A stretch of 64,000 bases of DNA. Origin: an uncultured Anaerolineae bacterium. Its GTDB lineage: Bacteria > Chloroflexota > Anaerolineae > Anaerolineales > Villigracilaceae. Shown here in pieces: positions 1-64,000 of this stretch. Position numbers and translations under genes: made by a program. The stretch spans positions 1 to 64,000 of the forward strand of contig CAKZJX010000054.1 of the NCBI GenBank assembly GCA_937120535.1, written 5' to 3'. How positions within the stretch are numbered: position 1 is the stretch's first letter; the number at the start of each line of letters is the position of its first letter. The notes under the pieces are model-generated. The model did no database searches. It saw only the letters and a list, made by a program, of their open reading frames with translations, and had not been told where the DNA came from.

Positions 1-30
1 CCTCAACTTTCGAGTTGATAAGGAGGCTTG

Positions 31-450
31 ATGGCCGTACAAACACACACCCTATTTTTAAGCACCCGCGGTCACGCTGACATTCATGATATTACCGATC
101 GGGTACAGGCTACCCTGGCCAGCAGCGGCTTGCAAAATGGCGTTGCAACGGTGTTCTGTCCCTCGTCCACCAGCGCGCTCACCACCATTGAATACGAGAG
201 CGGTTGCCTAAGCGACTTGCGCCGGCTATTCGACGAGATCCTGCCGGCCCAGCGCGACTACGCCCACAATGCCCGTTGGGGAGATGGCAACGGGCACAGT
301 CATGTACGAGCTGCTCTGCTGGGTCCATCGCTTACCGTGCCCTTTGTCAACGGCCGGCTCACCTTGGGAACTTGGCAGCAGATTATCTACGTGGACTTTG
401 ATATCCGACCGCGTCGTCGAGAGTTGATCGTGCAAATGATAGGGGAATAG
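31..450 (+). CDS. YjbQ/UPF0047 family protein (secondary thiamine-phosphate synthase-like)
   Basis: Small ORF with family-typical GVATVFCPSSTSALTTIEYE, WGDGNGHSHVRAALLGPS and GTWQQIIYVDFD; SD aaggagg at 20-26; ATG at 31. Confidence 0.88.
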   Translation: MAVQTHTLFLSTRGHADIHDITDRVQATLASSGLQNGVATVFCPSSTSALTTIEYESGCLSDLRRLFDEILPAQRDYAHNARWGDGNGHSHVRAALLGPSLTVPFVNGRLTLGTWQQIIYVDFDIRPRRRELIVQMIGE

Positions 451-458
451 AGGCGGAA

Positions 459-917
459 TTACAGCCTCTTGGCGTAGATCACCAGATCGTCGCCCAGGCG
501 ATAAAAATCGCGGATCACCGCCTCGCGCTGATAGCCAATGGCCTCATAAAACGCACGCGTTGCGGCATACGCCTCTGTTCCCGAGGTTTCTACTAAGATC
601 AGACGCCCGCCTCGTTTTCGGACCTCGGACTCGGTCGCCCACATCAAGGCTTCTCCGACCCCCTGACGTTGAACCGAAGGGGCAACGGCGATCCAGTAAA
701 GATCATAAGCGCCCTGAGTCAGTCCACGTTCAGCAAAGCAGGTGAAACCGATCACCTGTCCATCTTGGCGTGCTACCAGGAAATGATAGCTCCCCTCATC
801 CCACAGCTCACGGACAGTATCCTTCTCTTCCTGGTTGAACATATCGATCTGCGCAATAACCGCCAGGATGCCCTGGCGGTCGTCCGCTTGAGCAGGTTCA
901 ATGATGATCATCCCCAT
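459..917 (-). CDS. GNAT family N-acetyltransferase
   Basis: GNAT fold motifs: WIAVAPSVQRQGVGEALMWATE...AYAATRAFYEAIGYQREA. Confidence 0.85.
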   Translation of the reverse strand: MGMIIIEPAQADDRQGILAVIAQIDMFNQEEKDTVRELWDEGSYHFLVARQDGQVIGFTCFAERGLTQGAYDLYWIAVAPSVQRQGVGEALMWATESEVRKRGGRLILVETSGTEAYAATRAFYEAIGYQREAVIRDFYRLGDDLVIYAKRL

Positions 918-1927
918 CCTTCACGCTGCATGGCCAGCAGGAGAATGCGTTCCACCATGTGATCATAATCGTAACCGGCTATCTCGGCGCTGCGCGCAAA
1001 GCCGGCTTCGGGCGAGAGATCGGGGATCTCGTTGATGTCAATCACATATGGAATACCATGACGGTAGCGGATATCCACACGGCCTAGATCGCGCAAACCC
1101 ATGGCCTGGAAGGCTCGAACGGCGGTGTGTTGGATACACTGTTCTTCCTCAAGGCTCAAGCGAGCCGGGCAGATCACGCCGAATGAAGTATACGTGAATG
1201 AATCTTCTACCCATTTTGACTCATAGGTCAGGAAGGAGCGAAGTGGATCGGCCACCGCCGAGAAGTCATGTTCGGAGATGGGCATAACCTCCATGGTGCC
1301 GTTTCCCCACATCGAAACAGCAAACTCTCTCCCAACGATATACTCTTCCACCAGTGCCGGCTGGCAATACTCGCTGAGCACATACTCCACCCGGCGGAAC
1401 AGGTCGTTGGGACTGGTCACCACCGAGGTCTCTTCGATGCCTACACTCCCATCTTCATGCACCGGTTTTACGATGGCCGGGAAGGGCACAGTGATCTCGC
1501 CGCAGGGACGGGTGAAGACCTGATAGGCTGGCGTGGGCACGCCGAGCTGCAATAGGCGCTGTTTAGCACGCGCTTTATCGGTGCATAGGCGGATCGCTTC
1601 GGCGCAAGAACCGGTGTGTTTGAAGCCCAACCGATCGATCACCTGGGGAATGAGCGAAGCGCTGAAATTATCTCCCGCAAAGCCATCGCAAATGTTAAAA
1701 ACAAACGTGTTGCACGGCGAATAGCGACTGAGTTCGCGCGCAAACAACTCTAGATCGTTCGTGACCGGCACCATCACCGTCGAATATCCTAGACGGCAAA
1801 GGGCCTGGTATACTGAGGCAGCCGTCTTTGTGGTGTATTGTAGGGCGATCAGGTCTTGAGATTCCCCGCGGACGATCTCTTCTTCCTGATTATAAACAAG
1901 AGCAATGAGTGGCTCTTCTATGTCCAT
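908..1927 (-). CDS. ATP-grasp protein, D-alanine--D-alanine ligase-like
   Basis: TDKARAKQRLLQLGVPTPAYQVF, FPAIVKPVHEDGSVGI, VDIRYRHGIPYVIDINEIPDLSPEAGFARSAEIAGYDY; overlaps the GNAT gene by 10 bp. Confidence 0.85.
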   Translation of the reverse strand: MDIEEPLIALVYNQEEEIVRGESQDLIALQYTTKTAASVYQALCRLGYSTVMVPVTNDLELFARELSRYSPCNTFVFNICDGFAGDNFSASLIPQVIDRLGFKHTGSCAEAIRLCTDKARAKQRLLQLGVPTPAYQVFTRPCGEITVPFPAIVKPVHEDGSVGIEETSVVTSPNDLFRRVEYVLSEYCQPALVEEYIVGREFAVSMWGNGTMEVMPISEHDFSAVADPLRSFLTYESKWVEDSFTYTSFGVICPARLSLEEEQCIQHTAVRAFQAMGLRDLGRVDIRYRHGIPYVIDINEIPDLSPEAGFARSAEIAGYDYDHMVERILLLAMQREGWG

Positions 1928-2250
1928 TGCGCAAATGATAGCTGCTTCTTGGCTTCACACCCTGCCGTATAGCAGTTGCTTCGGTTGTGATCACAAAATC
2001 CGATTAGCGATGAAGTTGCCACCGCTGTCAAGGATCTTCTTATGCCAAACCACGAGAATGGCCTCGACGTTGATGCATTTGTCGGCGATGTGTAGCTGTG
2101 CAGAGATGACTTTCTGGTTTGATTTATACTACATTCCAAAGCAGATGCAAGGATTTTTGATCTTAAGATTCCCCAGAAGTTAAAATTTTAAGATTGATAA
2201 ATGTTAAAGAATAATCTAGTCCAAGACAAAAAAGCATACGCAAGGAAGGG

Positions 2251-2271
2251 AAATCTTAAATTTTAAGATTT
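2251..2271. repeat. Inverted repeat AAATCTTAAA-T-TTTAAGATTT
   Basis: Perfect 10-bp arms around a 1-nt centre; overlaps the stop codon of the 2263-3315 gene; related TTAAGATT copies at 2161-2170 and 2186-2195. Confidence 0.7.
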
Positions 2272-3315
2272 AACCCTTTCCAATACCTGACCCGAGGGAG
2301 TGTCGATCACCTTCCAACCCCGTGCCCGAATCTCAGCACGCAGGCGATCGGACTCAATCCAATCCTTGACGGCGCGAGCACGGGCGCGCATCTCCAGCAG
2401 AGCCTTCACTTCGTCATCTGGCCCGGGCGCTGGTTCTTCCACAGCGGTCTGCGAGCGAGCCATTTGGACAAGCTCCCACGCATGCGCAGAAAGACCCTCT
2501 TCAAGCGCTGGAAAGTGTATTGCCCCTAACTCGCTCAAAGGGAAAGCACTGCCCGAAGCATACGTTCGAGTCTCGAGACGACGCACTATGGAGACCGAGC
2601 CGGCCCCGCTGACCGTGCAAGTTCCCTGTTCCAGGTCAAGGGTTAGGCCAGTATGCTCATCCAAGCCGATCACAGTGTGATCAAGTGGGAGCAGAACACG
2701 CCACTGTTCGAAGCGTTCCACCCCGACAAAACAGCGGCTAGTGTCCAATTCAGCGCCACCCTCAGTGTTGTTCCAGTGGGGGACAAAGGAGAGCGACAGG
2801 CCAAAATCGGCAAAGAGGTCTAGGCCAGGCACCGCGTGCACATCCTCACCCACTTTGTAGATTTCGTAGACCGGCAACACCCAAGCCCCAACGGAAATGG
2901 TAGCGGCCGAAGCAAAGACCAAACAGGCGCCTAGGCGATGGCAGACACGGATCAGATCCCAGGCCAGAGAACCACGGAGTTGGCGAACAGCATAGGTTGG
3001 GCTGCCCGGCCCCATGAAGATCAGGTGAGCATGCAAAAGCGGTCGCACCAGCTCAGGATCGTCGGGACTAAAGGGTGTGCCGCGCTTGCGAGCTGGGATC
3101 ACCTCCACCGTTGGCGAGTAGTTCTGCAAACGCTTGCGCAAAAAGTCGGCCACACGGCCGGCCACTGCAGCTGAATTCAATTCAAAACCGGCCGGCGTTT
3201 CGAGCACGGCGATACGCGGTCGCTCGGGCAAGGTTTGAACCAACGATTCAAAGATACGACCACCAACCAGCGAAGTCTCTCCGGAACCCAGGAAGGCAAT
3301 TCGACCAAACGGCAT
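2263..3315 (-). CDS. Type 1 glutamine amidotransferase-like / peptidase S51-like protein with CysRS-like C-terminal tail
   Basis: FLGSGETSLVGGRIFESL, IFMGPGSPTYAVRQLRGS, ACLVFASAATISVGAWVLPVYEIYKVGED; tail ALLEMRARARAVKDWIESDRLRAEIRARGWKVIDTPSGQVL. Confidence 0.75.
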   Translation of the reverse strand: MPFGRIAFLGSGETSLVGGRIFESLVQTLPERPRIAVLETPAGFELNSAAVAGRVADFLRKRLQNYSPTVEVIPARKRGTPFSPDDPELVRPLLHAHLIFMGPGSPTYAVRQLRGSLAWDLIRVCHRLGACLVFASAATISVGAWVLPVYEIYKVGEDVHAVPGLDLFADFGLSLSFVPHWNNTEGGAELDTSRCFVGVERFEQWRVLLPLDHTVIGLDEHTGLTLDLEQGTCTVSGAGSVSIVRRLETRTYASGSAFPLSELGAIHFPALEEGLSAHAWELVQMARSQTAVEEPAPGPDDEVKALLEMRARARAVKDWIESDRLRAEIRARGWKVIDTPSGQVLERVKS

Positions 3316-3316
3316 A

Positions 3317-3793
3317 CTACGTAGCGGAGGAATGGAGCTGATCGAGCACGCGCAACAGAGTATCGTTATTGGGAATGTCGGTCATAGAAGCACCATAATG
3401 GGCATAGCGAATGTATCCCTCGGCATCTACGATACACATGAGCGGCATGCGGCCCAGCTTGAAGAAGTTCACTTCCTGACGATAGAGTACGGCCACACGA
3501 TGTTCGGGATCGGGAATGCCGATAAAGGGGAGGTGTTCCTTCTCCCAGTATTGCTCAAAGGCTGGAAGGGTGTTGGGACCGATCGCCAGAATTTCTGCAC
3601 CGCGAGCGCGAAATTTCTCATAATCATCTCTCAAGCGCGCCAACGACGCGCGGCAATACGGTCACATAAACCCACGCAGGAAGGCCAAGACCACCGGCCG
3701 GCCGCGAAAATCGGACAGGCGAATTCGATTGCCGCGCACGTCAGTGGCTTCAAAGTCAGGTGCGCGTTCGCCGAAGAGAAGCAGATCTTTCAT
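3317..3793 (-). CDS. Peroxiredoxin/AhpC-TSA-like selenoprotein (in-frame UGA = putative Sec44)
   Basis: Reading through TGA (complement of 3662-3664) gives MKDLLLFGERAPDFEATDVRGNRIRLSDFRGRPVVLAFLRGFMUPYCRASLARLRDDYEKFRARGAEILAIGPNT...; U aligns with the first Cys of CPYC; hairpin follows UGA; 1-bp spacing to the downstream gene, 3-bp spacing to the upstream gene. Confidence 0.8.
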
Positions 3794-3796
3794 GAG

Positions 3797-4513
3797 TTAT
3801 GTCTCCTGTTCTTCATTTTGGCTCAAGAAGCGATTGACTTGAGTCCAGACGGCGTCAAACATAGTCTGGGTAAGACGGCCAGTTCGGGTGTTTTGCTGGC
3901 TAGGGTGATAAGAGCAGATCAAGGTTGCCGAGGGAAGGTCCGGTCGTTGGGAGCGGAGGAAGTAAGTTGCGCCATGGGCAAAGGTCAGCGCTGATCGTTG
4001 AAACACCGGCGCAGCGGCGGAATATATGCGCAGCAGGCTATCAAAAGCTATCCGACCCAAGACAACGATGATCTCGGGGCGGATGAGTTGAATTTCACGT
4101 TCCAGAAATGGGCGACAACGGGCGAGTTCATCTGGGGCCGGCCGATTGTCGGGAGGGACACAACGCACAGCGGCGGTGATATAAAGGTTGCGCAATTGCA
4201 GCCCATCGCCAGGTCCAGACGAATGGGGTTGATTGGCAAAGCCGGCGCGATAAAGAGCAGGGTAGAGAAAGTCGCCAGAGGCATCGCCGGTGAACATGCG
4301 ACCGGTGCGATTGGCTCCATGTGCCCCGGGAGCCAAACCGATCACCATCACCTGGGCCCGGGGATCGCCAAAACCAGGGACCGGTTTTCCCCAATATTCT
4401 TGATGACGATATAGCCGGCGCTTGTGATGAGCCACCGCCTCCCGCCATTCCACCAGGCGAGGGCAGAGACGACAGCCGAGAAGGAAAGTATTCAATTCAT
4501 CGAGCGAATCCAT
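3797..4513 (-). CDS. Uracil-DNA glycosylase, family 5-like (UDGb)
   Basis: GLAPGAHGANRTGRMFTGDASGDFL, AAVRCVPPDNRP, N-terminal CRLCPRLVEWRE Fe-S cysteines, CSYHPSQQNTRTGRLT. Confidence 0.9.
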   Translation of the reverse strand: MDSLDELNTFLLGCRLCPRLVEWREAVAHHKRRLYRHQEYWGKPVPGFGDPRAQVMVIGLAPGAHGANRTGRMFTGDASGDFLYPALYRAGFANQPHSSGPGDGLQLRNLYITAAVRCVPPDNRPAPDELARCRPFLEREIQLIRPEIIVVLGRIAFDSLLRIYSAAAPVFQRSALTFAHGATYFLRSQRPDLPSATLICSYHPSQQNTRTGRLTQTMFDAVWTQVNRFLSQNEEQET

Positions 4514-5700
4514 AGCTTTGCACGCTCCACAAGGCCAGGAAGAGCATTTTCCGGTGCAATGCCTCCCCCTTGGGCCAAGCGAGAGTCGCCTCCGCCGCGA
4601 CCGCCGAATAACGCAAGAAGATGGTTCAATAGATCTCGCGCATCAATACCGCCATCTGGAGCGCAAGCGACCACAAGCGAGAGCTTTTGTCCTTGCTGGG
4701 CAATCAGCACAGCCACAACGTTTGAGTGGCGGACGAGATGGCCGGCCAGGATGCGAAGTTCAGCCGGAGAACGGCCAGAAAGAAGGTGGACTACCGATCG
4801 CCATTGGCCTATCGTTTCGGCCTGTTCCAAATAGCGACGGGCCTCAACTTCTAGGATTTGAGCGGTGCAGGTCTCTAGGTCAAGGCGCAGGCGGGTATTT
4901 TGGTCCAGCAGTTTCTGCACCAGAGAGGACAAATCTTCTATCCGGGTGCTGAGGCGATCGGCTGCCTGCTGAGCCGATCGGTGAATGAGTCGGAAGGCGC
5001 GTAGCGCTTGCCGGCCGGCCACAAAGTGCAAGCGCAGTTTGCGATTGATGCGCTCCGTTCGCACGATGCACAGCAGGCCGATCATGCCGGTGCTCAGGCA
5101 ATGGGTTCCGCCACAGGGGGTGTAGTCGTAGCCCTCGATCTCAACAATGCGCACCGTTCCGCTGACTTGGGGCGGTTTGCGCAATGGCAAGGCAGCCAGG
5201 CCGGCCGGATCGAGAAAGTAGGACTTCACCGGCCGATCCTCGAAGAGGATTTCCTTCACCACATCTTCTGCGCGCTGTAGGTCTACTTCTGGCAGGTCGG
5301 CAACTTCTAGGTCCACAGTGGAAGGAGTGAGGGTGTTGATGTTGGCTGAAATGGATTCGATGTTCAACTCGCGCAGTAAGACAGCGCTCAGCAGGTGTTG
5401 GCCGGTGTGATGTTGCATGGCGCTGAGCCGGCGCTGGCGGTCGATCTGGGCTTCGTAGTGGCCCGGGGCAAGCGGACGATCCAGGACGTGGATAATGCGC
5501 TGGTCATCTCCCCAGTACACATCGAGCACACGGGCTTCTCCGATCTGCCCTAGGTCGTGTTCCTGACCGCCGCCGGTGGGGTAGAAGTAGGTGTAGGGCA
5601 GGATGACGGCGGTGTTTTGATCCACCAGGGGGAAGGTCTCGAGGACTTCAGCGGTGAAGCGAAGGTATAGGGGATCGGTCAAGTAGCGGGGTTCAGTCAT
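4492..5700 (-). CDS. AlaX-like alanyl-tRNA editing protein (second additional domain plus DHHA1 domain)
   Basis: TYFYPTGGGQEHDLG, HHTGQHLLSAVL, DYTPCGGTHCLSTGMIG, C-terminal DHHA1-like GGRGGGDSRLAQGGG. Confidence 0.88.
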   Translation of the reverse strand: MTEPRYLTDPLYLRFTAEVLETFPLVDQNTAVILPYTYFYPTGGGQEHDLGQIGEARVLDVYWGDDQRIIHVLDRPLAPGHYEAQIDRQRRLSAMQHHTGQHLLSAVLLRELNIESISANINTLTPSTVDLEVADLPEVDLQRAEDVVKEILFEDRPVKSYFLDPAGLAALPLRKPPQVSGTVRIVEIEGYDYTPCGGTHCLSTGMIGLLCIVRTERINRKLRLHFVAGRQALRAFRLIHRSAQQAADRLSTRIEDLSSLVQKLLDQNTRLRLDLETCTAQILEVEARRYLEQAETIGQWRSVVHLLSGRSPAELRILAGHLVRHSNVVAVLIAQQGQKLSLVVACAPDGGIDARDLLNHLLALFGGRGGGDSRLAQGGGIAPENALPGLVERAKLWIRSMN

Positions 5701-6794
5701 AGGATCAACATAGCGTCGCCAAATGAGTAGAAACGATAGCCCTCCCGTATAGCGAGGCGGTAGGTCTCCAGGATGCGCTGCCGGCCGGCAAAGGCGCTCA
5801 CCAGCATGATTAGGGTGGAACGGGGCAAGTGAAAGTTGGTGATCAGGGCGTCTACTACGCGGAAGCGGTAGCCGGGGAGGATGTAGAGAGAGGTGTCGCC
5901 CCGGAAGGGTGGTAGAAGGCCCTCAGCTTGGGGAGAGGAGGGTGCGGCTGAAAAGCAGGGCAGGTCTTGGGGCGAAGGAGCAGCGAAAGGCGGCAGAGGC
6001 GGTAGGTTGGAGGCAACAGCAGCGCTCTCTAGGGTGCGAACCGAGGTGGTGCCGACGGCGATGACGCGCCGGCCGGCGCAACGCGTCTCGTTCACAGCAA
6101 GAGCCGTCTCTTCGGGCAGCTCGCACCACTCGGAATGCATCTTGTGTTGACGGGGATCGGGCTCGGTGACCGGGACGAAGGTGTCGAGGCCGATGTGTAG
6201 GGTGACGTATGCCAGGCGTATGCCCTGAGATTGAAGTTCATCCAACAAGCGCGGCGTGAAGTGCAGGCCGGCAGTAGGAGCGGCCGCCGAGCCAGGCACG
6301 CGAGCATAGACGGTTTGATAACGCTCTGGGTCGGTCAGTTGCTGGTGAATGTATGGGGGCAGGGGAACATGACCGAGGCGCGGCAAGTAAGGCTCGATGG
6401 GTTCGGCAAAGTGAACCAGGCGCTCGGCTCCGTCGAGCAAGGCCACAATCTCTGCCTGCGGGCCATTCTCCACTGTCAGTTTGCTGCCGGCTCTCAAGCC
6501 TTTGCCGCCAACCAAGGCCTCCCAGGTGAGGTCGTCACGGCGGCGCAGCAGGAGCAGTTCGACGCGACCACCGGTTGGTTTGCGAGCATAGAGCCGCACT
6601 GGAATGACGCGCGTTTGGTTGAGGACCAGCAGGTCTCCCGGATGCAGGTAGCGGCCAATCTCACGAAAGACGGAATGTTCGGCTTCCCCTGTTTGACGGT
6701 GTAAGACCAGCAGGCGCGAGGCGTCACGCGGCTCGACAGGTGTCTGGGCAATTTGCGATTCGGGGAGGTCGTAGTCGAAATCAGCAAGGTTCAT
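5697..6794 (-). CDS. queA: tRNA preQ1(34) S-adenosylmethionine ribosyltransferase-isomerase
   Basis: [96 protein letters not shown] track start (7097) is too long. Confidence 0.95.
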
Positions 6795-7350
6795 CGTTTC
6801 CACAAAGCCAGGATCTCCTGAGGGGTGAGTTGTCGCCATTCGCCGGGCTGCAGGGTTCCTATGGCGAGGGGACCGATAGCTACACGGACCAGGCGTAGAG
6901 TGGGCAGGCCGACGACAGCGGTCATTTTGCGCACTTGGTGTTTTTTGCTCTCCCGCAGGCGGATCTCTAACCAGGCGGTCGGGCCATGGGGGGTGATCGG
7001 TTGGGACGAGGCGGCAGGTCAGGGTCTGGGATGAGGCGGACCTGCGCTGGGCGGGTGAGGAAGTCCTTAAGGCGAATGCCGCGTTGGAGACGGTCAAGCG
7101 CCTCGGGAGTCGGTATTCCTTCTACTTGAACGTAGTAGGTTTTTTCGATATGGTGGCGCGGATGGGTCAGATGATGGATCAGCTTGCCATCGTCCGTAAG
7201 TAAGAGCAGGCCCTCCGAGCGCAGGTCGAGCCGGCCGGCCGCGTAGACGTTGGGGATGGGGATGTAGTCTTTGAGGGTAGGGTGGCCGGCGCCTTCGTCG
7301 GTGAAGGTGGAGAGCACCCCGTAGGGTTTGTAGAAGAGGAGGGTGGGCAT
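6791..7350 (-). CDS. 23S rRNA pseudouridine synthase, RluE/RsuA-like, frameshifted in this sequence
   Basis: Frame 1: [40 protein letters not shown]; after the 6-G run (plus strand 6988-6993) the protein continues in another frame: [65 protein letters not shown]; that stop (TGA) overlaps queA ATG. Confidence 0.82.
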
Positions 7351-7351
7351 C

Positions 7352-7576
7352 TCACCGTCGCCATCGAACTAGGAGGTTGAGCAGAAGGGTGAGCAGCAGC
7401 GAGAGAAGGATGGAAGTGGCAAGCGGGAAGTAGAAAGTGAAGTTTTCGCGCTCGATGCGAATGTCGCCCGGCAGGCGGCCGAGAGGCAAGCCGAATTTGC
7501 TCACTAGGTAGATCAGGCCGCCAATCACAATCAGGAGGATGCCGATAAGGATGAGGGAACGAGCAAAGGTCTCCAT
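7352..7576 (-). CDS. DUF2905-like small membrane protein
   Basis: 74 aa; GLIYLVSKFGLPLGRLPGDIRIERENFTFYFPLATSILLSLLLTL. Confidence 0.8.
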   Translation of the reverse strand: METFARSLILIGILLIVIGGLIYLVSKFGLPLGRLPGDIRIERENFTFYFPLATSILLSLLLTLLLNLLVRWRR

Positions 7577-7607
7577 AGGGCATTGCGATCGGGATTTGAG
7601 GTTAGGA

Positions 7608-8642
7608 TTATAGCAGGCGGGGTTGGCGATCTTCGGGCCAGGTTAGGCCAAGGTGATCGTAGGCGGCGCGGGTTGCCACGCGTCCTTGTGGGGTGCGGTC
7701 GAGGAAACCCAGTTGGAGCAGGTATGGCTCTACTACGTCCATGATGGTATCTTGTTCTTCGCTGATGGAGGCGGCAATGGTGTTCAGGCCGACCGGACCG
7801 CCGTTGTATTTTTCGATGATGGTTCGGAGGACGCGGCGATCGACCTCGTCTAGGCCAAGCGGGTCCACTTGAAGCAGGTCGAGGGCTTCGCAGGCTGCTT
7901 GGCGGGTGATGCGACCGTCGGCGCGCACCTGAGAGTAATCGCGCACGCGGCGCAGGAGGCGAAGGGCCACGCGCGGGGTGCCGCGAGCTCGACGGGCGAT
8001 CTCTTCAACGCCTTCATCGGTGATCTCTACGTTTAGCATGCCGGCTGCGCGGCGGACGATGGCTTTCATGGAAACGAGGTCGTAGTAATCCAGGCGGTAG
8101 ACGGCGCCAAAGCGGGCCCGCAGGGGGGCGGTGACCAATGCTAGACGGGTCGTAGCGCCGATGACGGTGAAGCGCGGTAGTTTGAGACGGATGGAGCGAG
8201 CCGACGGACCTTTGCCGATCACGATGTCGAGGGCAAAGTCTTCCATGGCAGGGTAGAGCACTTCTTCAACAGCACGACCGAGGCGATGCACTTCGTCAAT
8301 GAAGAGCACATCGCCGGCCCGCAGGTTGGTGAGGATGGCAGCCAGATCGCCGGCGCGCTCGATGGCCGGCCCAGAGGTGACTTTGATGTTGACACCCATC
8401 TCGTTAGCTACCACGTGGGCTAGGGTGGTCTTGCCCAGACCAGGTGGACCGTAGAACAGGACGTGCTCCAGGGCTTCGCCACGCCGCCGGGCAGCTTCGA
8501 TCAGGATGGAGAGATTTTGTTTGACTTGATCTTGCCCGATCACGTCGGCCAGGCGCTGAGGGCGTAAGGCCGGGTCAGCGCGGTCCTCGGGGCCGGCGGC
8601 TGGATCAAGGGTTCGGCGCGCAGAGGAACTGCGTTGGGTCAT
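7608..8642 (-). CDS. ruvB: Holliday junction branch migration DNA helicase RuvB
   Basis: [91 protein letters not shown]; likely start MTQRSSS at 8642. Confidence 0.96.
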
Positions 8643-8868
8643 GGCAGGGATTATACCGTAGTGTCTGAGGGGATAGTAGAGAGGATGGCCACAGATTACA
8701 CAATCATACGGTTTCTGCTTCGCTATTGTTTGCACGCATAGGAGCAGGGCCGGCCATTTTCCTGGCGCGATCCAATGGCGATCGAGGGTTTCGGCAAAAT
8801 ATCTGGCGCGAAAACGATCGCTTTCTCATAGCAAGAAAAGGCGAAGATGGTATAATGCTAAGTAGTTT

Positions 8869-8941
8869 GCTCCCGTAGCTCAATGGATAGAGCGCCTGAC
8901 TTCGAATCAGTAGGTTGTGGGTTCGAATCCCGCCGGGGGCG
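8869..8941 (+). tRNA. tRNA-Arg (TCG)
   Basis: Acceptor GCTCCCG/CGGGGGC, anticodon loop CTTCGAA, T-arm GGTTCGAATCC; TATAAT at 8851-8856 upstream. Confidence 0.93.
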
Positions 8942-8953
8942 CTGCGATTTACC

Positions 8954-8993
8954 ATGGCATTCCTCAATACAAACACCCGACGAGGAATGCCAT
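8954..8993 (+). terminator. 12-bp hairpin after tRNA-Arg, terminator-like
   Basis: ATGGCATTCCTC ... GAGGAATGCCAT followed by tctcgttct (weak U tract). Confidence 0.5.
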
Positions 8994-9026
8994 TTCTCGT
9001 TCTCGGGCATTGAGCATCCAAAAACG

Positions 9027-9051
9027 ATCCCGTGGCCAGAAGCCACGGGAT
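9027..9051. repeat. 10-bp stem hairpin ATCCCGTGGC-cagaa-GCCACGGGAT
   Basis: Perfect inverted repeat in the intergenic region. Confidence 0.6.
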
Positions 9052-9256
9052 GACAGCCGACGTATTCCGTTGTCGCCGTCGCCCATCTGCTTGTGCACCG
9101 TTTTCCTTCTCCGATCCCAATCGAGATCGCTGCGGGCTGTTCTTGATATAAACCCTGACCGATCACGGGCACTTGCAAGCGGGCATCCTACTTGGATTTA
9201 TTATAGGCACACTTTGCTGAAAATCAACTTAGAATCAAATTAAAATAGCTCAACTG

Positions 9257-9835
9257 ATTTCCTTCATCGGTGTGAGCGGCGTAGGAAAGACAACAGTGGT
9301 GCACGTCCTGGCGCGGCACGGCGATTTCGCTCTTGGGCTGGAAAGCCACCAAGAACGTCCGTTCCAGGCTCAGTTCAAACACGATCCGCGCTATGCTCTG
9401 GCCAATCAATTGGACTATCTGCTGTATCGAGCGGAGCAGGAACGTTTGCTGCGGGCCGATCCTCGGCCGGCATTGGTAGAGGGCGGTTTGGATTTGGATT
9501 TTCACGGATTCACGCGCCTGTTCCACGCCCGAGGCTGGTTGACCGATCCCGAGCTGGACCTGCTACGGCGGTTCTACACCTGGACCCGAAGCCTGCTTCC
9601 CCTACCCGATCGGATCGTCTATCTCACGGCATCCGAGGAAGCGATCCGCGCGCGATTGGCGTCGCGCCACCGTATTAACATTGCGACCGCCGAGGACATT
9701 TCTCTCCTGAAACGTTTCCTGGATGAATGGGTGGATTCTCTACCGGCCGATCGAGTGCTGCGCTTGGATGTGAGTAAGGAGACAGTTGAGTTTGAGCGGT
9801 GTGTTGAGGAGGTGGTTGGGTGGTTGAGAGGGTGA
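9257..9835 (+). CDS. Deoxynucleoside kinase-like P-loop NTPase (start codon uncertain, non-canonical)
   Basis: ISFIGVSGVGKTTVVHVLARHGDFALGLESHQERPF..ALVEGGLDLDFHGFTRLF; Walker A needs residues upstream of GTG 9272; in-frame stop at 9230-9232. Confidence 0.65.
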   Translation: MSFIGVSGVGKTTVVHVLARHGDFALGLESHQERPFQAQFKHDPRYALANQLDYLLYRAEQERLLRADPRPALVEGGLDLDFHGFTRLFHARGWLTDPELDLLRRFYTWTRSLLPLPDRIVYLTASEEAIRARLASRHRINIATAEDISLLKRFLDEWVDSLPADRVLRLDVSKETVEFERCVEEVVGWLRG

Positions 9836-9938
9836 GCAAGAGAGATATTGTACTTATGGCCCGTTTGTGATGAACACGATAGAGGAGCTCCAACCAGATC
9901 GAGTTGCACAACGGGACATTTATAACGTGGAGTAGACG

Positions 9939-10403
9939 ATGACCCAGGTTTTGTACGGCGAACGAATGGGCCGGCAAGGATTGCTTGCCGTCGGATGTAC
10001 AGCGGCTATCCTCAACCAGGCCGGCCAAGTTCTGCTCACGAAGCGGAACGACAACGGTTTGTGGTGCCTGCCGGGAGGGATGATGAACCCAGGCGAGAGC
10101 GTGGAAGAGGCGTGTTTGCGCGAGGTGTGTGAAGAAACCGGCCTGCGCGTTCACCTAAAACGCCTGGTCGGTGTATATAGCGACCCCAACCAACTGGTGA
10201 TCTACGACGACGGCAGCCGCTTCCAGTTCGTGGCTATCCACTTTGAAGCCGAGGTGATCGAAGGAGTCCCTGGCTTGAGCAACGAGACAATAGATGTAGG
10301 TTGGTTCTGGCCAGATGACCTAGAACGTTTAGAAATTCTGGGCAATCATAAAAGGCGAATCGAAGATACGCTGTTGCGCCAAGCACAGGCCGTGTTTCGC
10401 TAG
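9939..10403 (+). CDS. NUDIX hydrolase
   Basis: Nudix box GGMMNPGESVEEACLREVCEETGL. Confidence 0.93.
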   Translation: MTQVLYGERMGRQGLLAVGCTAAILNQAGQVLLTKRNDNGLWCLPGGMMNPGESVEEACLREVCEETGLRVHLKRLVGVYSDPNQLVIYDDGSRFQFVAIHFEAEVIEGVPGLSNETIDVGWFWPDDLERLEILGNHKRRIEDTLLRQAQAVFR

Positions 10404-10570
10404 AGGAGATGCTCTGGGCCGGCAGAGGCGCCCTCCTCAAGCACTACCTATCCGAACGAGCGAAGATGGCCTCTGTGTCTTCTTGCAAGACCGTGTAGCG
10501 GCGAAGCGCCTGCGGCCGGCGCCGATCAGATTTGATATAATTGCCCCACTCCAATCGATCGATCCTGCCT

Positions 10571-11041
10571 ATGCTTTCTCCATCTGCCCAGAAGATCCAA
10601 AACCTACTGCGAGAACAGGGATACCCCTACACGGTTATCGAGTATGCCGAGTCAACGCGCACAGCCCAAGAGGCCGCCGAGCGTGCAGGATGCGCCTTAG
10701 GCCAAATCGTCAAGTCTTTGATCTTCAAAGGACGCGACAGCGGAAGGCCTATCCTGGTTCTGACCAGCGGTGCCAATCGGGTCAACGAGAAACGGATTGC
10801 CGAATATGTTGGCGAGCCGATTGTTCGCGCCGACGCTGAGTTTGTGCGCAACGTGACGGGCTTTGCCATCGGCGGCGTGCCGCCCATTGGGCACTGGCGA
10901 AAAATAGAAACGTTCATAGACGAAGATTTTTTGCAATACCCAACCGTGTGGGCCGCCGCCGGTACACCGAACGCCATCTTTGAACTCAAGACCGAAGACT
11001 TGCAGAAGATGACCGGCGGGAAGATCGTCTCGATCAAGTGA
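10571..11041 (+). CDS. YbaK/EbsC-family aminoacyl-tRNA deacylase
   Basis: VIEYAESTRTAQEAAERAGCALGQIVKSLIFKGRDSGRPILVLTSGANRVNEKRIAE, AVGGVPPIGH-type motif FAIGGVPPIGHW. Confidence 0.92.
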   Translation: MLSPSAQKIQNLLREQGYPYTVIEYAESTRTAQEAAERAGCALGQIVKSLIFKGRDSGRPILVLTSGANRVNEKRIAEYVGEPIVRADAEFVRNVTGFAIGGVPPIGHWRKIETFIDEDFLQYPTVWAAAGTPNAIFELKTEDLQKMTGGKIVSIK

Positions 11042-11297
11042 GCCGGCCAGCCAAAAAAGGGGGAAGTTAGGAGCCAGGCATGTTGTCTGGCTTGCCACAG
11101 CACCTTGCTCTGGTGCGCACAGACAATCATCCAAATATTCTCCTAGCTTAACAGGTTTTTGCAAGGGCGTTTTTCCTTTTGTGTTGTATAATGTCTAAGA
11201 GGCGCTCATACTACCATCCACGCTCATCGCAGACCTCGCCACAGGAACGCCAGGAACTGCCGTATTCTATTCCTCGTCTAGCTTTCATAGAGTTGGT

Positions 11298-11804
11298 ATG
11301 ACCAACGAACTCGGCGCCCAGAACAATTTATACGATGAGTACGTCTTCCGGCTTTTGCTGGAGCATGAAGTGGCCTATGCGCAACGCTATCCCACACCGC
11401 TCTCCCTGCTGCATATTGGCTTAGCGCTGATCAACCCCACGCAAGCCGAACGAGAAAATGCACCGATAGCCCTGGCTAAGATCCTAAACTCGCGCTTGCG
11501 CCGCGCCGACATTCCAGCGCGCATCGGGAGTGACTTTCTGGTCCTCATGCCAAACACCGATGAAAAGGGGCCGCGCGCCGTATGCGAACGGCTCCTGCGC
11601 ACGACTCTGGGCACACAACAGATAGAACCGGGGTTCGCCACTCGCGTCACCATCTGCATTGGCATGGCCAGCCACCCTGGCGGACCTACCTTGAGCGCCG
11701 AACGATTGATGCACGAAGCCAAGATGGCCTTGAAACAAGCTCTCGCCCTAGGCCCCCAGACCTACCATGCTTATGGCGATACGCTCATACGTCAACCTGA
11801 CTGA
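11298..11804 (+). CDS. Degenerate GGDEF-like domain protein
   Basis: LSLLHIGLALINPTQ..LAKILNSRLRRADIPARIGSDFLVLMPNT..AERLMHEAKMALKQAL; GGDEF signature replaced by IGSDF. Confidence 0.6.
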   Translation: MTNELGAQNNLYDEYVFRLLLEHEVAYAQRYPTPLSLLHIGLALINPTQAERENAPIALAKILNSRLRRADIPARIGSDFLVLMPNTDEKGPRAVCERLLRTTLGTQQIEPGFATRVTICIGMASHPGGPTLSAERLMHEAKMALKQALALGPQTYHAYGDTLIRQPD

Positions 11805-11813
11805 TCGATCATC

Positions 11814-12614
11814 ATGATAAAACGTCTCCTCACCTCTTCTCTAGGCTTTTTGTTCGTTCTATCGGCTTGCAATTTACCTGGTTCGATCCAAGCGTCGCCT
11901 CCTCCATTTGACAACCAGGTCGCTACGGTGGTGGCCCAAACCTTAGCCGCTCTGAGCACCCCTGGCGATCATCCTACTCCCACCATGCCGGTTGCCGCCA
12001 CGCCCACCTCGCCCATCGAGACCCCTCTAGCCATTTCTCCCTCACCGGCGGCCGGCCTCGCGGCCACCGGCACTCCACAAGCCACCATCTTAACCGTCGA
12101 CTCGAACACCAACTGCCGTGAAGGCCCAGGCACCAACTACTCGATCGTGATCACTCTCGTGCCCGGCACGATCTACCAGATCGTCGCCCGCTCCGCCGAC
12201 GACCGCTACTGGGTCGTGACCGACGGCCGCAACAAACCCTGCTGGGTGTTGGCCGAGTACTCGAATGCTTTCGGGAACGTCGCCCTCTTGCCGGTGATCA
12301 CCCCCTTGGCAGCCACCTTGGCCCCTGGCGGATTGCAGGCGCCGACCAGCCTGCGCTACCAGTTCTTCTGTCGGTTTGTCGGCCCAGGGACCGAGATCAC
12401 CGTGACCCTGACCTGGACCGATCGCTCCACCAACGAAACCGGTTTTCGGGTCTACCGCAACGGTGTGGCCGTGGCCCAAGTGCCGGCCAACACCACTACT
12501 TACACCGATGTCTTCACTGGCAGCGCAACAGTCACCTACACGTATCGCATTGGGGCGTTCAACGCCGCCGGCGAGGCCTTGGGCAATCCGATCTCGTTCT
12601 CCTGCCAGGGATAA
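11814..12614 (+). CDS. Putative lipoprotein with SH3b-like and fibronectin III-like domains
   Basis: Lipobox LFVLSACN; SH3b-like VDSNTNCREGPGTNYSIVITLVPGTIYQIVARSADDRYWVVTDG; FnIII-like TLTWTDRSTNETGFRVYRNGVAV. Confidence 0.75.
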   Translation: MIKRLLTSSLGFLFVLSACNLPGSIQASPPPFDNQVATVVAQTLAALSTPGDHPTPTMPVAATPTSPIETPLAISPSPAAGLAATGTPQATILTVDSNTNCREGPGTNYSIVITLVPGTIYQIVARSADDRYWVVTDGRNKPCWVLAEYSNAFGNVALLPVITPLAATLAPGGLQAPTSLRYQFFCRFVGPGTEITVTLTWTDRSTNETGFRVYRNGVAVAQVPANTTTYTDVFTGSATVTYTYRIGAFNAAGEALGNPISFSCQG

Positions 12615-12634
12615 CCCCTCATCCCAGAATCGAA

Positions 12635-12658
12635 AGTGCCCTCCTGGAGGAGGGCACT
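12635..12658. terminator. Hairpin between convergent genes
   Basis: AGTGCCCTCC-tgga-GGAGGGCACT followed by CTCTTG. Confidence 0.6.
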
Positions 12659-12694
12659 CTTGAGCGTTTCGACTTGGCCTTGGCGCGGCCGGCC

Positions 12695-15487
12695 TTAGCC
12701 ATCTTGCGGGTTGTCGTCTTGGCGGCCGACTTCTTGGCTGTTATCTTTTGCCCTTTTTTTGGTCTTCTTTGCCATTGCCTTGGCCGAGGCTGGCTCACTA
12801 CCTTCCTGCAGCGGGTACTTCAATGCTGCATGGGCCGCTGCCAATCGGGCGATCGGCACGCGGAAAGGCGAACAAGAGACATAATCGTTGCCGATCAGAT
12901 GGCACCATTCGATCGATTCGGGATCGCCGCCATGTTCGCCGCAGATGCCCACCTCGAGATCAGGACGCGTCTTGCGCCCCTCTTCGATCGCCCATTTCAT
13001 CAACATCCCAACTCCCTCTCGATCGAGGGTCTGGAACGGATTCTTTGGCAAGATGCCCTGTTCAACGTAGGTGATCAAGAAATTGCGCTCGGCGTCATCG
13101 CGCGAATAACCAAACGTCATCTGGGTCAGATCATTGGTCCCAAAGGAGAAGAACTGAGCTATGCGAGCGATCTCGCCGGCGGTCACAGCTGCGCGCGGGA
13201 TCTCGATCATCGTCCCAAACTTGTAGTCAAAGCTCACGCCCTTCTCCTCCATGACCGTCTTCGCAATGCGCTCCAAGCGGGGTTGGATCCACTCCAATTC
13301 CTTCACCGTACCGGTAAGCGGGATCATCACTTCGGGCTTGACCACCACCCCACGCAAGGCGCAATTGGCCGCTGCTTCAAAGATGGCCTGCACCTGCATC
13401 TCCACGATCTCCGGCATCACGATGCTCAGGCGAACGCCGCGCAAACCCATCATCGGGTTGGCTTCGTGCATCGAGCGTATAGCGGCCAAGAGCTTCTCCT
13501 TCTGGGCCAGGCCCTCGGTCTCGCCCTTAACACGCAGGGTGATCACTTCCTCGAGGAGCTTCTCCTCATCGGGCATGAACTCGTGGAGCGGCGGGTCGAT
13601 CAAGCGGATGATCACCGGATAACCATCCATCGCCTCAAACAGCCCCTCAAAGTCCTGGCGCTGATAGGGCAACAACTGGTCTAGGGCGGCCTTGCGCTTC
13701 TCTACCGTATCGGCCAGGATCATCTCCTGAACAATCGGCAAGCGCTCTGGTTCGAAGAACATGTGCTCGGTTCGACACAGGCCAATGCCCTTGGCTCCAT
13801 AGGCGCGGGCACGGCGGGCATCCTTGGGATAGTCTGCATTGGCCCAGACCTGCAGCCGAGCGATCTGATCGGCCCATTCCAGCAAGGTCATCAGCTCGGT
13901 CTGCTCTTCTAACGACGGCGTGACCGTGGGGATCTTGCCCAAAAAGACCTCGCCGGTGGAACCATCTAACGAGAGCCATTCTCCTTCTCGGATCACACGC
14001 CCATTGACGGTCATCTGACGGTTTTCAAGATCGATTTTGAGGGTTGAAGCGCCAACGACAGCCGGGATGCCAAACTGGCGCGCCACCACCGCAGCGTGAG
14101 AGGTCGCTCCCCCTTCACTGGTCAAAATGCCCTTAGACGCAATCATGCCATGCACATCGTCGGGTTTGGTGAAAGGTCGCACCATGATCACATCTTGTTT
14201 GTGTTCTTTGGCCATGCGTTCGGCTGTATCAGCATCAAAATAAATCTGTCCTACCGCAGCGCCTGGCGAAGCATTTACGCCGCGAGCGATCCCTTCGGCA
14301 TGTTTGCGAGCATCTTCATCGAATTGAGGGTGCAGCAAGGTGTCCACGTCGTTCGGCGAGATGCGGCGCACCGCTTCTTCACGGGTGATCAGTCCTTCGT
14401 TGGCCATATCCACGGCGATCTTGACCGCGGCTCGGGCGGTTCGTTTCCCGCTGCGGGTCTGCAACATCCATAGCTTGCCGCGCTCGATAGTAAATTCCAC
14501 ATCCTGCATGTCTTTGTAATGCTTCTCGAGGCGATTGGCGATCTGAATGAATTCCTGATAGGCCTGAGGCAGTTCTTCTTTGAGCTTTTCAATCGGTTCG
14601 GCGTTGCGAATACCCGCTACCACGTCTTCGCCCTGAGCGTTGAGTAGATACTCGCCAAAGATCCTCTTCTCTCCAGTGGAAGGATCGCGAGTGAAGGCCA
14701 CACCGGTACCCGAGTCGAAGCCCATATTGCCGAAGACCATGGTGACAATGTTAACTGCCGTCCCCAGGTCGTCAGGAATGTTGGTGGCGCGGCGATAGTC
14801 CACAGCACGCTTGCCCATCCAGGACTCAAACACGGCTTTGGTCGCCAGCTCGAGTTGGGTGTAAACATCTTGAGGAAATTCTTGGCCGATATGGCGCCGA
14901 TAGCGCTCCTTGAAGAGGGAGACCAAGGCCTTCCAGTCTTCGGCGGTCATTTCGGTGTCCACGTTGTAGCCGCGTTGTTCTTTGTATTCTGCCAGGGGAT
15001 GCTCAAACACCTCATCGGGCAAGCCGTAGACCGTGGTGCCAAACATCTCGATCAGGCGGCGGTAGGAATCCCAGGCAAAGCGTGGGTTGTCGGTTAGGCG
15101 GCTCAGACCTTCAACTACTTCGTCGTTTAGGCCGATGTTCAGGATGGTATCCATCATTCCTGGCATAGAGAATTTGGCGCCCGATCGGCAAGAGACCAGC
15201 AACGGGTTCGCAGGATCGCCGAATTTCTTTTTGGTCTTTCTCTCGATCTTCTTCATGGCCGCCAACACCTGGTCCCACATGCCAGGCGGAAATTCGCCGG
15301 TCTTGCGATACTCGTTGCAAGCCTCGGTGGTGACGGTGAAGCCGGGTGGGACTGGAACGCCAGCACGGGTCATATCGAACAAGCCGGCCCCCTTGCCCCC
15401 CAACAGAGCTTTGATCGCATCCCACGAACCACCGGTCGCCTTTTCAACCGCAGCAAATTCATCGAACAAATAGACCCAATGTTTCAT
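12695..15487 (-). CDS. ppdK: Pyruvate, phosphate dikinase
   Basis: VYLFDEFAAVEKATGGSWDAIKALLGGKGAGLFDMTRAGVPVPPGFTVTTEAC, GILTSEGGATSHAAVVARQFGIPAVVG, EVGICGEHGGDPESI; C-terminal ~20 residues may be frameshifted. Confidence 0.96.
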   Translation of the reverse strand: MKHWVYLFDEFAAVEKATGGSWDAIKALLGGKGAGLFDMTRAGVPVPPGFTVTTEACNEYRKTGEFPPGMWDQVLAAMKKIERKTKKKFGDPANPLLVSCRSGAKFSMPGMMDTILNIGLNDEVVEGLSRLTDNPRFAWDSYRRLIEMFGTTVYGLPDEVFEHPLAEYKEQRGYNVDTEMTAEDWKALVSLFKERYRRHIGQEFPQDVYTQLELATKAVFESWMGKRAVDYRRATNIPDDLGTAVNIVTMVFGNMGFDSGTGVAFTRDPSTGEKRIFGEYLLNAQGEDVVAGIRNAEPIEKLKEELPQAYQEFIQIANRLEKHYKDMQDVEFTIERGKLWMLQTRSGKRTARAAVKIAVDMANEGLITREEAVRRISPNDVDTLLHPQFDEDARKHAEGIARGVNASPGAAVGQIYFDADTAERMAKEHKQDVIMVRPFTKPDDVHGMIASKGILTSEGGATSHAAVVARQFGIPAVVGASTLKIDLENRQMTVNGRVIREGEWLSLDGSTGEVFLGKIPTVTPSLEEQTELMTLLEWADQIARLQVWANADYPKDARRARAYGAKGIGLCRTEHMFFEPERLPIVQEMILADTVEKRKAALDQLLPYQRQDFEGLFEAMDGYPVIIRLIDPPLHEFMPDEEKLLEEVITLRVKGETEGLAQKEKLLAAIRSMHEANPMMGLRGVRLSIVMPEIVEMQVQAIFEAAANCALRGVVVKPEVMIPLTGTVKELEWIQPRLERIAKTVMEEKGVSFDYKFGTMIEIPRAAVTAGEIARIAQFFSFGTNDLTQMTFGYSRDDAERNFLITYVEQGILPKNPFQTLDREGVGMLMKWAIEEGRKTRPDLEVGICGEHGGDPESIEWCHLIGNDYVSCSPFRVPIARLAAAHAALKYPLQEGSEPASAKAMAKKTKKRAKDNSQEVGRQDDNPQDG

Positions 15488-15858
15488 GATAAACCTCCAA
15501 ACATGGGAAAAGTGGTTGCATTTCTAGAGAAAGAGTGGATAGCGAGGCTACAAAAACCCATCGCAAACCATCGAGAGACGTTCCATGTGTTCCCCGATTT
15601 TTGTCTGCGAACGGTAATCCCTTCGTGAAAATTACACGGGCGATAGTGTACCATAGGAGTAGCAATCATAGGAAAGCACAGCGGACTCCAAATGCCACTA
15701 TTTTCCCCTACAAATGTCATCTTCTACCAACATATGGACGTCGTCAACGCTAGGAATGCCGAGACAAAACAAGGATTTATGAAGGGTGTATCAACTGCGG
15801 CATTATCTGTAAACCATCTGCAAAGTATAGAACGCCAAGGATCGAGCATAATAAAATC

Positions 15859-16305
15859 ATGATGACTATCCTTTGCGTAGACGATGACCCGGCTACCACT
15901 GAACTGATTGCGCTGTTGCTAAAACCCTATGGCTTCCAGGTGTTGACAACCACCCAACCCCAGGAGGTCGTACCGCTCATCCTGAAACATCCGCTCCAAG
16001 CGATAGTGCTGGATCTGATGATGCCGGAGATGGATGGGTGTCAGGTTTGTCAAGCAGTGCGCCAGGTGAGCAACATTCCCATCTTGATCCTCTCGGCCTT
16101 AAACGACCCACAGACGATCGCAGCTGCTTTGGATAGCGGCGCTGACGATTACCTAACCAAACCGGTTGCCGGCAATATTTTAGCCGCCCATTTGAGCCGC
16201 CTGATCAAGAGACAGGAGAGCAGCTCGATCAACAACAGAGATGTTCTTCCCTCCAAGTTGCTGCTCAAGCCTTCTATCTCTTCCGCACCTACGGAAGGTT
16301 CTTGA
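15859..16305 (+). CDS. Response regulator receiver (CheY-like)
   Basis: TILCVDDDPATTELIALLLKPYGFQV, IVLDLMMPEMDGCQVCQAVR, ILILSALND, DDYLTKPVA. Confidence 0.92.
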   Translation: MMTILCVDDDPATTELIALLLKPYGFQVLTTTQPQEVVPLILKHPLQAIVLDLMMPEMDGCQVCQAVRQVSNIPILILSALNDPQTIAAALDSGADDYLTKPVAGNILAAHLSRLIKRQESSSINNRDVLPSKLLLKPSISSAPTEGS

Positions 16306-16330
16306 GGGAATGTCTGATGTGGGAAGGCGG

Positions 16331-17122
16331 CTAGAGCAGGGCAGCACGCGCACCGCCCTGCTTTATCTTCTTGAGCGCTTCGGCCACCGCCTGAGGGAAC
16401 TCCATCATCGGCATGTGACCGCCCTGTGGCAATTCCACCGAATGGGCGTGAGGGACGGCAGCTTTGATCTCGCGCGCTCGGTCGATCGGGATCAGAGCGT
16501 CGGCCTGGCCATGGATGACGACCACGGGAAACTTCACCTGGGGCAACAGGCTGAGGGTTTCACGGCGTTCGGCAATGGCGCGCAGGGCGCCGATGAAGGC
16601 CGCCGGTCGCTGCTTTTTCATCAGGTCGTGAAGCGTCTTGCGCAAGTCCTCATTCGGGGTGAGTTTCTCGGTCATGAACGCGACGATGTCGCCGATGCCC
16701 TCTTCTTCGATCTGCCGGATCTGGGCATACCGTCCAGCGCGTCGTTCAGGGGTATCGGCTGCCGCCTGGGAGGCCACCAACCCCAAGCCGCGCAGCCGTT
16801 GGGGATAGGCCGCCAGGAAGGCTAGAGAAATGTAGCCGCCCATCGAGTGGCCGGCCAGGAAAGCTGACTCTAGACCGAGATGATCGAGCAGGGCTGCCAC
16901 ATCACTGGCCAGGTCATCCATGGTGAACGGCATCTCTACCGCTTGGCTCTGACCAAACCCGCGCACATCGGGCAGGATCAGATCAAAGTCATCCTCAAGC
17001 AGGAGGACCACGCTATCCCAGATGGTGTGATCGAGGGGAAAGCCGTGGATCAAAACCAGCGGTTCGCCGCGGCCACGACGTTCGTAGGCCAAAACTCGTT
17101 GCTCAACGGTAAAGGTCTGCAT
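16331..17122 (-). CDS. Alpha/beta hydrolase
   Basis: LVLIHGFPLDHTIWDSVV, FLAGHSMGGYISLAFLAAYP nucleophile elbow GHSMG, VIHGQADALIP. Confidence 0.93.
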   Translation of the reverse strand: MQTFTVEQRVLAYERRGRGEPLVLIHGFPLDHTIWDSVVLLLEDDFDLILPDVRGFGQSQAVEMPFTMDDLASDVAALLDHLGLESAFLAGHSMGGYISLAFLAAYPQRLRGLGLVASQAAADTPERRAGRYAQIRQIEEEGIGDIVAFMTEKLTPNEDLRKTLHDLMKKQRPAAFIGALRAIAERRETLSLLPQVKFPVVVIHGQADALIPIDRAREIKAAVPHAHSVELPQGGHMPMMEFPQAVAEALKKIKQGGARAALL

Positions 17123-17137
17123 GGATTCACCTCCTAT

Positions 17138-17677
17138 CTAACCATAGCGCCAGTTGACAGGCGCTTTCAGCTTGCTGCCTAATTTGGAGTAATAGTAGAC
17201 AAAGCCATGGTCGCGCCCGAACTCGTATAGGCGACGGGTGATGTCCACATCGCTCTTGCAATACTCGGCCACCTTGTCCAGCTCACCGCGCCGAAACCAC
17301 TCAACACTTTGCAGGCCATCGCCGGTTTTCGAGATGCCCAGGGTGGCCCGAGCTAGCGAATCGAGGCGGAGGCGGAAGCCCAGGGTTCGGGTGAGATCGA
17401 CCAGCATGTCGGTGGTGGGAATGCGAGCGAGGATCCCGCTCGGGGCGTAGGGGCGAAGGACTTCGTAGTCGAAGGCCAATAGGTTAAAGCCGATCACACG
17501 GTCGGCGGTTTGCAGTTCGGCAATCAGGGCTGGGACGTCGGATTCCCAATACACGGCGAAATCATTGCGCGCCGTGGACCAGGTGACGCCACAAGCCAAC
17601 CGCAAGGAGGCCGGGTGATGGTCACCGATTTCTTTGAAGGTGTATTGCGTCTCTAGGTCGAAGTACACCAGGTTCAT
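17138..17677 (-). CDS. Ribonuclease H-like / DEDD exonuclease-like protein
   Basis: MNLVYFDLETQYTFKEIG, VIGFNLLAFDYEVLRPYA, KVAEYCKSDVDITRRLYEFGRDHGFVYY. Confidence 0.75.
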   Translation of the reverse strand: MNLVYFDLETQYTFKEIGDHHPASLRLACGVTWSTARNDFAVYWESDVPALIAELQTADRVIGFNLLAFDYEVLRPYAPSGILARIPTTDMLVDLTRTLGFRLRLDSLARATLGISKTGDGLQSVEWFRRGELDKVAEYCKSDVDITRRLYEFGRDHGFVYYYSKLGSKLKAPVNWRYG

Positions 17678-19332
17678 TCGGTCTGTTGCTCCTGGAGCCA
17701 GCGGCGGGCAAAGGCAATGGCCTCCTCTGCCGTGTTCACTTGACCTACCGCTTGGGCCTCGCGGATGACTTCGAGCAGTTTGCCTATCAATGGGCCGGCC
17801 GATAGGTGCAGGGCTTGCATGAGTTGATGGCCGTCGAGCAGGCGCGGGGGAGAAACCACCTCGTGAGGGCGCTCCCAGTAGTTTTCGAGGAAGAGGCGAC
17901 ACACGTCTAAAGCGGCGGCCCAGGTTCCTTGTTTGAGGTGGAGGCCGTGGGTGGCGCGCAGATCGGCCAGGCCGAGCAGGATCAGGTCGGGGCCGGCCAG
18001 GCCGGCATCGCGGAAGAAGCGGTAAATGGCGCGGCGCGAGGGATCCTTGTCTTCGCTATCTTTGCGACTGAAGTGGTAGTGCAAGCGCATGTGATGGCGG
18101 ATGATGGTGACCAGGCGCTCGATCTCATCGTTGCTAAACGCCAAGGCGCGCGCCCGCGCTTCGGCCATCTCGGCGCCTTTGAGGTCGTGGCCCCAAAAGC
18201 GAATGTGGCCGGTCTCGTCTTTTGAGACGGTGAGCGGTTTGGCCACGTCGTGGTATAGGGCGGCAAAGAACAACAGGCTACGTAGCGAGCGATCTACGGT
18301 CAGGGATTGGGCCAAGTGTTGGCCGTAGTGCTGACGATAGCGACCTAGCCGCAAGACGAGCAGACCGGTAAACAGGTCGCCGGTGTCGTCTGGGTTGTAG
18401 TCGGGGGCCAGGGCGGCTAGCAGATGTTCTAGCTCGTCGAGCACGTGCAGGGTGTGTTCCCAGACGTCGTAGATGTGAGGGGCCGGCTGCTCCACTCCTT
18501 TTAAGGCGCTGAGTTCAGGCAGGATCACCGCTAGGACGCCGAGCCAATCCAAGGCGCGCAGCGAGGCAGCGATCTGGTTGCCCTCTAGAATGCGCATCAG
18601 TTCATCGCGCACTCGCTCGGCAGAGACATGGGCCAAGAGGGGAGCTGCCTGACGCATGGCGCGCCGGGTTTCGGCCTCGATGGTGAAGCCCAGGGATGCC
18701 GCCAGGCGAACCCCGCGCAGGACGCGCAGCGGATCGTCGTGCATGGCGTTGGGGGTGCAGGCGCGCAGGACGTTGGCGCGCAGGTCAGCTGCGCCGTCCA
18801 GCGGATCGAATAGGGACAAGGTGCGCAGGTCCAGCGCTAGGGCATTGATGGTGAAGTCGCGCATGCGCAGATCGTCTTCGAGGGTGAGGCCACGGTAGGT
18901 GGCAATGTCTATTTTCTGGCGCTGGCCGTCAGGGAGGGTGAGGATGACTCGGCCGGTGTCGCGCTCGGGGTCGAGGGAAAAGACATCGGCTGATAGGGCT
19001 TTGGCTAGGCGTCGGGCGAGGGAGATGCCCTGGGCCGGCGCGGCAAGATCGAGGTCGAGGGAGATTCGGCCGAGCAGGGCATCGCGCACTGCGCCGCCGA
19101 CTAGGTAGAGTTCGGTATCGGGCAGGGCGGTCCGTATTGTTTCTAGAATAGGGGAAAGGGCGAGCGGGGCGGCGGGAGGCATATAAACGATTTCGGGGTT
19201 TTCTTTGAAGCGGCCAGCCTGGGCGGCGCGCAGGGCTTGTTCGGGCGTGCCGCCTTGGGCAACGATCTGCCCGCGCACACGCGCAACCCAGCGACCAGCA
19301 TAGGGAGAAGCAGACGGCTCAGAGGCGCACAC
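17674..19332 (-). CDS. CCA tRNA nucleotidyltransferase/poly(A) polymerase family with HD domain
   Basis: LYLVGGAVRDALLGRISLDLDLA, DDLRMRDFTINALALDL, LRVLRGVRLAASLGFTIE, LFFAALYHDVAKP HD motif. Confidence 0.92.
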   Translation of the reverse strand: MCASEPSASPYAGRWVARVRGQIVAQGGTPEQALRAAQAGRFKENPEIVYMPPAAPLALSPILETIRTALPDTELYLVGGAVRDALLGRISLDLDLAAPAQGISLARRLAKALSADVFSLDPERDTGRVILTLPDGQRQKIDIATYRGLTLEDDLRMRDFTINALALDLRTLSLFDPLDGAADLRANVLRACTPNAMHDDPLRVLRGVRLAASLGFTIEAETRRAMRQAAPLLAHVSAERVRDELMRILEGNQIAASLRALDWLGVLAVILPELSALKGVEQPAPHIYDVWEHTLHVLDELEHLLAALAPDYNPDDTGDLFTGLLVLRLGRYRQHYGQHLAQSLTVDRSLRSLLFFAALYHDVAKPLTVSKDETGHIRFWGHDLKGAEMAEARARALAFSNDEIERLVTIIRHHMRLHYHFSRKDSEDKDPSRRAIYRFFRDAGLAGPDLILLGLADLRATHGLHLKQGTWAAALDVCRLFLENYWERPHEVVSPPRLLDGHQLMQALHLSAGPLIGKLLEVIREAQAVGQVNTAEEAIAFARRWLQEQQTE

Positions 19333-19339
19333 GTCCAGA

Positions 19340-19901
19340 TTATTCCGGTTGATATTTCTCTAGGTCTACCACGCCGATAAAGGGCAGATTGCGGTAGTAC
19401 TCGTCGATGTCTAGGCCATAGCCGAAGACGAATTTGTTGGGGATGACAAAGCCGCGGTAGTGGATGGGCACGTTGGCTTCGCGCCGCTCAACCTTATCGA
19501 GCAAGGCACACACTTTCAGGCTACGGGGTTGGCGCGTTTGGAGCAGCTCGATCACCGAAGCAATCGTGTAGCCGCTGTCGATGATGTCTTCTACGATCAG
19601 GACGTCTTTGCCGCGGATGTTGGTGGAGAGGTCCATGGTCAGGCGGACGTTGCCGTTGGACTCGCGCTTGCCCACGCCGTAAGAGGAAATGGCCATGAAA
19701 TCGAGCATGTGGGGTATGGTGATATGACGCATCAGGTCAACCAAGAAGACCACGCCGCCTCGCAAGATGCACAGGAGGATCAGGTTGCCGCCCGAGTCGG
19801 CGTAGTCGCGGCTGATCTCGGCGCCCAGCTCGGCAATGCGGGCTTGCAAGGTGTGGGGGTCGATCAGGATCTCTTGCAGAAACTCACGATAGTCACGCAT
19901 G
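19340..19901 (-). CDS. hpt: Hypoxanthine phosphoribosyltransferase
   Basis: LLCILRGGVVFLVDLMRHI, VLIVEDIIDSGYTI PRPP-binding motif; start MRDYREF at 19901. Confidence 0.94.
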
Positions 19902-19985
19902 GTTTCCTTCTCCAACGAATGCAAGAGGCGGGAAGAGAAATGCAGGGAAGGCTGTTGTCTTTCTCGCTCTCTTTGGCCTTTGGTT

Positions 19986-20555
19986 TCAGCGGGGCACTTC
20001 GTGGTGGCGCCGGCAACGCGCTTCGTACATCTCTGAGGCGCCGACGATGACGATCGGGTCGTCGTAGCGGGCCGGCTTGCCGTTCACCAGGCGTTGGGTG
20101 CGCGAGGCTTCTTCGCCGCAGACCATGCAGATGGCATGCAGTTTGTCCACGCGCTCGGCTTGGGCCATGAGGATCGGCATCGACCCAAAGGGTTCGCCGC
20201 GGAAATCCATATCTAGGCCGGCGACGATCACCCGAATGCCGCGCTCGACCAAGCGGCACACCACGTCCACCACCGGCGGATCGAGGAACTGGGCTTCGTC
20301 AATGCCGACCACAGTGGTTTCGGAGTCGAGGTGAGTCAAGATGTCTTGTGCCCGTTCCACTGGAATGGCATCGAAGGTGGCGCCGGTGTGAGAGGTGACT
20401 TTTTCGATGGCATAGCGCGCATCAATGGCCGGCTTGAAGACTTGTACCTTTTGCCGGGCGATTACCGCCCGCACCAAGCGACGGATCAGTTCCTCAGTCT
20501 TGCCGCTGAACATAGATCCACAGATGACCTCAACCAAACCATGATTATGACGCAT
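19986..20555 (-). CDS. tdk: Thymidine kinase
   Basis: [64 protein letters not shown]. Confidence 0.96.
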
Positions 20556-20675
20556 GAAGGTTCCTCCACGCCCCTCCCCGTCCTATCTAGCGCTCGTCGG
20601 GCCGGGCAAGAATTACGGGCAGATGTTGATCACACCTGCCCGTAAGTTTACACGAGATCGCAAGGAGTGGCAACG

Positions 20676-21143
20676 CTACTCGGCCTGGGAGACCACAGGG
20701 AGTTCATACCCCAAGGCGCGCAGCCGTTTCTTGGCATCGATCAGGGCTTTGCGGCCGAAGCCATCGATGGTCAAGACCACTTCTTCGCCCTCGGCCAATT
20801 TGGCCAAGAATTGAGGGATGGTCTGGATGCCGGCCTTGATCAGGGCGTTGGTGGCGCGGTCGCTCAGTTCCAACTCAGCGATTGGGCGTTCCAGTTTGGC
20901 CGCCTCGCGTGCCTTCTTTTGCTCCAGATGCTCTTGAGCGGCTTTCACTTTGCGGAAGAAGCGATCCACCTGCCCTTCGGTGTCGATGATGCGGCTCTGC
21001 TCACCGGTAAAGAACGGATGGCAGTTGGAGCAGATATCTACACGAATCTCCTTCTTGGTGGAGCCGGTGGTCCAAGTAGCGCCACAGGAACCGCAGATCA
21101 CCCTAGCATCGGGATAGTATTTGGGATGGATATCGGGTTTCAT
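20676..21143 (-). CDS. rpmE: 50S ribosomal protein L31 with C-terminal RNAP alpha-CTD-like domain
   Basis: L31: [49 protein letters not shown]; extension: [59 protein letters not shown]. Confidence 0.93.
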
Positions 21144-21146
21144 AGA

Positions 21147-21404
21147 TTACTCCACCACCGGCAAGACGTTCACGCGCTTGCGGCCGCGCACCGTATCGAA
21201 CATCACCATGCCATCCACAGTGGCAAACAGGGTATCGTCCCTGCCGACGCCCACGTTCAAGCCGGGTTTGATGCGGGTTCCGCGCTGACGCACCAGGATA
21301 TGGCCGGCCAACACAAACTGGCCGGCATAGCGCTTCACGCCCAACCGTTTAGAATTGCTATCACGTCCGTTGCGGCTGGAGCCGCCGCCTTTTTTGTGTG
21401 CCAT
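21147..21404 (-). CDS. rpmA: 50S ribosomal protein L27
   Basis: [43 protein letters not shown]. Confidence 0.97.
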
Positions 21405-21406
21405 GG

Positions 21407-22057
21407 CTACGCCTCCTTCTTTGCGGGTCGGGCTCGGCGTCCGCCTTTGAGCTCCGCCTGCAATGCTTCAAAACCTTGCCAATCGCCTTGTGCGGCCAAT
21501 TGGGCCTGTTCGATCCAACCTTCGGGGTTCATCATCTTCAGGCCGGCTTGGGTGAGGATCTGACGCACAGACTCCACATCGGCCTCGGCCAACTGAGCGA
21601 ATGTCTGTATGCCGGCCGCCTGCAATGCCTCGGCCACCTTGGGGCCGATCCCCTCGATGCGGGTTAGATCATCCGCCTCCTGCGCACCCGCTGCGGGCTG
21701 CGTCACCTCTGGCGCTTCCTCGGCTCGAGCGACCATCTCCGCCATTGGCCCGATGAACTCGACCTTCAAGCGAGTGTAATGCTGGCGATGACCACGTCGA
21801 ACGCGGATGCGCTTTTTGGGGCGATAGCGAAACGCCAGCACCTTCTCGCCCCGAATATGTTCGATCACCGAGGCTTGGGCCGCGATCCCATCAACCCAGG
21901 GCGTCCCGATCCAGTAGTGATCATCCTCGGCCAACAGTAGAACGCGAGCTAAAGTGATCCGTTCGCCGGGGTTCACTGGCAGGCGATCGACGTCCAAAAT
22001 ATCGCCTTCGGCGACGCGATATTGTTTGCCGCCGCTTTCTACGATTGCATATTTCAT
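21407..22057 (-). CDS. rplU: 50S ribosomal protein L21 with C-terminal helix-hairpin-helix extension
   Basis: [55 protein letters not shown]; extension [44 protein letters not shown]. Confidence 0.94.
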
Positions 22058-22196
22058 GATCTCACTCCACGGTTTCACTTCGCCTTGGTCCCTGCGATTG
22101 GCGCAGACAGCAATGAGAACCCGCTGAGGCCAAGGGGAAGCCGGTATGCACACATCCGCCCCGGCTACAGAAACGCCAGGGCAGAGGCAATCGAAA

Positions 22197-22226
22197 ATTA
22201 TAATGGTAGAACGGCTAAATTGTCAA
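22197..22226 (-). promoter_or_regulatory. Putative sigma-70-type promoter for rplU-rpmA-rpmE
   Basis: On the minus strand TTGACA (22226-22221), 18-nt spacer, TATAAT (22202-22197), upstream of rplU. Confidence 0.7.
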
Positions 22227-22234
22227 CCAAAATA

Positions 22235-22398
22235 GGGCTTGTTCAATAAGTCTCTTTGGACGGTACGAACTGTCTCTAGAAGAGCCACAAGAAGGCCGTT
22301 TGACCCTTGAATCGGTGGCTGATTCTATCGCTGATCCCTTCCCATGCCCGCTCTACCGGGCTCTCCTTTTGCGCCAAGAGTACTTATTGAACAAGCCC
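22235..22398. mobile_element. MITE-like interspersed repeat, copy A
   Basis: Perfect 16-bp TIR gggcttgttcaataag/cttattgaacaagccc; ~165 bp; nearly identical inverted copy at 46038-46203. Confidence 0.8.
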
Positions 22399-22407
22399 AA
22401 CTCTCTG

Positions 22408-22450
22408 GGGCTTGTTCGATAATTCTCTTTAGACGGCACGAACTGTCTCT
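22408..22450. repeat. Partial copy of the same repeat (one end only)
   Basis: gggcttgttcgataattctctttagacggcacgaactgtctct versus gggcttgttcaataagtctctttggacggtacgaactgtctct. Confidence 0.8.
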
Positions 22451-22526
22451 ATGGGTCTGGCCAATCAAGGTCCTCCTCAAAGCGTCTTGACATATAATAT
22501 CTCATACATCTGCAAGGAGGAGTCCT

Positions 22527-24494
22527 ATGAGCGAGGCATTCTCATTTGGCGGTGAGATCGTCTGGCGTCCAACGCAGGAACACATCGAACGTGCTCACCT
22601 GACAGCCTTTATGCGCCGCCATGACATAGCCACGTTCGACGAACTTATGCGGCGCTCTACGGAGGATATCGCCTGGTTCACTGAGGCAGTCCTGGAATAT
22701 CTCGATATTCGCTTTTTTAAGCCATATCGCCAGGTGGTAGATATAAGTCGCGGCATCCAATTTCCCACGTGGTGTGTGGACGGGGTGATGAACATCGTTT
22801 ACAACTGCGTGGAAAAATGGGTTGACACCGCCGGCCCAACCTCGCTTGCCGACCGCCCAGCCATCCTGTGGGAAGGCGAAGAAGGGACTAGCCGCTCGAT
22901 GACCTACAGCGAGCTTCATCGGCAAGTAAATTGCGCTGCCAACGCCTTGCGCGCCCTGGGCATTCAAAAAGGGGATGCAGTAGGCCTGTTCATGCCAATG
23001 ACCCCAGAAATTGTCATCGCCCTGCTGGCAATTGCCAAAATTGGCGGAATCATCCTGCCCCTGTTTTCCGGCTTCGGGACCGGCGCCGTGATCGGCCGCA
23101 TGAACGATGCCGGTGCCAAAGCCCTGTTCGCTGCCGATGGTGCCTTCCGGCGCAGCAGGGCAATCGAGATGAAATCAGTAGCTGACGAGGCTGCCGCCAA
23201 CATCCCCACCCTGCAACATCTGATCGTTTTGAAACGCACCGGTCAACCCATTCCCATGCGACCGGACCGCGATCACTGGTGGCACGAGTTGGTGGACTCC
23301 CAACCCGATCAGGCCGAAACCGAACCCACTTTGGCCGAAGATCCGTTGATGATCATCTACACCTCGGGAACTACCGGCCGGCCCAAAGGAGCCTTGCACA
23401 CCCACTGTGGCTTCCCGATCAAAGCTGCGCAAGACATGGCCTTCGGCGCCGATGTCCATGCCGGCGATGTCATCCACTGGGTGACCGACATGGGCTGGAT
23501 GATGGGGCCATGGCTGGTGTTCGGCGCCCTCTTGCTCGGCGCCACCATGTTCCTCTACGATGGCGCGCCCGATTATCCTGGCCCCGATCGACTCTGGGCG
23601 CTGGTCGAGCGGCACCGCATCACCCACCTGGGCATCTCCCCCACCCTGATTCGCTCGCTCATCCCCCATGGCGAGCAACACGCCCATAAACACGACTTAT
23701 CTTCGCTGCGCTACTTTGCCTCCACCGGCGAACCCTGGAACCCCGAACCCTGGAAATGGCTCTTCGAAAAAGTAGGAGGCGGCACGCGACCGATCATCAA
23801 CTACTCCGGGGGCACCGAGATCTCCGGCGGCATCGTCATGGGCAACCCTCTGCTCCCGCTCAAACCCTGCGCCTTCTCTGCTCCCTGCCCCGGCATGGCG
23901 GCCGATGTGTTCGACGAGAACGGTCAACCAATTCGCAATGCCGTAGGCGAATTGGTGATCAAAGCTCCCTGGATCGGCATGACGCGCGGCTTCTGGAAAG
24001 ATCCCCAACGCTACCTGGAGACCTACTGGTCGCGCTGGCCCAACGTCTGGATGCATGGCGACTTCGCCGCCATCGACTCAGACGGGATGTGGTACATCCT
24101 TGGCCGCTCTGACGACACGATCAAAATTGCCGGCAAACGACTCGGGCCGGCAGAAGTCGAATCGATCCTCACCCGCCACCCAGCCGTGGTCGAATCGGCC
24201 GCCATCGGCATTCCCCATGACGTCAAGGGCAACGAGCTGGTCATCTTCGTTGTGCTCAAGCCCACCATTGCTCCGTCCGAAGAACTGCGCCAGGAACTGC
24301 ATGACCTGCTCGTTGCCGAAATGGGCAAGCCCTTGGCGCCGCAAGCCGTGCTCTTCGTGAGCGACCTGCCCAAAACCCGCAACGCTAAAGTGATGCGACG
24401 CGTGATTCGGGCCGCCTATTTGGGCCAAGACCCTGGAGACACTTCCTCCTTGGTCAACCCCGAAGCGGTCGAAGAGATAAAGCGAGCGAGGTAA
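22527..24494 (+). CDS. AMP-dependent synthetase, acetyl/acyl-CoA synthetase-like
   Basis: [87 protein letters not shown]. Confidence 0.92.
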
Positions 24495-24496
24495 CC

Positions 24497-24934
24497 ATGG
24501 AGTGGCTGTTGCCGATCCTGCTGGCGCTGCTCGGAGGCGCCGCTGTGACCCTGCAAGGACAATTCATGGGCTTAATGGATCAAACCCTAGGCACCCGTGA
24601 GAGCGTCTTCATCACCTATGGGAGCGGCGGGCTGGTCATCACCCTGGTGATGCTGATCCTCCAAGGCGGAAACCTGCGTGCTGCATCCTCTGTCCCTTGG
24701 TATGCCTTCAGCGCCGGCCTGGTCGGCCTGTTGATTGTGGGCATTATCGGTTTCACCGTGCCGCGCCTGGGCTTGACCAGCGCTCTCACCCTGGTGGTGG
24801 CCGGCCAATTCCTGACCTCGCTGCTTATCGAACAATTTGGCTGGTTCCAATCCCCTGTTCGCCCCGCAGACGGGACGCGCCTGATAGGCATTCTCCTGCT
24901 CGTGCTGAGCGTGTGGCTGATCACCCGGCGTTGA
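24497..24934 (+). CDS. DMT-superfamily / DUF606 (YdcZ)-like membrane protein
   Basis: ~145 aa hydrophobic protein: LLGGAAVTLQGQFMGLMDQTLGTRESVFITYGSGGL..FTVPRLGLTSALTLVVAGQFLTSLLIEQFGWF. Confidence 0.82.
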   Translation: MEWLLPILLALLGGAAVTLQGQFMGLMDQTLGTRESVFITYGSGGLVITLVMLILQGGNLRAASSVPWYAFSAGLVGLLIVGIIGFTVPRLGLTSALTLVVAGQFLTSLLIEQFGWFQSPVRPADGTRLIGILLLVLSVWLITRR

Positions 24935-25282
24935 CCCCGCTATTAACCCCAGCTAAATCACTCGACAAACGGGACGGGTATATTCCCCCACAGTGGATCT
25001 CCCCCTCCACTGTAGGAGAATCTCATGACTCTGTGGCAACGTTTGCTGACCATCGGCGGGATCGGTCTGCTCGTGTTGGCTGTAGCTGATCTTACGACCG
25101 TTGAACGAGTAAGCCATTTGCGTCCTCATCGCTGGCTTTCAACCGCCACAAATCACCTCCTCGTCACTACTGAGACGTTCGAAGTGGAGTTCTGTCTACA
25201 AGGACCAAAATACCTCTGTGGGTGCTCTATAATAAATGTCAAACCAAACATACCCATCCCCCTTCGCTGCGGAGACGCTTCC

Positions 25283-25864
25283 ATGAGACACCTGCTGTGG
25301 TTCATCGTCATCCTACTCACCTTGGGCTTAAGCGCTTGCGTGCCCGTCTTTGTGCCTGTGCCTACCGCTTCTCCAACAGTCACCCCATCGCCGAGGATCA
25401 CGGCATCTCCCCCGATTGGCTCTCCCACTCAAATCACCCTCGCCGCCTTTACCCCCAAACCCTCCCATACACCCATTCCCTTGGCGCCCACCTGCAGCGT
25501 TGACCCTCTGATAGAAGCCTGTACCCTCCCTCAAGCGGCAACCCTCAGCCGCACCTGCGTCAAAAAAGTGCCCTACGTGTTGATCGGCCTCTCTCCCGGC
25601 TCCACCCTAGAAATTCTAGATAGCGGTCTAACCTGTCGCGATGAAAAAGTGCGCGGCAAATGGCATCAATACAGTTGCACTGGTCAACAGCTGTACTCCT
25701 ACCGCGTCAAGGTGTGCTCTCCTGCCTGCTCTAGCCTCCTGACTGCTGATGAGCGCTGTCCCGATGGTAGCGGTTTCTACAACAATGGCGCATGTTGTTG
25801 GCCCCTTCCGGCCCCAAATGCTGGCTGTGTTGTGTACACGGTGAACGTTGGCGCCTGTCCATGA
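25283..25864 (+). CDS. Putative lipoprotein, P/T-rich linker, cysteine-rich C-terminus
   Basis: Internal start MRHLLWFIVILLTLGLSACVPVF has lipobox LSAC; ORF track start at 25025 is upstream of a plausible ATG. Confidence 0.6.
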   Translation: MRHLLWFIVILLTLGLSACVPVFVPVPTASPTVTPSPRITASPPIGSPTQITLAAFTPKPSHTPIPLAPTCSVDPLIEACTLPQAATLSRTCVKKVPYVLIGLSPGSTLEILDSGLTCRDEKVRGKWHQYSCTGQQLYSYRVKVCSPACSSLLTADERCPDGSGFYNNGACCWPLPAPNAGCVVYTVNVGACP

Positions 25865-25926
25865 CGTAGCGATCAAAAAGCGGCCGGTGCTCCCGGCCGC
25901 TCACTCTCTCCCGTGGAAAGAGTGGA

Positions 25927-27921
25927 TTAGAACAGCCCGACCACCCGGCCGGTCTCCAAGTCCAGGTCCACATCATAGAAAGCCGGACGTGTGGGCAAGC
26001 CAGGCATTGTGCGCATCGAGCCAAGCAACGGATAGAGGAAGCCAGCACCGACGCTAGCTCGAATATCGGTGACAGTCACGCGGAAGCCGCGCGGTGCGCC
26101 CTTGATATCCGGCTTATCGGTAAACGAGAGATGGGTTTTGGCCATGCAGATCGGCAGTTGGTCAAACCCGAGGCGGGTGAATTGCTCGATCTTGGCTTCG
26201 GCCTCCGGTGTGTAATCCACGCCATCGGCGCGATAGATCTCTCGAGCGATGATCTCGATCTTGTCCTTGATCGGAATGTCTAGCGGATAGAGGAAGCGGA
26301 AGTTGCTGGGCATCTCGCAGGCGCGAACCACGGCCTCCGCCAATTTCACCGCTCCCTTGCCGCCGTCCATCCAGTGCGTCGAAACCACGGCGTCCACGGC
26401 GCCGGCCTCCAACGCCGCCTGCCGAACCAGCTCGATCTCGGCGGGCGTATCGGTGGCAAAGGAGTTGATGGCCGCTACCACGTTCACGCCGAATTTACGA
26501 GCGTTCTCAATATGCTGGATCATGTTCGGCAGACCGTTGCGCAGCAATTCCAAGTTTTCCTCGGTGTAGGCATGAGGCAGCGGCTTTCCAGCCACCACCT
26601 TCGGGCCGCCTCCATGCATCTTGAGGGCGCGAATCGTGACCACCAACACCACCACATGCGGAATCAGGCCGGAATAGCGGCATTTGATGTTCATGAACTT
26701 TTCCATGCCGATATCCGCGCCGAAGCCCGACTCGGTGATCACATAGTCGGCCAGTTTGAGGGCGATCTTATCGGCGATGATCGAGCTGTTGCCGTGAGCA
26801 ATGTTGGCAAACGGGCCGGCATGGACAATGGCCGGTGTCCCTTCCAGAGTTTGCATCAGGTTCGGCTTAATTGCGTCCTTCATCAAGACAGTCATGGCGC
26901 CGGCCACTCCCAGGTCCTCGGCGGTCACGGCATTGCCCTCCCGATCAAGGGCGACCACCATGCGCCCTAGCCGTTCGCGCATATCCTCCAGGCTGGTTGT
27001 CAACGCCAGGATGGCCATGATCTCTGAAGCGACTGTGATGTCAAACCCCGAAGGGTGTTCAAAGCCTTGCTCTTCGGGCCCCAACCCCACTCGGATCTCG
27101 CGCAGCATGCGATCGTTAACGTCCACTACCCGACGCCACTGGACGCCGCTATAGTCAATGTTCAGACGGACAAAGCGCCGGCGCTCTTCTGGAGTCAGTT
27201 CGTTGGGATCGGTCTTGTCAATCCCAAGCTTCTTGAGCCGGCGCAACATGGTGGGGGAGAAGCGACGATTGCCAAACTTATCGGGCGGACACAGGGCATC
27301 GAACAGCTTATCGTCGTCGGGCGTCTTGGCCTCGTGCATAATGCGCGTCTCAAGCGCCGCTGCACACAAATTGTGAGCGGCCGTGATGGCGTGGATATCG
27401 CCCGTCAAATGCAGGTTGAAATCCTCCATGGGAACGATCTGGCTATACCCTCCGCCGGCTGCACCGCCCTTGATGCCAAAGGTCGGCCCCATTGAAGGCT
27501 GGCGGATCACAGCGATCACCTTCTTGCCCAGATGAGCACCCATCGCCTGCGCTAGACCGACCGTCGTTGTGGTCTTGCCCTCGCCGAGCGGCGTAGGTGT
27601 GATAGCCGTCACATCAATGTACTTGCCGTCCTTGCGATGGCCGATCCGCTCCAAGATCTCTAGCTTGATCTTCGCCTTATATGGCCCATACAATTCCAAT
27701 TCACTCTCTTTGATGCCCAACTCACGCGCAATCTCGAGGATAGGCTTCATCTTAGCAGCTTGGGCGATTTCGATGTCCGGCGGCACAGGTCGCAACAATT
27801 TGAGGCGAACAGGTTTAAAGGGGAACTTCTTGGAGATCTTCTTGGTAGTCGTTTTCCCCTTGGTCGCTGCCTTCTTGGTTGCAGCTTTCCCGGCAGGCGT
27901 CTTGGCTTTTGTTGTTGCCAT
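25927..27921 (-). CDS. fhs: Formate--tetrahydrofolate ligase with K/A/T-rich N-terminal tail
   Basis: [83 protein letters not shown]; tail [28 protein letters not shown]. Confidence 0.96.
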
Positions 27922-28020
27922 CTTAGCATCTCCTTGCGCTAGTCAGTGATCTTCCATCGGTTGTGTAAAAATATTAGCGAAAAAACTCACAAAAAGCAAT
28001 GGACGTCCGTCACTGATTTG

Positions 28021-28845
28021 TCACAATGCCGCCAATTCGGTTCCCACCTCCTCCCTGCGCAGGGCGCGCAACAAATTGCCAGATTCCTCGGCCGAGAAGA
28101 TGTGCGCCGTCAGGTTGGGCATCTCACCGATCAATGCAAACATCAGCTCGAGCTTAGCGGCCATGCCGCCGGTCACGTCCACCCAGGCCGAGGCCTGTGC
28201 CCGAACTGCGCCGGCCCGATAGGCGTCCAACGTGATGCGCCTCACCAGCCGCGTGCGCGCGGGAAAATCCTCCCACACCCCAGCTTCCAGGCCGGCCAAC
28301 AGAATGCGCCGTGGACGGAGATGGCGCGCCAGATAGGCGAACAAGTCCTCGGTCGAGAGGATCGTCCCCCCACGCTCCTCGTCGAAGATCACATCTCCAT
28401 ACACCACCGGCACCAACCCCGCGTCCAGCGCTGCCCGCAGGGGTCCCAAATCCCAGCGCCAGACCCGCACCTCTCGAGACGTAACTGCCGAAATGGGCGC
28501 CAAAGCGATGGCCGGAAGGCCGGCCTGATACAGCGCATCCATCACAAAGCGGTTCAACTGCCAAGCCCGATACCACACCTCGGCAAATCCTTTCCAATAA
28601 AACCGTCGCTCATCGCCTGTTGGAGTTGGCGATAAACCTTCTCGCGTCCGATAGAGCCTAGCTGCGGCGTGTCCAAAGGAGCCGGAACCATGCCCAAGAA
28701 CCAAGTGCAGGTTCGGCATCTGGGCCAGAGCCGAGGCGATTTCGTGAGCCAATTCATGCAATTTTTCCAGGCGAGGGGTATAGGGGGTTTCTTTATCGGT
28801 AATTAGCGAGCCACCTAGCTTCAGAAGAACCAATTCTGTCGTCAC
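28021..28845 (-). CDS. Isopentenyl phosphate kinase-like amino acid kinase family protein (GTG start)
   Basis: VTTELVLLKLGGSLITDKETPYTPRLE, LVLGHGSGSFGHAAA, VPVVYGDVIFDEERGGTILSTEDLFAYLA, WVDVTGGMAAKLELM; catalytic GxGSFGH typical of IPK. Confidence 0.82.
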   Translation of the reverse strand: MTTELVLLKLGGSLITDKETPYTPRLEKLHELAHEIASALAQMPNLHLVLGHGSGSFGHAAARLYRTREGLSPTPTGDERRFYWKGFAEVWYRAWQLNRFVMDALYQAGLPAIALAPISAVTSREVRVWRWDLGPLRAALDAGLVPVVYGDVIFDEERGGTILSTEDLFAYLARHLRPRRILLAGLEAGVWEDFPARTRLVRRITLDAYRAGAVRAQASAWVDVTGGMAAKLELMFALIGEMPNLTAHIFSAEESGNLLRALRREEVGTELAAL

Positions 28846-28900
28846 AGGGATGACTTTAGCACAAGAAGAGGCACCCGTCAAGCATGCTATAATGCCCAGC

Positions 28901-29815
28901 ATGGAAGTTTCATGGATCCTTCGCCCGCTCCCCTCGATCCTGGCGGTAGTGACGCTCCTCTTTCTCATGGCCGGCCTACGTGCCCTCTCACTTGGACGAA
29001 AAACTATCTCCTTCCGACACCGCCGGCAACGCCTGCAGGCCGGCTGGTGGCTGATCGGCAGCAGCATGATCAGTGCCTTGCTGGCCATCGTCCTGGTCCG
29101 GGCGAGCCACTCGCCGTCCTTCCCCCTGCCCAACGCTTTGCCGGCCCAACCGTCACCGCTCCCTTCCCCAACAATTGCCCTGCCCACCCTCTCTATCACT
29201 CCCTCGTTAACGCCCCTTCCCTCACCCACGTTCACCCCCACCCTCTCGGTCGCTTCCAGCCCAAGCCCCAGTGCCACGCCGCGCCTGCCGCTCTCGCTGG
29301 AGATCATGATCTTGAGCGCTGTCACCCCCCTGCCGTCCGCCGCAATCTACGACGTCCGCTTCACCCAAGCCGTAGCCGGCGAATATCCGATCACCAACCG
29401 CACCGAATGGACCAACCCCATCTGGCGAATGTACGTGAATTTTGCCTACAACAACATGACCTACGGTGCGCAGTTTAGCGTGCTTTGGTTTCGCAATGGC
29501 GAGCTGGTATACTTTGAAAGCCAACCTTGGCCCTACAGCCGACGCGGCCGAGCCTCCTACAAATGGCAACCGGCCATGCATGAATGGCATCCTGGCCTAT
29601 ACGAAGTACAATTCTTTGTTGGCCTAGAATGGAAAGCCACCGGACGCTTCATCGTCCGCGGCGAACCGCGTCCCCCGACCTCCACCCTCACCCCCTCGCC
29701 AACCCGCACGCCGCGTCCCACCTGGACCCTGACGGTCACCTCGTCCCCCCGCCCGACGCGCACTCCAACCGTTTCACCCACCTCCACTTCGCCTCCCCTC
29801 ACACTCACCCCATAA
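28901..29815 (+). CDS. Membrane-anchored protein with T/P/S-rich linkers
   Basis: N-terminal TM segments (ILRPLPSILAVVTLLFLMAGLRAL; WWLIGSSMISALLAIVLV), folded middle region AIYDVRFTQAVAGEYPITNRTEWTNP, T/P/S-rich C-terminus. Confidence 0.65.
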   Translation: MEVSWILRPLPSILAVVTLLFLMAGLRALSLGRKTISFRHRRQRLQAGWWLIGSSMISALLAIVLVRASHSPSFPLPNALPAQPSPLPSPTIALPTLSITPSLTPLPSPTFTPTLSVASSPSPSATPRLPLSLEIMILSAVTPLPSAAIYDVRFTQAVAGEYPITNRTEWTNPIWRMYVNFAYNNMTYGAQFSVLWFRNGELVYFESQPWPYSRRGRASYKWQPAMHEWHPGLYEVQFFVGLEWKATGRFIVRGEPRPPTSTLTPSPTRTPRPTWTLTVTSSPRPTRTPTVSPTSTSPPLTLTP

Positions 29816-29821
29816 CAAACG

Positions 29822-29849
29822 CCGGGCCTTCTCGATCGAGAAGACCCGG
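29822..29849. terminator. Hairpin between convergent genes
   Basis: CCGGGC-CTTCTC-gatc-GAGAAG-ACCCGG. Confidence 0.5.
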
Positions 29850-29872
29850 TCCTCGCACACCCCCACCTACAC

Positions 29873-30523
29873 TCAAATCTGCAACGGCGTTGCACCACGC
29901 AAAATATTGGCCAAAAACTCCTCTCGCGTGGCCAAGTTCGCCCGAAACGCGCCGTGCATTGCCGAGGTTATAATGCGCGCATCATGCTTACGCACCCCGC
30001 GCATCATCATACACAAGTGCAATCCCTCGACCACCACTGCTACCCCTTGTGGCTTGAGCAGATTGCGCAGAAAGTCGGCGATCTGACGGGTCATGCGCTC
30101 CTGCACTTGAAGACGACGGGCGTACATATCCACAATACGAGGGATTTTGGAAATCCCCAACACCTTACCGCTGGGAATATAGGCCACATGCACCCGTCCC
30201 ATAAACGGCAGCATGTGATGCTCACACAAGCTGTAAAACTCAATATCGCGCACGATCACCATCTCATCGTACTGGACGTCAAAAAGGGCACCGTTGATCA
30301 TGGCCACCGGGTCGATCGTATAGCCCGACAGCAATTCGGCGTACATGCGCGCTACGCGGCGAGGGGTGTTGCGCAACCCTTCGCGCTGGGGATTTTCTCC
30401 CAAAGCGTGGAGCAAGTGTACGATCGCCTCTTCGGCAGCAGGAGCGTCAATGTTTGTCGCTGCGATCTTGTCTTCGGTCAATTCGTCATCGAAATCGAGG
30501 ATGTCCATTCTCCGTTGTCCCAT
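29873..30523 (-). CDS. folE: GTP cyclohydrolase I
   Basis: [74 protein letters not shown]; start ambiguous. Confidence 0.96.
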
Positions 30524-30581
30524 CTTGAAACCATCGTTGCCAGCATTTGGAAATGTGTTCATCCCATTTACTGGCCCAAGA

Positions 30582-31148
30582 CTACGCCACCTCCGGCTCA
30601 ATCAGGCCATAGCTACCATTGCGTCGTCGGTAGAGCACATTGATCTTGCTGGTCTCAACATTGTAGAAGATGAAGAAGTTATCGTGGCCCAGTTCGCGCA
30701 TCTGGACAATGGCCTCTTCAGGAGTCATAGGATAAATCGTAAACCTCTTGCGCTTGGCCAGCAACGGGGTGAGTTCGCCCGTTTTCTCGTCCAGGATCTG
30801 TTCCACCACCTCGGCTGCCGAGCGGCCATCGCCACGACCACGATAATGTCTGCCTTTATACCGCTCAATCTGACGATCCATCTTGTCAAGGGTAATGTCG
30901 AACGCTGCGTGCAAATCATCGGCGCGTTCCTCAGCGCGTAACAGGAGATTCTTCCCATACACCGTGATCTCGGCGTTGAACCGATCAGAAGCACTGCGGG
31001 CCGATTTCAGATAGGTCAGCTCCACGCGCACCTCGTCAATTTGCGGGAGATGACGAAACAGGCGCTTGATCCGCTTCGAGACGTACTCCCGAATTGCGTC
31101 GGTCATCTCCATGTTTCGGGTTTGGATGTCAACTTTCTTTTCGGACAT
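30582..31148 (-). CDS. hpf: Ribosome hibernation promoting factor, long form
   Basis: [30 protein letters not shown]-terminal [53 protein letters not shown]. Confidence 0.95.
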
Positions 31149-31160
31149 ACGGTCCTCCGT

Positions 31161-31931
31161 TCAGACAGGGGATTCGTTGGGGCGACGGGTGAGGTGCAAG
31201 ATCGCCCGCGCCACAGTTAGCGCAAACACCTCTTGAGCGCCTGCTTGCACGAGCGCTTGACTGCAAGCGGCCAGGGTAGCACCCGTGGTTGCTATATCAT
31301 CCACGAGCAACACGCGTTTTGTCTTCACCAGCGAGGGGTCAGCAACAAAAGCCTGGCGCACATTTTCTCGTCGCTCAGCAGCGGTCAATCCCACCTGCGA
31401 AGCGGTTTCCCGATGACGGCGGAGCGCCTTCGGTCGGTAAGGCAATCCAAGCGCCAGAGAGAAAGGATAGGCGATCAATGCAACTTGATTATACCCGCGT
31501 TCCTGGAGTCGCTTTTTAGACAATGGCACTGGAACGACGATATCCACCGACCAGTGTAACGAGTCGGTAAACTCGGCCAAATAGACAGCCAACACATCGC
31601 CCAAGCCCATATCGCGGCGGTACTTCAAGCGATGCAGGGCCGGCCGCACCGGAAAATCAAACCACGCCCACGACCGCAATCTCTGAAAGGGCGGAGTCTC
31701 CCGACGACAGGATTCACATCTTCCCGGTCGAGAGAGCACCTGTCCACACACCTCACATAACGGCCCGGTCAACAAGCGCACCTGTCGCCGGCAATCGTCA
31801 CACCAGCGAATCCCTCGTCTCCCACACCCGCCACACTGGGGCGGGAACAACCAGTCGAGCCTGCTCCATGCCAATCGGTGTAGCGGATATGACCAATGGG
31901 ACCTTCTCACAAAATCATGGACCTCCGCCAA
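31161..31931 (-). CDS. ComF-family phosphoribosyltransferase
   Basis: Zn-finger CGGCGRRGIRWCDDC, CEVCGQ..CESCRR; KRVLLVDDIATTGATLAACSQAL. Confidence 0.92.
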   Translation of the reverse strand: MAEVHDFVRRSHWSYPLHRLAWSRLDWLFPPQCGGCGRRGIRWCDDCRRQVRLLTGPLCEVCGQVLSRPGRCESCRRETPPFQRLRSWAWFDFPVRPALHRLKYRRDMGLGDVLAVYLAEFTDSLHWSVDIVVPVPLSKKRLQERGYNQVALIAYPFSLALGLPYRPKALRRHRETASQVGLTAAERRENVRQAFVADPSLVKTKRVLLVDDIATTGATLAACSQALVQAGAQEVFALTVARAILHLTRRPNESPV

Positions 31932-32883
31932 AGACGCTAGGCAACACTTCCATGATCTGCAAAAGAGCCGGCGTCAACAAAATGATCATGATCGAGGGGA
32001 AGATCAAAAAAGCCATAGGAAGGATCATCTTGACCGGAGCCTTGTGGGCCTCTTCCTCGGCTCGTTGACGTCGTCGAATGCGCATCTGGTCGGATTGGAT
32101 GCGTAACACTTTGGCGATGCTCACGCCCAACTGCTGGCTTTGAATAACAGCAGCCACAAAGCTGGTCATCTCGGGAATGCCCAGTCGATCGGCCATGTCG
32201 CGTAACGCCTCGCGTTGCAATTTGCCCAACTGGATCTCGCGGATCACCCGTGCAAAAGCCAACGACAATTCATTCTCCCACTTCTCGCTAACTTTCGACA
32301 TAGCCGCATCGAAGCTCAGCCCGGCTTCCACACAAATGGTGAGCAAATCCAATGCATCTGGCATCGCTTTGCGCACTTCTTTCTGGCGGGCGTTAATACG
32401 GCTGGTCAGCCAGAGTTGCGGCATATAGAATCCGACGAAACCAACCAGAAGCAACACCAAGGAGAAACGAGAAAGCGGCCAGGGCGCCGCAGACAAACTA
32501 TTAATTAAGATCATGAAACCGATCAACACGACAGGGACGATCAATCGAAACGCCAGGAACGTCGTGGCATCCAGCCGACCAGGATTTCCGGCCAGTTCCA
32601 ACTTGCGGTTGGTCTCCAGGATCACCTTCTGGGGCGTAAAACGGGCCGAGAATTCGCCAATTTTCCGCAGAATCGGGATGATCACTCGTTCACTAAACGG
32701 CTGCGATAGCTCCAACTGCTCTAAAGAAACCACTTCACCACGTTCGCTGAACTCGGCCAAACGTGCTAACAGGGGATCCTCTTTTTCGTCTCGTTCGGCG
32801 ATAGCCCGTTGGCCAAGCACCACCAACGTCACCGCCCCACCGAGCAGCAAGATCAGCAAGAGAATACCCACTACCAGTTGCAT
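31915..32883 (-). CDS. TadC-like type II secretion F domain protein
   Basis: MPDALDLLTICVEAGLSFDAAMSKVSEKWENELSLAFARVIREIQLGKLQREALRDMADRLG; TM helices. Confidence 0.88.
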   Translation of the reverse strand: MQLVVGILLLILLLGGAVTLVVLGQRAIAERDEKEDPLLARLAEFSERGEVVSLEQLELSQPFSERVIIPILRKIGEFSARFTPQKVILETNRKLELAGNPGRLDATTFLAFRLIVPVVLIGFMILINSLSAAPWPLSRFSLVLLLVGFVGFYMPQLWLTSRINARQKEVRKAMPDALDLLTICVEAGLSFDAAMSKVSEKWENELSLAFARVIREIQLGKLQREALRDMADRLGIPEMTSFVAAVIQSQQLGVSIAKVLRIQSDQMRIRRRQRAEEEAHKAPVKMILPMAFLIFPSIMIILLTPALLQIMEVLPSVFGGGP

Positions 32884-32884
32884 C

Positions 32885-33865
32885 TCACACCTCGATGTTT
32901 GCGATCCGCATCATAATCATATAACCGATGATAACCAGGGCTGCAGCCAATCCCAGTGCTGCCAGCCCACAGACCAGGCCGCGCAAAAAGAACGAATTCA
33001 TGTAATCCGGGTTCAAGAACCACAAGAAGACCGTCAAGAACACCGGGATCAAGGCCATGATCGTTCCCGAAGTGCGCACTTGGGCGGTAAGCACGCGAAT
33101 CTCGCCCTTGATGCGAATCCGCTCGCGGATGGTAAACGAAATTGTTTCCAGAATCTCCGACAGATTCCCACCCACCTCGCGTTGCACATTGATGGCCGTG
33201 ATCACAAAGTCCAGGTCATCACTGGGGATCCGACGATAGAGATTCTCCAGCGCTTTTTCTATCGGAACACCCAATTGGATCTCCTGGACGACCCGTCGAA
33301 ACTCATCCGAGATTGGTGGAGGCATCTCCCGACTCACGGCTTCCAGGGCCTGCAAAGTAGAGTAACCGGCGCGCAGACCATTAACCATCAGGTTGAGCAT
33401 ATCCGGCAACTGATCGTTAAATCGGCGCAGGCGATTGGCTTGCTGAGAATGCACGTAGAATTGAGGCAAAAAGAATCCAACCACTGCCCCACCCATAGCG
33501 CTGATCAAACCTCTCAGATGGAGACCAGCGCCCGAGAGCAGCCAAAACAGCAGCCCAACCCCAAGCGCCGAGACAACAATCAGAGTCAAATATTCTCCGA
33601 CCTTTAGCTTCAAGTCGGCGCGCGCCAGTTGACGGGCGATGTTCTCCCCAAGCGAAGATTTACGAACCCGTTTTTCTACCCATTCGATCACCACCGAGCG
33701 CTCTTCTTTGCGTTCGGTGGCTGCGGCTTCATCTTGCATGTAGCGGCCGAGCCGGCGCTCAAGCTGAGTGCGCTCGCTGCGGACCGAGATGAAAACGCCC
33801 ACCCCAAGCAAGATCACCAGGAACAAACAACCAACCGTGAGGAGGATGAGCATGATTGGGCTCAT
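32885..33865 (-). CDS. TadB-like type II secretion F domain protein
   Basis: LPDMLNLMVNGLRAGYSTLQALEAVSREMPPPISDEFRRVVQEIQLGVPIEKALENLYRRIPSDDLDFVITAINVQREVGGNLSEIL. Confidence 0.9.
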   Translation of the reverse strand: MSPIMLILLTVGCLFLVILLGVGVFISVRSERTQLERRLGRYMQDEAAATERKEERSVVIEWVEKRVRKSSLGENIARQLARADLKLKVGEYLTLIVVSALGVGLLFWLLSGAGLHLRGLISAMGGAVVGFFLPQFYVHSQQANRLRRFNDQLPDMLNLMVNGLRAGYSTLQALEAVSREMPPPISDEFRRVVQEIQLGVPIEKALENLYRRIPSDDLDFVITAINVQREVGGNLSEILETISFTIRERIRIKGEIRVLTAQVRTSGTIMALIPVFLTVFLWFLNPDYMNSFFLRGLVCGLAALGLAAALVIIGYMIMMRIANIEV

Positions 33866-33885
33866 AGCGTATATTGACTTTCTGA

Positions 33886-35337
33886 CTAGAATCGCGTTCG
33901 CTGTCCGACACCGAAAATCGATGGCGGCAGATAAATGCCGGCGGCTTCGATTTTATGCATAAACTTCGGTCGTAAGCCGGTCGGTCGCAAACGTCCGATC
34001 ACCCGACCATTTTCGTATCCGGTCTGTTCAAATACAAATAGATCGGTTAGGGTGATCACATCGCCCTCCATGCCACTAACCTCGGTAATGTTCACCACTT
34101 TACGCGTACCATCGCGCATACGCTCTTGATGGATGATTAGGTCGATCGCCGAAGCAATTTGCTCGCGGATGGCGCGCGCCGGCAGTTCCATGCCGGCCAT
34201 CATGGTCATCGTCTCCAAACGGGCCAGAGTATCCCGTGGGCTGTTCGAGTGCAGAGTGGTCATCGAGCCATCGTGACCGGTGTTCATGGCTTGCAACATA
34301 TCCAAGGCGGCCTCATCGCGAATTTCGCCGACGATGATGCGATCTGGGCGCATACGCAAGGCATTGATGACCAGCTGGCGAATCGTGATCTCGCCGCGGC
34401 CCTCAATGTTCGGGGGACGCGACTCCAGTGTGACCACATGTTCTTGGCGGAGCTGCAACTCGGCGGCATTCTCAATCGTGATAATGCGCTCATCCGCTGG
34501 GACAAAGCTCGATAGAACGTTCAACAGAGTCGTTTTACCAGACCCTGTGCCGCCCGAGATCACAATGTTCAACCGCGCTTCTACACAGGCTTTCAAAAAT
34601 TGTAAAGCTTCCTGTGTGATCGTACCAAACTGAATCAGCTGCTCCACCGTGATCGGGTTTTTGGCAAACTTACGGATGGTTAACACCGGTCCAACCAACG
34701 AGATGGGAGGAATAACGGCGTTCACGCGCGAACCATCGGGCAAGCGAGCATCCACATACGGGCTGGCTTCGTCAATGCGCCGCCCTAGAGGAGCAACGAT
34801 TCGGTCAATAATACGCATCACATGCTCGTTGTTCTCAAAGGTGATCGGCACGCGATGGATCTTTCCTTTGCGCTCCACATACACGTTCTTTGGGCCGTTG
34901 ACCATGATCTCGGTGATGGTGTCGTCTTCCAGCAATGGCTGGAGCGGGCCGTAACCGAGGATCTCAGCTGCGATCTGCTCAAACAGGCGAGCACGCTCTG
35001 GCCGAGAGAGCACAATACTCTCTTCATCCAGGATCTGCTCGAAGAGCTCTTGTATCATACGGCGCACCTCGTCCGTCTTCGATACATCCATGGTCGGATC
35101 GAGTTCGGCCAGGAGGCGACTCTGAACGCGCGTTTTCAGATCGAAGTACGAACTTGCCTGCGGAGCGGTTGTCGGCGCAGTGGTACGCCGGGTCTGCACT
35201 GAAGTCAGTCGAGATCCGTCGCTGCTACTGCTTCCGGATTTGCCAGCACCCAGTGCAGGAGGGGGAGATGACGGACCCGAAGGTGGAGAACCTGTAGGAC
35301 TGCTTTGGCCCTGTTCAATTCGTTTCAAAAGCGACAT
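33886..35337 (-). CDS. CpaF/TadA-type secretion ATPase
   Basis: [96 protein letters not shown]. Confidence 0.96.
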
Positions 35338-35359
35338 AGCTCAACTCCTTCCACGCGAC

Positions 35360-36616
35360 TCACCGTTTGGCGGCACGTTCGGCGGCACTTTTTTCTACGG
35401 TCGCCACACGGCTGCGCACACTTTCCGCTAAACCAAGCATCGCCCGCCCAATCGGCTGGGCTTTGTGCTCAATCATAAATGGCACACCCCGATTGACAGC
35501 TGGGATCACCACCCGTTCGTCAAACGGCAACACCGCAGCCACTTCCTGCTTGAGATTCTCGCCCACCCGTTCGGGGGTGATCGGGATACGCTTGTCGAAG
35601 CGATTCATCACAAAGCATATCCGCTCGCGATCGACATGGAGACTCTGCAAAAGGTCCAAGAAGGTACGAGTATTCTTAATGGCAGGGATGTCTTGCGTAG
35701 TGACCAACACAATTACATCCGAGAGGTCAAAGAGACCGACTGTGAAGTCGTTGACGTAGTTGTCAGTATCCACAACCACATAGGCATACATCTGGCAGAG
35801 GAATTTGACAATCTTTGTCACCTGGGTCGGCGTCACCTGTTCAACAGCCTCCGGACGAGAAGGGGATGCCAGAATGCGCACACCGCTCGCCCCATGTTTG
35901 ATCAGAATCCCATTCATCACCTCCGGGTCCAGTTCATCGGCCATGGGAGCAATCGAGGTCAGGTTGTTCTTCCCTTGCTCGTTAAAGAAGACCGCTACGT
36001 CGCCATATTGCAGGTCAGCATCGACAATGACCGTCGGCGTATCATCGTTGTGAAGCGCCACAGCCAGATTGACGGCTACTGTGGTACAGCCAGTTCCTCC
36101 CTTGGGGCTGTAGACGGTTACCACTTTGCCGCGCGTGACAGCTAGGCCCGGCGCCGGGATCATCCCCCCGCTGGTGGAAGCAACGATCGGTGTTTGCAAG
36201 GCGGACATCTTGGCACGCTCTAGGTGGGCCATCTGGCCGGCTCGCCGCAAAGCTGAAATCAGATCGTCGGCCATAGGTGGCTTGGTCAAGTAATCACGCG
36301 CCCCAGCCAACATGGCCCGCCGCATGTAGTTCGGATCGCCTTGCACTGAGAGAATCACCACTTGAACATGCGGCATTTTTTGACGGATGGCCTCGGTAGC
36401 CGTGATCCCATCAATATCCGACATGTTGATGTCCATCAAGACCACATCCGGATCCAGTTCTTGAGTCAACTGAATCCCTTCTTTGCCCGAGCGCGCTGCA
36501 CCTACCACCTCCATGTCGCTCTCAAACTGGAGCAGCTTGCGAACGTTCTCGCGCGTTTCAGCAACATCATCAACAATCAAAATCCGAAATCTTTGTTCGG
36601 CCATACCTCGATGCAC
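35360..36616 (-). CDS. CpaE/TadZ-like protein (receiver domain plus MinD-like ATPase)
   Basis: RILIVDDVAETRENVRKLL..VVLMDINMSDIDGITATEAIR; VTVYSPKGGTGCTTVAVNLAVAL deviant Walker A. Confidence 0.92.
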   Translation of the reverse strand: MHRGMAEQRFRILIVDDVAETRENVRKLLQFESDMEVVGAARSGKEGIQLTQELDPDVVLMDINMSDIDGITATEAIRQKMPHVQVVILSVQGDPNYMRRAMLAGARDYLTKPPMADDLISALRRAGQMAHLERAKMSALQTPIVASTSGGMIPAPGLAVTRGKVVTVYSPKGGTGCTTVAVNLAVALHNDDTPTVIVDADLQYGDVAVFFNEQGKNNLTSIAPMADELDPEVMNGILIKHGASGVRILASPSRPEAVEQVTPTQVTKIVKFLCQMYAYVVVDTDNYVNDFTVGLFDLSDVIVLVTTQDIPAIKNTRTFLDLLQSLHVDRERICFVMNRFDKRIPITPERVGENLKQEVAAVLPFDERVVIPAVNRGVPFMIEHKAQPIGRAMLGLAESVRSRVATVEKSAAERAAKR

Positions 36617-36629
36617 CTGGATTGGATTA

Positions 36630-37724
36630 TCACTCCGATGGAGAAATCGTCACCACATCGTTCGGCAACAAGGGCAAACTAAGCGAGTCGATGCGCGGCG
36701 TAAGCGAGAACGCAAGCTTGACCGGAGGCGTGATGTTATACTGGCTGAGCAAGAACTGCAGTGTTGCAGCCTCGGTCACCTGGCGCAGCGTATCCTGGGT
36801 GTTTCGCAAAGTGAGGTAAATAGGAGTGTTGGTGTAGACCAAATACGTTAGCACCACAGCTTCTTGAGGGGAGACAATCAGGGTCACAATGTCTGGGAAA
36901 GGCGTAGGTTGTGAAGACGGGGCCGGCGTGGGCGTCGGCTGATTGGGATCCACCGGCTGAGCCGTTTGACTCACCGGAAAGTTCCCCAATTTCAAGACCA
37001 CCACATCTTGCATGATCATCTGACAAACCGGGCGCGGACGTTGCGACTCCGAAGGAATCACATAAATTCCTCGATTAAACGAAGGCTCCAGTTCGGTACG
37101 GCCTTGATAATGAGGGATACCGGAGGGATTACTGAGGGCAACTGTAACGCCGGGCATCTCGCTGGGGGGTGCCCCAGTAGCCGGGCCAACCAGCGTCCCT
37201 ACTTGATTGGGGAGAACCGTCTGAAATGATGGATCGACATCCACCAACAACATGCAGGTGATCACATTCACATGCGCGCCGTCCGCCACCCCATAGCCTA
37301 CCGCAGCCAGCCGCGCAATAGGAATGGTGATGGCCGTTTTACCGGCAGCGATCAAGTTGGCCCAAGGGGGACCACCCACTTCCAGGCCCTGATCCGGAGG
37401 AGCCACATCCCCAGCGGTGACGATGCTCCCTTGCTCAATATCCCTTCGGGCCTTCTTGCCCAACAAATCACCCTGTTCTTCCACTGTGAACATGACCTCG
37501 GCCACCGAGGTTTCAGGCAAAACATACGTGCCTAGAAATTCCTCACTAATGATGGTGCCCTGCGGAATTCTCTGTTGAGCGAAATAAACCTGATAGGTCA
37601 GGACGACCGGCGTGGGTGTTGGAGGCGTTAGCAAGGGGAGAACGCGCGGTAAAGCTACCAACACGACAATCAGGCCCACGACGGCGAGGATCAGCAGGAA
37701 AAGAAGAAGTCGAGCAGCGCGCAT
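36630..37724 (-). CDS. CpaB/RcpC-like SAF-domain protein
   Basis: N-terminal TM; FAQQRIPQGTIISEEFLGTYVLPETSVAEVMFTVEEQGDLLGKKARRDIEQGSIVTAGDV. Confidence 0.8.
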   Translation of the reverse strand: MRAARLLLFLLILAVVGLIVVLVALPRVLPLLTPPTPTPVVLTYQVYFAQQRIPQGTIISEEFLGTYVLPETSVAEVMFTVEEQGDLLGKKARRDIEQGSIVTAGDVAPPDQGLEVGGPPWANLIAAGKTAITIPIARLAAVGYGVADGAHVNVITCMLLVDVDPSFQTVLPNQVGTLVGPATGAPPSEMPGVTVALSNPSGIPHYQGRTELEPSFNRGIYVIPSESQRPRPVCQMIMQDVVVLKLGNFPVSQTAQPVDPNQPTPTPAPSSQPTPFPDIVTLIVSPQEAVVLTYLVYTNTPIYLTLRNTQDTLRQVTEAATLQFLLSQYNITPPVKLAFSLTPRIDSLSLPLLPNDVVTISPSE

Positions 37725-38091
37725 GAACGGTTCTCCTCTCTGGAGCGATGCTGGATCAAAATGGTGTATAAAGTTATATCACAAACATTATACAAGAAAA
37801 ATTGCAATCTCCTATTGGTACCAAAGGATGATCGGAACTTTTTGTGGCATACTTATTCAAAAGCATGATGTTGAACCATCCGGCGTTAGGGTTGCACGTG
37901 GCGCGACGTATTCCGAGTTTGGGCACGTTTTTCAACCCACTAAAAATGTTGCGGTGTCGCTTGAGCGGCCTCGGCTGGAATTCCCACCTGCAGGGCCAAC
38001 GCACTGTAAATCATGCCGAATGGGAAGACACCTGTGAGAAGCGAGAGTTCATCCCGAACTCCCGCTCAGAACGGTCGGAGGAAGGGGAATT

Positions 38092-38814
38092 TCATTGGCT
38101 GGAGAGGGGCAAGGGAGGAATTCGGCCGGCTTCGGCTTGCAGGTACATCTCGACAATGGTTTCCTCAAGGTACGTTGTGATGCGCAGTTGTTCCTGGAAA
38201 GGGTTGTTGAGCGGATTATATCGGATCGGATGGCCCAGGCGCACGGTCAGCGAGGGGGGATGGACTGCAACTGGATAAAACGATAAAGATTGCTGAACCT
38301 GCTCGAAGTAGAGCTCTCCTAGACGGGCAAAGCCTTTCTTGAAAGGTGACATGCGGGTGCGGGGATCGGTTGCTCGTTTGGCATCTTCTGGGAAGATGAG
38401 CAGGAATTGGCTTGCTTTCAACCGTTCCAGGCTGATACGGAAGGTTTCCTGCATGGCATACGGCGTTTGATACACGGGAATGCAGCCCAGAGAGCGCAAA
38501 AAGGGGACGTGCAATTTGGAGATGACCCAGGCGATTGGATAGCTGAGCGGCGGAGAAATCCGCAGTTGGGGTTCAACGAAATCTTGCCGTAGATAGTCCG
38601 GCGCTCGTTGTGGATCGAGCATGTCGGCGTGGATCCAGGGATATAGCCGCACCGGTAGGGAAGCGGTGACGGCAATTGGCCCGAGCGCGCCGAGATGATT
38701 GGCGACGAAAACCCCCGGCCCACGCTCTGGCAAGTTCTCCTCACCGATCAAGTCGCCTCCCCACACCAGTTCGCGAAATACCCAAGCGATTCTCCAATAG
38801 AGCTGATCGTTCAT
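38092..38814 (-). CDS. PlsC-like acyltransferase, variant active site
   Basis: VFVANHLGALGPIAVTASLP, FLLIFPEDAKRATDPRTRMSPFKKGFARLG, FYPVAVHPP; HX4D acid position is not Asp. Confidence 0.7.
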   Translation of the reverse strand: MNDQLYWRIAWVFRELVWGGDLIGEENLPERGPGVFVANHLGALGPIAVTASLPVRLYPWIHADMLDPQRAPDYLRQDFVEPQLRISPPLSYPIAWVISKLHVPFLRSLGCIPVYQTPYAMQETFRISLERLKASQFLLIFPEDAKRATDPRTRMSPFKKGFARLGELYFEQVQQSLSFYPVAVHPPSLTVRLGHPIRYNPLNNPFQEQLRITTYLEETIVEMYLQAEAGRIPPLPLSSQ

Positions 38815-39049
38815 AAAGGCTCTCCTTGGCGTCGCTGTCGACTTTTGGGTCTATTTATATGATACCAAAATTAGAGATTTTATTGTCTCCCAAACGAGGA
38901 TGTTTGTATATTCCCCTTGATGACGCATGGCACTACCCGCCTTTTGCTGAATTGAACATAATCAAATAGAGAAGGATACTAATCTTGTCCAACTTCTCAA
39001 AAACGCTTTACGACGGTTTCGACGCCCGTTCGACCAGGCGAAGATGGTT

Positions 39050-39274
39050 TTAGCACTCTAGGTCCTTCTTTGGAGAAGCGAGTTGGCTGGTATCGGTTTT
39101 TTCGGGTGTATCTTTGCCAAGCGCAATGTGGAGGCCAGCCCCGACTGATGTTTGATAGGGGAAGCCTCCTTGTTGTTCTACGCGCCCTCCACCATCTCTG
39201 CTGGGTGTATCGTTTGAGGAAACCAGCCACCTTTCCTCTGTCACAAGGGCAAGATCGAAGCCTTGGTAGGGCAT
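39050..39274 (-). CDS. Possible small hypothetical protein
   Basis: 74-aa ORF MPYQGFDLALVTEERWLVSSNDTPSRDGGGRVEQQGGFPYQTSVGAGLHIALGKDTPEKTD in a divergent intergenic region; no recognised family, no clear SD. Confidence 0.3.
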   Translation of the reverse strand: MPYQGFDLALVTEERWLVSSNDTPSRDGGGRVEQQGGFPYQTSVGAGLHIALGKDTPEKTDTSQLASPKKDLEC

Positions 39275-39309
39275 CTCTGCGGGAGAAAATTTTCTTGTAA
39301 GGAGCGCCC

Positions 39310-39555
39310 ATGGCTGTCAAAGGTTGGATCGAAGTAAGCGACAAGTATTGCAAAGGATGTGAGTTATGTGTTGCGGCCTGTCCACAGGGAGTGTTGGAGT
39401 TGGATATGACGCGCCTAACCCCCCGGGGCTATCATCCCGCTCATGTTTACAAGGAAGGGTGCACTGGCTGTGCGGTGTGTGCGCTGGTGTGTCCCGATGC
39501 GGCCATCACCGTATATCGTGAGGTGACCAAAGCAGCCGCCTCGGTGGCCGGCTAG
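39310..39555 (+). CDS. 2-oxoacid:ferredoxin oxidoreductase, delta (2x[4Fe-4S] ferredoxin) subunit
   Basis: [18 protein letters not shown] and [18 protein letters not shown]; followed by alpha, beta, gamma subunits. Confidence 0.93.
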
Positions 39556-39611
39556 CTGATCCATGGGGCCATACGTTCAGACGAAATAATACCACGATGG
39601 GAGAATCGTCT

Positions 39612-40730
39612 ATGCCCAAAGAACTGTGGAAAGGAAACGAGGCGATTGCGGAAGCGGCTGTGCGAGCCGGCTTGCAGGCCTACTTCGGCTATCCGATCAC
39701 GCCGCAGAGCGAAATCCTCGAATATCTTGCACGCCGTATGCCTGAACTGGGTCGTGCCTTCGTTCAGGCAGAGAGCGAACTGGGCGCCATTAACATGGTG
39801 TACGGCGCAGCCTGCACTGGTGCGCGGGTGATGACCTCTTCCTCCAGCCCGGGCATCAGCCTGATGATGGAAGGCATATCGTATATTGCTGGGACCGAGG
39901 TGCCGGCGGTGATCGTGAATGTGATGCGCGGCGGACCGGGCTTGGGCAACATTGCCCCGTCGCAGGCAGATTACAACCAGGCAGTCCATGGCGGTGGTCA
40001 CGGCGATTATCCGCGCATTGTCTTGGCCCCAGCCTCGGTTCAGGAAGCGATCGATTTGACGGCGTTGGCGTTTGATCTGGCCGAGACGTATCGCATGATC
40101 TGTATGCTCATTTTAGACGGTTCGCTGGGACAGATGATGGAGCCGGCCGAGATGCCCGAGATGAAGCCCATTGTCCAACGCGAATTTGACTGGGCGGTCA
40201 CTGGCGCTATGAATCGGCCTCGACGTATTCTCTCTTCGATTTACATTGATCCAGTTGCTGAGGAAGTGGTCAACTTTCGCTTGGCCAAGCGCTGGCAGGA
40301 GGTGCAGGTCAGGGAGGTGCGCTACAAGGAATATTACCTAGACGATGCAGAGATCGTCGTCGTGGGCTTTGGCACGGCCGGGCGGATCGCTCTCTCAGCG
40401 GTTCGGGCGGCCCGAGCCGAGGGGATTAGTGTTGGTCTGCTCCGTCCCGTGACTGTGAGTCCCTATCCCTATTCGGTGATCGAAGAGCTAGCCAAACACG
40501 TGCAGGGATTCCTCGTCACCGAAATGAATATGGGTCAGATGTTTGACGACGTTCGGTTGGCTGTGCAGGGTCGGGCGCCCGTCGAGTTTTACGGACGACC
40601 GGGCGGTGTCGTGCCTTTCCCAGATGAGATTCTGGCCGAGATCCGCCGTTTGGCGTCCGGTCAGTGGTCTCCCGATCCCGACGCACGCCTTAGCTGGCAA
40701 AAACGCATGGCATCCGTGATTCAGAGGTGA
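39612..40730 (+). CDS. 2-oxoacid:ferredoxin oxidoreductase, alpha subunit (VorB/KorA-like)
   Basis: [79 protein letters not shown]. Confidence 0.94.
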
Positions 40731-40733
40731 AGG

Positions 40734-41513
40734 ATGGTCACTCCAACTACGCTGGTTTACTCACGTCCTCAAGCGTTTACTGATAGCCCTACCCACTATT
40801 GTCCAGGCTGCACCCACGGCGTGGCCCATCGTCTGATCGCAGAAGTGCTGGAGGAGATGAACTTGATTTCGCGCACGATCGGCGTAGCGCCGGTGGGATG
40901 CGCTGTGTTTGCGTACAACTACTTCGACACCGATTTCGTTGAGGCGCCTCATGGCCGTGCGCCGGCCATGGCCACCGGCATCAAGCGCGTGCTTCCCGAT
41001 CGGATCGTGTTTACCTACCAGGGTGATGGCGACCTGGCGTCTATTGGGATGGGAGAAATCGTGCACGCTGCGGCGCGCGGCGAAAACATTACGGTGATCT
41101 TCATCAACAACGCCAATTACGGCATGACCGGTGGACAGATGGCCCCCACCACGTTGCCCGGCATGAAGACCACCTCTTCACCGTATGGCCGCGATGTAGA
41201 AACGCAAGGTTATCCGATTCGCATGGCTGAGATGCTGGCTACGCTTGATGGCGTCGGCTACTGCGTGCGGCGTTCTCTACACGATCCCAAGAACATCCGA
41301 TTGGCGAAAAAAGCCATTCGCCTAGCCTTCGAGACCCAACTGCGCGGCCTGGGGTTCTCGTTGGTGGAGCTGCTATCCACGTGCCCTACCAATTGGGGCA
41401 TGTCGCCGGTGGAGGCGCTACGCTTTGTGGAGGAGCGGATGATCCCCGTCTTTCCGCTGGGCGATTATAAGGTGGCGCCTGGCGTGGCTCAAATCACCGT
41501 CCGAAACACCTAA
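40734..41513 (+). CDS. 2-oxoacid:ferredoxin oxidoreductase, beta (TPP-binding) subunit
   Basis: [70 protein letters not shown]. Confidence 0.95.
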
Positions 41514-41526
41514 TTCGAGGAGCGAC

Positions 41527-42078
41527 ATGCAAAAGGAAATTCTGATCGCCGGATTTGGTGGACAAGGTATCCTGTTTGCCGGCCAGGTGTTGGCCTATGC
41601 GGCCATGGATGCCGGCAAGGTGGTCACCTGGATCCCTTCTTACGGCCCGGAAATGCGCGGCGGCACAGCAAATTGCACGGTGGTCATCGCCGATGAGGAG
41701 ATCGGTTCACCGTGGGTGTTACATCCGATGGCAGTGATCGCCATGAATCTGCCGTCCTTCAACAAGTATGAGCCGCTGGTTCAGCCGAGGGGGGCATTGG
41801 TAGTCAATCAGAACATGGTGGATCGGCCGGCCCGGCGCACCGACTTGACTACGGTGTTCATCCCCGGCAATGAGATTGCCGAGGAGATCGGCGATCGGCG
41901 CTTGCTGAACATGGTGATGTTGGGCAGTCTGTTGGCCGTCTTCCCGGTTCTCAGGCTGGATGAGGTGAAAGCCGCCCTCCAAGCACACCTGCCCGAGAAA
42001 CACAAACGCCTGCTTGCGCAGAACGTGGCCGCGCTCGAGCGGGGCTATGCCCAGGCCGCCGGCATCACCGTGCCTTAG
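41527..42078 (+). CDS. 2-oxoacid:ferredoxin oxidoreductase, gamma subunit
   Basis: [59 protein letters not shown]. Confidence 0.95.
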
Positions 42079-42096
42079 GTTACCACAGGCGATAGA

Positions 42097-44328
42097 CTAA
42101 AACAATTTCAATTGGCGCGAGGCGGGGAACGAGATGAGATGCGCCTCAAACGTTTCGCGATCCACGAAGGTGCGCTGAACAAAGGCGCGAACGGTCTGAA
42201 AGGGGAGCACACGCGCCCGAAAACGATCTGCCAGCGAGGGATCGCGATCGAGTTTGTATCGCAGCAGAGGTAAGCGCTCTTCGGGAAGCAGGATCACGGT
42301 TCGTTCGGGGGGAGAGGAGGAAGATAGCACGCCGGCCAGGACGGTAGACGCCTTGAGATGAAAGGCATATACCGTATCTTCGCCGCTTTCCCAGAGCAGA
42401 GCACGCTCGTGGAGCGATCGGGTGTGGTATTCTAGGCGGTCGCCGAGGTCTTGAAGGTGTTCGGCCAGTTGTTGAAGCTCAGTGCGACGCGCCGCAGGGT
42501 AGTCGGCTGGGCGCAGACTCCAACCATCGTCGGTGAGTTCGGCGTAGGAGGCCAAGATAGCCTGAACCAGGCCCCAGGACGGGGTGAGTAAAGCGGGGAA
42601 GAGGGTCGAGAGGCGACGCAGCAGATCGGGGATCGGGAGCGGCGAACGATGGATCAGCAGGTTTACTATCGCCTCCTCCACCCGATCGGGAAGCGGCATT
42701 GCCGCATCCTGCCAGGACGATAGACCCCATAGCCCCGTCTCGGGGCTTTCTCCACCCCGATAGTGGAGGAGCTGATCGTCCTCAAGCAGGGTTTGGTGGA
42801 TGAGCCGCGAGACGTTGCGCAGGACGTCGTCGGCAGGCTGATTGGGGCGGATCAAGGAATGGGAGGCGATGAGGGCCGCTAGGGCGGCGGCATGGAGCGG
42901 CAGGTAAACGGTTGGCTCGCCGCGGGCGCGCAGGTGTTGGTGGATGGCGGAGCGAATGGCTGCGCGATCGGGGGCAGTGAATTGGTGGCGCAGGCGTTCG
43001 CCGCGGGTCCAGACGAGTTGGATAGGGTCGTGGACGGTGCGCATCGCCAGGCCTTGCAATCGAAAGCCGTTGGCTTCGGCGGCCGCCAGGGCCGCAGTGA
43101 GGAAGGCCGGCTCTGGCTCAGCCAGGAGAGCTAGACAGGGAGCGCCCAGCTGGATCAGGTGAGCCAGGTGGTGAAAGGCGAAGCGCAGGGCTTCGAGGTG
43201 CCAGGCCCAGTCGTAGCGGCGACGGCGCAGGACGAGGTGAAAGGGCTCGGCGGCCTTGCTGCCCCATAGCCAGCCGGCCCACAGGGCGCTGAGCGTCCAG
43301 AAGGCTTGGTTGGGGCGTGGCAGGGCGGTGATCACAGCGGCTACCGGGATATCTTTGACTCGGGTCGCCAGATTGGCCAGGCGTCCTTCGAAGAGCAGGA
43401 TGCCGCCCTTGTCCTTTGGCAGTCGGGCCGGCCACAGGACCAGCGGCACCGGTGGAGCCTCGTCGGCCCAGGGTTCGACGGCAGCTTCGATGGCCAGCCA
43501 TAGGTTGTGTTCTAGGAATTCGTTGGAGGTGATCAGTTGCCGCGGGCGAGGACGTTCTTGAGCGGTGCGCCAGAGAGTGGTGGCTTGATCGCAGGCGGAG
43601 AGGAACAGCGCGCTGAGCAGTCGGCGTCGTTCAGGGGTGATGCCCGGGGCGTCGAGGCGATTGTTCAGGATGGCCAAGACGTAGATGGCGCGCGGTAGGT
43701 AGACAGCCAGGGCTTCTTCGACGAACTCGCGATCGGGATCGTCGGGCCGGGCGACGCGCTCGAGCAGGCGGGCGCGGTGGAGGCCGGCCATCTCGGCAAT
43801 GCGCTGGGCGCGTTCTACGTCTGAGTCAGTAGTCGGGTACTCTCCTGCGTGACCGCAGGCGGGGCACTCGTAGCGGCGGGCAAACGGCGCCGGTTCGCCT
43901 TTGCGCCACAGGAAGGCATGAGCGGGGATCTCACGGTTGCATTGGAGACAGAGGGTGAGGTAGAGCGATTGTAAGTGAGTTTCGAGGCGTTCTTCCCCTT
44001 TTTTGGAAATGGCTAGGTCGGCCAGAGCGGCTTTGAGTTCACCCAAACGCGGTGGGGCGGCGGTCATTTCAAGAAGGAAGCGGGCGATAGGGTTGTTAGC
44101 GGTGACCAGCACGCGGTAGCCGGCACGAGCGGCTTCTACGGCCGGTCGAGGGGAGGCGCCGAAGGGGTCGAGCAACCACGCGCCTCGGTCGACGCGATCC
44201 GCTAGCCAGGAGCGGAAGACTCCGTCTTCGAGGGGGGGCAGGAAACGGGCCAGGGGACCGTCGCGGGCCGGCGGTTGTCCGATCACAAAGGGTTGGTCGA
44301 AGACGCCCATAGAACCAGTATAACGCAA
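42097..44328 (-). CDS. DUF1156/COG1743-like DNA methylase homolog with degenerate catalytic motifs
   Basis: LLDPFGASPRPAVEAARAGYRVLVTANNPIARFLLEM (motif I-like), zinc-ribbon CLQCNREI..CPACGHAGEY, VITALPRPNQAFWTLSALWAGWLWG where DPPY is expected, YDWAWHLEALRFAFHHLAHLI. Confidence 0.6.
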   Translation of the reverse strand: MRYTGSMGVFDQPFVIGQPPARDGPLARFLPPLEDGVFRSWLADRVDRGAWLLDPFGASPRPAVEAARAGYRVLVTANNPIARFLLEMTAAPPRLGELKAALADLAISKKGEERLETHLQSLYLTLCLQCNREIPAHAFLWRKGEPAPFARRYECPACGHAGEYPTTDSDVERAQRIAEMAGLHRARLLERVARPDDPDREFVEEALAVYLPRAIYVLAILNNRLDAPGITPERRRLLSALFLSACDQATTLWRTAQERPRPRQLITSNEFLEHNLWLAIEAAVEPWADEAPPVPLVLWPARLPKDKGGILLFEGRLANLATRVKDIPVAAVITALPRPNQAFWTLSALWAGWLWGSKAAEPFHLVLRRRRYDWAWHLEALRFAFHHLAHLIQLGAPCLALLAEPEPAFLTAALAAAEANGFRLQGLAMRTVHDPIQLVWTRGERLRHQFTAPDRAAIRSAIHQHLRARGEPTVYLPLHAAALAALIASHSLIRPNQPADDVLRNVSRLIHQTLLEDDQLLHYRGGESPETGLWGLSSWQDAAMPLPDRVEEAIVNLLIHRSPLPIPDLLRRLSTLFPALLTPSWGLVQAILASYAELTDDGWSLRPADYPAARRTELQQLAEHLQDLGDRLEYHTRSLHERALLWESGEDTVYAFHLKASTVLAGVLSSSSPPERTVILLPEERLPLLRYKLDRDPSLADRFRARVLPFQTVRAFVQRTFVDRETFEAHLISFPASRQLKLF

Positions 44329-44341
44329 GTTGGAGAATGCG

Positions 44342-45250
44342 TTAGGGGCGTTTTCGACGGCGGGCCAATTCTCCGAGACGGATGGAGGAGAGCTGACTGG
44401 CGATCAGGCCGATAAAGAAGAAGAGCAGGCCGCTAACGATGGCCAGCATGGCGCCCACGCTCACGCCGCGCCCCATGAGCAGGATGGGCGTGCCCCATAG
44501 CAGGCCAAAGGCAAAGCACAGGGCCGAGAGGCTGAGGAAGATTTTGAGGGGGTTGAAGAGCATGACCAAGTTGAGGATTTGCATCACGGTTTCAAAGGCG
44601 GTGTAGGTGCTGATGGTGCTCTTGCCTTGGCGACGGGGATAGACGTGGATAGGATGTTCGAGGACCAGGTCTTTTTGGTTGAGGAAGGTGAGGGTGATCA
44701 CGTCGCTGAAGGCCATGGAGTCGGGGCAGACGGTGAGGTAGATCTGAGCCAGTTCGGTGCGGTAGAGTTTGAAGCCGGAATTGAGGTCATGGATGGGCAG
44801 GGGCATGAGCAGGCGGGTGAAGGCGCGAATCAGGGTTTTGCCGAGGCGTCGGTAGAGGTCGCCTTGTGGGGCGGGGTCGCGGCGGCCAATCACTAAGTCG
44901 GCATCGTGTTGGAGGGTGAAGTGAAACAGGTGCAGGATGTCTTCTGGATCGTGCTGGCCATCGCCGTCAATGGTGACCACGTAGGGCGTGGTGGCGGCCA
45001 GCAGGCCGGTTTTGAGGGCGCCGCCATAGCCGCGGTTGACCTTGTGATGGAAGATGCGCACGAAGGGCAGATGGGCGTATTGTTCGAGGATGGCGCGAGT
45101 CTGGTCGCGGGAGCCATCGTTGACAAAGATGACCTGCCAGCCTTGTTGTTGGCAGAGGGGCAGCAGGCGCAGCAGGAAAGCCGGCAGGGCTTCAGCTTCG
45201 TTGTATAGCGGGACTACGACAGTCAGGGCAGGCTGGGGGGAATGGGTCAT
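44342..45250 (-). CDS. Glycosyltransferase family 2 (dolichyl-phosphate mannosyltransferase-like) with C-terminal TM helices
   Basis: LTVVVPLYNEAEALPAFLLRLLP, VIFVNDGSRDQTRAILEQY, KVNRGYGGALKTGLLAATTPYVVTIDGDGQHDPEDI. Confidence 0.94.
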   Translation of the reverse strand: MTHSPQPALTVVVPLYNEAEALPAFLLRLLPLCQQQGWQVIFVNDGSRDQTRAILEQYAHLPFVRIFHHKVNRGYGGALKTGLLAATTPYVVTIDGDGQHDPEDILHLFHFTLQHDADLVIGRRDPAPQGDLYRRLGKTLIRAFTRLLMPLPIHDLNSGFKLYRTELAQIYLTVCPDSMAFSDVITLTFLNQKDLVLEHPIHVYPRRQGKSTISTYTAFETVMQILNLVMLFNPLKIFLSLSALCFAFGLLWGTPILLMGRGVSVGAMLAIVSGLLFFFIGLIASQLSSIRLGELARRRKRP

Positions 45251-45978
45251 GGGGGTTTGCGGGCAAGGTACATGCGATTCAGGCCCCATTGAGTCCAAAA
45301 CGGTTTGCGGACGATGTGTTGGAAGCCGGCCCGGGTCAGACGCAGACAAATCTCGTCTTCGGTCAGGAAGTAGGATTCTCCTTCTTGCATGCCGCGTTCG
45401 GAATCCATGTCCACGTTGATGCCGAGGAAGCGGTCGTAGAACCAGACGAGTTTGTGCACCAGGATTTCGACCCAGGGCAGGCCCATGGTGACGATGATCC
45501 GACCGCCGGGGCGCAGCACGCGAAAGGCTTCGGCCAGCTCAGCGTCGCGTTGGGACTCGGGGGCGTGGTTCAGGTTGGCAATGAAGGTGACGGTATCGAA
45601 GGAGTGGTCGGCGAAGGGGAGGTGGGTGAGGTCGGGAACCAGGTTTTCCTCGGTCAAGCCGGCGTAGGGGTAGACGTCAATGCCCACGCCGTGACCGCCC
45701 AGGTACTCACGGACGAAGCGGTTGCTGTAGCCACAGCCGATGTCCAGGCAGTATCCCTGCACTTCGGAGGCAACGTAGTCGAAGCGTTCGGAGGCGAGGG
45801 AGGATAGTCCCCAGCGATCGTCATGGAAAAGGATGAGGGCTCGAAGGGGAAAGGTGAGGAAGTCTTTGATCTTCTGGCGGCGGGAACGCATGGGAGCAGG
45901 GGAAAGGGTCATCTGGGGAGGGAGTAGAGGCGGTCGGAACAGGTATGCCAGGTTAGCGGAAGATGTGGGGGAGCTCAC
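45247..45978 (-). CDS. Class I SAM-dependent methyltransferase
   Basis: VQGYCLDIGCGYSNRFVREYLGGHGVGIDVYPYAGLTEENLVPDLTHLPFADHSFDTVTFIANLNHAPE. Confidence 0.9.
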   Translation of the reverse strand: MSSPTSSANLAYLFRPPLLPPQMTLSPAPMRSRRQKIKDFLTFPLRALILFHDDRWGLSSLASERFDYVASEVQGYCLDIGCGYSNRFVREYLGGHGVGIDVYPYAGLTEENLVPDLTHLPFADHSFDTVTFIANLNHAPESQRDAELAEAFRVLRPGGRIIVTMGLPWVEILVHKLVWFYDRFLGINVDMDSERGMQEGESYFLTEDEICLRLTRAGFQHIVRKPFWTQWGLNRMYLARKPP

Positions 45979-46037
45979 CTACATAGCAACCCGGCAGGCA
46001 CCGAGCAGGGAAGCAAGGCATGCACGGCGGCAGGGTT

Positions 46038-46203
46038 GGGCTTGTTCAATCAGTACCCTTGACATGATAAGGAGAGCCCGCTAGAGCAGGCATGGGAGGG
46101 GATCAGCGATGGAGTCAGCCGCCGATTCAAGGGTCAAACGGCCTGCTTGTGGCTCTTCTAGAGAGAGTTCGTACCGTCCAAAGAGACTTATTGAACAAGG
46201 CCC
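46038..46203. mobile_element. MITE-like interspersed repeat, copy B (inverted relative to copy A)
   Basis: gggcttgttcaatcag...gacttattgaacaaggccc; by eye most positions match the reverse complement of 22235-22398. Confidence 0.8.
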
Positions 46204-46210
46204 AGAGAGT

Positions 46211-46239
46211 TTGACGGTTCGGCAGGATCATGATAGAAT
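46211..46239 (+). promoter_or_regulatory. Putative sigma-70-type promoter for tRNA-Lys
   Basis: TTGACG (46211-46216), 17-nt spacer, TAGAAT (46234-46239), 18 nt before tRNA 5' end. Confidence 0.7.
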
Positions 46240-46257
46240 GCGTTTTGCTTTTTGCGC

Positions 46258-46330
46258 GGGCGCGTAGCTCAACCGGCAGAGCAGTGGCCTTTTAAGCCAT
46301 TGGCTGAGAGTTCGAGTCTCTCCGCGCTCA
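46258..46330 (+). tRNA. tRNA-Lys (TTT)
   Basis: Acceptor GGGCGCG/CGCGCTC, anticodon loop CTTTTAA, T-arm GAGAGTTCGAGTCTCTC. Confidence 0.92.
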
Positions 46331-46336
46331 TTTTTT

Positions 46337-46921
46337 TTATTGGCTCTGGGCGGGAGGGCGCAGGTTGCCTTCTAAGCCCAGCTCGGGGGCGATGCGACGC
46401 ATGGCCAGGATGACGTTTTGAACGTGTTCCCATAGATCCACGCCGAATTCTTGCGCAGCGCGCTCCATGTCTTCGCGATTGGTGCCGGCGGCGAAGGTTT
46501 TGTCCTTCCATTTCTTCTTGATCGAGGAGGCTTCTAGGTCGTAGAGCGAACGGGAGGGGCGCACCAAGGCGACGGCGGTGATCAGGCCGGTGATCTCATC
46601 GCAGGCATAGAGGGCTCTGCGACGCAAGGTGTTGCGCGGGATGTGGAGGTGATCGGCGTGGCTCAAGATGTCTTCGATCAGTTCTTCGCTCAGACCACGA
46701 GCGCGTAGGATGGGCGCGCCATCTTGCGGGTGTTGTTCGAGGGTGGGGTGGATCTCCCAATCGAAATCGTGCAGCAAACCGAGCAGTCCCCAGGTCTCTA
46801 CGTCTTCACCAAACTTCTCGGCGTAGAAGCGCATGGCAGCTTCCACGCTAAGCATGTGACGGATCAGGTTCTCGTTTTTGACGAATTCACGAACGATAGA
46901 CAGGGCTTCTTCGCGGGTCAT
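46337..46921 (-). CDS. HD/HDIG domain hydrolase
   Basis: NLIRHMLSVEAAMRFYAEKFGEDVETWGLLGLLHDFDWEIHPT, ILSHADH. Confidence 0.9.
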   Translation of the reverse strand: MTREEALSIVREFVKNENLIRHMLSVEAAMRFYAEKFGEDVETWGLLGLLHDFDWEIHPTLEQHPQDGAPILRARGLSEELIEDILSHADHLHIPRNTLRRRALYACDEITGLITAVALVRPSRSLYDLEASSIKKKWKDKTFAAGTNREDMERAAQEFGVDLWEHVQNVILAMRRIAPELGLEGNLRPPAQSQ

Positions 46922-47577
46922 GGTTTCTCCAGGAAGATCGGTTCGGGTTTGCCCAAGACTTGGGCGGGTTTGTGTTGCAGGAGGTCGACGATGGCTGCTA
47001 GGGTAGCGATCCACTCGCGGGTGGTCCAAACGGTACGTGAGATTTTCCGATAGTCGTTAAGGTCGGCCGAGACGCCCACGGCCGTCACGCCGAGCATGTT
47101 GCACAGGAAGAGGGCACGCGGCAGGTGAAAGCCCTGGGTGACCAAGATGGCCGATTTGACGCCGAAGATGTGGCGGGCGCGATAGCAGGTGTCGTAGGTG
47201 CGCCGGCCGGCATAGTCGAGGACAATGGCTTCGTCGGGCACGCCCAGGCTCAAGGCGTAGCGCCGCATGGATTCGGGTTCGTTGTAATAGATAAAGCGGT
47301 TGTCACCGCTCATCAGGAGTTTTTCCACCTTGCCTTCGAGGTACAGGGTCGCCGCCGTCTGCACGCGATCGGCCAGGACGGTCGTTGGGGTTCCATCACG
47401 ACGTAGTCCTGCACCGAAGACGATGGCAACTCGATGCGAAGCTACATCTTTCACCGTGAAGAGGCGTGTTCGAGCATAGAGCAGGACGATCGCTCGCGCC
47501 AATAACAAGCCAATCAGGCTGACCAGACCCAAGATCAGGGCCAGGCGTGCGATTTGATGCCAGAGTTTGTTCAGCAT
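46918..47577 (-). CDS. YdcF/SanA-like DUF218 membrane protein
   Basis: VAIVFGAGLRRDGTPTTVLADRVQTAATLYLEGKVEKLLMSGDN, SAILVTQGFHLPRALFLCNMLGV; ATGA overlap with HD gene. Confidence 0.9.
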   Translation of the reverse strand: MLNKLWHQIARLALILGLVSLIGLLLARAIVLLYARTRLFTVKDVASHRVAIVFGAGLRRDGTPTTVLADRVQTAATLYLEGKVEKLLMSGDNRFIYYNEPESMRRYALSLGVPDEAIVLDYAGRRTYDTCYRARHIFGVKSAILVTQGFHLPRALFLCNMLGVTAVGVSADLNDYRKISRTVWTTREWIATLAAIVDLLQHKPAQVLGKPEPIFLEKP

Positions 47578-47667
47578 GGCGATGATTCTACCAGCATTCG
47601 CTATGTGAGCTTAATCGGAAGTGAGAAGTTTGGCTCAGCCAGCCGGCGGCGAGGGATGATCCTGGGA

Positions 47668-48336
47668 TCAGCGCCGCGCTTTGAGCCAGCCATGCAGGCT
47701 GATGGAGATCACGCGCTCTTGGCCTTGTACCAGGTTTTTGAGATTGGGGCGCAAAGCCCAGATCAACAAGATGCCGGCCAGCACGCCGTAGAGCACATCC
47801 ACCCAGGGAAAGCCATATAGGGCGCGAACCAGGAAGATAATGGTGGCGATCATGGCCACGCTAATGGTGGTGATGGAGGCATATCCCAAGGTGAAAAAGA
47901 TCAAGGCCCCCACCGGAAGGATGATCAGCAGGGACATGGGCCAAAGGCCCAGTGCACCGCCGGCCGCCGGCGCTCCACCTGCCCCGCCGCGTAGTCTCTT
48001 GAAGCGGCCATGTTCGTCAAATTCGGGCAGGAAGATCGAGTAGTTGTGGCCGACGATGGTCAGCAAAGGTGCAAAGACATGAAGCCAGTGGTTGGTTGGC
48101 AGGACGAGCTGGGCTAACCAGACGGAAGCAGCTCCCTTCAAAATGTCCAACACGGCGGTGAGCAAGCCGGCCCAAAAGCCGGCGGCGCGCATGGCGTTGG
48201 TGCCGCCGGTGCGGCCGCTGGCCACTTGGCGGATGTCGCGGCCGGTACTCAGCTTAACGATCAGCAAACCGAAGGGGATCGACCCCAACACATAGGAGGC
48301 GAGCAAGACGCCTATCCAAGCGATCCATTCGTTCAC
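47668..48336 (-). CDS. plsY: Glycerol-3-phosphate acyltransferase PlsY-like
   Basis: YVLGSIPFGLLIVKLSTGRDIRQVASGRTGGTNAMRAAGFWAGLLTAVLDILKGAASVWLA, LRGGAGGAPAAGG. Confidence 0.87.
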   Translation of the reverse strand: MNEWIAWIGVLLASYVLGSIPFGLLIVKLSTGRDIRQVASGRTGGTNAMRAAGFWAGLLTAVLDILKGAASVWLAQLVLPTNHWLHVFAPLLTIVGHNYSIFLPEFDEHGRFKRLRGGAGGAPAAGGALGLWPMSLLIILPVGALIFFTLGYASITTISVAMIATIIFLVRALYGFPWVDVLYGVLAGILLIWALRPNLKNLVQGQERVISISLHGWLKARR

Positions 48337-48454
48337 GTCTCTCTCCAGAAGAAGGGATGGAAGCTTGACACAAAAGATAACACAGAGAAAGCGAGTGCGT
48401 TGCCCAAAAGGGGCGGTTTTGATGGACTATCCAGCATAGCAACTCTACAGACGA

Positions 48455-48859
48455 TCAGCCTTCGATGCACAGGGGAACCTCGCGGGCCTGGCCGGCCTCG
48501 ATCCAGAATCCGCGGGCCTGCCAACCCTCTCGGCCGGGCGAGAGGATCACATGCACCACCGGATAGGCGGCCTCGGCAATGTCGATAGCAGAAACCACCG
48601 CCGGGCCGGCCGGATGGGAGTGGAAGATGCCCAATAGGTCTAGCCCTTGCTCGTCTATCCACTCAAAGGCGCGCAACTGTTCAAGCGGGTCCATACGGAA
48701 ACGGATTGGGCTGGAGAGGGCGTTGGTCACTGGGATCACCGCCTCGACTCGCCCGTTGCGGCCGGCCAACAAACCGCAAGCCTCCAGCGGGAGATGGCGC
48801 TCGACGTGGCAGATCATCTCAGTTAGATGATGAGAAGACAAGATCAACGTCTCATTCAT
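48455..48859 (-). CDS. JAMM/MPN+ (Mov34/PAD-1-like) metalloprotease
   Basis: LPLEACGLLAGRNGRVEAVIPVTNALSSPIRFRMDPLEQ, HSHPAGPAVVSAIDIAEA (JAMM: E, HxH, S, D). Confidence 0.88.
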   Translation of the reverse strand: MNETLILSSHHLTEMICHVERHLPLEACGLLAGRNGRVEAVIPVTNALSSPIRFRMDPLEQLRAFEWIDEQGLDLLGIFHSHPAGPAVVSAIDIAEAAYPVVHVILSPGREGWQARGFWIEAGQAREVPLCIEG

Positions 48860-49674
48860 TAGCGCAGGACAAGGATCGCTATTCCGGCCAGGACGATAGC
48901 CAGGATCGGTTCCAAGGCGGCACGACGCCAGGATAGGTTTTCGCTCAGGTGAATAGCCAGAGACGTCAGGGCATAAAGCGGGCCAAGCAGGGCCAAGCCG
49001 TGCTGGAGGGGGCTCAGGGGCCAGTAATGGAACGCCGCGGCCAGTTGCACCGTGATCCAGGCAATTCCCAACGGCCAGAGGAATTCCCAACGTCGTAAGC
49101 GGAGGCGCAATGCCCGCACGGGGATCAGGAAGCTGGCCAGGGCGACCGCCGGCGCAAAGAAGATCAGACGCGGTCCAGCGGCGCGCAGGGCGCTCACCAG
49201 GATCAAGAAGATGGCAAACGAGAGAGCCGTCAAAAGTCCCCCAGCGACAGAGTAGGCTGGCGCCGTCGGATCGACCGTAATGTACTCAGCGAGAAAGACC
49301 ACCGCCAGCAGCAGGCCGGCTAACCCCAAGGCGAGCCACCACGAGTGGCCGGCTGGCAGGATAGCCAAAGGAATGCCGAGCACCAGGGTGGTGAGCGTGG
49401 GCACCAACCAATGCTCCACCGTTTGCCGAGCATGCAGCGCTGGATGGCTGCGGATCAGCCAATCCATGCCGGTGGCTGTCACGCCGGCGGCCAACAGAGT
49501 CATCACGCCGATCAAGGTAAGCGACGAGTCCAGAAAAAAATCTCCCAACGTCAGGCGGATCGGCAGTTCCGCAGGCGGCAACACCTGCGTGAGCGCAAAG
49601 GGCAAAAGCACGGCGGCGATCAGCGTGCCCAACCGATCCGAACCGGGGAAGGAAGGAACGTGCATGCCTTTCAT
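48859..49674 (-). CDS. Polytopic membrane protein, unknown function
   Basis: Multiple predicted TM segments; translationally coupled (TAATG) to the JAMM gene. Confidence 0.6.
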   Translation of the reverse strand: MKGMHVPSFPGSDRLGTLIAAVLLPFALTQVLPPAELPIRLTLGDFFLDSSLTLIGVMTLLAAGVTATGMDWLIRSHPALHARQTVEHWLVPTLTTLVLGIPLAILPAGHSWWLALGLAGLLLAVVFLAEYITVDPTAPAYSVAGGLLTALSFAIFLILVSALRAAGPRLIFFAPAVALASFLIPVRALRLRLRRWEFLWPLGIAWITVQLAAAFHYWPLSPLQHGLALLGPLYALTSLAIHLSENLSWRRAALEPILAIVLAGIAILVLR

Positions 49675-49675
49675 T

Positions 49676-49906
49676 TTACTGCAAAAGGGAGAGAGAACAA
49701 ACCCTGGCCGGCCACAGAGCAGGGCTTTTCAAAAACTGTCGCTGCCGCCGTTTGACCCATAGCCACATCCCCCGCAGGGAACGTTTGCCATGCATCACTG
49801 CCAGTAGCAAGATCGCCAACGGGCTGAATAACGGATATTGTTGTCCCTGCTGTCCACGCGGGTCCGGAGTGGTCTTGAGCGCTTGAAGCACACTTGTCGT
49901 CTTCAT
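49676..49906 (-). pseudogene. Transposase N-terminal fragment, ISAs1/DDE_Tnp_1-associated-like
   Basis: MKTTSVLQALKTTPDPRGQQGQQYPLFSPLAILLLAVMHGKRSLRGMWLWVKRRQRQFLK; truncated, runs through a TIR. Confidence 0.65.
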
Positions 49907-49971
49907 TGCTTGGCCTCCTGAAATCATGCTTTTGTAAGTATGCTGCAAAGTGATATTCTTGAAAAGCCCTG
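49720..49971. mobile_element. 252-bp internally deleted IS remnant with 13-bp TIRs
   Basis: CAGGGCTTTTCAA (49720-49732) and TTGAAAAGCCCTG (49959-49971) bracket the transposase fragment start. Confidence 0.7.
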
Positions 49972-50025
49972 GTGTGATTTCTTGCAAGGTCCCAAAGCCG
50001 GACGCATTTCGGTATAATCCGAGCG

Positions 50026-50973
50026 ATGTTTCCTTGGTCCAAACGTGCGGTTGACCAGAATGTGCCGGCAGGAAACGCTAGGCTCTGGTTTTGGAGCGTT
50101 CTGTTGGTGGTGGTGGTTTGGGTGATGCTGAGTAGCATGGTTGCCTGTGCTCCTCCGCCGGCCCCCTCAGAACCTCACCGCGTGGCCTCGCCAACCCAAG
50201 CCCCGTCTCCCACTCCCACGGCTACCCCGCTTCCGGCGATCGCGATCGTCAACGGTGAACCAATCCCATTGGCCGAGTATCGGGCCGAGGTGGCTCGCTA
50301 TCAAGCGGCGCAGGCAGCCTTGGGCAAGGAGGCCTCAGTAGAAGAAGCTGAGCGGATCGTCTTGGACGATCTCATTGATCAGACCTTGCTGGCTCAAGCG
50401 GCGCGAGCGGCCGGGTTGGGCCTCAGTGAGGCCGAGGTTCAAGCGCGAATCGACGCCTTGGCTGCCTCCATCGGAGGGAGGGAGGCTCTGCGGACTTGGC
50501 AAGCCGCCCATGGGTACGACGAGGCATCGTTTCGTATCGCTCTGAAACGGGCGGCCGAGGCCGCTCGAATGCGCGACCGAATCGCGGCCGAGATCCCCGA
50601 AGAAGTCGAACAGGTACACGCTCTCCAGATGGTCTTCAAGACCGAGGCCGAGGCCCAAGCTGTACTTACTCAACTGAGAAACGGTATTCCCTTTGACGGG
50701 CTGGCCATGCGCTACGACCCGCTCACGCGCGGCGATCTGGGATGGTTTCCGGCGGGTTATTTGCTCGAACCCGCTCTGGATGCAGCGGTTTTCGCCCTGC
50801 AGCCTGGCCAGTTCAGCGATGTCATTCCGAGCACAGTAGGGTATCATATTCTCTACGTCGTTGAACGCGGCCTGCGTCGTCTGGCTCCAGATGCGCGGCT
50901 CACCCTACAAGCGCGCGCGTTAACTGAGTGGCTTGCTCGTCAGCGTGCGCAGGCGAACATTCTTTTCCCTTGA
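50026..50973 (+). CDS. Lipoprotein/membrane-anchored parvulin-type peptidyl-prolyl isomerase (SurA/PrsA-like)
   Basis: VNGEPIPLAEYRAEVARYQ, VHALQMVFKTEAEAQAVLTQLRNGIPFDGLAMRYDPLTRGDLGWFPAGYLLEPALDAAVFALQPGQFSDVIPSTVGYHILYVVER. Confidence 0.9.
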   Translation: MFPWSKRAVDQNVPAGNARLWFWSVLLVVVVWVMLSSMVACAPPPAPSEPHRVASPTQAPSPTPTATPLPAIAIVNGEPIPLAEYRAEVARYQAAQAALGKEASVEEAERIVLDDLIDQTLLAQAARAAGLGLSEAEVQARIDALAASIGGREALRTWQAAHGYDEASFRIALKRAAEAARMRDRIAAEIPEEVEQVHALQMVFKTEAEAQAVLTQLRNGIPFDGLAMRYDPLTRGDLGWFPAGYLLEPALDAAVFALQPGQFSDVIPSTVGYHILYVVERGLRRLAPDARLTLQARALTEWLARQRAQANILFP

Positions 50974-51758
50974 TGGAGGCGCTCATGAGCTATTCTCCCG
51001 ATGCATTCGACGATTTTGAGTTTGAACGCCCTCCCTCTCCGCCCCGATTTGCTCTAAGCGTTTGGGACGTGTTCTCGATCTTGGTCTTGATCGTGACCGC
51101 TTGCCTTGGGGCGTATTATCTCTTGATCTTCATTACTCCCACTACTCCTCTCAATCCGTTCCCGCCTCAGCGCGCTCAAGCGGTCGATCTTTTGCCAACG
51201 CCAACCGCAACGCTGTTGGAAATGCCGCCCACCTGGACGCCCAGCGCCACGCCCTACATTCCTCCTACGAATACTCCTCTTCCCTCCTTCACGCCGGTGT
51301 TTACCTTTACGCCAGTGGCGCTGACTCCGCCCACAGCGACACCACGGCCCAGTCCCACCCTGCGCCCTGGCCCCACCCCCCGAGCCCCCTACTCTGCCAA
51401 GGTGGAGTACATTCCCAGCAGTAAATATCGTCCGGAATTCGGTTGTAACTGGCTGGGGGTGGCTGGCATCGTGTTGGACAAGAACGGCGCCCATCATCTT
51501 TACCTGATCATCCGCTTGAAGGGCACGCTGAACGGCGAGGCGATCAATTATGTGGTGGCCTCCGGCTTTGCCCCACTACTCTATGGTCCGTCTGGTTTTG
51601 AGATCCAACTGGGAACCACGCCGGTCGATTCTAAACAGACGTTATTCCTGCAACTACTCGATCAGGCCGGCCTGCCGCTCTCCGAGAACGTTTATATCAA
51701 CACCTACAGCGATTGCGAGAAGAACATGGTTTTCGTGACGTTTCGCGAGAACCGCTGA
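50973..51758 (+). CDS. Membrane-anchored protein with T/P-rich linker and C-terminal globular domain
   Basis: TM VFSILVLIVTACLGAYYLLIFI; TPSATPYIPPTNTPLPSFTPVFTFTPV linker; folded C-terminus; TGATG coupling to the PPIase gene. Confidence 0.65.
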   Translation: MEALMSYSPDAFDDFEFERPPSPPRFALSVWDVFSILVLIVTACLGAYYLLIFITPTTPLNPFPPQRAQAVDLLPTPTATLLEMPPTWTPSATPYIPPTNTPLPSFTPVFTFTPVALTPPTATPRPSPTLRPGPTPRAPYSAKVEYIPSSKYRPEFGCNWLGVAGIVLDKNGAHHLYLIIRLKGTLNGEAINYVVASGFAPLLYGPSGFEIQLGTTPVDSKQTLFLQLLDQAGLPLSENVYINTYSDCEKNMVFVTFRENR

Positions 51759-51801
51759 GCCTTTTCTAACTTCTTGAGACGCTTGTGTTATTATCTAGCC
51801 A

Positions 51802-52338
51802 ATGAACGATCCAACCGCTGCTCGCCATCGTCGCCGTCTGATCCTGGTCATGGTGATCCTCTCCACCCTTCCTTGTTACTGCCTGGGAGGTGTTCTGGTG
51901 GCCCTAGCGCCGGAACCGGAGACTCCCACCCCAACGTCCACCGCCACCGTGACCATAGCCATCCCCTCCCCGACCCTGCCCGCACTTCCTTTTTACACCC
52001 TTACGCCTACCCATCTCCCCTGGACTCATACTGCGACCCTCACCCCGACCCCGTCCCTGACTCTTACCTCAACCGTGAGCCCGACGCCCTTCCTGCCGCC
52101 CACGCGCACCTTCACCCCGACCATCACCTCGTCGCCCACGCCATCCCCAACCCCCACCCCCTCTCCCACACCGACGCTTTCACCCACGCCGTCCTTCACG
52201 CCCGCCGCAACACCCACCTGGACCTCGTCTCCTACATACACGGTCTCCCCGACGCTGACCTCAACCCCAAGCACGACCCCAAGCCCCATCCCCTCTCCCA
52301 GCGCTACTCCCTCGTCCTCTGCGACCACTACCCCCTAA
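51802..52338 (+). CDS. T/P/S-rich membrane-anchored protein, almost entirely low complexity
   Basis: TM LVMVILSTLPCYCLGGVLVALA then TPTPSPTPTLSPTPSFTPAATPTWTSSPTYTVSPTLTSTPST. Confidence 0.5.
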   Translation: MNDPTAARHRRRLILVMVILSTLPCYCLGGVLVALAPEPETPTPTSTATVTIAIPSPTLPALPFYTLTPTHLPWTHTATLTPTPSLTLTSTVSPTPFLPPTRTFTPTITSSPTPSPTPTPSPTPTLSPTPSFTPAATPTWTSSPTYTVSPTLTSTPSTTPSPIPSPSATPSSSATTTP

Positions 52339-52349
52339 GAGAGTGAGAT

Positions 52350-53405
52350 ATGGTCATTTCTCCCTTTTTGCAAGCTCTGCTCTCGTCGGCAGGTCTGGCC
52401 GGATACGAATCGCCGGTTGCGGAATTGATCCATCGAGAATGGGCGTCACTGGCCGACTCCATCCATCAGAGCCGGCTAGGATCGGTTCATGCCTTGCATC
52501 GCGGCCAGGCTGCCGAACCCCGTCCCTCGTTGCTGATCTCTGCCCATATGGATGCCATCGGCATGATGGTGGCCGGCCTGGAGCAGGGCTTCTTGCGTTT
52601 GACGCCCATCGGCGGCGTGGATCCACGCATTTTGCCTGGCCAGGCTGTGATCGTCCATGCCAAGCGTCCTCTAGCGGGGGTGATCGTGACGCGTCCACTG
52701 GACCTGCTGCCGGACGATGCCAACAAGGACCTTCCCACTTGGGATCACCTGCTGGTAGATCTAGGCCTGCCGGCCCGGCAGGTGGATCAACTGGTTCGAC
52801 CAGGCCATCTGGTCTCCTTTGCCAATCCTCCCATCGAATTGGGCGATCAGCTGATCTGTGGCCACTCGCTCGACAATCGCGTCTCTGTGGCAGCGCTCAC
52901 CCATGCCCTAGAACTCCTGCGCGGGCGGCAGCACGCCTGGGATGTGTGGTTTGCCGCCACCGTCCAAGAAGAAGTAACCTTTGCCGGCGCCGCAACATCC
53001 ACCTTCGCTCTGCAACCCAACTTGGCGGTGATCGTGGATGTGACTCACGCTCGCTCGCCTGGTGTGCAAAGTTGGCAAGCGTTTCCACTAGGCGAGGGAC
53101 CCACGCTTGGCATTGGCCCACATGTGCATCCCCATCTGTTCAAGCGTTTGCGTGCCCTGGCTGACGAACTGGAAATCCCCTACACAATTGAACCTATGCC
53201 CGTATCCTCAGGAACCGAAGCGGCTGCCGTGCAAGTGGCCCGCGAAGGAGTCCCCACGGCGGTGATCAGCATTCCCCTGCGTTATATGCACACGCCGGTC
53301 GAAGTGGTTGCCCTAACCGACGTTCAGCGCTGTGCGCGCTTGTTGGTCGAATTGGCAGTTCGCTTGGAGCCGAACACTCTGCAACAGGTGACATGGGATG
53401 ACTGA
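52350..53405 (+). CDS. M42 family metallopeptidase
   Basis: SSAGLAGYESPVAELI, LLISAHMDAIGMMV, GHSLDNRVSVAALTHAL, VWFAATVQEEVTFAGAATSTF, VSSGTEAAAVQVAREGVPTAVISIPLRYMHTPVEV. Confidence 0.94.
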   Translation: MVISPFLQALLSSAGLAGYESPVAELIHREWASLADSIHQSRLGSVHALHRGQAAEPRPSLLISAHMDAIGMMVAGLEQGFLRLTPIGGVDPRILPGQAVIVHAKRPLAGVIVTRPLDLLPDDANKDLPTWDHLLVDLGLPARQVDQLVRPGHLVSFANPPIELGDQLICGHSLDNRVSVAALTHALELLRGRQHAWDVWFAATVQEEVTFAGAATSTFALQPNLAVIVDVTHARSPGVQSWQAFPLGEGPTLGIGPHVHPHLFKRLRALADELEIPYTIEPMPVSSGTEAAAVQVAREGVPTAVISIPLRYMHTPVEVVALTDVQRCARLLVELAVRLEPNTLQQVTWDD

Positions 53406-55413
53406 AGTTGGGGTCCTGGAACGTTTGGGCAATCTGGTCGGTCGTGACTGGTGGCGCCTAGCGCTAGCGTTGGCCGGCATTTTGGTCATCGGGTTGGCAG
53501 CGCATCTGGGGAGCGGGGGCGTGTTGTTCGTGTTCTGGCGGCGCACGATGCTGGTCTTTGCAGTGGGCGGGGTTGGTCTGGCGTTGCTGGCGCTGGCCGT
53601 TTGGTTGGGCCGGCCGATCCGTCTTCCCGGCTTCTTGACCATTGTCAGGCCGCTCCTCGCCGAGCTGGTGTCCGATCGCCGCTGGCCGAGCTCTTCGGGC
53701 CGGCGTGTGCGCCTGGCGGGGATGTTATTCCTTCTCTTCATCTTCCCGCTCCTCTTCCTCGGTCCGTGGACCTCTGTCTTTCACTCCCTGTCGGTGCGCT
53801 TGCTGGTGGTCTTCGGCATCAGCCTGGCAGGGGCGTATGTACTCTCTGGTGCCGATCCATCTCGATTGTGGCGCGCCTTCCTCTTTTCAACATTGCTTTT
53901 TTCGCTCTACTATCATCTGCTCACCACTCTTCCTTCGCTTTCGACCTCTCCCTTCTCGCTCCACTGGTCGGAGGGCACGCGCTATTACCATGCCTCGCTG
54001 CTGCTCTCCGAGCGCTACTATGGCCTATCCTTGCCGCCTTTTTACCAAGACCTTAGCCGCTACGTGATCGAGGCCGTTCCTCTGCTCCTGCCTCGGCCGT
54101 CGCTCTGGCTCGTGCGCCTGTGGGAAACCTTGCTCAGCGTGCTACTGCCGGCGCTTACGGCGGCCCTCTTCCTGCGCCGCGTGACAGGTGGTCACTCGAC
54201 CTCGTCTCATGCGCATCCTCCGGTCCCAGCTTCCTTTGTATTGCTAGGCTTCTTCCTGTGGGGGACACTCTACCTCCTTCAGGGGCCGGTGTACTTCTAT
54301 CTGCTGTTGGCGGCCATTCCGGTGACTGCAGTCTATCGTCCCGACCGTCCTGTGGCATCCCTCCTCGCCCTGGGGGCGGCCTCCTTTTGGGCCGGCATCA
54401 GCCGCATCAACTGGTTCCCCATCCCGGCCATGCTGGCCATTGCCTTTTATCTGCTCGAGACGCCCATTGGCAATCGCTCCTTGGTGCGTTATCTAGCCTG
54501 GCCGGCGATCTACACCGTTCTCGGCTTGGGCATGGCCTTTGCTGCCCGGCAGTGGTACTTTTCCATCTCCGAAGTCTCCGCCGAGATGTTCAACGCCGCC
54601 TTCTGGCAACTCTTGCTCTGGTACCGCCTGTTTCCAAGTGCCCTGCAACCGCTGGGGATCCTGCCGGCTGGACTATTGATGGCGACTCCTCTGGCCTTGA
54701 TCGCCTATCTCCATCTCCGTCAAAGACGCTGGCACTGGATTCGGATCGTCGGCCTGATCGCCATGATGATAGTGCTCCTGGTAGGCGGCTTCATCGTCAG
54801 CGCCAAGATCGGGGGAGGAAGCAACCTGCACAACCTCGACACCTATCTGACTCTCTCCCTCGCGATCGGCCTCTACCTGATCTTCGACCGCTTCGTTCCA
54901 GACCTTGGGCCGGCTGCCCCGCCCCGAGCGTTTCCTCCGCTCCTGACGACCTCGACAGTGCTGGCAACCGCCTTCTTCGTCCTCTTTTCCGCCTACCCAG
55001 GCCTACCCTCGTTGGAGCGACACGCCGACTCGCTGGCCCGCCTACAAGCCCTGGTCGATCAAGCGGTAGCGCAAGGGGGGCGTGTCCTGTTTATCTCTCA
55101 GCGTCATCTGTTGACCTTCGGCCTGATCCGGGGCGTTCCCTTGGTTCCGGAATATGACAACATTGACCTGATGGAATTTGCGATGACCAACTATCGTCCT
55201 CTAATCGACCGCTTCCGGGCCGACATTGCCGAGCATCGCTATGCCCTGATCGTGGCTCCCACTCCGCCGGGGCGTTACAAGGATCGCAATGAAGCCTTTG
55301 CCGAGGAGAGCAATGCCTGGCTACGGCGAGTGAGCATTCCACTGCTGCGTTCGTACAAGATCATCGCTGAATTTCCAGAAGGAGATTTCGTCGTCCTGAC
55401 CCCTGATCGGTGA
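53398..55413 (+). CDS. Large polytopic membrane protein, glycosyltransferase-like
   Basis: ~671 aa, many TM segments, soluble C-terminal region; precedes an ArnT/PMT-like gene. Confidence 0.65.
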   Translation: MTEVGVLERLGNLVGRDWWRLALALAGILVIGLAAHLGSGGVLFVFWRRTMLVFAVGGVGLALLALAVWLGRPIRLPGFLTIVRPLLAELVSDRRWPSSSGRRVRLAGMLFLLFIFPLLFLGPWTSVFHSLSVRLLVVFGISLAGAYVLSGADPSRLWRAFLFSTLLFSLYYHLLTTLPSLSTSPFSLHWSEGTRYYHASLLLSERYYGLSLPPFYQDLSRYVIEAVPLLLPRPSLWLVRLWETLLSVLLPALTAALFLRRVTGGHSTSSHAHPPVPASFVLLGFFLWGTLYLLQGPVYFYLLLAAIPVTAVYRPDRPVASLLALGAASFWAGISRINWFPIPAMLAIAFYLLETPIGNRSLVRYLAWPAIYTVLGLGMAFAARQWYFSISEVSAEMFNAAFWQLLLWYRLFPSALQPLGILPAGLLMATPLALIAYLHLRQRRWHWIRIVGLIAMMIVLLVGGFIVSAKIGGGSNLHNLDTYLTLSLAIGLYLIFDRFVPDLGPAAPPRAFPPLLTTSTVLATAFFVLFSAYPGLPSLERHADSLARLQALVDQAVAQGGRVLFISQRHLLTFGLIRGVPLVPEYDNIDLMEFAMTNYRPLIDRFRADIAEHRYALIVAPTPPGRYKDRNEAFAEESNAWLRRVSIPLLRSYKIIAEFPEGDFVVLTPDR

Positions 55414-55438
55414 GGGCCGGCGAACAGGTGATCTCAGA

Positions 55439-56971
55439 ATGGCTTTCCTGCGTCTTTCTCTCCATCGCTGCTTGTTGATTCTGTTGCTTGCCTTGGGCGG
55501 GTTCTTGCGCCTGATCGACATTACCGACCCGCCTCTTGATTTTCATCCTACCCGTCAACTTCGCAATGCCATTGTAGCCCGCGGCATCTACTATAAAATG
55601 CAGCCCCAAGCCGATCCGATTCAACGGGAACTGGCCCTGACGATTGCACGCATCCCAGCTCGCTACGAGCCGCCGATCGTTGAAACGCTCAGTGCGTTGA
55701 CCTACCTGTGGATCGGGGGCGAGTCGATCGCAATCCCGCGCCTGTATGGGACGGTGTTCTGGCTGCTCGCTGGGCTGGCGCTGTATGATTTGGCGCGTCG
55801 AATCACTCGTTCACCGATCGCTGCTTTGCTCTCGTCGGCATATTTTCTGGTGTTGCCGTTCTCGGTGCAAGCTAGCCGTTCCTTCCAGCCGGATCCGTTG
55901 ATGACGGCTTCGGCCGTGATCGGCATCTATTTTCTCTTCCGTTGGTCTGAGGCAAGAACAGCAGAAGGAGCAGAAGGCGAACGGTGGACGAGAGGCAGAA
56001 TCAGCGCTTCTTGGCGTTTTGCGCTCCTAGCAGCTTTGAGCATCGGTTTTTCGGCTCTGGTCAAGATTTTCATCGCTTGGATCGTTGGAGGCGCAGCGAT
56101 AGCCATGGTTCTGTTCACCCTGGGGCGCAACGCTTGGCGATCCCGTCAGATGTGGAGCATGTTGGCGGTGATGGTCACGCCGGCCTTGTTGCACTATTTC
56201 GTGTTTCATCCAGAGCGTTCGAGCGAGTATGCGGTGAATTGGTCGTTAGAGATGTTCACTCTGCTGACCAGCACCGACTTTTACACCAAGTGGTTGGCCT
56301 TTCTAGGCAGCCTTTTCGGTCAAACCTTCCTGTTTCTGAGCTTGATCGGGACAGTTTTGATGGCCCAGCGCGGTCGAGCGCTCCTGATCGGGTTGTGGAC
56401 GGGCTATGTGCTCTATGGTTTGTCCGTGCCGTTTCAGATGTACACCCACTCGTACTATCACTTGCAGCTGACGCCGATCATCGCTTTGGGGTTGTGCCCG
56501 TTGATCGAGATCGGAGCCCGCCGGGCGTCTGAAGAGAAGCGGGGATGGCAAATGGCGCTGATCGGGTTGATCGTGGCCGGGATCGGGTTCCAAGCCTGGG
56601 TGGCGCGTTCGATCCTTCTTTCTGAAAATTTTCGTGGCGAGCCGGCCTACTGGGAGAGGGTAGGACAATCGATTCCGCCCAGGGCGCAGGTGATCGCCTT
56701 GACTCAGGATTTTGGGTATCGCTTGATGTATTACGGTTGGCGGCGGGTGACGCTCTGGCCGATCGCTTCGGGGCTGGCCGAAGTGCGCGGGAAGACGCTC
56801 AACGCCGAGAAGGTGTTCGCCGAATTGGCGGCCGATAAGGAGTATTTTCTGGTGACGACCTTCAATCAACTCGAGAAACAGCCCGATCTGAAGGCGATTT
56901 TGGATCAGTATGCCGTGGCGGCGCGCGGGGAAGGGTTCGTTTTGTATGATCTGCGCCGGCCAAAACCCTAA
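55439..56971 (+). CDS. ArnT/PMT-like (GT39/GT83-type) membrane glycosyltransferase
   Basis: LALGGFLRLIDITDPPLDFHPTRQLRNAIVARGIYY; GESIAIPRLYGTVFWLLAGLALYDLARRITRSPIAALLSSAYFLVLPFSVQASR. Confidence 0.75.
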   Translation: MAFLRLSLHRCLLILLLALGGFLRLIDITDPPLDFHPTRQLRNAIVARGIYYKMQPQADPIQRELALTIARIPARYEPPIVETLSALTYLWIGGESIAIPRLYGTVFWLLAGLALYDLARRITRSPIAALLSSAYFLVLPFSVQASRSFQPDPLMTASAVIGIYFLFRWSEARTAEGAEGERWTRGRISASWRFALLAALSIGFSALVKIFIAWIVGGAAIAMVLFTLGRNAWRSRQMWSMLAVMVTPALLHYFVFHPERSSEYAVNWSLEMFTLLTSTDFYTKWLAFLGSLFGQTFLFLSLIGTVLMAQRGRALLIGLWTGYVLYGLSVPFQMYTHSYYHLQLTPIIALGLCPLIEIGARRASEEKRGWQMALIGLIVAGIGFQAWVARSILLSENFRGEPAYWERVGQSIPPRAQVIALTQDFGYRLMYYGWRRVTLWPIASGLAEVRGKTLNAEKVFAELAADKEYFLVTTFNQLEKQPDLKAILDQYAVAARGEGFVLYDLRRPKP

Positions 56972-57041
56972 AGGTCGATCTTCGCGTCTCTCTAAATGAT
57001 GTTACAATCGCTTTATCAGCCGTGGTTGGAAACGGAGGGTT

Positions 57042-58196
57042 ATGGCGTCTCTTGAGCGCATTCTGTTGGTAGAAAGCCATCCTGACATTGCAGACGTTAT
57101 TGCCGGTCAGGCGCTGAGGCCCTTGGGGTATACAGTAGAGATAGTTACCCAGGCCGGGATGGCCATTCGGCAGGCGTTGCAATCGTTGCCCGATGTGATC
57201 GTGACTAATTTGCATCTCCCCGATTTGAGCGGGAAGGATTTATTGGTGGCCTTTGTCTCTCAAGGCTTGCAAATGCCGATTATCGTGATCGCAGAGAAGG
57301 GAAACGAGCAGGAGGTGATCCAGGCCTTCCGTTTGGGGGCAGCCGATGCCTTGCTCTGGCCGGCTCGGGAGGCCGAGGTGGTGGCGGCGGTGGAGCGCGT
57401 CTTGAAGCAGGTGCGTCAGGCGCGGAGCCGCCAACGCTTGAATGAACAGCTTAAGGCCACTAATGAACGCTTACAGCGCAAGGTGAGCGAGCTGACAACG
57501 ATTATTTCGATCGGCAAAGCGGTGGTTTCTATTACCGATCGGCGGCGCTTGTTGGATACGATCATCGAAGGTGCGCTGCGGGTGGCAGAAGCCGATTTGG
57601 GATGGTTGCTATTGCGCGAGGAGCGATCCAAGCAGTTCATCTTGGTCTCTCAGCGCAACCTGCCGGAGGCTTGGGCCAAGAAGATCGGCCATCCGCTGGA
57701 AGATGGCATCAGCGCGCTTGTAGCGCTTTCGGGGGCGTCGTTGTTAATCCACGGCCAGGCGTTGCAGAAATTCAAGGCATCTATGCTGGGAAAGGCGGCG
57801 GCTGTGATGCCGATCAAGGTCCAAGAAGAAGTTATCGGTTTGATGGTGGTCCTGCGCAAGGCGGATGTTCCGTTCGAGGAGGCTACGCAAACGTTGTTGG
57901 AGGCAGTGGCCGATTATGCCTCGATTTCTCTGTTGAATGAACGTTTGTTTCTCACCGTCCAGAAGGCGGCTGAAACCGCTCGGGCCGGCGAACAGCGACA
58001 GCGCGATGAGCTTTCCCGGTTGCGGGAGGCGCTCCAGAAAGAGTTGGATCAGATTCTCCACCCTATGGGCTTGTTGCTGACCGGCAGGGCCGGCCCGTTT
58101 AACGACCAACAACGGCAGGCCCTGCTTTCGATCAATGCTGCTGCCCAACGGCTCTCCGCCCTGATACGCAGCGATCGTAGCAGCAGGTTGTCATGA
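57042..58196 (+). CDS. Response regulator receiver plus GAF domain protein
   Basis: RILLVESHPDIADVIAGQAL..DVIVTNLHLPDLSGKDLLVAF; GAF-like LLDTIIEGALRVAEADLGWLLLREE. Confidence 0.85.
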   Translation: MASLERILLVESHPDIADVIAGQALRPLGYTVEIVTQAGMAIRQALQSLPDVIVTNLHLPDLSGKDLLVAFVSQGLQMPIIVIAEKGNEQEVIQAFRLGAADALLWPAREAEVVAAVERVLKQVRQARSRQRLNEQLKATNERLQRKVSELTTIISIGKAVVSITDRRRLLDTIIEGALRVAEADLGWLLLREERSKQFILVSQRNLPEAWAKKIGHPLEDGISALVALSGASLLIHGQALQKFKASMLGKAAAVMPIKVQEEVIGLMVVLRKADVPFEEATQTLLEAVADYASISLLNERLFLTVQKAAETARAGEQRQRDELSRLREALQKELDQILHPMGLLLTGRAGPFNDQQRQALLSINAAAQRLSALIRSDRSSRLS

Positions 58197-59623
58197 ATCA
58201 GACTGTGATGATTCTGCTGGCCTTAGATCCATCGCCTTTTGTCGAGTTGGGGCAACGCGCTCTGCACAGCGCAGGGTATGAAACAGCCGTGGTCCATGAT
58301 CGCTTGAGCCTGGAGCGCGCTCTGCATGAGGTTTCGCCCGACCTGTTGTTGATTGGGGAAAGATTGGGCGGCGAGTCAGGGTTGCAGTTGGCCGCCGAAC
58401 AGCGGGAACGCTTCCCGACCTTGCCAATCCTGGTTTATGTTGAGAAGGATTCCTTGGACATCGCCAAGGAGGTCTTGCGGTTGGGGTTGAACGGCTATCT
58501 TTATCCCCCTCTGCGCACCGACGATATTGTGAGCACCATTCGGCGCAGTCTGAAACAGGCGCAGCGCCTGGGGGATTGGGTGCGTCAGGAGGTCCGGCGT
58601 AGTACGGCTGCGTTGCAACGGCAGCTTGCCGATTTTAAGGCGATCTTTCGGAACATTGATGATGGGATTATTATCCTAGATTCCAAAGGTCGAATTTTGC
58701 TAGTGAATCCTGCGGCAGAGCGAGCCTTTTCGATCGTGGCCGAAGAGGTCTTGGGCAAGCCGATTGAGGAAGCCATCCCTCACCCCGATCTACAAGCCAT
58801 GTTGTTGCGCCCGCGCAGCGAGGGGGTGCCCTATCATGAGATCAACATGGATGATGGGCGCGTGTTCAACGCCTATTTGACGCTCGTTCCGAACGTTGGC
58901 TCGGCGATTGAGTTGCAGGATATTTCATATCTCAAGGAGTTGGATCGGATTAAGAGCGATTTTGTGCACACCATCTCGCACGATCTGCGATCACCGCTGA
59001 CCTCGGTGTTGGGGTATGCGGAATTGATCGGACGCACCGGCCCTCTGAATGAGCATCAGCGCGAATTTATGTCGCGCTTGCAAGCCAGCATTCGCCATGT
59101 CACCACGCTGGTCAACGATCTGCTGGATTTGGGCCGTCTGGAGGCCGGCCTGGATACTCGCCGTGAAGTGGTTCATTTGGAGGACATTGTCGAGTATGTG
59201 TTGGATCTTCTCAAGCCTCAGATTGAGGCGCGTAAGCAGGTGGTTGATTTGGACGTGGAAACCGGCCTGCCTGCCTTGCGGGCCAATCCTTTGCGGTTGC
59301 GCCAGATGGTGGATAACCTGATAAACAACGCCATCAAGTACACGCCGGCCGGCGGCAAGATCGGGGTGCGCATACGCGCCGAGGACGGACAGGTGATCTT
59401 AGAGGTCAGCGACACCGGGCCGGGCGTTCCGCCGGCCGATCAACCGCGTATTTTTGAGAAATTCTACCGAGCGCAAAATGTCCCCAGCAATATACCTGGT
59501 TCGGGATTGGGCTTGGCGATCGTCAAGTCGATTGTAGATAATCATCAAGGGCGCGTTTGGGTGGAGTCAACCTTGGGGGAGGGGACAACGTTTTTTGTGG
59601 TTTTGCCGGCCCAAGCCGATTAA
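58193..59623 (+). CDS. Hybrid receiver-PAS-histidine kinase
   Basis: Receiver region; PAS FRNIDDGIIILDSKGRILLVNPAAERAF; HisKA FVHTISHDLRSPLTSVLGYAELIG; HATPase NLINNAIKYTPAGGKIGV, GTGPGVP-type SDTGPGVPP; ATGA overlap with upstream gene. Confidence 0.94.
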   Translation: MNQTVMILLALDPSPFVELGQRALHSAGYETAVVHDRLSLERALHEVSPDLLLIGERLGGESGLQLAAEQRERFPTLPILVYVEKDSLDIAKEVLRLGLNGYLYPPLRTDDIVSTIRRSLKQAQRLGDWVRQEVRRSTAALQRQLADFKAIFRNIDDGIIILDSKGRILLVNPAAERAFSIVAEEVLGKPIEEAIPHPDLQAMLLRPRSEGVPYHEINMDDGRVFNAYLTLVPNVGSAIELQDISYLKELDRIKSDFVHTISHDLRSPLTSVLGYAELIGRTGPLNEHQREFMSRLQASIRHVTTLVNDLLDLGRLEAGLDTRREVVHLEDIVEYVLDLLKPQIEARKQVVDLDVETGLPALRANPLRLRQMVDNLINNAIKYTPAGGKIGVRIRAEDGQVILEVSDTGPGVPPADQPRIFEKFYRAQNVPSNIPGSGLGLAIVKSIVDNHQGRVWVESTLGEGTTFFVVLPAQAD

Positions 59624-59628
59624 ACAAA

Positions 59629-59657
59629 GCCTCCACCGGAGGAGGGCCGGCGGAGGC
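59629..59657 (+). terminator. GC-rich hairpin after the histidine kinase gene
   Basis: GCCTCCaCCGG-aggag-gg-CCGGcGGAGGC; no strong U tract. Confidence 0.4.
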
Positions 59658-59782
59658 ATTCGCCAAAGGAGGAGACTTTGAGGAGCTTGTTGAGATAGCT
59701 GGGTTGCGTCTCTGTTGGGCATCCTACCACACTTTAATTATGTCTGACAATTCTGAACGTCACCGAACTCTTGTGATGTTTA

Positions 59783-60415
59783 TCACATCTTTTTCGGAGG
59801 TTGATGACGCAAACGGGAGAGGATGGACGAATGACCAGGCGGCAAGGTGGGTTTTGCGCCTTTCTCGCCGCTGCGCGCGCTTTCCAGTTCCGTGCTGAAG
59901 CGAAGCCAGTCCTCCACCACGAGCACCAAGTGGGGAGTATGGTCTTTGAAAAAGAGCGGCGAGAGGAACCAGCGCAGCACGGTGGGCGCCATTGGCCAGC
60001 CGTTCAACTCCAACACGATGGCCGTGCGACCGGCGAGCGATGCGATCACTTCGCGCTTCCAGCCGCGCAGTTGGCTGGGGGGGAACAGGGCCTGTACCTC
60101 GGCAGTAACGGTGCGACGGATGCGTTTGCGTGAAATGTGAACGCGCAGAAATGGAGTCACCAACTTGAGGTAGGTGGGGAAGACTTGAACATATGCCAGC
60201 TTGCGCAGAGCCAAGAGAAACAAGGCTCCCCCGATCACGATGACCCCCAGGGCGATCATGCCCTGCCAACGCCAAGGTTCGTCGTGCTGGCTTTGTTGAT
60301 AGAGCGGCCAGGCAAGGGTCAACAGAGCGAAACCTAGGAACAGGATCGACGGCCACCAACGATCCACCACAGCGCGATAGATCAAGAGCCGATAGCGCCG
60401 ACCCCCACGCACCAT
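59783..60415 (-). CDS. Two-TM membrane protein of unknown function
   Basis: YRAVVDRWWPSILFLGFALLTLAWPLYQQ..GMIALGVIVIGGALFLLALRKLAYVQVFPTYLKLVTPFLRVHISRKRIRRTV; chosen over overlapping frame 59760-60422. Confidence 0.65.
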   Translation of the reverse strand: MVRGGRRYRLLIYRAVVDRWWPSILFLGFALLTLAWPLYQQSQHDEPWRWQGMIALGVIVIGGALFLLALRKLAYVQVFPTYLKLVTPFLRVHISRKRIRRTVTAEVQALFPPSQLRGWKREVIASLAGRTAIVLELNGWPMAPTVLRWFLSPLFFKDHTPHLVLVVEDWLRFSTELESARSGEKGAKPTLPPGHSSILSRLRHQPPKKM

Positions 60416-60418
60416 GGG

Positions 60419-61153
60419 TCATGGCTCCTTGGAGACGAACGATGATGGGTGTGAGGGATCGGGCTGGGATGGACCGTTCAGGCGCTGGATCAGGCCGGCG
60501 ATGGCTTGTTCGAGATGTTGACCGCGTAGGCTAAACGTAATGTCTCCGCGAGTTTTCTCGATGGTGCTGCGTGCTAGATCAGTCTGCCGGCGCAGTCCAT
60601 TGGTAATGGCGTCGGGGTAGTCCATTGTCACTAGGATGCTATAGATGTCATCCATGGCGTTGAGCAGACGTTCGGCCTCTTCGGAGTAGCCATGACGGAG
60701 AATATCCAAAGTGCGCCGACGTAGCTCACCCACGCTCTCAGCCAGGCCATTTAGGTAAGTAGCGCTGTCAACCTTCAGTTCCTCTGGCGTGGGTAGAGGG
60801 TGATTTTGGATCAGGGCACAAGTTGCGCTGGCTTCGACGAATTCCTTGAGAGCGTCTTGGGTGTAGCCGGCATAGTACAGGTCGGGATAGGGCTCAAGAT
60901 CGGTGCGTAGTTCTTCAGCGAGGGATTGCGCTTTGATCAGGAGCTGATTCATTTCCTCCTGGTCTGCAGAGGGCGGGGAGAGGGGGAGATTGTTGGGAAG
61001 GCGATGTGCAGCGCGGATGGCCAGGGAGCAGGCGCGAGTCAGTTCGCGAGCCACGGCCAGAGCCCGATCGCGCATGGTCGTGCGGGTTTCTAAGTCTTTG
61101 CGGAGGCGTTCTGCAATTTCGTCCAGGCGTTGCATGTCATTCGTTTTTGTCAC
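60419..61153 (-). CDS. Translin-family protein
   Basis: ELTRACSLAIRAAHR, LAEELRTDLEPYPDLYYAGYTQDALKEFVEASATCALIQN, EELKVDSATYLNGLAESVGELRRRTLDILRHGYSEEAERLLNAMDDIYSILVTMDYPDAITNGLRRQTDLARSTIEKTRGDI: translin/TRAX pattern. Confidence 0.78.
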   Translation of the reverse strand: MTKTNDMQRLDEIAERLRKDLETRTTMRDRALAVARELTRACSLAIRAAHRLPNNLPLSPPSADQEEMNQLLIKAQSLAEELRTDLEPYPDLYYAGYTQDALKEFVEASATCALIQNHPLPTPEELKVDSATYLNGLAESVGELRRRTLDILRHGYSEEAERLLNAMDDIYSILVTMDYPDAITNGLRRQTDLARSTIEKTRGDITFSLRGQHLEQAIAGLIQRLNGPSQPDPSHPSSFVSKEP

Positions 61154-61472
61154 CAGGGGGCTCAGGGGGTTGTTGATAGGGCCGAAAGAGCTGATCGGCT
61201 AAGGATTGATTGCTGGGGATCACGATCTCACCGAACGCCGCCTCGTAACGCGCCAGATTTTCCCCCAAGGCGCGATAAAACAGCTTGGCGCTCAACGGTG
61301 ACATCACCAGGCGGACTTGAACGCGGGCATTGCCCTCTCCCGGCAAGACATGGGCGAAATCTAGCACGAGATCGGCTGGGGAGTGGGAGATGCGCACTAG
61401 GTTGGAGTAAACCGGCTGCAGATCGGGAGGGACGTCGAGCTGCGGGGGGAGAGGGCGCACAGAGGCGGTCAT
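61137..61472 (-). CDS. DUF3467-like protein
   Basis: PVYSNLVRISHSPADLVLDFAHVLPGEGNARVQVRLVMSPLSAKLFYRALGENLARYEAAFG. Confidence 0.82.
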   Translation of the reverse strand: MTASVRPLPPQLDVPPDLQPVYSNLVRISHSPADLVLDFAHVLPGEGNARVQVRLVMSPLSAKLFYRALGENLARYEAAFGEIVIPSNQSLADQLFRPYQQPPEPPGDKNE

Positions 61473-61487
61473 TGATGGTTCTCCAGG

Positions 61488-61913
61488 CTAGAAGGGAATG
61501 TTGTCCTCCGAGGGCGCAATCACATCTCCGGCATCCATGTCCATCAGACTCACTTCGCCGCCTTCTTGGCGAGGGGAGAGGAAGCGCACGGTGTTGGCGG
61601 TAACTTCATACGATGCACCAACGGTACCGTCCTGTTTGGTCCAGATGCGAGGGCCACCGGTGTTCCGATCTGGGGCTAGTCGTCCTTCTACCAGCACTTT
61701 GGTGCCTTTTTTCAGATATTGGTTGCAGATCTCGGCCATCTTGCCCCAGGTGGTGACGCGGAACCAAATGGTTTCTTTCACCTGTTCACCGTTGGAAGCG
61801 GTATATTGGCGGTTGGTGGCTACGGAGAATGAGGTCACTGCCTGACCGCTAGGGGTGTAGCGCATTTCGGGATCGCGCCCAACATTACCCACAATAATAA
61901 TGGTGTGATACAT
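61488..61913 (-). CDS. ssb: Single-stranded DNA-binding protein
   Basis: IIIVGNVGRDPEMRYTPSGQAVTSFSVATNRQYT, ETIWFRVTTWGKMAEICNQYLKKGTKVLVEGRL; acidic tail ending DNIPF. Confidence 0.95.
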   Translation of the reverse strand: MYHTIIIVGNVGRDPEMRYTPSGQAVTSFSVATNRQYTASNGEQVKETIWFRVTTWGKMAEICNQYLKKGTKVLVEGRLAPDRNTGGPRIWTKQDGTVGASYEVTANTVRFLSPRQEGGEVSLMDMDAGDVIAPSEDNIPF

Positions 61914-61998
61914 ATGGCTGTTTCTCCGACAAAAGGAGTATGGGTTGCAGTGAGTCCGGAACGGATAAGCATATTTTACACGATAAGGCCACGGTAGG

Positions 61999-62850
61999 CT
62001 ATTTTTTGCTGTTTTTAGAAGATGTCTCAGACCATCGGTTGAGCAGGGCTAGCAAGTTGCGCTGGTGCAGCGTCTCTGCCAAGCCTCCTAGATAGACGCC
62101 GCTCTTGCCGCAGTCTTCGATCGAGACGGTTTCAAGGACCTCATAGGGATTGCGGCGACGCATGGCGCTCTTGACGATCTTTTTCAGGTTGGTCAGGTAG
62201 GTGAGGTTTTCTTTGACGGCAGCATCGATCTCACCGCGCAAGATAATATCGCCGTGACCCTGGATGATGTTCTCTAGGCCCATGCGAGCGATCTTGCGAA
62301 TCGAGGTGGTGATGTCGTCGATGTCTCCGTCCACGACATACGGGAGTGGCATGAAGGCGTCGCCAGCGAAGAGCACTCGATCTTCTTCGACGAGGACAGA
62401 GATGCCATCGGGGCTGTGGCCGGGGGTCGGAAAGAGGATCAGGTTCTTCTTCCCCACACGCAAGGTGAGCTCGCCGGAGGCGAAGGTGATGTGGGGAAGG
62501 ACGATCTTGACCTGGCGCAGCAGGTTGTTCTGTTGACGAGCCGTCTCTAACGAAGGGATACCGCGCTCTTCGAGGAGTTCGTGACAGCGGGCGTGGGCAA
62601 TCACCGTGGCCCCCGGGAAGAAGCAGTTTCCCCAGGTATGATCGGCATGGTAGTGAGTGTTGATTATGTACCGCACCGGTACACTTAGGTCGCGCTCGAT
62701 GAAATCGCGCATGCTCATGGTTTCTTCGGGCAAGGCCAGGGTATCAATTACAACCGCCCATTGGGGGCCGACCACGACGCCGGCCGTGACTTGCGCATAG
62801 ACATCGCTTTGAAACCAGTACACGTTTTCAGAGACGCGTTCACGTTGCAT
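61999..62850 (-). CDS. MBL-fold metallo-hydrolase
   Basis: YIINTHYHADHTWGNCFFPGATVIAH (HxHxDH), FPTPGHSPDGISVLVEEDRVLFAGDAFM, NIIQGHGD. Confidence 0.94.
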   Translation of the reverse strand: MQRERVSENVYWFQSDVYAQVTAGVVVGPQWAVVIDTLALPEETMSMRDFIERDLSVPVRYIINTHYHADHTWGNCFFPGATVIAHARCHELLEERGIPSLETARQQNNLLRQVKIVLPHITFASGELTLRVGKKNLILFPTPGHSPDGISVLVEEDRVLFAGDAFMPLPYVVDGDIDDITTSIRKIARMGLENIIQGHGDIILRGEIDAAVKENLTYLTNLKKIVKSAMRRRNPYEVLETVSIEDCGKSGVYLGGLAETLHQRNLLALLNRWSETSSKNSKK

Positions 62851-63032
62851 ACAAGCATCCTTGAGAGAGTTCTGTCTCCCGCTAGCGCGCTGCTTCATTT
62901 TCTATCGATCGTTGCAGCCGAGCAGGGAATTCACCTAACCATAGCACGAACGAGCGCCAAAGTCAAGTTGTATATACAAATATTGAGGCGTCGCCGGCCC
63001 AATTCCCTCCCTCCTTCAATTGCCAACCGTCG

Positions 63033-63719
63033 CTAGCTGTGCTCGGGGCGAGTTTCGCCCAATAGCAAGGGTCCGACCTGAGCCGTGGAATCCAGGATGA
63101 GATCGGCTCCAGTGCGGCGCAATTCATCTTCTTCGCCAAAGCCGCACAGGACGCCGATGGTCTGTGCGCCGGCCGCTTTTCCAGCACGCATATCCATAGT
63201 GGTATCGCCGATCATGACGCAGGCTTCGGGCGAAACGCCCATCTGCTGGGCGGCATAGATGACCGGATCGGGGTAGGGTTTGGTGTGTTCCACCGTATGG
63301 GCGGTGACGATGACGTCGAAGTAGGACGTCAGTTGAAAGTAATCGAGGAAAGCGCGGGTGCCTTGCTCATTGCGGGCCGAGACCACGGCCATCGGGAAGT
63401 GCCCATAGAGCCTGGCCAACATGGCGTCTACACCTGGGACGAGCAGCAAGGTTTTCCAGCGTTTGCGCCGGCGGCGGTACATCCAGTTGACTAAGGCGGC
63501 TAGTTCCTTGTCCAGGCCGAAGCGGTCGGGGAGAGCCATCAGGGCGTTGCCCGGCGATTCGATCCACATCACCAATCGGCGCGCCGCCCGCGTCGGATCG
63601 CGAACCAGGAGGCGCGGTAGGAAGCGCGCCAATCGGCTGACGTAGAGATCATCGGTGTCACTCAGTGTGCCGTCTACGTCAAAGCACAGGGCGCGAATTC
63701 GGGAGAGCTCGAGGGGCAT
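63033..63719 (-). CDS. HAD family hydrolase (phosphoglycolate phosphatase-like)
   Basis: ALCFDVDGTLSDTDDLY, MAVVSARNEQGTRAFLDYF, KPYPDPVIYAAQQMGVSPEACVMIGDTTMDMRAGKAAGAQTIGVLCGFG. Confidence 0.94.
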   Translation of the reverse strand: MPLELSRIRALCFDVDGTLSDTDDLYVSRLARFLPRLLVRDPTRAARRLVMWIESPGNALMALPDRFGLDKELAALVNWMYRRRRKRWKTLLLVPGVDAMLARLYGHFPMAVVSARNEQGTRAFLDYFQLTSYFDVIVTAHTVEHTKPYPDPVIYAAQQMGVSPEACVMIGDTTMDMRAGKAAGAQTIGVLCGFGEEDELRRTGADLILDSTAQVGPLLLGETRPEHS

Positions 63720-63774
63720 ATGGGCATTTTACCGCATTGGGGCGAATGTGCTATACTTTGCTAGGGAGCGCCCT

Positions 63775-64000
63775 ATGGTTCAGACCATGTCTTCTGGAAA
63801 CGATCGCATGCGCTTGCGGCTGGAGCTGCTTTATCATGTCAGTCGCGAGGTGGCCGCCGCTCTTGATCTGCGGACCGTGTTGCAACGGGTCTTGCTGGCT
63901 GCGATCCGCAATGTGGGCGGTGAACGGGCCAGCATTATTGTGTTGGACGATGCGCAGAAGCCGTTGGAGGCCACCATCGTTTACGGTCAGCAATTCCACG
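63775..64000 (+). CDS. GAF-domain sensor protein, 5' portion (runs off window)
   Basis: MVQTMSSGNDRMRLRLELLYHVSREVAAALDLRTVLQRVLLAAIRNVGGERASIIVLDDAQKPLEATIVYGQQFH, open to the window end. Confidence 0.75.
   Translation, partial: MVQTMSSGNDRMRLRLELLYHVSREVAAALDLRTVLQRVLLAAIRNVGGERASIIVLDDAQKPLEATIVYGQQFH

Follow-up and report, generated by a model that had tools for sequence, protein, structure and literature searches.

The window, i.e. the whole 64,000-nt stretch of DNA from an uncultured Anaerolineae bacterium that was analysed, carries two complete copies of a short repeat, copy A and copy B (Table 1), which are inverted to each other and lie 23.7 kb apart. Copy A is followed by TATTTTGG-TTGACA-18-TATAAT and then by rplU, and copy B by CAGAGAGT-TTGACG-17-TAGAAT and then by tRNA-Lys. 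Both full copies and both promoters are present in the sequence as the original prediction described them. The same prediction placed the −35 boxes 7 to 8 bp from the repeat; the value of 8 is right for both, as the end of the inverted repeat and TTGAC are separated by exactly 8 bp in copy A and copy B alike, whereas the value of 7 came from an extra C counted into copy B.

Table 1. Coordinates of the features in the window and of related elements elsewhere in the genome
Feature	Position	Strand
rplU, ribosomal protein L21 (TIGR00061), with C-terminal extension	21407..22057	-
rplU leader	22058-22180	-
rplU promoter −10, TATAAT, 18-bp spacer	22197..22202	-
rplU promoter −35, TTGACA; kept in 7 congeners without the element	22221..22226	-
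9-mer TATTTTGGT separating copy A from TGACA; it ends in the T that opens the −35 TTGACA	22226..22234	-
MITE copy A, complete, with both 16-17 bp inverted repeats	22235..22398	-
9-mer CAGAGAGTT between copy A and truncated copy; same 9-mer as beside copy B	22399..22407	-
Third copy, truncated to its R end, tandem to copy A	22408..22451	-
MITE copy B, complete	46038..46202	+
9-mer CAGAGAGTT beside copy B; it ends in the T that opens the −35 TTGACG	46203..46211	+
tRNA-Lys promoter −35, TTGACG	46211..46216	+
tRNA-Lys promoter −10, TAGAAT, 17-bp spacer	46234..46239	+
tRNA-Lys(TTT)	46258..46330	+
Composite L045	C118:27384-27896	
Composite L048	C73:4681-5193	
Composite L053	C127:7225-7740	
123-bp relative with the same termini, upstream of rpmJ	L098:1891-2013 (C120:70490-70612)	
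Ends of another repeat, terminus GGCTTTGGTGCATAAATCGATGAA	L086, L087, L089, L051, C15:7332, C64:19253	
Candidate parent element, truncated	C105:18994-19461	

The rplU leader (about 125 nt) is strongly conserved in seven congeners. Its consensus folds into two helices that show little covariation (both sides changed in 3 pairs), and no Rfam family matched it even at E = 1. It is a possible L21 autoregulatory leader. The C-terminal extension of L21, about 110 aa in length, is HhH-like by eye, and the extension alone matches other places in the genome.

When copy A was compared with its own genome (3.1 Mb in 140 contigs), 43 full-length alignable copies were obtained in addition to fragments, the copies sharing about 85-92% identity with copy A. 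The element measures about 164 bp, has no coding capacity and carries inverted repeats of 16-17 bp with the terminal inverted repeat GGSCTTGTTCAATAAG (ends GGSCTTGTTCAATAAG...CTTATTGAACAAGSCC). A pattern search using only the ends gave 99 matches, while the reversed control gave 0. As it is short, non-coding, present in multiple copies, bounded by terminal inverted repeats and associated with a target duplication of fixed length (9 bp; see below), the repeat is, judged from its sequence, a MITE, a small non-autonomous transposon. The predicted RNA fold of the element consensus is dominated by the inverted repeats, and it was not accepted as a sign of function.

Several other arrangements of this repeat were seen. 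At several loci, composites of 513-516 bp (three are given in Table 1) consist of the MITE carrying, within its left repeat, a nested IS1-family relic, with promoters flanking them, which suggests that the composite of MITE and IS1 relic moved as a unit. A 123-bp relative with the same termini is located upstream of rpmJ (assigned by NCBIfam), and the rpmJ promoter beside it has a poor −35 box (GGACGA) and a TATAAT at the right register. Another repeat, IS903-type-like in its terminus, has ends that are sometimes fused to the R ends of the MITE.

To measure the distance between element and promoter, 107 ends were collected, of which 16 abutted another terminal repeat and were set aside, leaving 91 usable ends. 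TTGAC started at an offset of 8 in 34 of these 91 ends, at 7 in 6 and at 9 in 2, while every other offset up to 37 had it in only 0-2 ends. The number expected at any one offset is 0.11, and the binomial P is about 1e-75 when the ends are treated as independent, which they are not fully, as they share ancestry and the copies recombine. The placement seen beside the two window copies is general in this genome and far from random. The 9-bp duplication finishes on the first T of TTGAC, so the site can be written as N8-T|TGAC. It had also been claimed that the same end of the element faces the promoter. This holds for the window copies, both of which present their R ends, but not for the genome, in which the promoter-facing ends are 20 R and 18 L; since both ends face promoters equally, the shared orientation of copies A and B is a coincidence.

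The sequences beyond TTGAC resemble promoters. A −10 box with at least 4/6 matches at a distance of 16-18 bp was found for 81% of the 42 TTGAC ends, compared with 16% of 67 other intergenic TTGACs (Fisher P = 2e-11) and 6% of 660 coding ones (P = 2e-30), the rate for other intergenic TTGACs being approximate as genes were simple ORF calls. Among the ends without TTGAC, 8 of 49 had a TATAAT with at least 5/6 matches at the register, compared with 0-1 in each of 11 control windows; an example is TTGCTC-17-TATAAT before tRNA-Ser. Of the 39 complete elements, 29 have a stringent promoter at the register on one or both sides (the random rate is 0.6% per position), and 10 have none at either end. 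The flanks of the copies are otherwise unrelated to one another, with identities of 28% for the spacers and 27% for the 9-mers. Moreover, the rplU −35 box, −10 box and leader can be aligned in seven congeners, all without the element, and the repeat family is absent from all 80 relatives searched, congeners included. The promoter thus came first.

Target duplications were sought by comparing the 9-bp sequences that adjoin the two ends of each of the 39 complete elements. The duplication was perfect in 10 and matched in at least 7 of 9 positions in 14, where 0.5 was expected from shuffled flanks; the match was below 7/9 in 25. At several loci, tandem copies have the same 9-mer between and around them (CACGTATGT, AGCCAGTTG and AGGGTTGCA), showing repeated insertion at the same base of one site. 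Within the window, CAGAGAGTT occurs twice, once separating copy B from its −35 box and once separating copy A from the truncated copy, i.e. as a split target duplication, which means that copies A and B took part in one rearrangement: either a tandem pair recombined with another copy, or intramolecular transposition occurred. Three further split duplication pairs (9/9) join other loci, with 1.8 expected by chance at 8/9 or better over all comparisons. In a gene-order check of the window inversion, the tRNA-Lys neighbourhood was not conserved in the congeners, and so it is the split duplication that argues for this inversion. Adjacent deletions and loss of the duplication are known for the IS903 group (PMC11708052). 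Later recombination between copies, or intramolecular transposition with adjacent deletion or inversion, would have swapped flanks, leaving most copies without a target duplication of their own and some with (unlike) promoters at both ends.

Among the genes downstream of these promoters, those for translation are prominent. According to end positions and ARAGORN, ten tRNA genes or clusters start 47-68 bp past the promoter-facing end (Lys, His, Phe-Gly-Cys, Ser, Asn, Glu, Val, Pro, Met and Arg). Protein targets checked with NCBIfam include infC, pheS, ileS, an EF-G gene and rplU, as well as rho, ilvD and argG, and further targets recognized by eye are transporters, regulators and metabolic genes. 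The connection with the translation apparatus, proposed from the genes beside copies A and B, is therefore real in view of the ten tRNA units and the first five of these protein genes, but it is not exclusive, given rho, ilvD, argG and the others. A target set extending beyond translation genes fits the targeting of promoters in general.

The parent of the MITE is likely a divergent IS5-family element, for which the candidate is a truncated element at the end of contig C105, carrying the MITE terminal repeat and a transposase fragment. It lies 8 bp from a TTGACG, upstream of tRNA-Arg. The best model for the transposase fragment was the IS5-family model NF033579 at E = 4.5e-8, below the curated cut-off. 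The IS5-group DDE matches to this model (E = 4.5e-8 and 1.9e-7) are both below NCBIfam cut-offs, while a homologue in a distant genome (G500, see below) matched PF01609 with 34.9 bits, above the cut-off. A Pfam search of the C105 fragment detected no sigma-like domain at E below 1. Since neither an intact transposase nor a complete parent copy is present in the assembly (3.1 Mb, 140 contigs), present mobility and the pairing of the MITE with this cognate transposase are presumptive. The IS1 family was rejected as the parent: IS1 ends (...TTTATCCACTCCC) sit inside the MITE repeat and are accompanied by an 8-bp duplication, GTTCAATA, and the IS1 relics are thus later, nested insertions. Decayed IS1-family transposase relics are found in G000:C59 (L099) and about 50 other places, and their closest relatives are in Anaerolineae-type Chloroflexota genomes.

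A phylum-wide search with the C105 fragment detected homologues at 39-46% identity in G500 and G504, both of them distant genomes, within elements of roughly 950-980 bp that have a different terminal repeat, GGGCTTGTCTTGCAAA. Among 15 terminal-repeat matches in these genomes and one congener, some of which are probably due to chance, TTGAC was located at offset 8 or 9 in 7, and two more combined a −10 box in register with TTGGCT or TTTTCA at offset 8. Inspection by eye of one G504 element showed a 9-bp duplication that is near-perfect and whose final T precedes TGACA. The 9-bp duplication is shared with the IS903 subgroup of the IS5 family (IS903B of E. coli; ISPam1 and ISPko1 of Paracoccus), whose members are listed with 9-bp repeats and are described as bearing outward promoters, not as selecting existing ones (PMC3281130). 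The terminal repeats also look alike by eye (GGCTTTGTTGAATAAATC against GGCCTTGTTCAATAAGC), so that the MITE agrees with this subgroup in its duplication and its terminal repeat. However, it does not agree in target choice: in E. coli, IS903B had TTGAC at the register in 0 of 20 ends, even though it makes 9-bp duplications, compared with 34 of 91 for the MITE. In addition, the parent transposase scores below the curated IS5 cut-offs. The IS903B control rules out the promoter register as a general IS903 property, and together with the register in G500 and G504 it places the habit in the clade of C105 homologues.

We consider it highly probable that the repeat derives, as a MITE, from a divergent insertion sequence of the IS5 family, and that the transposase of this insertion sequence chooses active sigma-70-type promoters for insertion. 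Strongly site-selective insertion, one of the two readings offered by the original prediction, is upheld by the 9-bp duplications, the fixed TTGAC register, the use of both orientations and the tandem re-insertion, and further by the empty, conserved rplU promoter in the congeners and by distant homologues in the same register. The transposase would make a staggered 9-bp cut that starts 8 bp before the −35 hexamer and stops just past its first T, and the element would come to lie, in either orientation, immediately upstream of a promoter left unbroken and directed away from it. With the MITE structure, target duplication, register, −10 boxes and promoter preference demonstrated in the genome itself, we infer that the target is sensed as a promoter unit and not as the word TTGAC. 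The transposase might contact RNA polymerase holoenzyme sitting on the promoter, or a shape that the holoenzyme gives to the DNA. As a guide, the holoenzyme would be the simplest choice: the cut spans the upstream boundary of the −35 contact, and sites are used in which the −35 box is poor but the −10 box is good. Possibly, the transposase itself reads both boxes, which would look similar, or it reads promoter DNA shape.

Recognition of the word T|TGAC only, with the enrichment at promoters due to selective loss of insertions elsewhere (in coding regions and at other sites), agrees with the fact that TTGAC itself, at a fixed offset, is the strongest conserved signal in the flanks. Selection against gene disruption leaves the difference in −10 boxes between the TTGAC ends and other intergenic TTGACs (81% versus 16%) unexplained, however, and ends without TTGAC still have −10 boxes at the register; we therefore regard this explanation as unlikely. 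The element could instead be a regulatory module, an upstream activating sequence or insulator of growth-related promoters that the host has retained, as many housekeeping and translation promoters bear it at a fixed spacing. This reading, which the original prediction phrased as a conserved upstream module, is improbable. The element is missing from the 80 relatives, including the congeners with an element-free rplU promoter; its orientation is not fixed, both ends facing promoters equally; and target duplications mark it as inserted DNA. The spacing would be fixed because of the chemistry of insertion. A secondary effect of the element on expression may nevertheless occur.

Adjacency of promoter and repeat in a fixed order might also mean that the promoter belongs to the repeat and moves along with it, but this is already contradicted by the unrelated spacers and 9-mers of the copies and by the native rplU promoter of the congeners, and we give it practically no credence. 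Finally, insertion might be broad, the survivors being those copies that are beneficial beside a strong promoter. The targets are often housekeeping genes, for which small shifts in expression could matter. However, benefit predicts neither a single-base register nor equal use of the ends, nor tandem re-insertion at the same base, nor a register shared with a distant lineage whose terminal repeat differs, making such adaptive retention very improbable.

According to the usual description, bacterial transposons choose their targets by short DNA words, DNA shape, bound silencers or one attachment site, and Tn7 at attTn7 is a bacterial element with a strict, apparently harmless target. We know of no single-base promoter register in bacterial MITEs such as MITEAba12 and TIMEs. 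MITEAba12 (PMC6382973) and TIMEs (PMC4133298) resemble the present MITE in being short, non-coding, bounded by inverted repeats, target-duplicating and multi-copy, and in deriving from an autonomous element. REP sequences serve some IS elements as targets (PMC1525189), likewise a strict and apparently harmless choice, but the target of these elements and of Tn7 is a repeat or one conserved site, whereas that of the MITE is a functional class of variable sequence. The outcome is similar to that of Ty3 in yeast, which uses a narrow window upstream of the genes of one polymerase, tRNA genes included, and leaves them unharmed (PMC8632968). However, Ty3 is an unrelated element that depends on the eukaryotic Pol III machinery, while contact of the MITE with a polymerase is presumed. 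Promoter-targeting bacterial insertion sequences were not found in the open-access literature. We see an even chance for the broader proposal that this IS5-type clade integrates by recognizing promoter-bound RNA polymerase or its sigma factor, in the manner of a bacterial Ty3, and that this habit, precise to the base at the −35 box, is conserved in distant branches of the phylum.

Promoter targeting by this element makes it directly testable whether the transposase responds to DNA or to polymerase. The insertions provide a natural promoter map for uncultured bacteria and a possible tool for placing DNA at active promoters. Copies of the element also serve as recombination points, reshuffling which genes stand back to back. 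If insertion is indeed guided as proposed here, it would represent a prokaryotic safe-harbour strategy that is built on the transcription machinery and leaves promoters unbroken.
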